Origin: a virus | IMG/VR virus record: IMGVR_UViG_3300028394_000183 | Location: 1 to 35,849 of that record | Direction: 5' to 3' (one strand) | DNA length: 35,849 bases | Shown here: positions 1-35,849 of the stretch, one piece after another | Numbering within the stretch: the stretch's first letter is position 1 | How the letters are laid out: each line of letters opens with the position of its first letter | Program-made: the position numbers and the translations under genes | Notes under the pieces: generated by a model | Told to the model about the DNA's origin: nothing | The model's database searches: none | What the model saw: the letters and a program-made list of their open reading frames with translations, nothing else

Positions 1-118
1 CATTGGCGTTAAACAAATCATTGATTGATTGCGCCGTCTCCGTCGTCAGACGAGACGTGGGCACGCCAATCAGCCCGCAAATGTTAGCCAAAGCGCGACT
101 GTAGGCGATTGTTCTCAC
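1..118 (-). CDS. connector/tail protein, N-terminal fragment cut by the window edge
   Basis: This is the left-edge copy of the first 39 codons of the 438-aa connector/tail protein that is complete at 34373-35689. The reading frame starts at a GTG at 116-118, directly after the TAA of the 117-aa gene downstream on the minus strand. It runs off the left edge only because the circle was opened here. The amino acids are the same as in the complete copy, and the differences at 11, 17 and 26 are silent. Treat it as the same gene, not a second one. Confidence 0.9.
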   Translation of the reverse strand, partial: MRTIAYSRALANICGLIGVPTSRLTTETAQSINDLFNAN

Positions 119-278
119 TTAGTCTTTGTTTTTCATCCATCCACCTGTTAAACCATGACGAGCAGGATTGACCTTAGGACGATAGCCAACGGCACACAGA
201 TGCGGATTATCTTTCAGATACTCAGGCATCCATTCATGGACGTTATTCCCGTGCTGACCCTGCAAACGGAAGAAGAGG
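1..278. repeat. left copy of the 278-bp terminal direct repeat
   Basis: Bases 1-278 align without gaps to 35572-35849, an offset of 35571. Five mismatches are visible at 11, 17, 26, 128 and 152. All are transitions, and all fall in third codon positions without changing the protein. This marks the ends of a circular or circularly permuted unit of about 35.57 kb, read from slightly different genomes at the two ends. Confidence 0.93.
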
Positions 279-472
279 CGGCTATTGATGCGTGCAGCCA
301 TCTGCCCAAGACCTTCCATCTGCGTAGAGCCTTGTTTACGCATCTCCGCGGCTAGACGGGCCTGGTCCTCATGGACCTTGGCTTTCTCATTGGGCAGACC
401 ATTCTGGATCTCCCACCACCATTTGCGGACAAACTCCTTGGGAATATCTGTGACTATTTGATCGCTGCTCAT
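119..472 (-). CDS. hypothetical 117-aa late protein
   Basis: This is a 117-aa soluble protein of no family I recognise. It is charged, with a Trp-rich patch (KWWWE, around residues 17-21), a helical central part rich in Ala, Arg and Glu, and a Gly/Lys-rich C-terminus. Its ATG (470-472) directly follows the T-tract of a strong minus-strand terminator at 473-513, so it should be transcribed from its own promoter or by read-through. Its stop abuts the GTG of the connector/tail gene with no spacer. Its position between the head genes and the connector suggests a small head-completion or virion accessory role, but nothing in the sequence proves this. The C-terminal part recurs at 35690-35849 as the other end of the circle. 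Confidence 0.75.
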   Translation of the reverse strand: MSSDQIVTDIPKEFVRKWWWEIQNGLPNEKAKVHEDQARLAAEMRKQGSTQMEGLGQMAARINSRLFFRLQGQHGNNVHEWMPEYLKDNPHLCAVGYRPKVNPARHGLTGGWMKNKD

Positions 473-513
473 TAAAAAAGAAAAGGGGCAGAGCCTCGGA
501 TGAGGATGCCCCC
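473..513 (-). terminator. Rho-independent terminator after the capsid/decoration genes
   Basis: On the minus strand an outer stem (485-490 with 507-512, GGGGCA/TGCCCC) encloses an inner CCTC/GAGG stem (494-497 with 502-505) and a 4-nt loop. It is followed by TTTTCTTTTTT (473-484). It sits between the decoration-like gene (stop at 527) and the start codon of the next gene at 472. It should end or attenuate the head-gene transcript before the tail genes. Both stem and T-tract are canonical. Confidence 0.85.
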
Positions 514-526
514 TGTTTAAGATTAC

Positions 527-994
527 TTAACCGAGCTTGTAAGGATCGCTAAGATCCACAATGTTCAGATAAATATCCAGTGAGCCAGCGGTAAGAGCCG
601 AAGGACTGCCGCCTGTTGCGTTCGTAAACGTAGCAACAAGGTTAACAGACGCCGTGCCCTTAACGATAGCAGCGTTGGTAAGAACCCCCGCCAGCACGCC
701 AGCAGTCTTCACGGACTGAGCCGTGACGAGTGCGCTAGTGCTGCTGGTGGTGCCAACGTTGACTGAAAACGCCGTCGTGCCCGCAAAGGCAGTCGTGATG
801 TTCACCAGTGCATTGTTCATTACGAAGTTCGACGGCAAAGTACCGAGCGTCAACGTTACGGTGTCGGAAGCTCCGGAACCGTAAGCAACGTCATTGTAAT
901 CAACGTGAAACTTGTTGGAGAATCCGCGAGCTTGCTCTTGCAGCGAAAGCTGTGAGAGGTCTGCGCGGGCGATGGTTACTGCTGTATCAGCCAT
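527..994 (-). CDS. head decoration / auxiliary capsid-like protein
   Basis: This is a 155-aa protein rich in Thr, Ala, Val and Ser. It has alternating beta-strand patterns from about residue 40 to the end and a short, more helical N-terminal arm (residues 1-35). It is encoded 31 bp downstream of the major capsid gene and just upstream of a terminator, the usual place for a capsid decoration or stabilising protein. The composition fits a beta-sandwich on the outside of a capsid. This is one of the few starts with a Shine-Dalgarno-like AAAAGGA, 7 nt before ATG, which fits high expression. The family is not recognised; the role is inferred from position and fold type. Confidence 0.6.
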   Translation of the reverse strand: MADTAVTIARADLSQLSLQEQARGFSNKFHVDYNDVAYGSGASDTVTLTLGTLPSNFVMNNALVNITTAFAGTTAFSVNVGTTSSTSALVTAQSVKTAGVLAGVLTNAAIVKGTASVNLVATFTNATGGSPSALTAGSLDIYLNIVDLSDPYKLG

Positions 995-1025
995 TGTAGT
1001 GTCCTTTTATGTTGAGGATTATTGT

Positions 1026-2024
1026 TTAGCTGGAACCAGCAAATTTGCCGAGACCAAGCGGATTCTTAACCATGAGGGTAAGAGCCGCAAGGATGAACCC
1101 GCGACGACCACCACCAAGATCAGGCAATTCGTTAGATTCGATACCGAGCATATAGCCCAGACCGACCAACTCTGGATCAATGACGTAACCGCGAGCTTTC
1201 TGTTGGTTAGTCGTGGTCGAGGGATCTGCACCATCGAGGATACCGTTGAACAAGTCAGGTACAATCGTAACAGTGTGGAAGTCTCCGACGTACATCGTGA
1301 CATCCAAATCAATCTGATGCTCGGTAGCATCCTGAGTGACTTGGTAGGATTTTGATGTAGTCGTACCTTCTTGACGCTGGAATTTGCTGACAGCCCGCTT
1401 GAGCGAGGGACCAGCAAACAACGTGTACGAACGGCGACCACCGACCTGTTGGAAGATCGACTGAAACACGTCGTTGAAAGCCGACTCGGAAAGGTTACCA
1501 GTAGTATTAGTGTCGATGTTAGCCGAAGGCGTACGAAACGCTGCGGGAACGTCGGAACCAGGGGATGCGCTGATCCACTTGCCAAGCGCACGAGCCTTGT
1601 AAGGCGCGGGCGGGGCTTCCTGTTGGCGGTCATTATCGGAACCGATACAGGCTTCGATATCGCGTTTGATTTCGCGCATAGCCTTCATTTTGGCATTCGC
1701 GACCTCGCTGGACACGCCAGCAACGTCAGAAGCCTCCTGAAGACGCGAAACCATCCACTGTTCGCGGAACTGCTGGACGTAATTGCCCAGACGAGCGCGA
1801 TTGACGGCTTGATTGGAGAACGCAAGGACATCTTGACCTTCCAGCACGCCACCGAAGTTAACGGCGGAAAGGGTGTCCACTTGCCATTCTTGATACGCAT
1901 TCGTCATGCGTTTAGTTTTCGAGAAGGTCGAAACCTTCGGAGTATCCTCGGGGGCGAGGATGGTCAGGAAATCTGTGAGGTCTTCACGATCACCGGCAAC
2001 ATTGTAAGTAGTAGATAGGGCCAT
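1026..2024 (-). CDS. major capsid protein, SU10-like (DUF5309 type)
   Basis: This 332-aa protein builds the icosahedral shell. Its N-terminus, with DLTDFLTILAPEDTP (about residues 16-30) followed by a K-T-K-R and W-Q-V-D segment, matches the pattern of SU10-type HK97-fold capsid proteins. The middle has the long spine-helix-like stretch (VANAKMKAMREIKRDIE) and a Q-rich loop. The C-terminus has P-D-L-G-G-G-R-R-G-F-I-L, resembling the family's last beta-sheet. The length is normal for the family. It lies between scaffold (12 bp upstream) and decoration gene, the standard head order. No signal peptide or protease-cleaved prodomain is evident, so a separate scaffold is expected. Confidence 0.88.
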   Translation of the reverse strand: MALSTTYNVAGDREDLTDFLTILAPEDTPKVSTFSKTKRMTNAYQEWQVDTLSAVNFGGVLEGQDVLAFSNQAVNRARLGNYVQQFREQWMVSRLQEASDVAGVSSEVANAKMKAMREIKRDIEACIGSDNDRQQEAPPAPYKARALGKWISASPGSDVPAAFRTPSANIDTNTTGNLSESAFNDVFQSIFQQVGGRRSYTLFAGPSLKRAVSKFQRQEGTTTSKSYQVTQDATEHQIDLDVTMYVGDFHTVTIVPDLFNGILDGADPSTTTNQQKARGYVIDPELVGLGYMLGIESNELPDLGGGRRGFILAALTLMVKNPLGLGKFAGSS

Positions 2025-2036
2025 TGTAGAACGAGT

Positions 2037-3131
2037 TTAACGGTTGAATTTTGCTTTTTCTTTTGCCAGCAGAAATGCTGCTGCTTCGTTTGCCGTGACG
2101 CCACCTTTCTTGGATAATTGTGACCGCATCGCTTCAATCTGGTTGGCTGATTTCGCTGCTGAAGGCATACGAACGTCACCACCATTGGAAGAAACAACTG
2201 ATTGACTGGACGGAGGACGGTTGCTCATAGCAGTTTTAGGCTTGTTGTCTGTTTTTGCAGCCTTCTGTTTAGCATCGAGGGACCGAAGCCCTTCGATTTG
2301 CACTCCAATGATCCAATCCGCATTAGGCAGATTCTTCATCCAGGGCATCTGTGACAATGCTTGTTGGGCGAGGACGTATTCAGGCGCACTTTTGTCTTTC
2401 AGATAGGGAAACATCTGATGAGCGACTTGCTGCGACTGCTGCTTCTGCGTCAGGAACTGTGTACGGGCTGGAATGTCATCATCGAGCGTTTTTTCTGCAT
2501 TACGCAGAATCGCTTTTAACTCACTCCGTCCCAAAACAGTATCGCCAACTTGAATCGGCTCAAAGTCGTCACGATCTAATTGATCTTGGGCGAATCGCTT
2601 GGCTTCCTTGGCCTGTTGCTGTAAGGAGGCTAATGCTTGAAAGTCATCAATCTGGGCCAGCGGCACATTGGCAGGCATCTGTGCGGTTGCTGGCTTTTGA
2701 GTAGCTTGTTCAGCGGGAGGGGAACTGTTTCTTTCTCCTAGCTGGGACTCAAGCTGCTCTAATCGCGACTCCAAGGCTTTTCGCTTGGCGACTTCTTTAC
2801 CGATACGCTTGTCGATTTTCTTCTGAAGCTCTGGTGTAATATCCTGAGAAGGAACATCAGCTTCACCATCGGATGTTTCCACCTCTTGGCTCGGCTCGGC
2901 AGACTCGGCGGAAGCTTCGTCTGGGTTGACTGAAGTATTTGACGCTGATTCCTGCGTCGGAGCAGTCTGTTCAGTCTGTCGTTGAGCTTTAGCGTTTTCG
3001 GACTCGATGTTAAGGAGTCGTTGTGCTGCTTGCGCGACACTCAGATTACTCTTTTTCGGTGCATCATTTTTTGCCTCAGTAGATACTTCGGCTGGCTGTG
3101 AAGAAGCGGATTCGACGTTTTCGTTAGACAT
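2037..3131 (-). CDS. scaffolding protein
   Basis: This 364-aa protein is highly charged and Gln/Ala/Ser-rich. Its N-terminal 100 residues are acidic and disordered. A long coiled-coil (about residues 95-145) has repeated Lys/Glu/Leu heptads, a central helical domain follows, and the C-terminus is basic (ANEAAAFLLAKEKAKFNR). This composition, and the position immediately upstream of the capsid gene, are typical of internal scaffolds that guide procapsid assembly and then leave. The basic C-terminal helix would be the capsid-binding end by analogy with P22 scaffold. A 121-bp gap with a promoter candidate precedes it. Scaffolds diverge quickly, so the assignment rests on composition and position. 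Confidence 0.75.
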   Translation of the reverse strand: MSNENVESASSQPAEVSTEAKNDAPKKSNLSVAQAAQRLLNIESENAKAQRQTEQTAPTQESASNTSVNPDEASAESAEPSQEVETSDGEADVPSQDITPELQKKIDKRIGKEVAKRKALESRLEQLESQLGERNSSPPAEQATQKPATAQMPANVPLAQIDDFQALASLQQQAKEAKRFAQDQLDRDDFEPIQVGDTVLGRSELKAILRNAEKTLDDDIPARTQFLTQKQQSQQVAHQMFPYLKDKSAPEYVLAQQALSQMPWMKNLPNADWIIGVQIEGLRSLDAKQKAAKTDNKPKTAMSNRPPSSQSVVSSNGGDVRMPSAAKSANQIEAMRSQLSKKGGVTANEAAAFLLAKEKAKFNR

Positions 3132-3201
3132 GGGATTATAGCCCCCAAGGGCCGATAGACTTCATGGCGGATGCCAAGTATCGGTACAAATGCGTGCGCC
3201 A

Positions 3202-3229
3202 ACTATACTGTCAACAATAAATACAACAA
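3202..3229 (-). promoter_or_regulatory. possible sigma70-like promoter for scaffold-capsid-decoration
   Basis: In the only sizeable gap of the head operon, the minus strand has TTGTTG (3224-3229) and TATAGT (3202-3207) separated by 16 bp, about 70 bp before the scaffold ATG. An overlapping TTGACA (3209-3214) is also present. The surrounding DNA is AT-rich. It would allow extra expression of scaffold and capsid. This is a motif match only. Confidence 0.35.
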
Positions 3230-3252
3230 TTTATTGCACTGACTGAAACCTA

Positions 3253-3549
3253 TTAGGCTCCGCGGTCTTCAGCATCGGTCTCTGCTTGCAGCAATTGCTG
3301 CTGAACAAAGTCATCGTACAACGCAATAATCTGTGAGTACGCTCGGAGTTCCCCCGTGGATGCAAGGGTCATACGATCATTTTGAACAACTGCATCGGAA
3401 CACAGATCAATCATGGTGGAATGCTGCATTTCGCGCAGTTCCTCAATGAAATTCTGGAAGTTATCGTTCCCAACCAAACCAAACATGGTATGACGCAAGT
3501 TAGCAAACTTCTCAGTAGAACTCTGATGGGGATCGCGACGTTTCTTCAT
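3253..3549 (-). CDS. small head-region protein, 98 aa
   Basis: This 98-aa soluble protein has a basic N-terminus (KKRRDPHQ) and an otherwise helical, acidic body rich in Gln and Glu. I do not recognise a family. Its ATG overlaps the TGA of the portal gene by four bases (ATGA), so translation is probably coupled to portal. It comes before scaffold. Small proteins at this position in short-tailed phages can be head-assembly factors or a portal-associated chaperone. That role is inference from position. Confidence 0.7.
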   Translation of the reverse strand: MKKRRDPHQSSTEKFANLRHTMFGLVGNDNFQNFIEELREMQHSTMIDLCSDAVVQNDRMTLASTGELRAYSQIIALYDDFVQQQLLQAETDAEDRGA

Positions 3550-5693
3550 TTGGAGGCTGTAGCTGCAGTGGGATTAGGCATGGTAGCACCTAGGCGACCA
3601 ATAACAGCGTTTTGCTGTTGCTGCATCTGGAACTCATACTGTTTCTTGCGGGTATCCAAACGCTGACGGAAGGGTTCATCTTGGGCGTACCGTTGCTGAA
3701 TGTCAGGTTGCTGCAAATACTGCTCCATGATTTGCAGACCAAATTGCGGAGGTGTGCCAGGCTTGATGTTCTTGGGAATGCCGGCAAAGATCTGCGTAAG
3801 ATCCTGCTGTTCGTCCTCCACTAGCTGTTGCTGGGCCTGTTGCACGGGACGAATAATGCGCTCGGCAATGTTAGGATCAATGGTGGAGATGAATGCGGTG
3901 CAGAGGGCAGAATAATCAATGATTCCATCGCGGTCGAGGGACTGAGCAGCCTGAATAATGGCAGTCCATTTCTCACTCATCCGCTTGAAGTCAGTGGATT
4001 GCACGTCCCATGACAGATAGAAATCAAACTCTTCGTTGATGTCACCCTTGTTGAACAGTTGAAGGTTGGTGTCCTTAACGCCCATTACGCGGAACATGAC
4101 TTCATCTTGTCCGTACTGCTTGTAGAGCTTCCAGACCTGTCGGAAGGTGCGTGACAAACAACTGAGGAATTTATCCACCTCAAATTGATTGTAGATGGGG
4201 TCAATGGCAGGGTCACCCTCACGAGAGGCAAATCCATTGTACTCCTTGAATGAGGCTTCCAACAACGTCTCGGACGTGTTGGTGTTCATGTCAGGAATAG
4301 GACGATCTGCGTAATGGTATTCGTTGGGCCTGCGCTCCGAAATCATGGCTCCTGGCCCCCAGCGTCCTGGTGGGCGTCCTTGCGGGTAGCAAATGGGCGG
4401 AAGGATGCCTAGAGAGGCCGCGTCAATGCGACTATCTTTATGCGCCTTGATTTGGTCCTGCCAAGGCTTGCCTGGTTCTGGTACGCCGCGTGAATCGTGC
4501 AACTTGCGGCTCAGATACTCGCGACGGTACAAAACAAACGGATACTCGCCGTGGGCGTAACCAAGCAGACCTGTTTTGGCGTAGCCGTCATGGTTCTGAT
4601 CGGCAGGCAGCATCGGGTTAAAGATGGTGCAGTAAATTCCTGGCGTTCCATCTTCGTCTGACAAGCGTTGGTAAGCGTAGACAACGCCAATGCGGTCAGT
4701 GAACCGCTGTTGAGTGTAGACGAAGGAACGACTGATAGGTTGAAGGTACTCGCTGGGGCTAATGGTAATCAGTTGTCCGCGTACTTTCTGAATGGCAGCT
4801 TCCACCCAATTCTCGTCCCAGCCATCGGTCTGTACCAAGGCACGCAATTGCTCCGCGGTAAAATACTCTACGCGGTAGATACCTGGCGTATGTTCAAGAT
4901 CGGTAGAAAAGGATGGGATAAAAACGTGCTCATCCAGATTAAAAGCGCGGATGATGGGGTAGGACCGCTCAGGACCGTCCATTGGCACGGTGGTTTCACC
5001 TGTGTCGCGCAACTCTTTCAGCATCTTGCCAGCTTTGCCTTTGGAGCAATCGTATTGCTTGACAAAGATTTCCTTTAGGTCGTCGGCTGCGCTCTTGTCT
5101 TCCAAGAGGGCCATGATGTCGATAGCAGGAAACTGCTCTTGCAAATCTTGCAAACGGACGCTGACCATAACCTTCTCTTTGCGCTTCTCCCAGAATTGAC
5201 CCATGACGGCAATGCCTTTTTCGTCCATGAAGTTAGCGCACATCTCAATCTCGCGCTCAATTTCAGGAATTTGCGTCTGAATCATCCAACGCATAAAGTT
5301 GCTGACGAGCTGGCTGCGGGAACCGTCCTCTGAGCCTACGGGTACAGCGGTAAGGTTCGAGCGTTTAAACGCCATTCCCTTCATCGCAACTTTCTTGTTG
5401 ATGATATTATCAACGAGGAAGCAGCGCAAATCGCTAGCACCATCCCACGGAGTGGGGCTTACTTTGCTACCTTCGCGAGAATGCTTTTTACCATCGGCAG
5501 ATTGACCGTTCCAGATAGCGTAACGTGTCTCGTAGTTCAACCGGCATTGATCAATAAATGGCTGGTTGTCGCGCACGCAATCTTCAAAGGCTTTCTTCAG
5601 CAGGTTGAAGTTTGGACCTTCGTTTTCAGACGGGGCCAATTGAAGGCCAGGGTCTGAAGTCATAGATTTGGCATTGCCGTCAATAGAACTCAT
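3546..5693 (-). CDS. portal protein
   Basis: This 715-aa protein is large, as in P22-like and SU10-like phages. It would form the dodecameric ring at one capsid vertex through which DNA is packaged and ejected. The N-terminal half has the clip/wing-like pattern with W-N-G-Q-S-A-D-G and S-K-V-S-P-T-P-W-D-G-A-S-D (about residues 60-90), common to large podoviral portals. A hydrophobic-helix plus acidic segment and a Gln-rich C-terminal helix (from about 630: QQAQQQLVEDEQQ, then EFQMQQQQ) resemble a barrel. It lies 44 bp after the terminase gene and overlaps the next gene by 4 bp. Length, position and overall pattern agree. Confidence 0.85.
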   Translation of the reverse strand: MSSIDGNAKSMTSDPGLQLAPSENEGPNFNLLKKAFEDCVRDNQPFIDQCRLNYETRYAIWNGQSADGKKHSREGSKVSPTPWDGASDLRCFLVDNIINKKVAMKGMAFKRSNLTAVPVGSEDGSRSQLVSNFMRWMIQTQIPEIEREIEMCANFMDEKGIAVMGQFWEKRKEKVMVSVRLQDLQEQFPAIDIMALLEDKSAADDLKEIFVKQYDCSKGKAGKMLKELRDTGETTVPMDGPERSYPIIRAFNLDEHVFIPSFSTDLEHTPGIYRVEYFTAEQLRALVQTDGWDENWVEAAIQKVRGQLITISPSEYLQPISRSFVYTQQRFTDRIGVVYAYQRLSDEDGTPGIYCTIFNPMLPADQNHDGYAKTGLLGYAHGEYPFVLYRREYLSRKLHDSRGVPEPGKPWQDQIKAHKDSRIDAASLGILPPICYPQGRPPGRWGPGAMISERRPNEYHYADRPIPDMNTNTSETLLEASFKEYNGFASREGDPAIDPIYNQFEVDKFLSCLSRTFRQVWKLYKQYGQDEVMFRVMGVKDTNLQLFNKGDINEEFDFYLSWDVQSTDFKRMSEKWTAIIQAAQSLDRDGIIDYSALCTAFISTIDPNIAERIIRPVQQAQQQLVEDEQQDLTQIFAGIPKNIKPGTPPQFGLQIMEQYLQQPDIQQRYAQDEPFRQRLDTRKKQYEFQMQQQQNAVIGRLGATMPNPTAATASK

Positions 5694-5737
5694 AGGCTTA
5701 TGTCACGACTATTGTAGGTTTTTAATAAATCAAGCAA

Positions 5738-7378
5738 TCAATAACTCCAAGTCCTATCGTCAATCTGCTTATTGGCGTGCGGATCGACAAAGGAGCACTG
5801 GGAAACCAACAGGTACCGTAAACAGTCAATAGGATCCTTGCTAGCTTCGTCTTTGCCACCCTTGGCTGTATATTCCTGCAAGGAATAGATCAAATTTTGG
5901 CAGCGTTCGCTGATGTAAATTTTGGGCGCGTTGAGGGATGATATGGGTTTGCTTTCATCGTAGGAAAACAAGCCATTGATAAGCTGGATGCCGTTCTCGA
6001 TTTCAACGCCAGGGGCTGGCAGAAAAATCATACCGGCATCGTCAAGCTCGCTGATAATTGTGGTAGCTCCATCCGCAGATTGTTTTTCGGCAGCACCTAG
6101 GCGTGGATCGATAAACCGCTCAAAGATAGTTTCCCCTTCCTCGCAATGTTTCATCAATTCGACGTAATCGTTGATGCCTCTCTTGGATCCTTTCTGAGCT
6201 GGGCCTGCTTTACCCTCGGGTCCGGTGCCTGGCAATGCCCAATCGTCGTAGTCGGGCCACTCGCGGTAAATCCACCACGTCCCTGCGGCATCAATCGCTG
6301 CCCAGATCATAAACCAATTTTTGGAGCCAGCGGGATCCAGCACCATGTAACGGGTAACATTGTAATCCACGTTGTTGGTCCACGGCAGTTTTTCGTGAGG
6401 GATGACGTTGACCTCTTTGTTGAACCCAGGAAACACGCTGGTCATGCTCTTGGTCGGCACGCCATAGGCACGGGCAAACACTTCATCTTTGGAGCGACCT
6501 AACAGTTTGTTCCTAAAATCTGAGGTATCGATAAAGCTGTTATCCTCTGTCCAAAAGTAATAAATGATGGTCCCAGGACGCGACAACGATTCTTGAACGA
6601 CAGGAAGCTCGCGGCCTACGAGCGGGGCAAAACGTTTCTCTAACGTGCGAGTCTTGCCAAGGATGTCCTGCACCAAGGGTGTCCAGCCAGTAAGCGTGGT
6701 AAACGTCAGGAGAATGCGCCCGTGGTAGTCGGTAGTGCGGTACTGCAATGTCTCAAACATCTTCTGCGGGCATTCCTCGTCGCACCAAATTAGATGCGCC
6801 TTAAAACCTTCAGCTACTTGGGCATCGGCTTGATAGCTGCGGTAGTTGCTAAACTTAATGCTGCCTCCACGCCTAAATCCATTAACGGGTGGGAGGATGC
6901 AAATGTTGTCGGTAAAACCGTTCTTTTGGGAGTATTGAACGCTGTGATTAAGTCCTTTCTTGGTGGGCAAGTTGCGAATGCCATCGGGCAGGGCGTCCCA
7001 GATCATGCGTTGCTGATCTTCGATGGATCGGTCCTCGTTTACGTGGTAGGCCCGAACCTCTGCACCAGGGATTGTCCCTGCCGCCCAAACGCATAACCTG
7101 CTGGCTATCATCGATTTTGAACTACGATTTCCGCCCAGGATGACATGGTTTGTGTACTTGTCCCAGTTCTTCATCATGGTCTGCCATGATGGGAGGATCC
7201 AACCTGCACCTACCGGATTCATCAAAGCGTCGTGATTGCGTTGCTCACGAAACGTCAAGTACTCGGCCAGCTTCTCTTTAGGCCAACTCATCAGAACCGA
7301 ATCAGGTGGATTAGAAACCCACGGAATTCCAAAGTCAGGTTTAAAATCATCGCAGTAATGAACATCGCCAAGTGCCAT
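5738..7378 (-). CDS. terL: terminase large subunit (packaging ATPase and nuclease)
   Basis: This 546-aa protein pumps DNA into the procapsid and cuts concatemers. The ATPase domain shows a Walker A GGNRSSKS (residues 82-89), a Walker B LIWCDEE (196-202, with Asp-Glu) and a coupling motif TFTTLTGW (225-232). The C-terminal RNase-H-like nuclease begins near VLDPAG (Asp348), continues through FIDPRLGAA, and ends with the acidic D-P-I-D-C-L-R-Y-L motif typical of the family. The length is complete. It is followed by portal, the standard order. The packaging type cannot be fixed from the sequence, although the permuted or redundant ends suggest headful or redundant-end packaging. Confidence 0.95.
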   Translation of the reverse strand: MALGDVHYCDDFKPDFGIPWVSNPPDSVLMSWPKEKLAEYLTFREQRNHDALMNPVGAGWILPSWQTMMKNWDKYTNHVILGGNRSSKSMIASRLCVWAAGTIPGAEVRAYHVNEDRSIEDQQRMIWDALPDGIRNLPTKKGLNHSVQYSQKNGFTDNICILPPVNGFRRGGSIKFSNYRSYQADAQVAEGFKAHLIWCDEECPQKMFETLQYRTTDYHGRILLTFTTLTGWTPLVQDILGKTRTLEKRFAPLVGRELPVVQESLSRPGTIIYYFWTEDNSFIDTSDFRNKLLGRSKDEVFARAYGVPTKSMTSVFPGFNKEVNVIPHEKLPWTNNVDYNVTRYMVLDPAGSKNWFMIWAAIDAAGTWWIYREWPDYDDWALPGTGPEGKAGPAQKGSKRGINDYVELMKHCEEGETIFERFIDPRLGAAEKQSADGATTIISELDDAGMIFLPAPGVEIENGIQLINGLFSYDESKPISSLNAPKIYISERCQNLIYSLQEYTAKGGKDEASKDPIDCLRYLLVSQCSFVDPHANKQIDDRTWSY

Positions 7379-7385
7379 AATAAGA

Positions 7386-7583
7386 TTATTTCTTCTTTTT
7401 GAAAGGTTTGATCACCGTTGCATAAGCCACACGGCTTATTTTCAACTGTTTCCAAGTAATGATGCCTTGGCCATCAATGTTAATGCCTTCAGGTTCTGCA
7501 CTGACTGACAGACGGGCGTATTCCCTTGCGCCCTCAATGTCCGGTTCAATTAACCATTCGTTAATTTTTGTACGAGTAATCAT
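7386..7583 (-). CDS. hypothetical 65-aa protein upstream of terminase
   Basis: This is a small basic protein ending in a Lys-rich tail (KPFKKKK). I chose the ATG at 7583 (MITRTKINEW). The longer frame, to about 7667, would add a hydrophobic N-terminus of doubtful reality; a purine-rich AGGAAA lies 18 nt upstream of the chosen ATG. The middle (EGINIDGQGIITWKQLK) looks like a small beta/alpha fold. It lies 7 bp upstream of the large terminase, so it could be a packaging accessory. The family is not recognised. Confidence 0.6.
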   Translation of the reverse strand: MITRTKINEWLIEPDIEGAREYARLSVSAEPEGINIDGQGIITWKQLKISRVAYATVIKPFKKKK

Positions 7584-7719
7584 TGGGCAGGGTGAGATGC
7601 GTTTCCTGCAATAGCCAATGATTCTTTTTATCAACACATCAGGTATTAGAAACGCTAATAACAACAAATGCTGTGAATTTTTAGCTTCAAAGCCTGAGTA
7701 ATGATTGCAGGTTTATTGC

Positions 7720-8613
7720 ATGGCCACTAAACGAATCCTCATTGGAACTCCGCTCAAGGGCGATATTCCTAAATCTTATTTTCGGACTAGCCTAGTTATG
7801 GCGTCCGCCAAGATTCCTGATGTCAAACTAGACTGGATTTTACTAGATGGTCCTGCGGTACAGATTGCCCGCAACGAAATTGCAGCTTACGCTATTGAGA
7901 ACAATTTTGATGAAGTCATCTTCTGGGATAAGGATGTCTTGGCGCAACGCAACGGGGTTGATGTCACGGACAGTGCATTGATGCGGCTGATCGGACATGA
8001 CAAAGATATTGTCACGTCGGTCTACGCCTCTCGATCCTTAGACACGCATTGGCACGTTACGCCGTTGCATGGTGAGGTGGCTAACGAGGAAGGATTGCAG
8101 AAAGTAGAACGCGCAAGCATTGGTTTTTCTAAAATCAAGGTGTCCGTGTTTAAAGCTATTGCTCACGATAACCCAGATCGAGTGGCTATGCTGTTGGATC
8201 CTAATCGTGCGCCACGTTCCATTCCTGAACTGTTTCCTATGGAACTCCAAGGACGCAACATTCCGAGCTACCGTTTGCAACAGATCAAGAATGCCATGAC
8301 TGATTGCAAGAATGATGATAAGTTGCGGATGCGAATTGAACGTGAGTTGTCCGTGCGCTACGATGAACCCAATGCCTACCTTTCGGAGGACTATGGGTTC
8401 TGCAAGCTAGCGCGGGAGTCTGGCTACGACATCTGGATGGATACCCTGATGGTACTTGGTCACGAGTCCAGAGTCACACTGCCTATTGAAACGCCCAAGC
8501 TCATGGAAATGTTGTCCGAGCCTTGGCGCAAAGAAGAATTGGCCGTAATCAAAACTCAACTGATTGAACAGAACCAGAAGGCTAAAGGAAAAAATAACAA
8601 CCTCCGCAACTGA
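7720..8613 (+). CDS. GT-A-like glycosyltransferase of phage type
   Basis: This 297-aa enzyme begins KRILIGTPLKGD (residues 4-15), followed by the ARNEIA segment (50-55) and an acidic strand end FWDKDV (68-73) where GT-A enzymes carry their metal-binding D-x-D. Then comes IVTSVYASR and, further on, a Y-L-S-E-D-Y-G-F-C-K-L-A motif (about 225-236), where the Glu-Asp pair fits the catalytic/acceptor region. This pattern is seen in phage-borne glycosyltransferases. It could glycosylate phage DNA, a virion protein or a host surface glycan; the acceptor is not visible. I chose the ATG at 7720 over the in-frame TTG at 7705. It is on the strand opposite the packaging genes, like a moron insertion. Confidence 0.7.
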   Translation: MATKRILIGTPLKGDIPKSYFRTSLVMASAKIPDVKLDWILLDGPAVQIARNEIAAYAIENNFDEVIFWDKDVLAQRNGVDVTDSALMRLIGHDKDIVTSVYASRSLDTHWHVTPLHGEVANEEGLQKVERASIGFSKIKVSVFKAIAHDNPDRVAMLLDPNRAPRSIPELFPMELQGRNIPSYRLQQIKNAMTDCKNDDKLRMRIERELSVRYDEPNAYLSEDYGFCKLARESGYDIWMDTLMVLGHESRVTLPIETPKLMEMLSEPWRKEELAVIKTQLIEQNQKAKGKNNNLRN

Positions 8614-8615
8614 CC

Positions 8616-8789
8616 ATGAATGCTGACTACAAAGTAATTACCCCTGAGCAACGGTGGCACGCTGGCCGACAAGCAGAGGCGTTCTTTAGCCTGCTGGACG
8701 CTCACGATAAACTTAAACAAGAGCATCTAAAGTTGCAGGAAGAAATGAAAAAGCTCCGCAAGGCTATCAAAACAGGCAAGCCCACTTAG
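8616..8789 (+). CDS. 57-aa coiled-coil protein
   Basis: This 57-aa protein starts 2 bp after the glycosyltransferase stop. Its second half is a charged coiled-coil (about residues 25-50, with LKQEHLKLQEEMKKLRK). I do not recognise it. It shares a transcript with the glycosyltransferase. Its TAG overlaps the TAA of the convergent minus-strand gene in the tetramer TTAG. It is real by spacing and composition, but its function is unknown; a partner or oligomerisation role is possible. Confidence 0.6.
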   Translation: MNADYKVITPEQRWHAGRQAEAFFSLLDAHDKLKQEHLKLQEEMKKLRKAIKTGKPT

Positions 8790-9313
8790 TCCTTAACAGC
8801 CCCTGTCTTTTTGCTGATCTTAGCGTCGATGTCATTGCAGTTACCAATGTCTACGGGGGCTGATTGAATCGTAGGCACGCCCGTCTTGCCACTCAAGCGG
8901 GCGACAATCTCCTCCTTGCTCAGAGAGCCATAGTTGTTAACTTGGATATTAACGTTGGCCCCTTGCGTAGCGTTTAGACCGGCAATGCGTTGCCGTTTGT
9001 CAATCGCTACCGCCAAGTTAAACCCCAGCGTCTGTAAGGGTGTGTCGTCTACTGTTTCCAGCATCCGGTCCACAATCTTATCCGCCAAGGTATCCAGCTT
9101 GCCTATGAGTCTTTGATTAAATTCTTCCACGGTAATTCCTACAATACGTTGCAGAACCCTGCGATCATCAACCGTTACATCACCCAAAGAGGGATGCTTC
9201 TTCAAGCCCAATCCTCTCCCGTCTAGCGTAGCCATCGCCACAGAATTGATTAACCTCTGCGGGCTGTAAGTCGCCTTGCCATGCTTGCCATCAACTTTGA
9301 CTCCTTTAGCCAT
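8786..9313 (-). CDS. candidate small terminase subunit / DNA-binding protein
   Basis: This 175-aa protein has a basic N-terminus (MAKGVKVDGKHGK). A central helical region (about residues 60-95) with VEEFNQRLIGKLDTLADK leads into a segment GFNLAVAIDKRQRIAGLNA (97-115). Some small terminases have a similar A-x-x-x-D-K-x-x-x-x-x-G stretch before a flexible tail. A beta-type VNIQVNNYG and a helical end follow. It lies upstream of the large terminase in the same orientation, separated by the glycosyltransferase island. No clear N-terminal helix-turn-helix is visible, which leaves the call open. An alternative is a general DNA-binding virion or regulatory protein. Confidence 0.45.
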   Translation of the reverse strand: MAKGVKVDGKHGKATYSPQRLINSVAMATLDGRGLGLKKHPSLGDVTVDDRRVLQRIVGITVEEFNQRLIGKLDTLADKIVDRMLETVDDTPLQTLGFNLAVAIDKRQRIAGLNATQGANVNIQVNNYGSLSKEEIVARLSGKTGVPTIQSAPVDIGNCNDIDAKISKKTGAVKD

Positions 9314-9318
9314 ACAGC

Positions 9319-10353
9319 TTACGGAGCAAGGCCATTAGCCCATTGCGAAGCCTGTTCCCTAATGCGGGCAATGTACTCATCGGCTGACTCAGGCTTTCTA
9401 GGAAACACGGTATCCTGCTTCAGGAACTGAGGCAGCACATGGCTGGTATCTACGGCATCTGCTGCCGCGGCTACAACCTCCGCCACAGGCTCAGGCTCAG
9501 CCACAACCTCCGCCACAGGCTCTGCCTCCACACCTTCATTCACATCCATCCGCCTTATCACCATATACTCCGAATCCGTATCATCTGCACTGAGCCAAGT
9601 CCGCTTCACCCACACCCGCTCTCCCCTGACCAGCCCATTCCTCCAGTCCCAATTAGCCACCTTAGTCCACAGCTCGCCACCACCACCTCCACCATCTTTC
9701 CCTGGCAATCTCAGCTCATTGTATTGCTTGTTACGGCACACCTTCCCCACTAACCCTTCTCCTTCTTCTACCCATCTAGACTCACCCCAACTACTAGCAT
9801 AAGTAGCTTTTTCCACACTTCTATCTGCTTGACCAAAACCCCTATTCCCCTCCAACTCCCCGTGAGGGGAGTGAAGCTCTTGTGCCGTCTCTTGTGCCGC
9901 ACAATTACCACCACTGGCATCTGCCAAGCCTGCCTCTTCTGCCAAGGCTATAGCTCCTGCTACTTCCCTAATAGCCTCTACGTCCAGCGTCAGCTTTCCT
10001 CCTGACTGCAAAATTCGTACCTCTTGGGTGGATTTATGGTTATAATTATCCGCGCTGGCAAGCTGACCCCCCTCCCCCCCATCCGGCTGAGCCGTGTCAC
10101 CAGTATTGGTGCAGTCAATACGTGTATCCACCTGAGGGTTACTAGAGAGCAGTGTCGCAAGGTATCCGGTTAAGTGATACTGTTCCGCATAAGCGTGGGC
10201 GTCACGGGCGCGTCCGCTCTTGACTAGTGTGCTTAGCCACGATTCACGGCCCGCTACGCGCTTGCGGCTAGGCCTGCCAAGACGACGCTTGCGAACGGCT
10301 GGCGAGGAAACGGCTACAACGGAGGAGGAGGAGACAGAGGAGGAAAGGGCCAT
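9319..10353 (-). CDS. 344-aa protein with basic N-terminus and low-complexity acidic tail
   Basis: I place the start at the ATG at 10353 (MALSSSVSSSS); an upstream in-frame TTG at 10389 overlaps a probable operator. Residues about 1-40 are Ser-rich, then strongly basic (KRRLGRPSRKR, an AT-hook-like R-G/R-P-x-R core), which suggests DNA binding. A helical patch with SWLSTLVKSGRARDAHAYAEQYH follows, then long Gly/Glu/Ala-rich disordered segments. A better folded WTKVANWDWRNGLVRGERVW part precedes an acidic (EPVAEVVAEPEP) repeat and a C-terminal helix. It starts the leftward block and may be a regulator or packaging-initiation protein. The family is not recognised and function is not assigned. 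Confidence 0.55.
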   Translation of the reverse strand: MALSSSVSSSSVVAVSSPAVRKRRLGRPSRKRVAGRESWLSTLVKSGRARDAHAYAEQYHLTGYLATLLSSNPQVDTRIDCTNTGDTAQPDGGEGGQLASADNYNHKSTQEVRILQSGGKLTLDVEAIREVAGAIALAEEAGLADASGGNCAAQETAQELHSPHGELEGNRGFGQADRSVEKATYASSWGESRWVEEGEGLVGKVCRNKQYNELRLPGKDGGGGGGELWTKVANWDWRNGLVRGERVWVKRTWLSADDTDSEYMVIRRMDVNEGVEAEPVAEVVAEPEPVAEVVAAAADAVDTSHVLPQFLKQDTVFPRKPESADEYIARIREQASQWANGLAP

Positions 10354-10381
10354 GGGGCGGAAATTGCGAATGGAAGGATGG

Positions 10382-10414
10382 ATAAGCAAGTCATAAGTGA
10401 TAAGTGATGCTTAT
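10382..10414. promoter_or_regulatory. candidate operator: inverted repeat enclosing tandem heptamers
   Basis: ATAAGCA (10382-10388) and TGCTTAT (10408-10414) form a perfect 7-bp inverted repeat. Between them lie two tandem copies of ATAAGTG (10393-10406). The element sits in the 202-bp divergent region between the leftward late block and the rightward early block, so a regulator bound here could control both. No protein is identified as its ligand. Confidence 0.45.
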
Positions 10415-10506
10415 AGGGGTATTAGGAGAGCTACTTGCGTCCTGGCATGGGGAAACGTGCAAAGAAATAACTTGAAGTAAGGGGGTGAACAGGTACGGTG
10501 TGGGTA

Positions 10507-10555
10507 GCCAAGGCACACCGCCCTGGCGCAACCCGTAAAGAAAATCCGTTATCCT
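10507..10555 (+). promoter_or_regulatory. hairpin leader element, copy 1
   Basis: GCCAAGGC (10507-10514), loop ACACC and GCCCTGGC (10520-10527) pair at 7 of 8 positions. ACCCGTAAAG (10531-10540) and an A-rich spacer follow, leading directly to the ATG at 10556 without a Shine-Dalgarno sequence. There is no T-tract, so it is not a terminator. The same layout occurs at 11047, 11653, 13878 and 16395, which makes it a repeated 5'-leader module. Copies 1 and 3 also share primary sequence (GCCAAGGC and CCCGTAAA). Confidence 0.65.
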
Positions 10556-10756
10556 ATGAACCTCCTGCAGATTCTAGAACAAGCCCGCCGTCGCAATGCG
10601 GCGCAAGAGTATTACCTTTATACGCAGAGCCCTGAGGGCAAAGCTGCCGCCTTGGAGTTAGACCGCTTGCGGGCGGAATGTGACAAAGCGGAATCCAATT
10701 ACCTCGCTCTTTGTGCTCGGCATGACGCGGAGCGGGCCGCGGAGGTGGTACAATGA
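10556..10756 (+). CDS. first early gene, 66-aa helical protein
   Basis: This 66-aa protein is almost entirely helical, rich in Ala, Arg and Glu, with a coiled-coil from about residue 30 to 60 (ELDRLRAECDKAESNYLAL). It is the first gene of the rightward block, behind hairpin leader copy 1. Its end overlaps the start of the next gene by four bases (ATGA). The family is not recognised. Early, small, coupled genes of this type often redirect host functions, but nothing here says which. Confidence 0.7.
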   Translation: MNLLQILEQARRRNAAQEYYLYTQSPEGKAAALELDRLRAECDKAESNYLALCARHDAERAAEVVQ

Positions 10757-10965
10757 GCCTGACACCCAAAACAGACAAGCCGTCCTTTAAGGCTTACAGA
10801 GACGCAGTGGTCGCGTGCGATGCACTCTTCGAAATTATCATGTCAGAGGACGGCATTGGAATCTGTGGTGGCCGCGAAGGATGGAACAAGTTGTGTTCGG
10901 CACGCGATGCGATGCGTGAGGAGTGCACGCGGCGTTTGAACGTCTGGATTTCTGAAACCGCATGA
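10753..10965 (+). CDS. hypothetical 70-aa early protein
   Basis: This 70-aa soluble protein contains EGWNKLCSARDAMREECTRRL near the C-terminus, a helical pattern with two Cys. It is coupled by ATGA overlaps to the genes on both sides. I know of no family. It reads as a real gene because frame, overlap and composition continue the operon, and no plausible frame exists on the other strand. Confidence 0.65.
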   Translation: MSLTPKTDKPSFKAYRDAVVACDALFEIIMSEDGIGICGGREGWNKLCSARDAMREECTRRLNVWISETA

Positions 10966-11057
10966 ACCTTACACCCGAAGACCGCGCCGACATTATCGGC
11001 TCACTCTTTTTCCTCTCGACTCTAGCCGTTTGCCTATTTCTTGCGTGTTTCCTCTAA
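10962..11057 (+). CDS. 31-aa single-span membrane peptide
   Basis: This tiny frame starts by an ATGA overlap with the previous stop and encodes 31 residues. A charged N-terminus (MNLTPEDRAD) is followed by one hydrophobic helix (about residues 11-31, with SLFFLSTLAVCLFLACF). Its TAA lies inside the loop of the hairpin of leader copy 2, so ribosomes ending here would open that hairpin. It may be an inner-membrane effector, for example in superinfection exclusion; this is inference from topology only. Confidence 0.55.
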   Translation: MNLTPEDRADIIGSLFFLSTLAVCLFLACFL

Positions 11058-11109
11058 TGAGGGGAACGCAAACAGTAAACCAATCAGTACAACACACACA
11101 CACAAACAT
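11047..11109 (+). promoter_or_regulatory. hairpin leader element, copy 2
   Basis: GTTTCCTC (11047-11054), loop TAAT and GAGGGGAAC (11059-11067) pair with one bulge and one G-T pair. AACAGTAAACC (11071-11081) and a second CAGTAC (11085-11090) follow in a C/A-rich spacer of about 40 nt before the ATG at 11110. There is no Shine-Dalgarno sequence. The upstream stop codon lies in the loop, which suggests translational interplay. Confidence 0.55.
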
Positions 11110-11478
11110 ATGAAAACGAACACAGAACTTGCCGCCCTAATCACCGCAATGCCTGCTCGCTCCGCTTGGAAGCGGGGAATAAAAGCCTACGCCCTTGAGA
11201 TGATTGAAGGAGCGGAGGGCGAATTGTCCTCCTTTACCGATTTGAAGAAGGAGCTCTTGAACGGCGCTGCCAATTGGCGTGAGTACTCCTATGGCGGATG
11301 CGCGCTGATTTATGACGGGGACATCGCGGAACGGCTCTGCGCGCCTTCCGAGTACCGCCGGACGCGGCAAGGTGAGCGTGCGCCGAATAGTCGCGAGACT
11401 TGGCTAGAGGTGCAGGCAAGGGCGCTAGGGCAGGCCGCAACACTGATTGCTACGGCAGCGAAGGAGGGGGGCAAATGA
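11110..11478 (+). CDS. conserved phage protein of unknown function, 122 aa
   Basis: This 122-aa protein contains ANWREYSYGGCALIYDGDIA followed by ERLC-P-S-E and later an R-E-T-W-L-E-V-Q-A-R-A segment. I recognise this pattern from many gut and environmental phages, where it is annotated only as hypothetical. The start at 11110 follows the A/C-rich leader; the frame open from 11041 is upstream noise. The N-terminal part is helical and the middle is beta-rich around the conserved GGCALIYDGDIA. It is coupled by ATGA to the 38-aa gene. Function is unknown; an early host-directed role is likely from position. Confidence 0.75.
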   Translation: MKTNTELAALITAMPARSAWKRGIKAYALEMIEGAEGELSSFTDLKKELLNGAANWREYSYGGCALIYDGDIAERLCAPSEYRRTRQGERAPNSRETWLEVQARALGQAATLIATAAKEGGK

Positions 11479-11591
11479 ATAAGGTGCTTTACCAGTACCT
11501 TTTTACCCTGCTTTCCAAGGGGGAAAAGATGACGGCGCGTGAACGCGAACATTTCGCCTTTCTTAGCAATTTAATGGATTCGGAAAAGTAG
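11475..11591 (+). CDS. 38-aa early peptide
   Basis: This 38-residue frame starts by an ATGA overlap and ends just before a terminator. It is helical and amphipathic: LYQYLFTLLSKG followed by a charged REREHFAFLSNL. It belongs to the same transcript as the 122-aa gene. No family is recognised. The overlap and the terminator 25 bp downstream support a real gene. Confidence 0.55.
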   Translation: MNKVLYQYLFTLLSKGEKMTAREREHFAFLSNLMDSEK

Positions 11592-11614
11592 GGGCCGCAA
11601 ACCCTCACTCCTTC

Positions 11615-11648
11615 GCCCTGCCCTCTCTTTAAGAGGGGCGGGGTTTTT
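11615..11648 (+). terminator. Rho-independent terminator ending the first early operon
   Basis: A GC-rich stem pairs CCCTGCCCTCT (11616-11626) with AGAGGGGCGGGG (11632-11643), with a single bulge. A run of five T (11644-11648) follows. It lies 23 bp after the 38-aa gene and directly before hairpin leader copy 3, so a new transcript probably starts between the terminator and 11701. Confidence 0.75.
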
Positions 11649-11652
11649 GAGT

Positions 11653-11700
11653 GCCAAGGCATAACGCCCAGGCATCCCGTAAAACCAAAACCAAAACAGA
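11653..11700 (+). promoter_or_regulatory. hairpin leader element, copy 3
   Basis: GCCAAGGC (11653-11660), loop ATAAC and GCCCAGGC (11666-11673) give six of eight pairs. CCCGTAAAACC (11676-11686) and an A/C-only spacer run to the ATG at 11701. The left arm and the CCCGTAAA block are identical to copy 1. It lies immediately behind a true terminator, so it is not itself that terminator. Confidence 0.6.
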
Positions 11701-11997
11701 ATGAAAACAAAGACGAAACACACGCAAGGGCCATGGAAAGTTTTAGAGAACGGCAAGGGCATTGGAAAACATTGCGTTGGCACGACGAGCGACGCGCCAA
11801 TCCAGGCGGTCATTTGCGAAATCGACACCAAGAGTCTCCAAACAAATGACGCGATCCGGTTGGCAAACGCCCGCCTGATTGCCGCCGCGCCTGATTTGCT
11901 TGCCGCACTGAAGTCTCTTCGCTGGCAGTACCCGGCCAATTCTGAGGCCCATGAGATTGCCGCAGCCGCCATAGCCAAAGTGGAGGGGAACGTATGA
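11701..11997 (+). CDS. conserved phage protein, H-T-x-G-P-W / A-N-A-R-L-I-A-A-A-P family
   Basis: This 98-aa protein begins with KHTQGPWKVLENG (residues 6-18) and carries ANARLIAAAPDLLAAL (55-70). These two motifs define a very widespread small phage/prophage family of unknown function, found in many hosts. The N-terminus is beta-type and the C-terminal half is a helical hairpin. It sits behind hairpin leader copy 3 and overlaps the 62-aa gene by ATGA. The pairing of these two genes is common in phages. The family is secure; its function is not known to me. Confidence 0.85.
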   Translation: MKTKTKHTQGPWKVLENGKGIGKHCVGTTSDAPIQAVICEIDTKSLQTNDAIRLANARLIAAAPDLLAALKSLRWQYPANSEAHEIAAAAIAKVEGNV

Positions 11998-12182
11998 ACG
12001 CACTAATTGAAAACCTGATAAATGGAAACTTGAAGGCCGCAAAGGAGCAGGCTAAGCGTTACGCACTATTTGCGATCGCAAGCGCCGCCATGACCTACGG
12101 CATGACACGAAACAAAGCAGTCATGGCGGCGGCGTATCTTAAAGGCCGCGCAACGTTCCAAGCTTACTGTGACGCCGAATGA
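11994..12182 (+). CDS. conserved small phage protein, 62 aa
   Basis: This 62-aa helical protein has the pattern MNALIENLINGNLKAAK at the start and YLKGRATFQAYCDAE at the end. I recognise both from small early phage proteins of unknown function. It is coupled to the upstream gene by ATGA and followed after 19 bp by a terminator, so the pair forms its own transcript. It is soluble, with no membrane segment. Confidence 0.8.
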   Translation: MNALIENLINGNLKAAKEQAKRYALFAIASAAMTYGMTRNKAVMAAAYLKGRATFQAYCDAE

Positions 12183-12201
12183 GCCTTAACAATTGAACAC
12201 G

Positions 12202-12232
12202 GGCCACGCCCCACAGCGTGGCCTTTTTCTTT
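12202..12232 (+). terminator. Rho-independent terminator, perfect 8-bp stem
   Basis: GGCCACGC (12202-12209) and GCGTGGCC (12216-12223) pair perfectly around a 6-nt loop. TTTTTCTTT (12224-12232) follows. It ends the 98-aa/62-aa operon and borders the long non-coding region that follows. Confidence 0.92.
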
Positions 12233-12337
12233 GCCTATTTCCCGCCCATCCTAGGCCTTTTTCAGCCCATCCGCAGGCGCGTCCATGCATTCGCCTAGGC
12301 TCGCTCGCGGCGGGCCAAGGATTCGCGTGCGTTTGAT

Positions 12338-12377
12338 GTAACGTGCGACGTTACGGATGTAACGCCTGACGTTACAT
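12338..12377. promoter_or_regulatory. two tandem palindromes sharing a GTAACG core
   Basis: GTAACGT (12338-12344) and ACGTTAC (12348-12354) are perfect arms around GCG. ATGTAACG (12357-12364) and CGTTACAT (12370-12377) are perfect arms around CCTGA. The two palindromes share the GTAACG core and are spaced like paired binding sites of a dimeric protein. They lie 5 bp upstream of the 13-bp repeat array. Confidence 0.7.
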
Positions 12378-12382
12378 GGCCG

Positions 12383-12534
12383 AGCAATTTGACCAGCAAA
12401 TTTGACCCAGCAATTCGACCAGTGAATTTGATCCGTGAATTCGACCAGCAATTTGACGGACAGATTTGACCCGTGAATTTGACGGACAAATTCGACCAGT
12501 GAATTCGACCAGCAATTTGACCGGCTAATTTGAC
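12383..12534. repeat. iteron-like array, 12 units of 12-13 bp
   Basis: The consensus is (C)CAG(T/C)(G/A)AATT(T/C)GAC. Units end at 12393, 12406, 12419, 12432, 12445, 12457, 12470, 12483, 12496, 12509, 12521 and 12534. Nine spacings are 13 bp and two are 12 bp. The AATT(T/C)GAC part is nearly invariant, while the first four bases alternate between CAGC, CAGT, CCGT and GGAC. The 13-bp period shifts the reading frame at every unit, so the array cannot be a protein repeat. A second short array with the same unit lies at 15368-15432. Confidence 0.85.
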
Positions 12535-12553
12535 CCAGTAGATCAGCTACTGG
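12535..12553. promoter_or_regulatory. perfect stem-loop closing the repeat array
   Basis: CCAGTAG (12535-12541), loop ATCAG and CTACTGG (12547-12553) form a perfect 7-bp stem with a 5-nt loop. It begins exactly where the last 13-bp unit ends. The left arm continues the CCAGT start of the repeat unit. There is no T-tract, so it is not a terminator. Confidence 0.65.
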
Positions 12554-12647
12554 ATAAGGGTCATGCAACATTTTGTCTTGTCTTACCGTTTTACCTCTTA
12601 CAATCTCCCTTTCGTTCAGTCAACCCAACCAGTAACCAAACTAGTCT

Positions 12648-13049
12648 ATGAAACTTACACCTGATGACCTAAATGATATTTGCCGCGCCAGCGTTGGTGC
12701 GGTCCAATGCCCAGCTCCTGCAAGCCTTAATGACGAGCAGCTGGATGCGTTTAACGCCGCAGGCGAGCGGATGTTTTTTGCCGCCGTCGAGGCGGTCAAT
12801 ACGTCCATGACGCAGGACGAAGCTTTCGCTGCTGCCCATGCCGCTGCCAGCATCCAGCAGGATGCCGACACGGAGACACCGATCTCTGACGAGTACACCG
12901 AGGACGGCACGCTCCACGACTACCAGTCAGGCGACTTCATTCGTCGGCCCACCCCGCAAGAGTCGGCTGACAGCATCGAGGCCGCTAAGTCAGACAAGGG
13001 TGCTGGAGTCATCCTCGTCAATGGTCGCTCCTGTTACGTTTCCAGTTAA
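12648..13049 (+). CDS. acidic 133-aa early protein
   Basis: This acidic, Ala-rich 133-aa protein has a helical N-terminal two-thirds. It then has a disordered acidic stretch (about 75-110, with DADTETPISDEYTEDG) and a short beta-like end (GVILVNGRSCYVSS). It follows the candidate origin region and the CAACCAGTAAC leader motif at 12626 without a Shine-Dalgarno sequence. I do not recognise the family. An acidic surface could mean a DNA mimic or inhibitor, but that would be a guess. Confidence 0.65.
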   Translation: MKLTPDDLNDICRASVGAVQCPAPASLNDEQLDAFNAAGERMFFAAVEAVNTSMTQDEAFAAAHAAASIQQDADTETPISDEYTEDGTLHDYQSGDFIRRPTPQESADSIEAAKSDKGAGVILVNGRSCYVSS

Positions 13050-13070
13050 TTCAACCCACAAAATCCACCC

Positions 13071-13292
13071 ATGAAAAGTCATTCCCGCACACACTCCGAG
13101 CGCGAGGCCGCACAGGCCCGCGACGAACAACGCCGCAGCGAGTACGCCAGATACGCCCCGTTGTCGGCAGAGATTGCCGCCATCTATGACAGCCGCAGGC
13201 TGACAGAGGAAGACGTTGACCACCTCGCGGAGATTTATAGCGAGGGGCGCACTTACAACCGCAACGCCAGTCTCCGTTCGACCCATGAATAA
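13071..13292 (+). CDS. hypothetical 73-aa charged protein
   Basis: This 73-aa helical, highly charged protein has SEREAAQARDEQRRSEYARY at about residues 9-28, followed by LTEEDVDHLAEIYSEGRTYN. No family is recognised. Its 3' end overlaps the next gene's start by 8 bp, which supports operon membership. It follows a CAACCCACAAAATCCACCC leader, again A/C-rich and without a Shine-Dalgarno sequence. Confidence 0.6.
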   Translation: MKSHSRTHSEREAAQARDEQRRSEYARYAPLSAEIAAIYDSRRLTEEDVDHLAEIYSEGRTYNRNASLRSTHE

Positions 13293-13497
13293 ACGCATCA
13301 CCCGACAAGATATCGAAGCGTGCGTTTGGAGCAGATCCAGCGTGCGTTGCGCCATCGCCTACCGTGCTGCCCTAGGTTTCATCAAAAATTCAGGGGCCGA
13401 CATCTATTCCCAGAAAGCAATAAAAACCATGATGAGGTATCACGCCAAGGACGCCATTCGCGAGGCCCGTATGTTCACACCCATCAGCACACCATGA
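13285..13497 (+). CDS. hypothetical 70-aa basic protein
   Basis: I chose the ATG at 13285 (MNKRITRQDIEACVW), 8 bp inside the preceding gene. The longer open frame upstream only shadows that gene. The protein is basic and helical and resembles a small nucleic-acid or protein-binding domain, but shows no diagnostic motif. It is coupled by ATGA to the zinc-ribbon gene. Confidence 0.6.
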   Translation: MNKRITRQDIEACVWSRSSVRCAIAYRAALGFIKNSGADIYSQKAIKTMMRYHAKDAIREARMFTPISTP

Positions 13498-13709
13498 GCT
13501 GGGAAAACACAGCCTGCCCATGCGGTGGGAAAAAACTAACAGATACAATGCTCTGCTCGCCGTGCGAGCAGGCATTTGCCACCCACCAAGACAGATTGGC
13601 TATGTGGGATGCCGCATTGCCCTTTCAGAGCCGCCGTGAGGCTGCAATGAGGGTTCTAGCCATGTCCCGCAAGCGTTCCCGTTCCCTCCTTCCATTATCC
13701 TATTCCTAA
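13494..13709 (+). CDS. 71-aa protein with a zinc-ribbon-like Cys4 motif
   Basis: The N-terminal part carries C-P-C-G-G-K-K (residues about 8-14) and L-C-S-P-C (20-24), a Cys4 pattern of C-x-C and C-x-x-C knuckles likely to bind zinc. A basic helix follows (REAAMRVLAMSRKRSRS). This combination fits a small nucleic-acid-binding or protein-binding adaptor. It is translationally coupled to the gene before it (ATGA) and followed by another Cys/His-rich peptide. No family name can be given. Confidence 0.6.
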   Translation: MSWENTACPCGGKKLTDTMLCSPCEQAFATHQDRLAMWDAALPFQSRREAAMRVLAMSRKRSRSLLPLSYS

Positions 13710-13710
13710 A

Positions 13711-13863
13711 ATGAAATCTTTCTGCATCGAGTGCGGCCACACGCACGGTCACCACCACCAAAACTGTCCCGAGCTTCCCGAGATCCAGGAGGATGCGGAC
13801 ATCGAGATAACCGTTACCAGCGAAGCGGAGGACGGATTCAGCCAATTCGACCTGATCCCCTGA
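13711..13863 (+). CDS. 50-aa Cys/His-rich acidic peptide
   Basis: This 50-residue protein begins with the metal-binding pattern C-I-E-C-G-H-T-H-G-H-H-H and a further Cys (residues 5-19), then an acidic tail (EIQEDADIEITVTSEAEDG). It starts 1 bp after the previous stop. A zinc-binding mini-domain is likely. The last codons overlap a copy of the 13-bp repeat motif (CAGCCAATTCGAC at 13839-13851), so coding and repeat functions share DNA here. Confidence 0.6.
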   Translation: MKSFCIECGHTHGHHHQNCPELPEIQEDADIEITVTSEAEDGFSQFDLIP

Positions 13864-13877
13864 TTTGACCCACCTCC

Positions 13878-13948
13878 TAACCACCCTTAACGGGGTGGTT
13901 ACAGGGTGCGCCATTCGCGAACCGTTAACACAACCAGTAAAACCAGCC
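13878..13948 (+). promoter_or_regulatory. hairpin leader element, copy 4
   Basis: TAACCACCC (13878-13886) and GGGTGGTTA (13893-13901) pair perfectly over 9 bp with a 6-nt loop (TTAACG). Further down, CAACCAGTAAAACCAG (13931-13946) directly precedes the ATG at 13949. The spacer between stem and motif is longer here (about 30 nt) than in copies 1, 3 and 5. There is no T-tract and no Shine-Dalgarno sequence. Confidence 0.6.
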
Positions 13949-14251
13949 ATGTATCACCCAGCCATGAATACAAAATCAAAGATCCTGCCGACCATTCACC
14001 TTAACGGCAGTTCAGCCCAAAGTTTGACAGACGATTACAGCCATGCACGTCGCGCCGTGCAGGAAGCCATTACCGCACTGAAAGCAGTCGATTTCAACGC
14101 TCGCGACTATTACGTCCACAGCAACCCAGCCGCATGGATGCTAGCGGTCTTGCAACGTGAGGAAATCTACCAGCATCTCTCAGATGCTTTTAATGCTCTG
14201 CACGAACATGAGCTTCATTGCTCGCAATTCATCAAGGAAATCCGCCCATGA
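13949..14251 (+). CDS. conserved phage protein of unknown function, 100 aa
   Basis: This 100-aa protein contains TIHLNGSSAQSLTDDY (residues 15-30) and a later ALKAVDFNARDYYV segment. This is a helical early-phage family I recognise by pattern but not by function. I chose the first ATG (13949) because it follows the leader motif; a second ATG at 13964 is possible. It overlaps the next gene by ATGA. Confidence 0.75.
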   Translation: MYHPAMNTKSKILPTIHLNGSSAQSLTDDYSHARRAVQEAITALKAVDFNARDYYVHSNPAAWMLAVLQREEIYQHLSDAFNALHEHELHCSQFIKEIRP

Positions 14252-14451
14252 ATCACCATCCCATGAACAAAGCGCAATGGCTGGCAGCTTGGCGAACCTA
14301 CCGTGAAAGCGGTTGGTTGCGCTCAGTCTCACTCGACGGCAAAGACGCCGCCCGCCTCTGCTCAGAGGCCAACATCCAGAGGCATAACGATCCGTACCCG
14401 TACGCCTCGCTCCGTGACAGGCTCCAGTGCTACAAACTCAAGCACCGATGA
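14248..14451 (+). CDS. hypothetical 67-aa protein
   Basis: This 67-aa basic protein has two Trp-rich helical stretches near the start (AQWLAAWRTYRESGWLRS). It is coupled by ATGA overlaps to the genes on both sides, so it belongs to the operon that ends in the methyltransferase. No family is recognised and no membrane segment or metal site is visible. Confidence 0.6.
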   Translation: MNHHPMNKAQWLAAWRTYRESGWLRSVSLDGKDAARLCSEANIQRHNDPYPYASLRDRLQCYKLKHR

Positions 14452-14597
14452 CCAACCAATCCCTCCAGCGGCTTCAACGAGCCGCATGGAGCACACCCAA
14501 AGGCAAATGCTTAGTGTCAGCCCGTGACATTTCCGCCCTGATCTACGCATGGGCCAAGCTACAGGAGCGGCAAAAAACCCCGAAGTCCAAACCATGA
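14448..14597 (+). CDS. hypothetical 49-aa basic protein
   Basis: This 49-residue, strongly basic helical peptide (SLQRLQRAAWSTPKGK, later YAWAKLQERQKTPKSKP) is held between ATGA overlaps on both ends. It directly precedes the methyltransferase gene, with which it is translationally coupled. Function is not recognisable. Possibly a nucleic-acid-binding accessory, by charge only. Confidence 0.55.
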   Translation: MTNQSLQRLQRAAWSTPKGKCLVSARDISALIYAWAKLQERQKTPKSKP

Positions 14598-15280
14598 AGG
14601 TTCTTGTCGCCTGCGAGTATTCTGGGGCCGTCAGGGATGCATTTGCCCGATTGGGGCACGACGCATGGTCTTGCGACCTGATGCCTTCAGAATCGCAAGG
14701 AAACCACCTTACAGGCGATGTCAGGCCACTGCTCAGAGAGCAATGGGCATGGGATTTGATCATCGCATTTCCCCCTTGCACTTACCTGTGCAGCTCGGGG
14801 ATGCATTGGACAGTGCGGGGGCTGCGGGATCCCCAGCTAACCGAAGATGCGCTCGACCTAGTGAGGACGCTGATGAATGCCGATTGCCCCCGCATCGCCC
14901 TTGAGAATCCGATTGGCTGCATCTCCAGCAGGATTCGCAAGCCTGACCAGAAGATCCACCCTTGGCAATTCGGCCACCCAGAATCTAAAACCACTTGCTT
15001 ATGGCTAAAAAACCTCCCGCCACTCATCCCCACCAACATCCTGACAAAGCCACCAAACGGACGCTGGGAGAATCAGACACCCAGCGGTCAAAACAAGCTC
15101 GGGCCAAGCAAGGATCGGTGGAAGATCCGGTCAAAAACGTATCAGGGGATAGCCGACGCTATGGCCGCGCAATGGAGTGTGTCCGCATCGTCTTCGCCAG
15201 CGATTGCCAACCCTGCCCCGATTGCGGAGAACCTGTTTGCGTGGGCTGCAATGAACACTACGCAGAGTGCGAGTGTCTAG
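14594..15280 (+). CDS. DNA C5-cytosine methyltransferase-like protein
   Basis: This 228-aa protein starts KVLVACEYSGAVRDAF (SAM-binding loop, residues 2-17). It has D-x-x-P near 28-31 and G-N-H-x-x-G-D-V (36-43). The catalytic-type F-P-P-C-T-Y-L (59-65, Cys62) and the L-E-N-P (103-106) motif of C5 methyltransferases follow, and a C-terminal G-I-A-D-A-M-A-A-Q-W closes the fold. It is much shorter than bacterial Dcm and lacks an obvious target-recognition domain, as in a phage-specific subfamily. It probably methylates phage DNA against restriction; no partner endonuclease is nearby. It is coupled by ATGA to the gene before it, and its last 109 bp overlap the next gene. Confidence 0.78.
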   Translation: MKVLVACEYSGAVRDAFARLGHDAWSCDLMPSESQGNHLTGDVRPLLREQWAWDLIIAFPPCTYLCSSGMHWTVRGLRDPQLTEDALDLVRTLMNADCPRIALENPIGCISSRIRKPDQKIHPWQFGHPESKTTCLWLKNLPPLIPTNILTKPPNGRWENQTPSGQNKLGPSKDRWKIRSKTYQGIADAMAAQWSVSASSSPAIANPAPIAENLFAWAAMNTTQSASV

Positions 15281-15366
15281 GGCCAGACAACGCCACAGAA
15301 CAGGGCTGGCAGCTTGCCGAAACCGAGGACGGGACAGTGTACGCCATTCGTGAGCGTCCCATTTAA
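15172..15366 (+). CDS. 64-aa zinc-ribbon-like protein overlapping the methyltransferase
   Basis: This frame starts inside the methyltransferase gene and continues 86 bp beyond it. It has C-Q-P-C-P-D-C-G, then C-V-G-C-N-E-H-Y-A-E-C-E-C-L-G-P: many Cys/His in a double zinc-knuckle pattern (residues about 12-35), then an acidic tail. I recognise the C-x-x-H-Y-A-x-C-x-C-x-G-P signature from small phage proteins, in which it likewise follows or overlaps early genes. It most likely binds zinc; function is unknown. The 109-bp overlap is large but compositionally sound. Confidence 0.65.
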   Translation: MECVRIVFASDCQPCPDCGEPVCVGCNEHYAECECLGPDNATEQGWQLAETEDGTVYAIRERPI

Positions 15367-15367
15367 C

Positions 15368-15432
15368 CCAGTAATTTGACCCAAGGATTCAACTAGGGAA
15401 TTTGACGCAGCAGTTTGGCTGGCAGATTCCCT
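15368..15432. repeat. second array of the 13-bp repeat, five degenerate units
   Basis: Units 15368-15380, 15381-15393, 15394-15406, 15407-15419 and 15420-15432 are spaced exactly 13 bp apart. Units 1 and 3 match the main-array consensus (AATTTGAC), while units 2, 4 and 5 are decayed. It fills the gap between the convergent ends of the early operon and the minus-strand cassette, 3 kb from the main array. Confidence 0.65.
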
Positions 15433-15446
15433 TTTTCATTTTGATC

Positions 15447-15701
15447 CTAGCAATTCCATGCCCTGCGGCTCCAATAATTTGGACTGAAAATGTTATCCTT
15501 GCCCGTTATCCCACCGGACCGAGCACAGTAGCTTTTCTTTCGTGCTGGCTGATCCTTCTTGATGGACATCTTGGGATCTCCGAAGCGGACGATCTTCGTT
15601 TTCCCGTTTTTCTTGACGAGGACAGCCGACTTCTTCTTTCCGCCAGGCGTCCGCTTTACCTTTCCGTACCCGCTAAACTTCTCTCCACGGTGCGTAATCA
15701 T
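15447..15701 (-). CDS. conserved phage protein with a K-K-D-x-P-A-R-K-K-S-Y motif
   Basis: This 84-aa basic protein contains GKTKIVRFGDPKMSIKKDQP followed by ARKKSYCARSGG and, at the C-terminus, ANYW-S-type residues (SPNYWSRRAW). The pattern (R-F-G-D, then D-P-A-R-x-x-S-Y-x-x-R, then S-x-N-Y-W-S) is a recognisable small phage family, often near packaging or structural genes and of unknown role. It is on the strand opposite the surrounding early genes and is coupled by ATGA to the 78-aa gene upstream. Plus-strand frames over it are shadows. Confidence 0.8.
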   Translation of the reverse strand: MITHRGEKFSGYGKVKRTPGGKKKSAVLVKKNGKTKIVRFGDPKMSIKKDQPARKKSYCARSGGITGKDNIFSPNYWSRRAWNC

Positions 15702-15934
15702 TTGAGCTTCTTCTGGGCCTTGTGTTCCCGCTTGTCAATCATCCTCCACTTGACCACCTGTCTCCAGTCGCCTGATACCTCATCCCTGACTTCCGTCTTC
15801 CCCCCTGCTAGTTCAACTTCCACTGGCAGATGAGCACTGTGAGGAAGGATCCAGTCCGCTTTATTCCATTGGTTGAGTTTCACGGCTGGGTGCAAGGTGC
15901 GTTTTGGCTCGGGTAACGGTTGGGCATAGCTCAC
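15698..15934 (-). CDS. hypothetical 78-aa protein, partner of the 84-aa gene
   Basis: This 78-aa basic protein has WNKADWILPHSAHLPVEVEL in the middle and a Lys-rich C-terminal helix (RMIDKREHKAQKKLK). The start is the GTG at 15934, whose AAGGGG neighbourhood lies in a strong stem-loop (15926-15956), so initiation is probably controlled by structure. It overlaps the following gene by ATGA. The family is not recognised. The two genes form a leftward cassette within a rightward operon. Confidence 0.6.
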   Translation of the reverse strand: MSYAQPLPEPKRTLHPAVKLNQWNKADWILPHSAHLPVEVELAGGKTEVRDEVSGDWRQVVKWRMIDKREHKAQKKLK

Positions 15935-15956
15935 CCCTTGTAAGGGGGCGAGCTAT
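15926..15956 (-). promoter_or_regulatory. strong stem-loop over the start of the minus-strand cassette
   Basis: ATAGCTC (15926-15932) pairs perfectly with GAGCTAT (15950-15956). Inside, CCCCTT (15934-15939) pairs with AAGGGG (15942-15947), leaving a 2-nt gap in DNA form. On the minus strand it contains the purine-rich AAGGGG and the GTG start of the 78-aa gene, so the RNA could hide its own initiation site. There is no T-tract on either side. Confidence 0.6.
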
Positions 15957-16394
15957 TGGTGCAAATGCGCCTTGGACGGGGTGTCTGGGACATTGAGGGA
16001 TCCGCTCGGGCGTGCCAGCTGCACACGGATTGACCTCGGCTCACTAGGTAAACCTACACTCTTATGCCAGCGGGTAATCGTTCTGGCTGCCGATACTGAG
16101 GATCAGAGGCTGATTCCTAACCCACCTTGCGGTGCGGCGGCTTGTGGGCCAATCTCAGCTTGAGGTCTTTGCAGCGTTGCGGGCTGCTTACGCATCAGGG
16201 CGTAAAAACGCCCGCAGAGGTTGCAGTCTCGGCGGGCGTTCAAACTGACTACTAAAATTGATTGCTCGTCTCGGCTGCAACTCCGGTGACAAGGGAGAAG
16301 AAAGTAACGAATTAACAGGGGCGCAAGATTTATTTCAACAATAATGAGAAAAAGAGTTGCAAGCTAAGTTAAAATGTATCTTATCAGTCCCATC
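15957..16394. other. non-coding, structured region upstream of the recombination genes
   Basis: No convincing gene is present; the 63-codon plus-strand frame at 15972-16163 has no coding character. The stretch holds GCAGC/GCTGC (16171-16187), GGGCGT/ACGCCC (16198-16213) and AACGCCCGC/GCGGGCGTT (16207-16240), of which the last two exclude each other. It also holds GTTGCAG/CTGCAAC (16220-16226 with 16275-16281). From about 16300 it becomes AT-rich, as for a promoter. A structured RNA or attenuator is possible. Confidence 0.45.
16204..16240 (-). terminator. minus-strand Rho-independent terminator
   Basis: Read on the minus strand, AACGCCCGC (16240-16232) and GCGGGCGTT (16215-16207) form a perfect 9-bp stem with a 16-nt loop. 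The 3' arm runs into five T (16208-16204). It would stop leftward transcripts coming from about 16.4 kb, where no minus-strand gene is known. It therefore either ends a small antisense RNA or serves as one arm of a plus-strand switch. Confidence 0.55.
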
Positions 16395-16435
16395 GAGAGG
16401 CATTCCGCCTCTCACAACCAGTAAAAACAGAACAC
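16395..16435 (+). promoter_or_regulatory. hairpin leader element, copy 5 (best copy)
   Basis: GAGAGGC (16395-16401), loop ATTCC and GCCTCTC (16407-16413) form a perfect 7-bp stem. CAACCAGTAAAAACAG (16415-16430) and the ATG at 16436 follow immediately. There is no T-tract and no Shine-Dalgarno sequence. Loop length (5 nt), distance to the CCAGTAA motif and A/C-rich spacer match copies 1 and 3, while the stem sequence differs. That suggests conservation of structure. Confidence 0.7.
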
Positions 16436-17233
16436 ATGAATAAGTCACAACATTGGTACGATCAGAACGGGAACGCTTGCTTTGAGGTTCCTAAGGCCAA
16501 AGGTGGCGGGATGCGGGCCACTACGCTGGCAGACGCTCGGAAGCTCGGGCTGTACCCCAGCGTTACAACCATCATGTCAGTTATGGCCAAGCCACAACTC
16601 GACGATTGGAAGTTGCAACAGGTCGCTGAACGAGCCTACGCCAACCCACCGCAAGACGGCGAAGAGGCATCGAGCTATGTCAGACGCACCATTGTCGGAG
16701 CATTTGAACAAGTCAGCGATGCAGCCGATCTGGGGACGGCCATTCACGGTGCCCTAGAAGCTCATTTTAAAGGCCTTCCTATCCCAGAGGGTATGGACGC
16801 CTACGTTCGGCCTGTCGTGGCCGCGCTGGACGTTGCTGGGATTCGGCTGATGCAGCACGAACTCCGGTTGGTCAACGCTGTCAACGGCTACGCTGGCACC
16901 ACCGACGCAGTGATGGTCCGTGACGGCAAGCAAGGCATCCTAGACTTCAAGTCCCGCAAGACCAAGGCGGGCGTCAAGTGCGAGCCGTGGGACACTGAAC
17001 CCATGCAAATCGCCGCTTACGGTGTGGCCAAGTTCCTCACCGTCCCCACCTGTGGGGCCAATGTCTACATCTCAACCACTGAACCAGGACGCGTGGACGT
17101 AGTGCATTACAACCATTCCGAGCTCCACGCAGCTTGGCACGCCTTCCGAAATATGATCGAACTCTGGCAGTACCTCAAAGGGTATCGCCCGCCCTCTTTG
17201 TCAGCAACCAGTAACACGTCAGTAAACCAATAA
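16436..17233 (+). CDS. PD-(D/E)XK exonuclease (RecB/Cas4-like recombination nuclease)
   Basis: This 265-aa protein has the order of a RecB-type nuclease. LYPSVTTIMSVM (39-50) comes first, then DLGTAIHGALEAH with His104 (98-110). HELRLVN with Glu142 follows, then GTTDAV with Asp157, GILDFKS with Asp170-x-Lys172, and QIAAY with Gln191. These give the His, Glu, Asp, Asp-x-Lys and Gln-x-x-x-Tyr catalytic set. It would resect DNA ends for recombination-dependent replication and concatemer formation. It stands at the head of a recombination/replication cluster (SSB-like, wHTH, initiator-like) behind hairpin leader copy 5. The Ser/Thr/Asn-rich C-terminus overlaps the leader motif of the next gene. 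Confidence 0.85.
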   Translation: MNKSQHWYDQNGNACFEVPKAKGGGMRATTLADARKLGLYPSVTTIMSVMAKPQLDDWKLQQVAERAYANPPQDGEEASSYVRRTIVGAFEQVSDAADLGTAIHGALEAHFKGLPIPEGMDAYVRPVVAALDVAGIRLMQHELRLVNAVNGYAGTTDAVMVRDGKQGILDFKSRKTKAGVKCEPWDTEPMQIAAYGVAKFLTVPTCGANVYISTTEPGRVDVVHYNHSELHAAWHAFRNMIELWQYLKGYRPPSLSATSNTSVNQ

Positions 17234-17245
17234 AACAAAACAGTC

Positions 17246-17914
17246 ATGCCTATCAACGTATCCAACAAAACCAAGTCAGATCCCGTGCCCGCTGGCACCC
17301 ATCACGCAGTCTGCTACGGAATCATCGCCGTTGGCACCCAGCCATCCGAGAAGTTCACCCCTCGCCAGAAGATTGTCGTGTGCTTCGAAATCCCATCGGA
17401 ACGCATCACAATTAAGGATCAGGATCTGCCACGGGGCATCAGCAAGCGATACACCCTTAGCCTTAACGAAAAGAGCAGCCTCCGCAAAGACCTCCAGTCG
17501 TGGCGTGGCAAGCCGTTCACGCAAGAGGAACTTAACGGCTTTGATGTCTCCAAGGTGATCGGCTCCAATTGCCTCATCTCCGTCCTTCACTCTGATCGCG
17601 CTGGGGCGGTGTACGCTGACATTAGCGGTATCTCCGCTTTGCCGCGGCAAATGGCGTCAGTCCGACCAGAGAACACACCGCTGTACTTCAACCTGCTGGA
17701 ATCCATTGATCTGGCCAAGAAGACGGGCAACACGGATGTCAATTGGCCCTCCGAGCTGCCAGCGTGGGTGCAGAAAATCTGCTCCCAAGCAGACGAGTAC
17801 CTAGCATTTCGTGGTGGAGAGTCGGCTGAGAGTCCAGCGGCTAAAACCATTGGCAAGCTGATGGAAACACAGGATCTTGCCGCAGAAGGTGACAGTGAAA
17901 GCGTCCCATTCTAA
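17246..17914 (+). CDS. single-stranded DNA-binding-like phage protein
   Basis: This 222-aa protein follows the exonuclease by 12 bp. It has a beta-rich N-terminal half with KRYTLSLNEKSSLRKDLQSW (about 69-88), then GKPFTQEELNGFD and a VIGSNCLISV strand. I recognise this pattern from phage ssDNA-binding/recombination-mediator candidates. It ends in an acidic tail with the tip D-S-E-S-V-P-F, very like the D-x-I-P-F tip by which SSB recruits partners. It probably coats resected DNA and recruits a recombinase. The assignment rests on pattern, tail and neighbours; the OB fold itself is not proven. Confidence 0.65.
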   Translation: MPINVSNKTKSDPVPAGTHHAVCYGIIAVGTQPSEKFTPRQKIVVCFEIPSERITIKDQDLPRGISKRYTLSLNEKSSLRKDLQSWRGKPFTQEELNGFDVSKVIGSNCLISVLHSDRAGAVYADISGISALPRQMASVRPENTPLYFNLLESIDLAKKTGNTDVNWPSELPAWVQKICSQADEYLAFRGGESAESPAAKTIGKLMETQDLAAEGDSESVPF

Positions 17915-17916
17915 TC

Positions 17917-18243
17917 ATGAAAACCAGTACAACGGGACACCAGATAGAACTAGGCGAATGGCTAAGGGACCAATGCTTAACGCACATTCTTGAGCACACG
18001 CCCGATAGTTGGGTGGAGGCGTTTGAGGAGAAGGCAGGACGGTTGCTACGGACGCAGGGATCCTTCACCGCAGAGGAAGTTGTTAGCCATGTCGGGCCAC
18101 CACCTAACCATGTAAACGCCATCGGGGCCGTGTGCCGAGCTTATGCCCGACGCAATGACCTCGTTGGCTCCTACGAGAAGGCCACCAACCCAGCAGCTCA
18201 CGCCCGCGTCATCGTCCGCTGGAAGGATGCCAATCAACAATGA
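17917..18243 (+). CDS. winged-helix-like early protein, 108 aa
   Basis: This 108-aa protein has a helical first half (RDQCLTHILEHTPDSWVEAF). The second half is winged-helix-like: SFTAEEVVSHVGPPPNHVNA, then GAVCRAYARRNDLV, then ARVIVRWK. The G-P-P-P-N-H-x-N-A-x-G-A motif is typical of small phage proteins in replication clusters, of unknown exact role. It starts 2 bp after the SSB-like gene. A DNA-binding or recombination accessory role is likely. Confidence 0.7.
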   Translation: MKTSTTGHQIELGEWLRDQCLTHILEHTPDSWVEAFEEKAGRLLRTQGSFTAEEVVSHVGPPPNHVNAIGAVCRAYARRNDLVGSYEKATNPAAHARVIVRWKDANQQ

Positions 18244-18341
18244 ACACGTATGTTTGGTTATTTGCGTGCTTTATCTGGCTTCTTATTGGGATCCTCATTG
18301 GCGTTTTCGGCAGTGGAGATTCCGATCACAGCGACGATTGA
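18240..18341 (+). CDS. 33-aa membrane peptide nested in the endolysin gene
   Basis: The ATG overlaps the preceding TGA (ATGA) and the frame runs 33 codons to TGA at 18339-18341. It reads in a different frame from the endolysin, whose ATG follows 10 bases later. The peptide is one membrane helix (about residues 4-24, VWLFACFIWLLIGILIGVF) with a short polar N-terminus and an acidic tail (GSGDSDHSDD). A holin-like, pinholin-like or lysis-regulating role is conceivable. The alternative is chance: hydrophobic codons of the overlapped signal peptide shifted by one frame also tend to be hydrophobic. Confidence 0.4.
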   Translation: MNTYVWLFACFIWLLIGILIGVFGSGDSDHSDD

Positions 18342-18684
18342 CCTAGATAGGCTGATAGCCTGCATCGAACACAAAGAGGGTGCCCCTTGGAGCAATTCAG
18401 GGGGTGCCCTCCAATTTACTAGAGCGACGTGGAGCGATTTCTCCACTGACCCCTACACTTGGGCCTCGCGGCCCGACAAAGCCCGCCAAATCGCACGGAA
18501 AGCCCTATTGCGGGCCATCCAGAGAATGCATCAGGACGGCATTCAACCCTCAGTGTGGCTCCTCGCCCTGCGCTGGAACTGCGGATACGCAGGAATGGTG
18601 AAGCGAATGGAGGGACGCTGGGACTACGCAGAACACATCAGGAATCTTTATTACGACCATGAATTTCTCAGAACACGCCTTTGA
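18250..18684 (+). CDS. secreted endolysin, lysozyme/transglycosylase-like
   Basis: This 144-aa protein has an N-terminal signal sequence (residues 1-21, hydrophobic core GFLLGSSLAF, with AFSA before VEIP as a possible cleavage site). A lysozyme-like domain follows. It has LIACIEHKEG (35-44, Glu40 or Glu43 as catalytic acid), GGALQFTRATW (51-61, like the G-x-x-Q-x-x-x-x-T-W of transglycosylases), and WNCGYAGMVKRM in place of the Y-N-x-G-x motif. It would cut peptidoglycan after export. It lies with the recombination genes, 13 kb from the holin and on the other strand, which is unusual. A virion or early cell-wall role is the alternative. Confidence 0.65.
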   Translation: MFGYLRALSGFLLGSSLAFSAVEIPITATIDLDRLIACIEHKEGAPWSNSGGALQFTRATWSDFSTDPYTWASRPDKARQIARKALLRAIQRMHQDGIQPSVWLLALRWNCGYAGMVKRMEGRWDYAEHIRNLYYDHEFLRTRL

Positions 18685-19183
18685 CGCCTGCTGCCGAGAG
18701 GCCAAGGCTATTGGCAGACGGCTGAATAAAACTGAATGGCTGGAGGCCATGCAGGAGGCTTACGACTCTTACCCGCACGAAGGGCTGTTGGCTACGGATA
18801 CACCCAAAGTTAGGGCTACCCGCGTAAAGGCAGTAGACGCGGAATGGCTGGAGAGCTTGGAGCAGAATCCAGCCTATGCCGGCATCGACATAAAGCGTGA
18901 GCTAGGGAAAGCCCAAGCCTGGGCATCTGTCCGCAAGGTAGGCGTAAGCCAGATGCGCTTTCTCAATTGGCTCAACAAGGCGCAAGTGTCCGATCGGCCT
19001 ATTCAGTTTAACGGAGCAGGGGCCACCTCGTTCCCCACTCCCTCCGCTCAAACCAGCAGTGAACCCAAAGGCTGGCGTGAATGGGTGCGCGAGAACTCCA
19101 CAGATCCTAGCAATGCAGATAGACCGTGGAACGCATTAGAAGCAGTAGCTCAGAAATACATTTTAACCCAACTACAGAAATGA
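18659..19183 (+). CDS. replication-initiator/primosome-like accessory protein
   Basis: This 174-aa protein has an N-terminal helix with KTEWLEAMQEAYDSYP. A core pattern follows: W-L-E-S-L, then YAGIDIKRELGKAQAWASV, then M-R-F-L-N-W-L-N-K-A (about 60-117). This D-I-x-x-E-L-x-K-x-x-x-W ... R-F-x-N-W-L motif is common at the C-terminus of phage replisome-organiser or helicase-loader-like proteins. Here it stands with a short N-terminal part and a Pro/Ser linker (PTPSAQTSSE). It overlaps the endolysin by 26 bp and is followed by an ATGA overlap. It likely helps recruit host replication proteins; no polymerase or helicase is encoded. Confidence 0.55.
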   Translation: MNFSEHAFDACCREAKAIGRRLNKTEWLEAMQEAYDSYPHEGLLATDTPKVRATRVKAVDAEWLESLEQNPAYAGIDIKRELGKAQAWASVRKVGVSQMRFLNWLNKAQVSDRPIQFNGAGATSFPTPSAQTSSEPKGWREWVRENSTDPSNADRPWNALEAVAQKYILTQLQK

Positions 19184-19665
19184 ACACACTTACACCCACA
19201 CCCCGAACCGACGCAGCGGTAAAGCTGACCTTCGCCGCAGGTCACAACACCGTTTGTCCGAACTTCGCCCGCACGCTGGAGCGCGAACTCACCGCCCTCA
19301 CCGCCGAGCGCGATCAACTCCGCGCCGACTGCGAGAACGAAACGAAATGGGCCGCGCACTACCTAGCTCAGTCGATCGCGGACAAGTCACGCGCCGAGAA
19401 ATCCGAACGCGCTGAGACCGTCGCCCTCGCCAACTGGAACGGCGCGCTTGAGCGGGCCTTGAAAGCCGACGCCGAACTCGCCACCGAGCGGGCGCGGCGG
19501 GATGATCTGGTTGCGGACATAAACGATGCCTGCATCACGCTCGCATCCGCCAAGGACGACTGCGACGACTACGCTATGCAGAACACGGGGTTTAAGCTAG
19601 AGGCTGTTCGCGATGTGTTGCTACAGTACATTCCGAACGCGGCGATGAAGGGGGGCGCGAAATGA
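19180..19665 (+). CDS. PTPRTD-family coiled-coil protein, copy A (161 aa)
   Basis: I chose the ATG at 19180 (MNTLTPTPRTDAAV), which overlaps the previous stop; the frame open from 19126 is a shadow. The N-terminal P-T-P-R-T-D-A motif is followed by FARTLERELTALTAERDQL (about 28-46) and a long coiled-coil, ending in A-A-M-K-G-G-A-K. The same N- and C-terminal signatures recur in the genes at 19880 and 20116, and the N-terminal one at 20631. They form a tandem paralogous family of unknown function that is widespread in phages. Confidence 0.75.
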   Translation: MNTLTPTPRTDAAVKLTFAAGHNTVCPNFARTLERELTALTAERDQLRADCENETKWAAHYLAQSIADKSRAEKSERAETVALANWNGALERALKADAELATERARRDDLVADINDACITLASAKDDCDDYAMQNTGFKLEAVRDVLLQYIPNAAMKGGAK

Positions 19666-19883
19666 GTGCCGACTTTTGGATGGGATTCTCTGCTGGGCTC
19701 GCGTTCTTGGTCGTGGTTCTCAGCGCATTTGCCGCTCTCTCAAAGCGCATGAGCGCCGAGAACCGCAAGGCGCACGAGGCTACGACGGGACTGCTTGAGG
19801 ATGCGAATTATAACCGCGACCGCATCGCCAATCAGCTTTCCCGCATTGCAAACGAGCTTGAGCAGCAAGGAGCCCGCAAATGA
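19662..19883 (+). CDS. 73-aa membrane protein within the PTPRTD cluster
   Basis: The protein has one N-terminal membrane helix (about residues 7-27, MGFSAGLAFLVVVLSAFAAL) and a charged C-terminal coiled-coil (DRIANQLSRIANELEQQGARK). It lies between coiled-coil copies A and C with ATGA overlaps on both sides. Its coiled-coil could dock the PTPRTD proteins at the membrane. That is inference from topology and neighbours. The topology is also spanin-like, but no lysis context is present. Confidence 0.65.
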   Translation: MSADFWMGFSAGLAFLVVVLSAFAALSKRMSAENRKAHEATTGLLEDANYNRDRIANQLSRIANELEQQGARK

Positions 19884-20119
19884 GCGCACCCACACCCACA
19901 CCCCGCACCTGCGGCGAAATCTCCTGCGACGAGTGCAACGCACGCACCGCCGCCCTTACCGCCGAGCGCGACCAACTCCGCGCCGAACTCGCCAAGGAGC
20001 GTGCGCGGCTCGACTGGCTGGAAAAGTCCGACCCCGATGCGATGCATTGGTGGACGGTGGGCGAACCGAATAGCATCCGCGTTGACATCGACGCGGCGAT
20101 GCGGGGGGGCGCGAAATGA
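19880..20119 (+). CDS. PTPRTD-family protein, short copy (79 aa)
   Basis: This 79-aa copy keeps the N-terminal TPTPRT (then C-G instead of D-A), the shared ALTAERDQLRAELAKERARL heptads (about 23-42), D-W-L-E, and the end D-A-A-M-R-G-G-A-K. The middle expansion of the longer copies is missing. It looks like the minimal form of the family. It is coupled by ATGA to the genes on both sides. Confidence 0.7.
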   Translation: MSAPTPTPRTCGEISCDECNARTAALTAERDQLRAELAKERARLDWLEKSDPDAMHWWTVGEPNSIRVDIDAAMRGGAK

Positions 20120-20634
20120 GCACGCCCACACCCCGCACCGACGCGGCAACCTATCCCGCCGATTGCTTGGGCGCGACGCTCGTCACGAATCGCGATTGCT
20201 CGCGTGAGCTTGAACGCGAACTCGACGCGCTCACCGCTGAGCGCGACCAACTCCGCGCAGACCTAGAGCAGGCGGACGCGTTCTACCAGCGGGCGTGCGA
20301 GGTCGAGCATGAACTCCGCGCCGAGGTGAAGCGGATGACGCACGCCTATGAGTACGACCACAAGTGCCTGTATGAAGTGCGAGATCGGTGTCATTTGTGG
20401 AAGCAACGCGCCGAGAAAGCCGAGGTTGACCTCGCCGCAGCCAAAGAACGGCTGCGCAGCGAGGCGATGGATGATTATGCGTCAATTAAAGATTTGCAAC
20501 GCGAACTCGCCATTGAGCGGGCGCGGTTGAATTGGCTCGAAACGCCATCAGGCATGGATTGGCAGTGGGAACCGGAGCGGCTGACGGTGAGTCGCGCAAG
20601 TATTGACGCGGCTATGAAGGAGGATGCGAAATGA
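20116..20634 (+). CDS. PTPRTD-family coiled-coil protein, long copy (172 aa)
   Basis: This copy has STPTPRTDAATYP at the N-terminus, then ELERELDALTAERDQLRADL (about 34-53). Almost continuous heptads follow to residue 135, then IERARLNWLETPSG, and the C-terminal SIDAAMKEDAK. DNA identity to copy C over the LTAERDQLRA block (20229-20262 against 19954-19990) points to recent duplication or gene conversion. It is coupled by ATGA overlaps. Function is unknown; oligomerisation is certain to be its main biochemical property. Confidence 0.72.
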   Translation: MSTPTPRTDAATYPADCLGATLVTNRDCSRELERELDALTAERDQLRADLEQADAFYQRACEVEHELRAEVKRMTHAYEYDHKCLYEVRDRCHLWKQRAEKAEVDLAAAKERLRSEAMDDYASIKDLQRELAIERARLNWLETPSGMDWQWEPERLTVSRASIDAAMKEDAK

Positions 20635-20903
20635 ACACGCCTACACCCCGCACGGACGCTTACGAATACGACGCAGGATGGGCGGCCGCCAGGTATGGCG
20701 AGCGTTGGAAGCCGATGGACTTCGCCCGTGCGCTCGAAACCGAACTTACCGTTGAGCGCGAGAAAGTGAAACTGCTGCGCAGCGCGCTCGAAAACCTTGC
20801 AGACGAGCAGAACGGTGCGCCGCTGGAAACGCGCCGTGACGAATGGCAAGCGGCGATGGATGAAGCTTGCGACGCCCTTGCCGCAACGCAGGGCGCAAAA
20901 TGA
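20631..20903 (+). CDS. PTPRTD-family protein, divergent copy (90 aa)
   Basis: NTPTPRTDAYEYDAGW at the N-terminus, ALETELTVEREKVKLLRSAL in the coiled-coil and a C-terminal T-Q-G-A-K mark a diverged family member. It lacks the D-W-L-E motif. It starts and ends by ATGA overlaps. Another reading is a chimera in which only the ends derive from the family. Confidence 0.68.
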   Translation: MNTPTPRTDAYEYDAGWAAARYGERWKPMDFARALETELTVEREKVKLLRSALENLADEQNGAPLETRRDEWQAAMDEACDALAATQGAK

Positions 20904-21274
20904 GCACAGAAGAAACCATGCCCACTTGTCAGCCAGACGTAGCGCACGCACGGGCCAAAGACCTGGACGCAGCCAGCGATGCCAAGCTCGCCTTGATCTG
21001 CGGAGAAATGACTGCTGGAGAGATTCGTACCCTTCGCGCAATGCTCAGTTACATCCTCAGACCTGCTGCCGAGGAAAAGTTAAAAGGCTTCCAACGTATG
21101 GCGAACGCTCTGGAAATTGTCCGAAAATACAATGAAGACGTGGAGAAATGGATGGCGCAGCATATTGGGCACTTACGCGACGATAGGGAGAAAATGGAGC
21201 GGCAAATTTACAGCCTGAAACGCAGAGTCTGCCGCATCGAGAAAGCATCTATCGAGCAATGCAATAATAAATAA
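20900..21274 (+). CDS. hypothetical 124-aa coiled-coil protein closing the cluster
   Basis: The start is the ATG at 20900 (MSTEETMPTCQP), coupled by ATGA; the longer frame from 20867 is a shadow. The protein is helical and basic towards the end (DDREKMERQIYSLKRRVCRI), with no PTPRTD motif. It is the last gene of the cluster; a 41-bp AT-rich gap follows. No family is recognised. Confidence 0.65.
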   Translation: MSTEETMPTCQPDVAHARAKDLDAASDAKLALICGEMTAGEIRTLRAMLSYILRPAAEEKLKGFQRMANALEIVRKYNEDVEKWMAQHIGHLRDDREKMERQIYSLKRRVCRIEKASIEQCNNK

Positions 21275-21315
21275 CATCGTAATTGAGAAAAAGTATCAAC
21301 ACACCATAAACCCCC

Positions 21316-21603
21316 ATGAAAATTGAAATGAAACGTCCTAACAAGCAAATGTGCGAAAACGTCGAAACCATGTTAAATGATTTCGCGAAAATCAGCACCA
21401 TCGCCCGCACACTCAAAACCCAAATGGTAACGGTCTATCGTTACATTTCTTACCTCCAATACACCAAGGTCATGGTCAGTGATGCGGAGCTGAAAATGAT
21501 TATCAACCACAGGAAGGCCCGTAAAGCCGCTGCAGCCGCTCCAGCCCAGTCCACACCCGCACCAGGCGTTACCCATGCCGCTACGCCCGTTCTAGGGGCA
21601 TAG
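21316..21603 (+). CDS. helix-turn-helix-like DNA-binding protein, 95 aa
   Basis: The central part has FAKISTIARTLKTQMVTVYR followed by YISYL (about 24-48). This is a helix-turn-helix pattern (I-A-R-T-L-x-x-x-x-x-T-V-Y-R-Y-I) with basic flanks. The C-terminus is an Ala/Pro-rich disordered tail. It follows a small gap with a TGAGAAAAAG motif shared with the region before 16436, so it may be separately transcribed. It could be a late-gene activator or repressor; the target is unknown. Confidence 0.6.
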   Translation: MKIEMKRPNKQMCENVETMLNDFAKISTIARTLKTQMVTVYRYISYLQYTKVMVSDAELKMIINHRKARKAAAAAPAQSTPAPGVTHAATPVLGA

Positions 21604-21616
21604 GAAGCGGTGTCTA

Positions 21617-21853
21617 ATGGCCCGTCCTCCGTACCTTCCGCCAGATCCTATCTCCGTCTCCTACTTCAAGGGACGGAAGTACCGCGTCCGCACCACCCCG
21701 TGGCACGTCAAGCGGATGCGGGAACTCTACTGGGAAGGCGTCCCTTGCAAGTCCATCGCCCGTCTCTTCAACCTATCCTACAACTATGCGTGGCAAATCG
21801 TTAACTTCTATCGCCTCCGTAAAACGCAAGGTGAAATCCAAGGTCGCGAATAA
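21617..21853 (+). CDS. helix-turn-helix protein, 78 aa
   Basis: This 78-aa basic protein has YFKGRKYRVRTTPWHVKRMR, then a clear HTH-like ELYWEGVPCKSIARLFNLSY followed by NYAWQIV (about 36-62). The pattern G-x-x-x-x-x-I-A-R-x-F-x-x-S-x-x-x-A-W-x-I-V resembles resolvase or sigma-region-4 type HTHs. It begins 13 bp after the previous gene and overlaps the start of the rusA frame. A transcriptional regulator or recombination accessory is likely. Confidence 0.65.
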   Translation: MARPPYLPPDPISVSYFKGRKYRVRTTPWHVKRMRELYWEGVPCKSIARLFNLSYNYAWQIVNFYRLRKTQGEIQGRE

Positions 21854-22192
21854 ATCATGGAACCCCAATCTTCCCTACCCACTACACATAACCCTCACGG
21901 GCTACAACACACCCAGCCTAAACACGATGCTGGGGCGCAATTTCTGGATCCTAACAAAGCTAAAAAAGGAAGCAAGGGACGCCCTCGTTTCTGCGTTACG
22001 ATCACCCGCTACGGTAGCAGGCCCTTGGATGTCGACAACGGCGCAGGGGGCTGCAAACCCCTCCTAGACGCTATCCGCTACGAGGGTCTCATCCCAGATG
22101 ATGACCCCAGCAGCATAGAATTTCAGTTCCGACAGTACCAGGTTACTAAACCTCACCGTCGTACCGAAATCCTGATCGAGCAGATCCCTTAG
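21831..22192 (+). CDS. rusA: RusA-like Holliday-junction resolvase split by a -1 frameshift
   Basis: The N-terminal half is in one frame, starting at a GTG at 21831 or an ATG at 21786: PYPLHITLTGYNTPSLN, then W-x-x-x-x-K-L-K-K-E-A-R-D-A-L, the usual RusA start. The C-terminal half is in the -1 frame: VTITRYGSRPLDVDN, then G-G-C-K-P-L-L-D-A-I-R and G-L-I-P-D-D-D-P, with the catalytic-type Asp pair and Asp-Asp. Neither frame alone makes an active enzyme. An A_AAA_AAG heptamer (21962-21968) in the first frame would join them by -1 slippage. The alternatives are a one-base error in the A6 run or a true mutation. RusA would resolve recombination intermediates before packaging. Confidence 0.7.
21962..21968 (+). 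other. candidate -1 ribosomal frameshift site A_AAA_AAG
   Basis: The first-frame codons read CTA AAA AAG, so the heptamer is in the phase required for tandem -1 slippage, identical to the dnaX site. After slippage the ribosome enters the frame that encodes the catalytic half of RusA. No strong Shine-Dalgarno sequence lies 10 nt upstream. Only a weak AGGG/CCCT hairpin is visible shortly downstream, so stimulating elements are uncertain. Confidence 0.5.
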
Positions 22193-22467
22193 GACTCGTC
22201 GTATCCGCTGTCACCGTCGTCCTCTTTGTACTTCTTCTTCTTCTTCATGGCCTTGCCACCCGTACCCACGGGTTCAAGAGTGGCACTGAGGTTGACGATC
22301 TTGTAGCCTTTGCCGTCAATCTTCATCTTGGAACCGATGGAGGTTACGTCGATCTCTTTGCGGGCTGGGCGTTGTACCTTGTCAGGAATGCCCTGAATGC
22401 GATCTCCAGACGTGGCATTGCACTCGCACGGACTGTGATTGGAATTTGGAAGCGTTTTGTAGTTCAT
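22189..22467 (-). CDS. last late gene, 92-aa charged protein
   Basis: This 92-aa protein has a Cys-containing N-terminus (SPCECNATSGD), a beta-like middle (KMKIDGKGYKIVNLSATLEP), and a striking poly-basic then acidic end (KKKKKYKEDDGDSGYDES). Its TAA overlaps the TAG of the convergent rusA gene in TTAG. It is the distal end of the late operon. The family is not recognised; a virion-associated small protein is possible. Confidence 0.6.
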   Translation of the reverse strand: MNYKTLPNSNHSPCECNATSGDRIQGIPDKVQRPARKEIDVTSIGSKMKIDGKGYKIVNLSATLEPVGTGGKAMKKKKKYKEDDGDSGYDES

Positions 22468-22504
22468 GGGAAAGTTGCGTGAATTTATTTAACAATACGA
22501 AATA

Positions 22505-24142
22505 TCATTGAGGAGCAACATTTGTCTGCTGCTGGTTATCCTGCCTACGAGGATACATTTTCTGATAGAATTGAAGCACGCTGTTAGGCTCAGACTGCAT
22601 CTGCTTCAGTGCGGCCTGCGTAGATCCTCTTGCAGCCCGAGCAACGAAATCAGGCATCGCAACATAGGATGGTTTAGCTATCGTTTGCTGATACCAATTG
22701 GACTTTAGGATTTCCCGTGCGGCTGGAGCTACTGGAGCACGCAATAAATCTGGTATACTGCCAAGCATTCCTCTGCGAGTTTCGCCTGTTGCTTGCGATG
22801 AAACAACTGATTTCATGCGTGGATCATCCGCAAACCTCATCAAGGTATCAAGATTTCCAGTAACTGGAGAATCAGGAGATGCCATAGATCCCAATCGGCT
22901 CGCACTTACTTTTTCAGCAGGAGTTAATGCAGCTTCAATCGTCTTAATTTGAGAGATTAGCTTACGAGCATCCTCAAATTGCTTATACAATTCTTTGCCT
23001 TGAGGACCGTAAGACTCAAGACCCTCTTGAAGATTCTTTTTGTATTCTACCGCTGATTTACTGAATTCATTAGCTAGTTTTAAATCATTGGGATCGCGGG
23101 AAACTTTATACTTTTCCTGATAGCTTCCGGCGTTAAAATTAGCTTCTCTGAATTTATCAATATCGGCAGCTGCCTTTTTACCAAGTTCAATTTGTTTTTT
23201 GACGAATGCAGGATCTGCTTTTGCAATCTCAAGTTCGTGAGCATTTGTAGCAGTAAGCGCAGTCTTTCCCAAGGCAGCTTCATCAGCTTGAGCTTTAGAC
23301 ATTAAACCCCTGATGTCTTCATATGGTTTAGCGGCGGCTTTACTAGCTTTATCAAGCTGTTCGCTCAAACGAACGCCAAGTTGAGGTTTCACTCCAACGG
23401 AAGCAGCAGCAATAGATGTATAAAGCTCTTCATTTATATCACGAAGCTGCTTGGCGGTCGCCTCAGGCCCAGCAAGAACCTCTAGAAAAGAATTCAACGA
23501 GTTCTTGTTCAAAGAAGAAGGCATTACCTTAAGTCCAAGTGCTTGCGCTTTCTTAACGTAGTCATCAGCGAAGCCTTGAAATACTTTGCTCTGCTCGACC
23601 TTGGACAAAATCTTTCCTGGATCAACAATTTTACCAACGTATGTCGATAAAGCACCCATGCCGGCATACATTGATGCCTGTTCTGGACTCATAGGTTTAC
23701 CTTCAAGCAAAGACTGAGCAAGACCTGCTGCCAAATTAGCAGCAGCTTGTTTTGAGGCCTCTCTTGCCAATAGAACCGCCCCAGCTTTAGCTAGTGGCTC
23801 ACCAGGCATAGCATTAGCAATAGGAGCAGCCATTGCCTCCTCCATAGAGAAAGGCTTATCAGACACTTGTTGCCCAATTACATTGCCTAAGCCTCCTAGA
23901 ATAGCTCCACCAATAGATGCTCCAGCCGTACCAGCTACTCTAGCTCCAATTCCTTGCCCAATAGCCCCACTGACTCCTTCAATCAAACCAGCAGCAACGT
24001 TGCGTGCAGATATACCACCAGATGCTGGTTTTTGCATCTTATCAAATGCCTCCAAAGCCGCTAACTTGTCATCGGTAAGATCGCCATCATATGAGTATTC
24101 ATAACCAGAATCGCCGATTATTGTCTTGGTATTGTTTTGCAT
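22505..24142 (-). CDS. internal/ejection-type virion protein, 545 aa
   Basis: A short N-terminal domain reads TIIGDSGYEYSYDGDLTDDK, with L-A-A-L following. It resembles the v-x-F-e-x-P-d-x-x-x-D-e-x-i-x-A-a-l opening of many phage internal proteins. A glycine-zipper hydrophobic segment (about residues 50-92, with IGQGIGARVAGTAGASIGGA) could insert into a membrane. Long Ala/Lys/Glu helices fill 140-450, and the tail is Gln-rich. With its two upstream neighbours it makes the three-protein set that podoviruses eject ahead of the DNA to make a conduit. The function is inferred from architecture and order. Confidence 0.6.
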   Translation of the reverse strand: MQNNTKTIIGDSGYEYSYDGDLTDDKLAALEAFDKMQKPASGGISARNVAAGLIEGVSGAIGQGIGARVAGTAGASIGGAILGGLGNVIGQQVSDKPFSMEEAMAAPIANAMPGEPLAKAGAVLLAREASKQAAANLAAGLAQSLLEGKPMSPEQASMYAGMGALSTYVGKIVDPGKILSKVEQSKVFQGFADDYVKKAQALGLKVMPSSLNKNSLNSFLEVLAGPEATAKQLRDINEELYTSIAAASVGVKPQLGVRLSEQLDKASKAAAKPYEDIRGLMSKAQADEAALGKTALTATNAHELEIAKADPAFVKKQIELGKKAAADIDKFREANFNAGSYQEKYKVSRDPNDLKLANEFSKSAVEYKKNLQEGLESYGPQGKELYKQFEDARKLISQIKTIEAALTPAEKVSASRLGSMASPDSPVTGNLDTLMRFADDPRMKSVVSSQATGETRRGMLGSIPDLLRAPVAPAAREILKSNWYQQTIAKPSYVAMPDFVARAARGSTQAALKQMQSEPNSVLQFYQKMYPRRQDNQQQTNVAPQ

Positions 24143-24144
24143 GA

Positions 24145-25701
24145 TTATGAACGACTTTTAATCGTGAAACCCATATCTTTTAAACGTTGCTCAGGGGTTT
24201 TATCCAACGCTTTAAGAGCGTCACTTTGCTGTTTGTCCAATTCGTAAAATTGTTTGGTAGGCTCAGTAAGACCTTTTTCCAGAGCCGAATTAAGAGCCTG
24301 AAGTTTCTTACCAGCATATTCAGTTTGGATCTTGAAGCGATTAAGATTCTCCATGAACAAAGGATAACTTACAGATTGCTCAAAAGTCCCCTTGGAGGCT
24401 TTAAGCAATTCAAGTTCTTTAATTGCAATCTGTCCAAGGCTAGTGCCGCTAACTTTAAGGTTTCGCAAGGCATCAAACGCGATGTTGCCTTCTAGTGTTT
24501 GAAGGAGTGCTTTAACATCAGTGGACTCAGGAAGAAACTGTCCAGCAACTCTAGCTAGATTTGTCACTCCAGGTGATCCCACGCTGTATTTTGAAGCTGA
24601 ACGCTCGATCTTTTTGATCGTGTCCATCGTCGTATCAATGTTGCCTTTGATCGTCTCTCTCGATTTCTGTTCACCTTGCGCCTTTTGCTTTGCTTCTATG
24701 TCCGCAGGACTGCCTGCAATTGGACGAATAGCCATCGGTTGAATCCCAGCGGCTGTAGCAGGCGCAATAGCAGCAGGAACGCCAGCAGGAGCGCGAGCAA
24801 TGGCAGGAGCAGCACCTTGAGCGGCCTGCACAGCATTGATTGCAGCGATAGCAGCAGGCGAAGGAGTAGCCGCAGGCTGCATCCCAGCCCGCACTTGGCT
24901 ACCAGAGAGACCCATTTGGTCTGGTGCCATACTACCCGTTGACATGAATTGCCCTAAAGAAGCAGGAGCGGCAACGATAGTTCCAGAAGGACCAGAAGGA
25001 ACCTGTTCATATCCAGCTGGAATTGCTGGTGTATTTGGAACAACATTAGTAATAGCTCCAGTTCCTTGATTAAAGAAACCTGTTCCACCACCAGTTGAAA
25101 AAGTGCTTATTTTATTTTCTACTGGAGCTCGGTTGCTCATGCTTGTAACAAGAATATTTCCAGATCCATCAGGTGTACCTCTTGCTTCTAATGAAGCTGG
25201 TAATTTAGAAAAATCTTCCTGAGTCATTACCTGCCCAGGTTTAACTGCATTTGCTTTGGCAATTGCGCCAGAGGCTTGTGCATAAGCCAACATGGTATGT
25301 GCTTTTTTGTAGTCTTCTTCTATACTGGCCCTCTTCTTCTCTGAGAAGTCCTGAGCAATCGTTGCAAGAACAGCGGAGTCATTGCTTTTCAACTTACCAA
25401 CCTGAGCATTGGTCAATGAAGTCCTCACGCTCTCAGGAACCCCCATCGTATTGTTTTCATCAGCAAGCATACTATTAACATATTGCTTGAAGTCAGGATC
25501 CTGCATCATGCCAGTAAACTTGGCCAATGACTGCTTGTTGAAGTTTTGATTCTGCTGATATTGCTGGATGCCGCCCACCAACGTATCGGCAATCGTCTTG
25601 CCAAAGTCAGAACGCGCCTGCGCCCTAATGTTAGATGCGCGAGTCATTCCCTCGCCAATCAACTGACCACTGATGTCTTGAATACCAGGTGCGTAGGGCA
25701 T
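24145..25701 (-). CDS. internal/ejection-type virion protein, 518 aa
   Basis: The N-terminal 150 residues are helical (SNIRAQARSDFGKTIADTLV). A central Ala/Pro/Gly low-complexity linker (about 220-335) follows. The C-terminal helical domain has GTSLGQIAIKELELLKASKG, a pattern close to the G-x-x-L-G-x-x-x-x-x-E-x-x-L-L of ejection proteins in P22-like and SU10-like phages. It starts 1 bp after the Hint-domain gene and ends 2 bp before the 545-aa gene. It probably sits in the capsid core and leaves with the genome. Confidence 0.6.
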   Translation of the reverse strand: MPYAPGIQDISGQLIGEGMTRASNIRAQARSDFGKTIADTLVGGIQQYQQNQNFNKQSLAKFTGMMQDPDFKQYVNSMLADENNTMGVPESVRTSLTNAQVGKLKSNDSAVLATIAQDFSEKKRASIEEDYKKAHTMLAYAQASGAIAKANAVKPGQVMTQEDFSKLPASLEARGTPDGSGNILVTSMSNRAPVENKISTFSTGGGTGFFNQGTGAITNVVPNTPAIPAGYEQVPSGPSGTIVAAPASLGQFMSTGSMAPDQMGLSGSQVRAGMQPAATPSPAAIAAINAVQAAQGAAPAIARAPAGVPAAIAPATAAGIQPMAIRPIAGSPADIEAKQKAQGEQKSRETIKGNIDTTMDTIKKIERSASKYSVGSPGVTNLARVAGQFLPESTDVKALLQTLEGNIAFDALRNLKVSGTSLGQIAIKELELLKASKGTFEQSVSYPLFMENLNRFKIQTEYAGKKLQALNSALEKGLTEPTKQFYELDKQQSDALKALDKTPEQRLKDMGFTIKSRS

Positions 25702-25702
25702 A

Positions 25703-27925
25703 TTAGGCGTGATTTAAGAGGACTTGTTTGATGGTCTGGACGATCATCTCTGGGATCATGGAATTGACGGGAACGCCAGCAATCCGATACCCACCAACAT
25801 CCGTAAGCAAGTCATAGCTAGTCGTAATTCCAGTGACTTTATCAATACTGACAATAGGCACACCATTCATCTCAGCACCAACTACCCATTCACGGGCTGG
25901 AACATCAAGGATCTTATGTGGCCCGCAAACCGTGATAGACCCACCATCAGCCAAGGTGAACTCCAAGAACTCGCTTTCTGGATTCTCAACGTAAGAGCAC
26001 AACTGCTCGATACGCTTAACGGTATTGTCGTAGCCGATGACGTAATCGCCTCCGCGCAAGTCCTGAATCGGTACAGGACCATTAGGCGTGTCGATTTCCT
26101 GATAGCCTGGCATACACAGCATGGCAATTTTCACTGATCCACCGACTTTAAGCAAATCACCAACTAAGCTAGTATTGCTGGCTGATTTAGTAGCAGCTCC
26201 TGAAAGCTCGGCAGACCGCACAGCAGCATCGTAGTTTTTCTGAGCAATTTCCTTGGCAAGCTGGGCGTTTACATTCGTACCATAGACATCCGCAGCATAT
26301 GGGCTAAGAGGATTGAACGTGTTGCTCATCAGATTGCCAATAGGCGAGAAGATGTTTCCGGTCTGGAGATTGGCCATATTCATGATATTGCCATAACTGG
26401 CCTGCATTCCCGCACGGGCCTGATCCTCCCGTTGCTGACGGATGTTTTCACGGCCCATAATCTCAGCACCCACTGCGCCACGTCCCATTACCTGCCCACG
26501 GGCACCATAAGCCTCCCTAGCGGCCTGCTGGGACTGCCTGATGTCCTCTGGGGCAAGAATGCCGGCCTGACGCTGCTGCAAGCGTGCTAGGTCCGTCTTG
26601 TACTGGTTAATGACGCTAGATTCTGTGTCAGTAATGCCCTTAGGCATGAACTGCTTGTACAGATCACCGTACATTCCCATGATGCCGGACTGATTCTTTT
26701 GAAGAGCAGCTAACGTTTCCTCAAGTTCCTTACCGAAATCACGCTTAGTCGTCAGCGTTTGTGCATTGGTTCCATAAGTACCGACACCGCTATTGATGCT
26801 GTTTGGATCAAATGGAGTTACACCAGTGCCTGAAGCCGTAGTTGAAGCCGTAGTTGAAGCTGTAGTTGAGGCTGTAGTTGACGCTGGAGTTGTTCCTGGA
26901 GTGATTCCTGGAGTGACTCCTGGGATGACTGCTGTGTTTACTCCTGGAGTGACTTCTGGGATTGTTTGAGCCGTTACTGGTGGAAGAGTTGTTACATTAG
27001 GATTTAAACCACGATTCCTTGGATCACTGGATGGACCAATTAAACCTTGATTATATAATGCAATTTTGTCTGGGTCAGTATAACCACCATTAGCTGTGAC
27101 TGGTGCAAGAGTTGTCACATTTGGATTTAAAGCACGATTTCTAGGGTCACTAGCCGGTCCAATTAGACCTTGAGTATATAATGCAATCTTATCAGGGTCA
27201 GTATAACCGCCTTGAGCTGTTACTGGAGCAAGAGTTGTGATACCAGAAGACGAAGTTGCACTTGAACCAGAAGATGGAGCGACATAACCAGGATTAACTC
27301 CTGACATCAATGTATTCATCAGACTTGCCGCTTCCGCGGCAGTCATTTCGCCATCGTTAATTTTTGTTCCAGTTACTTCTACTTGTGGTAGATTTACTGT
27401 TGCTGGAGGATTAATTAGACCAACAGATGGAAGGGTGCCGCTTGAGTAACCTGCTGGCCCAATAAGACCCTGGTTGAATAAGTTCTGATTAGTTGCATCA
27501 CTATAACCACCAGCACCAGCCTCTACTTGTTGTCCAATGGGAACTTCTACCCTAGGAAGCGATACTGTTTCTGGAGGGGCAATTGGTTTTGATTCTGATC
27601 GACCGCTTTCGTAACCTTCTGGGCCGATACGACCTGCTTTATAATCTGCAATATTAACTGGATCCTTATATCCACCATCATCGGTAGGAGGTTGAAAAAC
27701 TACAGTGCCAGAAACAGGCGTACTGCCACCGCCACCAGGAACATAACCACCATAAAAAATGTTTCCGCTAGATAGACCTGCGTTGTACAAATCTAAATCA
27801 TTCAAATTGTTGAATCCAGGAGGTTCATTAACATTGAATGGAGGGAGCATACTGATTGGATCTTCACCACCACTACCATCCGCGCCAATGGTGCCATACT
27901 GAAATATTCCTGGTTTATATGCCAT
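25703..27925 (-). CDS. virion protein with C-terminal Hint (intein/hedgehog-like) domain, 740 aa
   Basis: Residues 1-350 are low-complexity, with G-L-I-G-P repeats (two 41-aa tandem copies) and a T-T-A-S repeat. Residues about 380-600 are helical and Gln-rich (EIMGRENIRQQREDQARAGM). At residue 604 a Hint domain starts: C-M-P-G-Y-Q-E-I-D-T, then IQDLRGGDYVIGYD, T-V-C-G-P-H (His670), YDLLTDVGGYRIAGVPVN with Asn721, then Ser722. The nucleophile Cys, the His, the terminal Asn and a following Ser are present, but the His before Asn is Val. Self-cleavage or splicing could shorten the protein to 603 residues, with 19 residues after Asn. It lies in the ejection/tail cluster. Confidence 0.72.
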   Translation of the reverse strand: MAYKPGIFQYGTIGADGSGGEDPISMLPPFNVNEPPGFNNLNDLDLYNAGLSSGNIFYGGYVPGGGGSTPVSGTVVFQPPTDDGGYKDPVNIADYKAGRIGPEGYESGRSESKPIAPPETVSLPRVEVPIGQQVEAGAGGYSDATNQNLFNQGLIGPAGYSSGTLPSVGLINPPATVNLPQVEVTGTKINDGEMTAAEAASLMNTLMSGVNPGYVAPSSGSSATSSSGITTLAPVTAQGGYTDPDKIALYTQGLIGPASDPRNRALNPNVTTLAPVTANGGYTDPDKIALYNQGLIGPSSDPRNRGLNPNVTTLPPVTAQTIPEVTPGVNTAVIPGVTPGITPGTTPASTTASTTASTTASTTASGTGVTPFDPNSINSGVGTYGTNAQTLTTKRDFGKELEETLAALQKNQSGIMGMYGDLYKQFMPKGITDTESSVINQYKTDLARLQQRQAGILAPEDIRQSQQAAREAYGARGQVMGRGAVGAEIMGRENIRQQREDQARAGMQASYGNIMNMANLQTGNIFSPIGNLMSNTFNPLSPYAADVYGTNVNAQLAKEIAQKNYDAAVRSAELSGAATKSASNTSLVGDLLKVGGSVKIAMLCMPGYQEIDTPNGPVPIQDLRGGDYVIGYDNTVKRIEQLCSYVENPESEFLEFTLADGGSITVCGPHKILDVPAREWVVGAEMNGVPIVSIDKVTGITTSYDLLTDVGGYRIAGVPVNSMIPEMIVQTIKQVLLNHA
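25763..26116 (-). other. Hint domain segment (118 residues)
   Basis: This is the part of the 740-aa gene from the putative N-terminal nucleophile Cys604 (codon 26114-26116) to Asn721 (codon 25763-25765). The A-type start (C-x-x-x-x-x-I-D-T-P-x-G), the R-G-G-D-Y-V loop, the block-B-like C-G-P-H and the F-like Y-D-L-x-T-D-x-x-x-Y are in the expected order. No endonuclease insertion is present, so it is a minimal Hint. Confidence 0.7.
26832..26886 (-). repeat. 12-bp tandem repeat encoding Thr-Thr-Ala-Ser
   Basis: About four and a half units of GAAGCCGTAGTT or a close variant encode a (T-T-A-S) stretch in the 740-aa protein. G-V-T-P-G type repeats precede it. It is a flexible linker and a likely length-variable site by slippage. 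Confidence 0.75.
26991..27236 (-). repeat. two tandem 123-bp repeats in the 740-aa gene
   Basis: Copies 26991-27113 and 27114-27236 encode 41-residue units. Each begins V/I-T-T-L-A-P-V-T-A and contains GGYTDPDKIALY and Q-G-L-I-G-P, then D-P-R-N-R and a final L-N-P-N. Degenerate G-L-I-G-P units lie further towards the N-terminus. The repeats are a probable stalk or spacer. Confidence 0.8.
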
Positions 27926-27968
27926 ATGCGTTAAATGTTATTACGATTTATGAGTATGTTAAAACAGA

Positions 27969-28547
27969 TCAGGAAGTGACGCCCTTGATGACTACGAAGT
28001 TAAGCACAAGAGCTTCGCTTAAACTGCCAGAAGTGTTGTTGCGGATACTGAGAGTAGCCGTCCCAGCAAGGCAGGCCACGTTCATTGTGTAAGCCCCAAG
28101 GGTACCACCGGATTTGTGGTTAATGATAACAACGTCAGTAGCCGCAATAAGCGAGTTGGTCCACGTTGCAGAAACAATGGTATTTGCAGCTAACGCATCA
28201 GCCGCCAATGTAATCTGACCGCACATCTTGCTCAAAGTAAATGCAGTAGCCTTGGTTGTAAGCTGAGTGACTGTACCACCAGCCCCCGTGTAAAATCCCA
28301 GTCCAGTAGTGGTCGTAACCAATGCCTCGTAGTCTCCTGCACCAGTGGTTGAGCGAGCTAGAAACGTGTTGTTAGCTGCGGCAGCAACAATCTTGGGTAG
28401 CGTCACTGCATTGTTTGCAAGCATTGAAGTTGTAACTTCACCCGCAGCAATTGCTGCAACCGTAGGTTGCGCCAACAGATTCAACTTGGTGTAAGTGATG
28501 GGATCCGTCGTTCCCGTAAAGGTGTATCCTGGTGTTACAGATGGCAT
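27969..28547 (-). CDS. fibre-like or tail-tip virion protein, 192 aa
   Basis: This 192-aa protein is rich in Thr, Ala and Leu. It has YTFTGTTDPITYTKLNLLAQ near the N-terminus (about 8-27), then E-V-T-T-S-M-L-A-N-N-A-V-T, typical of tail-fibre attachment domains. Beta-type repeats continue to the end. It lies between the nozzle gene and the Hint-domain gene. It could be an adaptor for, or a second, fibre. No enzymatic motif is visible. Confidence 0.6.
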   Translation of the reverse strand: MPSVTPGYTFTGTTDPITYTKLNLLAQPTVAAIAAGEVTTSMLANNAVTLPKIVAAAANNTFLARSTTGAGDYEALVTTTTGLGFYTGAGGTVTQLTTKATAFTLSKMCGQITLAADALAANTIVSATWTNSLIAATDVVIINHKSGGTLGAYTMNVACLAGTATLSIRNNTSGSLSEALVLNFVVIKGVTS

Positions 28548-28550
28548 AAA

Positions 28551-31220
28551 TTAAACTTGGACGAGGTTAGCGCGTTGTCCAGCGCGTGCTTCATAGCCAA
28601 CAGACATGATTTTCATGTAGCCTTGCGTGTTAGTAAGCTCCAACCAGCTAAGGCGTCCCTGACGCCGAGTAATGAGCGGCAATCGGTATTCTTGCAACAT
28701 CTCAGGCTGAATGCCAGTACCCGTCTGTAGGCCCGTTGCAGGCAATCCTGGGCTAGGTGGAGACGGATCATTGCCACCAAGCGAACCCGTGCTGTAATCC
28801 TTGCGGTAAGCACGATTAAAATCGTTGTTTGCATTGGTCAGATCGTAAGCAGAGTCAGCAAACTTCCAGCTCTCAGACCGACTGTAGGTCTGGTCCGTCA
28901 GAATGACGCTCTCTTCGCTGGCCCCCTCCGTAAACGCTGATATGGACACTTCTGGACGATTAGTAGCCAAATCCACAAATGCCCGACGCTGGAAGTGATT
29001 TACGTTAGAGGTATCGTAGGCACGGGTAATTAGCTGAGTGCTGATTTCAGCCACCGTTGCACCGTTAATGTCGTTCTGGCCTTCATCCGTGACAAAGATC
29101 CGTCCGTCTTCGGTGACTGCGTGCATCCGCTGCAACCCAAGATAATCGATTACCTGCCAACTTTGGATGCACATATTTAACGTGCTATCAAAGTTCCACT
29201 CACCAAACCAGTTTTCAGTAGTAAAGTTATAGACTACCACTGCATTGCAGACGAGGCTGTTATCAAGGGGAAGCGCAACGTAGAGCTTGTTGCTCCAATA
29301 TCCAATGCTGATCTTGTAGCCAACCTTCCAGTTTACCCGACTCATAATCGTCCGAATTTTCGTAGAAAGCGGAAGCGTTTTATGCTGAAGCGAGTTGTTG
29401 GTGGATGTCAGCGTCAGCAGATTGATGTTCTGATTGCTGACGTAGGCCAAATCAGGGCCAATTGACGTTACGCCGTTAATGCCCACCAGACCCACCTGAC
29501 GGGTGATTTCAGTAACAGTAGCGTTAGTCAACGTCCCTTGGACATTTTGAATGAGCAAGATCGACTTGTTCTTAAAGGCGATAAGGCTGTCTTGTCCGAA
29601 TGGAAATGTGGCAACCAAGTAGTCGCTGCCACCTGTATTTATATGCAACTCGTTTGCCAGAGGATCGTAATCCGTAAACGCCAATACGTCTGATGCAGCT
29701 ACTTCATCTTTGCCGTCTATCACCCAAAGCCTGTTTTGATAGAAAGTAGCCTGATTGCTGTTGGGGATGGACAAAAACGAAACTGGCAGCGTTGTGTCTG
29801 GAACCAGCTCAAACGTGCCGTTCCAATTGCCATCCCAGTAAAGTGGTTTTTGATCTGGCCCACGAAAAATGTAAACGTAGTTGTTGGCCTGAACAATGGT
29901 GGACTGGGCGGTTACTTGGTAGCTTCCAAGGCTGATGCTTTTGCCTGTGTAGCCGTTGGCGTAAAACCCAACGCTAGCATTGCCCAGCATCATAATCCAT
30001 GTCTGACCAATGTTGTTAGGATCGGAATAAATGCTTGAAGCGTAGACATTCTGCAAAGGAGCACTGTAGGAGTAAATTGCGTCGTAAGTTCCAGAATTAA
30101 GGGAATTTATTACAACAGAAGTGTTGTTGCCATTTGCCAAACTCTGGCTCGCAGGTTCCAAAGCCGCTAGTCCAATACCTGTATCAGATAACTGCCAATT
30201 TGTTCCGTAAATAGATGTTAAAATTACAGTAGTAGACGTGCCATAGTTAATTCCGACTGCAATAAATCTGCCGTTAAAGAAATCAATATCGTTAAACAGG
30301 TACGCTGGAGAACTATAACTTGCTTGAACTGAAGTCCAGGTCGTTAAATCAGTAGAGATAGCAATTGCTCCACCAGATCCAAGAGCGCAAAAAACACCAT
30401 TTCCAAAAGTTATAGCAATTGGTGAAAACAACGCACTCAAATTAGCAGCCAATGTCCATGTAATGCCATCAACTGATGTTACAATTTTAGAAGCACTCGT
30501 TGTTAAAATAAACACTCCGTTGTAAAAAAACAAATCAGTAGCTCCACCAAACGCAGTTTGCAGAGTTCCATTTGTCCACGTTACACCGTTGTTAGTCGAT
30601 GTTATCGGAGTAAATTGATTAGGAGAAGTATTGATAGTACATACGCCAACCCACTTACCGTTGCCATACGCTAACCCATTCATATCGGCTGGAGCTTTAG
30701 ATGCAGATGTAGCCCAAGTTAAACCATCTGTTGAATAATAAATATCCCCCGAGTAGCTAAATCCTCCATAAGTGCCTCCAAATCCGCCTGCAATAAATAC
30801 ACTATTGGCAAATGCTATTCTTCTGATAAGATTTTGAATAGTAACTCCAGGGATATTGGTTTGAGTCCAAGTAATTGCATCAGTACTGGTAATAACGCAC
30901 GGAAATGTACCAGCAGATGAAAAAGATCCTCCAGCTACAAACAAATTGGCTCCAAAAGTAATGCACGCCGCATTGCCAGCAGTAACATTTGGAGCTGTAT
31001 TCCATTTAGATCCAAAAGCCTCAGTAGCCAGTTCAGGCAAGCAGACAAACCCACCTCTCGTCACTGCGTCCTGAGATGTAAAATCATGGTTAACGGCCTT
31101 CTGGACATTCCCAGGCTTTATGTTCTCAGGAGCGTTGTACTCGTCTACGCCAAGAAATGAATTATCGCCAACCACTTGAGGTTGGTCATCAAGATTACCG
31201 TATGCGCGATAACGATTCAT
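28551..31220 (-). CDS. tail nozzle/tube protein with an inserted Asp-box beta-propeller, 889 aa
   Basis: The N-terminus has D-E-Y-N-A-P-E-N-I-K-P-G-x-V-Q-K-A-V-N-H-D-F (25-47), and the C-terminal half has F-Y-Q-N-R-L-W-V-I-D-G, a D-Y-L-V-A-T-F-P-F segment and later Q-R-M-H-A-V-T-E-D-G. This is the pattern of P22-gp10/T7-gp12-like nozzle proteins that form the end of a short tail. Between about 65 and 390 lies a second propeller with five S-x-D-x-x-T-W Asp-boxes (112-118, 163-169, 208-215, 249-255, 289-295). The DNA of the insert (about 30050-31010) is visibly AT-richer than its flanks, which suggests acquisition. The insert could bind glycans. Confidence 0.78.
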   Translation of the reverse strand: MNRYRAYGNLDDQPQVVGDNSFLGVDEYNAPENIKPGNVQKAVNHDFTSQDAVTRGGFVCLPELATEAFGSKWNTAPNVTAGNAACITFGANLFVAGGSFSSAGTFPCVITSTDAITWTQTNIPGVTIQNLIRRIAFANSVFIAGGFGGTYGGFSYSGDIYYSTDGLTWATSASKAPADMNGLAYGNGKWVGVCTINTSPNQFTPITSTNNGVTWTNGTLQTAFGGATDLFFYNGVFILTTSASKIVTSVDGITWTLAANLSALFSPIAITFGNGVFCALGSGGAIAISTDLTTWTSVQASYSSPAYLFNDIDFFNGRFIAVGINYGTSTTVILTSIYGTNWQLSDTGIGLAALEPASQSLANGNNTSVVINSLNSGTYDAIYSYSAPLQNVYASSIYSDPNNIGQTWIMMLGNASVGFYANGYTGKSISLGSYQVTAQSTIVQANNYVYIFRGPDQKPLYWDGNWNGTFELVPDTTLPVSFLSIPNSNQATFYQNRLWVIDGKDEVAASDVLAFTDYDPLANELHINTGGSDYLVATFPFGQDSLIAFKNKSILLIQNVQGTLTNATVTEITRQVGLVGINGVTSIGPDLAYVSNQNINLLTLTSTNNSLQHKTLPLSTKIRTIMSRVNWKVGYKISIGYWSNKLYVALPLDNSLVCNAVVVYNFTTENWFGEWNFDSTLNMCIQSWQVIDYLGLQRMHAVTEDGRIFVTDEGQNDINGATVAEISTQLITRAYDTSNVNHFQRRAFVDLATNRPEVSISAFTEGASEESVILTDQTYSRSESWKFADSAYDLTNANNDFNRAYRKDYSTGSLGGNDPSPPSPGLPATGLQTGTGIQPEMLQEYRLPLITRRQGRLSWLELTNTQGYMKIMSVGYEARAGQRANLVQV

Positions 31221-31241
31221 TGCTGTTGTGCCTGTGGACTC

Positions 31242-31418
31242 TCAATCGAGGTTCTTAGCGTTCCCAGCCTTCCATTGCTTGCGCCACCGCCAGAGCAAAA
31301 AGGCAATGCCCAGCAGTGTGCCGACAAGTGCGGCAACCTCATTGATCTGCGATAGGCTCACCATTGCAGCGGCAGGCGTGGCGGCGGTTAGGGTAGCGCG
31401 GATGTTGTCGGAGGTCAT
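31242..31418 (-). CDS. 58-aa single-span membrane protein of the lysis cassette
   Basis: This 58-residue protein has an Ala/Thr-rich N-terminus, one membrane helix (about residues 27-43, EVAALVGTLLGIAFLLW) and a basic tail (RWRKQWKAGNAKNLD). Its ATG overlaps the holin TGA (ATGA), so the two are coupled. The topology fits a holin partner, antiholin or class-II-like holin; an outer-membrane spanin partner is not visible. It is followed, 21 bp on, by the nozzle gene. Confidence 0.65.
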   Translation of the reverse strand: MTSDNIRATLTAATPAAAMVSLSQINEVAALVGTLLGIAFLLWRWRKQWKAGNAKNLD

Positions 31419-31852
31419 TTGGATTTGTTATACCTAGCGCCCACCCACCAGAAGATCAGGGTCCATGATCCGAATTGGATCTCCGGTGACATGGTAGCGC
31501 GGACTTCAGGGGATGCAGAAAAGTAAACGGATGTCAGAAAAATGAACCCCGCCCACGTCAGCCCAGGGCGCGTAAGCTGGCGGAAAGCGTCAACAAGGAC
31601 GTAGATGGAGCCAACCCAAGGCCACGTCGCCGCGGGCATGACGAGGGTTGCGTTGGAGTCCTTCTGGGACGCGGTGAAGGCGTTCCACGCTGCCTCTTTC
31701 TCGGCTGCGGCCAGCTTGGCGTTGAGCAGCATGATTTCCACTTCGGCGTCTTTCTTTTTGCGCCACGTCTCAAAGAAACTCGTCCCAAGATGGAGCAGCG
31801 AACCGACGACACCCCCGCTCGCTGCGTTGAAGAGGATGTCGGTGAGGCTCAT
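31415..31852 (-). CDS. holin, 3-TM GTA-type
   Basis: This 145-aa protein has three membrane segments. An N-terminal SGGVVGSLLHLGTSF is followed by a charged helix (EIMLLNAKLAAAEKE), then TWPWVGSIYVLVDAFRQL, then R-P-G-L-T-W-A-G-F-I-F-L, and W-T-L-I-F-W-W-V-G-A-R-Y at the C-terminus. The R-P-x-L-T and C-terminal F-W-W-x-G-x-R motifs match the 3-TM holin family linked to gene-transfer-agent release. It would make the inner-membrane lesion that lets the endolysin out. Its neighbours are an S26-like protease upstream and a small membrane protein downstream. Confidence 0.78.
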   Translation of the reverse strand: MSLTDILFNAASGGVVGSLLHLGTSFFETWRKKKDAEVEIMLLNAKLAAAEKEAAWNAFTASQKDSNATLVMPAATWPWVGSIYVLVDAFRQLTRPGLTWAGFIFLTSVYFSASPEVRATMSPEIQFGSWTLIFWWVGARYNKSK

Positions 31853-31855
31853 GGT

Positions 31856-32329
31856 TTATTTCCCCCAGACGTAGGTGCGAGCAACAATGCCCACAAAGTT
31901 AGCCGCTGTCACCCGCTCACGGTTCTCGTAAGCCTTGTTCCCCAGCCCCGTCATGATCCAGCCGCCAGCGTCGATCTGCGCGGCTTGGTGCATGACGTTG
32001 CGACCAGCCCACACAGGGACGTAGATGCAGAGCGTGCCGGCCTTGATGTCGCTGTAGCTGGCACCCGACACAAGCACGGCCAAAGCGGACACCGTTCGCA
32101 GCGGGTCAGCCCCAGCGGGAGCCGCAGGGATGTACGGTGCCATCGAGCCTGTGCCTAAGACTACTACGGCACTTGGGCCTGCCAGAGTCCAAGCTTCAGC
32201 CTCTGAGGCCACTACAACCCGCGTTGGCAGTCCAGCTAGCAATACCCGCTCACTCCGCAGCGCAAGGCCCAGCACGACCACGAGGCCGAGCGCGAGCACC
32301 GCAAGGAGAAGTGAGCGGCGTAGCGTCAC
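31856..32329 (-). CDS. signal-peptidase-like (S26-type) membrane protein, 157 aa
   Basis: One N-terminal membrane anchor (residues 6-25, SLLLAVLALGLVVVLGLALR) is followed by V-V-V-L-G-T-G-S-M-A-P-Y-I-P (56-68), the serine box of S24/S26 peptidases with Ser62. The continuation is D-I-K-A-G-T-L-C-I-Y-V-P and N-V-M-H-Q-A-A-Q-I-D with His114. In this place bacterial enzymes have Lys and archaeal/ER enzymes (S26B) have His. G-W-I-M-T-G-L-G-N resembles the G-D-x-N box, and V-G-I-V-A the end. It starts at a GTG overlapping the previous stop (GTGA). It may process a phage or host exported protein at the membrane; the substrate is unknown. Confidence 0.6.
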   Translation of the reverse strand: MTLRRSLLLAVLALGLVVVLGLALRSERVLLAGLPTRVVVASEAEAWTLAGPSAVVVLGTGSMAPYIPAAPAGADPLRTVSALAVLVSGASYSDIKAGTLCIYVPVWAGRNVMHQAAQIDAGGWIMTGLGNKAYENRERVTAANFVGIVARTYVWGK

Positions 32330-32466
32330 GGCGTCGGCTTGTCAGCAGCAGCGGCCTTGAGGGTTTCGATCTCGGCCAGCGCAGCCGCGAGGGAGTCCAC
32401 CAGAAGATTGAGCGACTGCTGTTGGAGCTGGGTCACGATCGCGTTTTTGTGTTCTTCTTTGGTCAT
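32326..32466 (-). CDS. 46-aa helical protein
   Basis: This 46-residue protein has two amphipathic helical stretches (VTQLQQQSLNLLVDSLAAAL and AEIETLKAAA). Its ATG overlaps the previous TGA (ATGA) and its TGA overlaps the next GTG. No membrane span is visible. It is a coupled small member of the fibre-to-lysis transcript with no recognised family. Confidence 0.6.
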   Translation of the reverse strand: MTKEEHKNAIVTQLQQQSLNLLVDSLAAALAEIETLKAAAADKPTP

Positions 32467-32717
32467 GGTAGAAGTTCAAACCCAGCATTGACCGCAAGGA
32501 CGCCAGCAAACTTCTCGTCATTGACCCAGACGGCGCATTGCTCTGCCGTCGCTGGCACGAGGCCCACGGGCATGATTTCCACGCCCTCTGCGTCGAGGAG
32601 GTGGCAGTCGGCAACGGCGGTAGGTTGCGTGTATTGGATGTATCGAACCTCGAACTGAGTTCCGACTTTAGGGGCTGCTGGAGACCCCATTGTGTACGGT
32701 GCGATTGGGATGGTCAT
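32463..32717 (-). CDS. hypothetical 84-aa late protein
   Basis: This 84-aa protein is beta-rich, with FEVRYIQYTQPTAVADCHLL and a V-W-V-N-D-E-K-F-A-G-V segment. It lies 19 bp after the fibre gene and is coupled by ATGA to the 46-aa gene. It could be a fibre-associated chaperone or tip protein by position. The family is not recognised. Confidence 0.6.
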   Translation of the reverse strand: MTIPIAPYTMGSPAAPKVGTQFEVRYIQYTQPTAVADCHLLDAEGVEIMPVGLVPATAEQCAVWVNDEKFAGVLAVNAGFELLP

Positions 32718-32736
32718 GGGTGTAGTGAGTTAGTGA

Positions 32737-33837
32737 TTACCAAGTGGCGATTGCTACGCGCTTCCAAGTGTTGGTTGCGGTGCAGATGTAAATGTAGCTG
32801 GCATCCCACGACATCGTTCCAACCGTGCCCGTGGCTGATGCGCTGGCAGGCGTGGCGGAGAGCGTGTGGATGACCGTGCCCGCAATCGTCACCGCGCCCG
32901 CGAAGGTGGCGGTGGTGGCCGTCAGCTTTAGTGAGTTTCCTGCCCCAGCGTAAAAATCCAGCACGTTTGCAGCCGATTCTTGGATGTATGTGTCGCCGCC
33001 GCCGTCGAGATAGAGCTTTTTCGTGCCTGCGATTGCGAGTTCACCAGCGAGCGAGTTGAACCCCGTGCTAGTGCCTGTGATAGCGCCCGAGAAAGTGGCG
33101 GCTCCCCCGAAATAGCTCGCGTTGCCGTTGTTGCCCGCCGACAGCCCACCCGTGACCACTAGCGCGCCTGCGCTTGCGGAGCCTGCGGTGGAGGAGGCTA
33201 TGGTGACGCCGGTGGAGGAAAGTGCCGCAACCTCAGTAAAGTTAATGTTGAACGAGTGCTTGTGGCCTGTTGGCGCGAGGTAGTAGAGCGTTGTTCCTCC
33301 TGCGCCACCAGCAATGCCCTGCATTGTGTTGCTAGTTCGGCTGTTATTAAAAGACATGACGCCAACTGTTGCTGCGTCAGCCATAGAGCCGAACAAAACC
33401 GGCGTTGTTAATGCTGTGTTTGTCAGACTCGCTATCTGTGCTGTTCCGCCACTATTCGCAGTCAGCGTAGTAAAGCTACCCGCTGCCCCGCTGATTGCTC
33501 CCGTCGCTGTCACCGCACCCGTAACCGTCAATCCCGTCGTTGCAATGTCCAACACCTTTGCACCGTTAGCCGCTACACCAATGTTGTCTAAACCAATACG
33601 ATAGAGCCCTGTGTTTTGGTTGGATAGAAACGCAAAACTGGGATTGGCAGCCGTACCATTTGCTCCATGCACACTACCACCTGGCGCAATTACACCACTG
33701 GTTGTAAGCGTGGTGACAGATGGGTTGGCAGCACTCATCTTACGCGTGCCGTTGGTTGCTCCATCCAAAGCCATAAAATCATCAGATGCAGCCGATGAAG
33801 CAGTTGTAGCGAGGTCTTTGATGCGAATGTCAGCCAT
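32737..33837 (-). CDS. tail fibre, 366 aa
   Basis: The N-terminus (ADIRIKDLATTASSAASDDF, 2-21) is the typical opening of short fibres. L-Y-R-I-G-L-D-N-I-G-V-A-A-N-G follows, then many V-T-G-A / A-T-G-A-I-S-G type repeats (beta-helix or collagen-like trimer). The C-terminus is G-T-V-G-T-M-S-W-D-A-S-Y-I-Y-I-C and ends T-N-T-W-K-R-V-A, a widespread terminal cap of fibres. No S74 chaperone domain is visible, so no intramolecular cleavage is expected. It probably binds the host surface; its C-terminal half is the specificity region. Confidence 0.75.
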   Translation of the reverse strand: MADIRIKDLATTASSAASDDFMALDGATNGTRKMSAANPSVTTLTTSGVIAPGGSVHGANGTAANPSFAFLSNQNTGLYRIGLDNIGVAANGAKVLDIATTGLTVTGAVTATGAISGAAGSFTTLTANSGGTAQIASLTNTALTTPVLFGSMADAATVGVMSFNNSRTSNTMQGIAGGAGGTTLYYLAPTGHKHSFNINFTEVAALSSTGVTIASSTAGSASAGALVVTGGLSAGNNGNASYFGGAATFSGAITGTSTGFNSLAGELAIAGTKKLYLDGGGDTYIQESAANVLDFYAGAGNSLKLTATTATFAGAVTIAGTVIHTLSATPASASATGTVGTMSWDASYIYICTATNTWKRVAIATW

Positions 33838-33848
33838 AAAATAAAGGG

Positions 33849-34031
33849 TTACGGATATTGAACGTACACAAACTTGTTCCCAGACGAATCAACGATGTTA
33901 TCGCTGGTAGCTGTAATCAAATACCCATCTGGGATAATAGGTCTGCTAGAGTCATTTAATTGGGGTATGTTGATACCCGTAGCCATGCGCTGGCCCAGAA
34001 TATCACATTGACTGCCAAGGATCGCAATCAC
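33849..34031 (-). CDS. hypothetical 60-aa late protein
   Basis: This 60-aa protein (ILGSQCDILGQRMATGINIP at the start, NKFVYVQYP at the end) is beta-type and uncharged. It overlaps the preceding gene by 4 bp and is followed by the fibre gene. Phages often have such small proteins in the connector/fibre region. No family is recognised. Confidence 0.55.
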   Translation of the reverse strand: MIAILGSQCDILGQRMATGINIPQLNDSSRPIIPDGYLITATSDNIVDSSGNKFVYVQYP

Positions 34032-34354
34032 AGCTGGAATTCAGAGGCTTGGATAGCTGCGCTAGTTGCACCTTGGCGGATGAACTTAGCCTGTTGCGCT
34101 GCTGCGGTAGACCAGGTGTAATGCGACCCAGAGTAGAGGCGATGACCGTTGGTCGTGGTGGGCGCAGAGCCGTCAAACGTGCACATCACGTCAGCGTCCT
34201 GCACATCCAGAACAATCATAGTCGTAGTATCGCCAAACGTGGAAAACTGTACGCCACCTACCGTGCTGTCTACCGTCAGACGTTGATCCGCTACTGCACT
34301 ACCACGATACCAGGCTGGTTTCGGGAAGATGTTATTTAGATTGAATGAACTCAT
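34028..34354 (-). CDS. small virion protein, 108 aa
   Basis: This 108-aa protein is beta-rich. The pattern M-I-V-L-D-V-Q-D-A-D-V-M-C-T-F-D-G-S-A-P-T and later G-H-R-L-Y-S-G, then K-F-I-R-Q-G-A-T-S-A-x-I-Q-A-S-E-F, recurs in small phage head/tail accessory proteins. It lies 18 bp after the connector gene. Its role is probably in the tail-to-fibre assembly or on the capsid surface. Confidence 0.65.
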   Translation of the reverse strand: MSSFNLNNIFPKPAWYRGSAVADQRLTVDSTVGGVQFSTFGDTTTMIVLDVQDADVMCTFDGSAPTTTNGHRLYSGSHYTWSTAAAQQAKFIRQGATSAAIQASEFQL

Positions 34355-34372
34355 AAGTAAGTAGTTTCAGGA

Positions 34373-35689
34373 TTACCAAGAACGATTTTGTGAGGTAACG
34401 TGCGTGCTGACAGTCATTTGGAAGCTGTCTGGCATCTGCCGTTGGATGCGGTCCCATTCCTCATTTTTCTTCATCTCAACGATGTTGTAGGCTTGGGCGG
34501 CTTTGTCAGCCTGACCGTCTTGAATCAACCAGTCTCCGTAGGTCTGCCAGATCAAAGGCTGGCTAATCATTTCAGGGACGGGCTGAATCTCCCACTTGCT
34601 AGGAGTATCCTCTGGGTCTTGCCCTGCCGTGGTGGTTGCCAAGCATTTGTAGTAATCGCTTGTTCCAACAGAGGCTCCAGCAGTCTTGGTGTAATAGATG
34701 TACTGACCTGCAACGTAGGTTGCGGTGGCGGAAAAGGCATCCCCAGCATAGTTGTAGGGAACGCGCCGATAGTAGATGTAGATCGGATTGGCTGGGTTCG
34801 TGTTGTAGGTGACGTAGCCATTCGTCCCCATAAACCCACCCGCACTGGAAATCATCTGGAAACCATCCTTAGTCACCACAAACCCTTGTCCACGCGGATA
34901 GGTAATCATGGCTGGGCTGTCTACCCACGCCTGGAACATGACATCAATCTCAGCTTCCCCAGTTTGATCCCACGGAAGGTTAAATTGCTGCGGAGAGACA
35001 TTGTTCTGTTGGACGATCAAATTGCCCCACAGGTAAAGCCCCTTGGTAATGTCACCAAGGTAAGAAATCGTAGTCCCATCCGTGCTGATGCCTGCTTTAT
35101 AAGTCTGGCTGGTGGCATTAGCCCCAGTCTGATACATGATTGTGCAAAGGAAGAACCCATTGGCGCATTGGGAGATATTTGCGCTCTGAACGTTGGATTG
35201 GGTTCCAACAAGTCCGGTCTGGACGTTAAAGAACGTGGAGAACGTGGTTGTACCGTCGTTTACGGCCAAATAGAGGTAGTTCCTACCCGCTGGACGTGCG
35301 TAGACACTTGCTTGGTAGTTTGTGGCCCCAAATGCGCTTACAGCCTGTGTTACGTTGTGCTCAGTAGTCGTAGCCGTCTCAAAAACTTTGCTGGCGGTAA
35401 CGCGGTTGTCAGCTGGGTTACTGATGTTGTTGGCCGTAACCGTCACATTGGGAGCTATCCAATACGCTGTCTGGGAAAGATCGTTGGGGTATGTCAGCAA
35501 ATCACCCACAAACCGAGCCTCACCCCATCCCGTCAAATCAGGCCAATTGCCAGCTCCCCAAATCTGGCGCACATTGGCGTTGAACAAGTCATTGATCGAT
35601 TGCGCCGTCTCCGTCGTCAGACGAGACGTGGGCACGCCAATCAGCCCGCAAATGTTAGCCAAAGCGCGACTGTAGGCGATTGTTCTCAC
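34373..35689 (-). CDS. connector / tail tubular protein A-like, with carbohydrate-binding-like insert, 438 aa
   Basis: The N-terminus (about 1-52) and C-terminus (about 365-420, EMISQPLIWQTYGDWLIQDG, then QADKAAQAY) fit a head-tail connector or gp11-type tail-tube protein. Residues about 66-228 are an inserted beta-jelly-roll of the N-D-L-S-Q-T-A-Y-W type, with V-T-A-S-K, Y-Q-A-S-V-Y-A-R-P, N-G-F-F-L-C-T and A-G-I-S. Residues about 324-367 (Y-V-A-G-Q-Y-I-Y-Y ... P-S-K-W-E) resemble a CBM5/12 unit. The start is a GTG at 35689. The N-terminal 39 codons recur at 1-118. The modules may bind host glycans. Confidence 0.65.
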   Translation of the reverse strand: MRTIAYSRALANICGLIGVPTSRLTTETAQSINDLFNANVRQIWGAGNWPDLTGWGEARFVGDLLTYPNDLSQTAYWIAPNVTVTANNISNPADNRVTASKVFETATTTEHNVTQAVSAFGATNYQASVYARPAGRNYLYLAVNDGTTTFSTFFNVQTGLVGTQSNVQSANISQCANGFFLCTIMYQTGANATSQTYKAGISTDGTTISYLGDITKGLYLWGNLIVQQNNVSPQQFNLPWDQTGEAEIDVMFQAWVDSPAMITYPRGQGFVVTKDGFQMISSAGGFMGTNGYVTYNTNPANPIYIYYRRVPYNYAGDAFSATATYVAGQYIYYTKTAGASVGTSDYYKCLATTTAGQDPEDTPSKWEIQPVPEMISQPLIWQTYGDWLIQDGQADKAAQAYNIVEMKKNEEWDRIQRQMPDSFQMTVSTHVTSQNRSW

Positions 35690-35849
35690 TTAGTCTTTAT
35701 TTTTCATCCATCCACCTGTTAAGCCATGACGAGCAGGATTGACCTTAGGACGATAGCCAACGGCACACAGATGCGGATTATCTTTCAGATACTCAGGCAT
35801 CCATTCATGGACGTTATTCCCGTGCTGACCCTGCAAACGGAAGAAGAGG
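35572..35849. repeat. right copy of the terminal direct repeat
   Basis: This copy covers the first codons of the connector gene and the C-terminal third of the 117-aa gene. It matches 1-278 except at five silent sites. The open circle therefore closes between 35849 and 279 in the left copy's coordinates. Confidence 0.93.
35690..35849 (-). CDS. 117-aa late protein, C-terminal fragment cut by the window edge
   Basis: This is the second, partial copy of the gene at 119-472. Only the C-terminal 52 or so residues are present because the window ends. The amino acids are identical to the left copy. Confidence 0.88.
   Translation of the reverse strand, partial: LFFRLQGQHGNNVHEWMPEYLKDNPHLCAVGYRPKVNPARHGLTGGWMKNKD

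Follow-up and report, generated by a model that had tools for sequence, protein, structure and literature searches.

Paired same-strand arrays of a TTGACC-like repeat in an uncultured phage group: candidate iteron-like origin or early-gene control sites

Introduction

How does a phage with no recognizable DNA polymerase of its own start to copy its genome? The question is raised by a 35,849-nucleotide stretch of viral DNA (IMG/VR record IMGVR_UViG_3300028394_000183, positions 1–35,849; hereafter the window), in which an initial annotation picked out a repeat array at 12338–12553 as a candidate iteron origin served by host replication. The window belongs to a phage group that is known here from environmental contigs only. 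Phage SPP1 offers a model for such an arrangement: it has two origins, each made of direct repeats and an AT-rich unwinding element, and both are bound by one initiator (PMC6316719). Here, we report that the repeats belong to a system of two arrays shared with related phages, and that these arrays probably serve a phage protein either as the point at which it initiates DNA copying or in the control of early genes.

Genomes compared

Relatives were taken from IMG/VR and were found through their terminase, exonuclease, single-stranded DNA-binding and HTH proteins and through the protein encoded at 18659. They are contigs of uncultured phages, some of which may be incomplete, and the near-identical contigs G017/G018 and G020/G022 are not independent lineages. 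In a search for named relatives, none of the phage or plasmid records matched the window at the DNA level. The nearest terminase match is that of phage C75C1 (35%), which has a replication gene set different from that of the window.

Replication genes and translation signals

Among the proteins scanned, a set that included only part of the small ORFs, there were no polymerase-, helicase- or primase-like matches, so host replication would need to be recruited; the earlier statement that the phage encodes no recognizable polymerase holds for this set. The same scan gave no member of a known initiator family (Rep or O-like) and no counterpart of the SPP1 gp38 origin-binding protein, gp39 loader or gp40 helicase. 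The initial annotation had instead proposed one initiator-like protein:

18659–19183, plus strand: 174-aa protein, conserved in array-bearing phages

This description found no support. The protein matches nothing in PHROG, NCBIfam, PDB or the phage records, its only Pfam match lies below the cut-off, and its predicted structure (pLDDT 71) matches no fold.

A Shine–Dalgarno-like motif precedes only 5 of 43 likely gene starts, and many leaders are rich in A (CCAGTAAAAACA); both features point to a host phylum that uses Shine–Dalgarno-independent initiation. Elsewhere in the window, 12-bp and 123-bp tandem repeats (26831–27238) lie within the gene of a 740-aa protein (25703–27925) that has a weak Hint-domain match.

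Two directional arrays

12386–12539, plus strand: array 1, 12 direct units of AATT(T/C)GAC(C) at 13/12-bp spacing
15361–15425 (about), plus strand: array 2, five 13-bp units, of which three are close and two degenerate, followed by a pyrimidine tract

The 12 units first described were recovered at the same positions, with successive gaps from 12386 of 13, 13, 13, 13, 12, 13, 13, 13, 13, 12 and 13 bp (nine of 13 bp, two of 12 bp), and they go beyond what shuffled sequence produces. The core AATTYGAC occurs 14 times in the window, always on the plus strand, against 2.5 copies expected and a shuffle maximum of six; the copies are concentrated in the two arrays, ten of them within one 150-bp array. 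At a period of 26, the intergenic stretch holding array 1 matches itself at 94 of 150 positions (shuffles, 53.9 ± 2.8; maximum, 69). In a 13-column profile built from 65 units of four close relatives, A-A-T-T-Y-G-A-C-C is invariant or near-invariant and the last positions are nearly random.

Array 2 had been overlooked; it shows in full once the window is aligned with its relatives. Here and in the close relatives it lies between convergent genes rather than 5′ of a gene; in the window it sits at the 3′ ends of two operons. The repeat observation is real and larger than first noted, comprising a second array and arrays in relatives. Beside array 2, an 84-aa protein (15447–15701, minus strand) has at least 588 relatives among viral contigs.

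An RNA-level element was considered for array 1 and rejected, as the relatives share no consistent structure (mononucleotide shuffles) and Rfam gave no match; in the window, folding of the array 1 RNA exceeds dinucleotide shuffles (z −2.9).

Arrays in relatives

The close relatives L091, L090 and L084 carry both arrays at 13-bp spacing. Three further, more distant lineages carry their arrays at nearby sites and differ in spacing: C1 (L093/L075) has 15-bp spacing and the core TTTGATCC; C2 (L040, L051, L060 and L392) alternates between 14 and 15 bp with the core TTTTACCCC, and L051 and L060 have array 1 alone within the stretches read; C3 has 8–10-bp spacing and the core GCTTGACC, with 31 units in L094 and 16 in L369. 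A TTGACC-like core is thus common to the arrays and the spacing depends on the lineage. Each of the nine loci counted has two arrays on the same strand, 0.6–2.8 kb apart, with zero copies on the opposite strand. The remark that a 13-bp period is not a whole helical turn was upheld: helical phasing of the units is absent at periods of 13, 15, 14/15 and 8–10 bp alike.

The initial annotation had suggested searching relatives for this array at the matching position, and several lineages have it. Group B (L086, L087, L102 and L035) has only irregular TTxACCCG-like motifs at the array site, six to nine on the plus strand against about one expected, and no such array was seen in G030.

Neutral or chance tandem repetition would leave repeats of no function. 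Short TTTGACC arrays do occur in unrelated genomes and phages beside unrelated neighbours, and the C3 arrays bear signs of recent slippage; however, place, strand, core and pairing are kept across lineages while the units have diverged outside the core, which makes this explanation barely plausible. A widespread mobile element was rejected separately, because the TTTGACC arrays of unrelated genomes adjoin unrelated genes and, in an uncontrolled scan, resemble independent repeats.

Two further observations concern other sites. In group B, a tRNA-like sequence, seen by eye, lies 3′ of the XRE regulator gene (L086, about 6500–6570; also L087, L102 and L035). In two phages unrelated to the window, L111 (about 5817) and L221 (about 4473), 10–11-bp repeats of the GGTCAAAA type lie in a predicted ORF, which recalls the lambda O gene.

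Surroundings of array 1

12201–12229, plus strand: intrinsic-terminator-like hairpin closing the upstream operon, 9-pair stem and then a T run
12223–12635, unstranded: conserved noncoding island containing array 1, a single blastn block against L091 (80%), from alignment
12338–12375, unstranded: two tandem dyads GTAACG-N5-CGTTAC, 21 bp apart, perfect arms, lineage-specific
12533–12551 (about), unstranded: perfect 7-bp stem with a 5-base loop directly 3′ of the last unit, CCAGTAG-ATCAG-CTACTGG
12552–12647, unstranded: less stable stretch separating array 1 from the gene that follows, a possible unwinding element or leader

The island, of about 410 bp, aligns to L091 while the genes on both sides are unmatched by blastn, and the next gene 3′ of array 1 is not constant among close relatives. 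Judged by this alignment, a noncoding island that outlives its neighbour genes is most readily interpreted as a cis-acting site.

Not every element of the island is equally conserved. The two perfect GTAACG-core palindromes (12338–12354 and 12359–12375) are present as first described and are the sole tandem identical pair among the 97 dyads of their class in the window (one-copy expectation, 0.002). Among array-bearing relatives they are confined to the window and its closest relative, L091, and so fall outside the conserved core; they are probably operators. The perfect stem-loop that follows the repeats was likewise found, and is only partly conserved: its strong form is limited to the window, L091 and L093, the versions in L084 and L090 are imperfect, and it was rejected as a conserved part.

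The DNA that follows had been called AT/pyrimidine-rich. Its lower stability stands, but the AT content is a modest 60%, compared with 40% on the 5′ side. The least stable 50 bp to the right of array 1 are in the top 3.8% of the window, and the corresponding segment is in about the top 1.3–10.4% of each locus in every lineage measured. The DNA 5′ of array 1 in relatives is GC-rich and often repetitive. The unstable flank of array 2 is less uniform across loci than that of array 1. Long GC-rich repeats of the GGCGA type lie directly 5′ of array 1 in L094 (1767–1964) and L369 (1883–2077).

Possible roles in gene control, packaging or recombination

The position of array 1 raises the possibility that the arrays are operators or enhancers, at which a regulator binds cooperatively and controls transcription or leader translation of rightward early genes. 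Array 1 lies 5′ of a rightward gene in every relative read, and in C2 it stops about 20 bp short of the ATG; array 2 of C1 and C2 extends right up to the start codon of a gene for an XRE regulator or a methyltransferase; in the window, a hairpin-terminated operon precedes array 1; and the last TTGACC and a GATAAG at 17 bp resemble a weak promoter. Nevertheless, a promoter scan gave no sigma-70-type site 3′ of array 1, and the −10 position varies among relatives. A promoter element would not explain array 2 at the 3′ ends of convergent genes in the window, the gene 3′ of array 1 varies between close relatives, and the XRE regulator at array 2 of C1 is absent from the 13-bp group, whose arrays persist. 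Operator arrays are, on this balance, the main rival to an origin and a serious possibility, though less likely than not; if this is what they are, they mark control points of early genes.

Short direct-repeat arrays are also known at packaging and partition sites. A pac- or cos-like site for a small terminase subunit, or a centromere-like site for a partition protein, would draw on a conserved gene (8786–9313) that adjoins the large terminase gene and lies 3 kb away in the lineages covering it. Its product was identified by none of the libraries and is possibly the small subunit. However, no ParA-like or ParB-like protein was found among those scanned, both arrays are far from the terminase gene, and contig breakpoints vary between relatives and do not cluster at the array. 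We consider such a site improbable.

The interval between the arrays (0.6–2.8 kb) holds varying small genes, and in the alignments with L091, L090 and L084 homology resumes each time at 15361, the left edge of array 2. The arrays could on these grounds be recombination anchors for the exchange of short genes between or beside them. That role appears quite remote, since selection maintains the core while the spacers drift, something that homologous exchange does not require, and the analysis found no site-specific recombinase. Any exchange at the arrays may simply be a by-product.

Candidate array-binding protein

21617–21853, plus strand: 78-aa HTH protein, best candidate array binder

In profile searches, the family of this protein occurs in all array lineages with a checkable early region (13, 15, 14/15 and 8–10 bp), including L392, a 14/15-bp relative from the same contig as L418; the match is weak in L094 and L369 of the 8–10-bp lineage. 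In the relatives read, its gene lies between the 18659 gene and a RusA-like gene. The predicted model is an HTH of three helices. The folds closest to it are those of gamma-delta resolvase, ArdK and IstA, each a weak match by E-value; the ArdK match is a structure bound to direct-repeat DNA. Resolvase-type HTHs made of a single domain are known to recognize short sites. The size of the protein can be set against the repeat period at three points, too few for a trend to be read: 78 aa for 13 bp, 67 aa for 15 bp and 52 aa for 8–10 bp. This protein is, from its distribution and predicted fold, the likeliest array binder, and we infer that it reads the TTGACC core. On the other hand, group B and G030 keep both it and the 18659 protein without a regular array, and the group B genes argue against a strict link between gene and array.

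Three other candidates were rejected: the 13-bp group lacks the XRE regulator, the 8–10-bp group lacks the 17917 protein, and the HTH protein at 21316 occurs nowhere outside the 13-bp group.

Replication-origin reading

The reading that we favour, at a little short of even probability, is that the arrays are same-strand, iteron-like sites for a phage DNA-binding protein, with array 1 as the replication origin and array 2 as a second, smaller site. The 78-aa HTH protein or a partner would occupy the TTGACC cores side by side; the bound protein would strain the duplex, so that the less stable DNA to the right of array 1 opens; and the opened DNA would admit loading of the host helicase and polymerase.

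Several lines of evidence favour an origin. The anatomy fits, with repeats followed by less stable DNA in two copies, and the phage has no polymerase, helicase or primase match among the proteins scanned. The arrays are directional, with a near-invariant core and random spacers, and in the loci counted they come as a same-strand pair. The conserved noncoding island that holds array 1 is set amid genes that turn over in close relatives, and in the lineages measured array 1 has GC- or repeat-rich DNA before it and easily melted DNA after it. Finally, the HTH family co-occurs with the arrays, and SPP1 provides a precedent. An origin in the style of SPP1 oriL/oriR is more likely than an operator array.

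Other results weaken it. Third-position skew across six relatives gave no consistent replication signal, and a difference between leftward gene blocks of the window was rejected as replication skew since it was not repeated in G003, G004 or G022; the GC-skew check that had been proposed lends the origin no support. No DnaA box lies near array 1, the two consensus boxes of the window (9809 and 25277) being at chance level. The lack of phasing and of a recognized initiator, the group B and G030 genes without a regular array and the 60% AT of the unstable stretch in the window also count against an origin, as does the second array of C1 and C2, which stops just a few bases from a start codon, like regulatory DNA. 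The proposed iteron origin is partly supported: the repeats, their second copy, the less stable flank and the relatives fit it, and an initiator, a consistent skew, nearby DnaA boxes and phasing were not found.

Farther to the right, a noncoding segment 5′ of the exonuclease operon (16199–16431) is 98% identical to L084, compared with 87–89% in its flanks. It is a possible promoter or rival origin.

We think it unlikely, though worth stating, that the arrays represent an undescribed class of phage origin: paired same-strand TTGACC-like arrays served by a single-domain, resolvase-like HTH protein of 52–78 residues, in which the spacing has drifted between 8–10 and 15 bp while the core and paired layout were kept. 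Such a class would not be bound by the helical-phasing rule. Should the arrays be origins, they would show where replication begins throughout an uncultured phage group, and their different spacings of one kind of site would form a natural series with which the need for iteron phasing can be tested.

Comparison with known systems

Like mycobacteriophage L5-type stoperators, which are bound by a monomeric repressor, the units are asymmetric sites on a 13-bp scale. However, stoperators are spread across the phage genome (PMC9283540); the sites of the window are not dispersed, the core copies lying in two arrays. The lambda origin has four iterons, and at each of them an O dimer binds a near-perfect inverted repeat of 19 bp (PMC5043065, PMC10797057). 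Its repeated sites also adjoin AT-rich DNA, and lambda recruits the host helicase, but the window phages have directional 8-bp cores in up to 31 copies.

The iterons of plasmids are, as a rule, in phase with the DNA helix; they are bound by Rep proteins with winged-helix domains and are accompanied by DnaA boxes (PMC5043065, PMC10797057). The window phages share with the origins of RK2, F, R6K and P1 several same-strand direct repeats beside less stable DNA. They differ in their spacing (13, 15, 14/15 or 8–10 bp), and no Rep and no nearby DnaA box were found. As neither phasing nor a known initiator nor nearby DnaA boxes could be found, we class the arrays as candidate iteron-like sites rather than as an iteron-plasmid or SPP1-type origin.

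In SPP1, the two sites are about 13 kb apart, one lies within the initiator gene, and the phage encodes its own helicase and loader; in the window phage, the arrays are noncoding and 0.6–2.8 kb apart, and gp38, helicase and loader are not recognizable. Even so, the likeness to SPP1 oriL/oriR, the sites of gp38, lies in the layout: two separate repeat sites per phage genome; SPP1 recruits the host replisome (PMC6316719).
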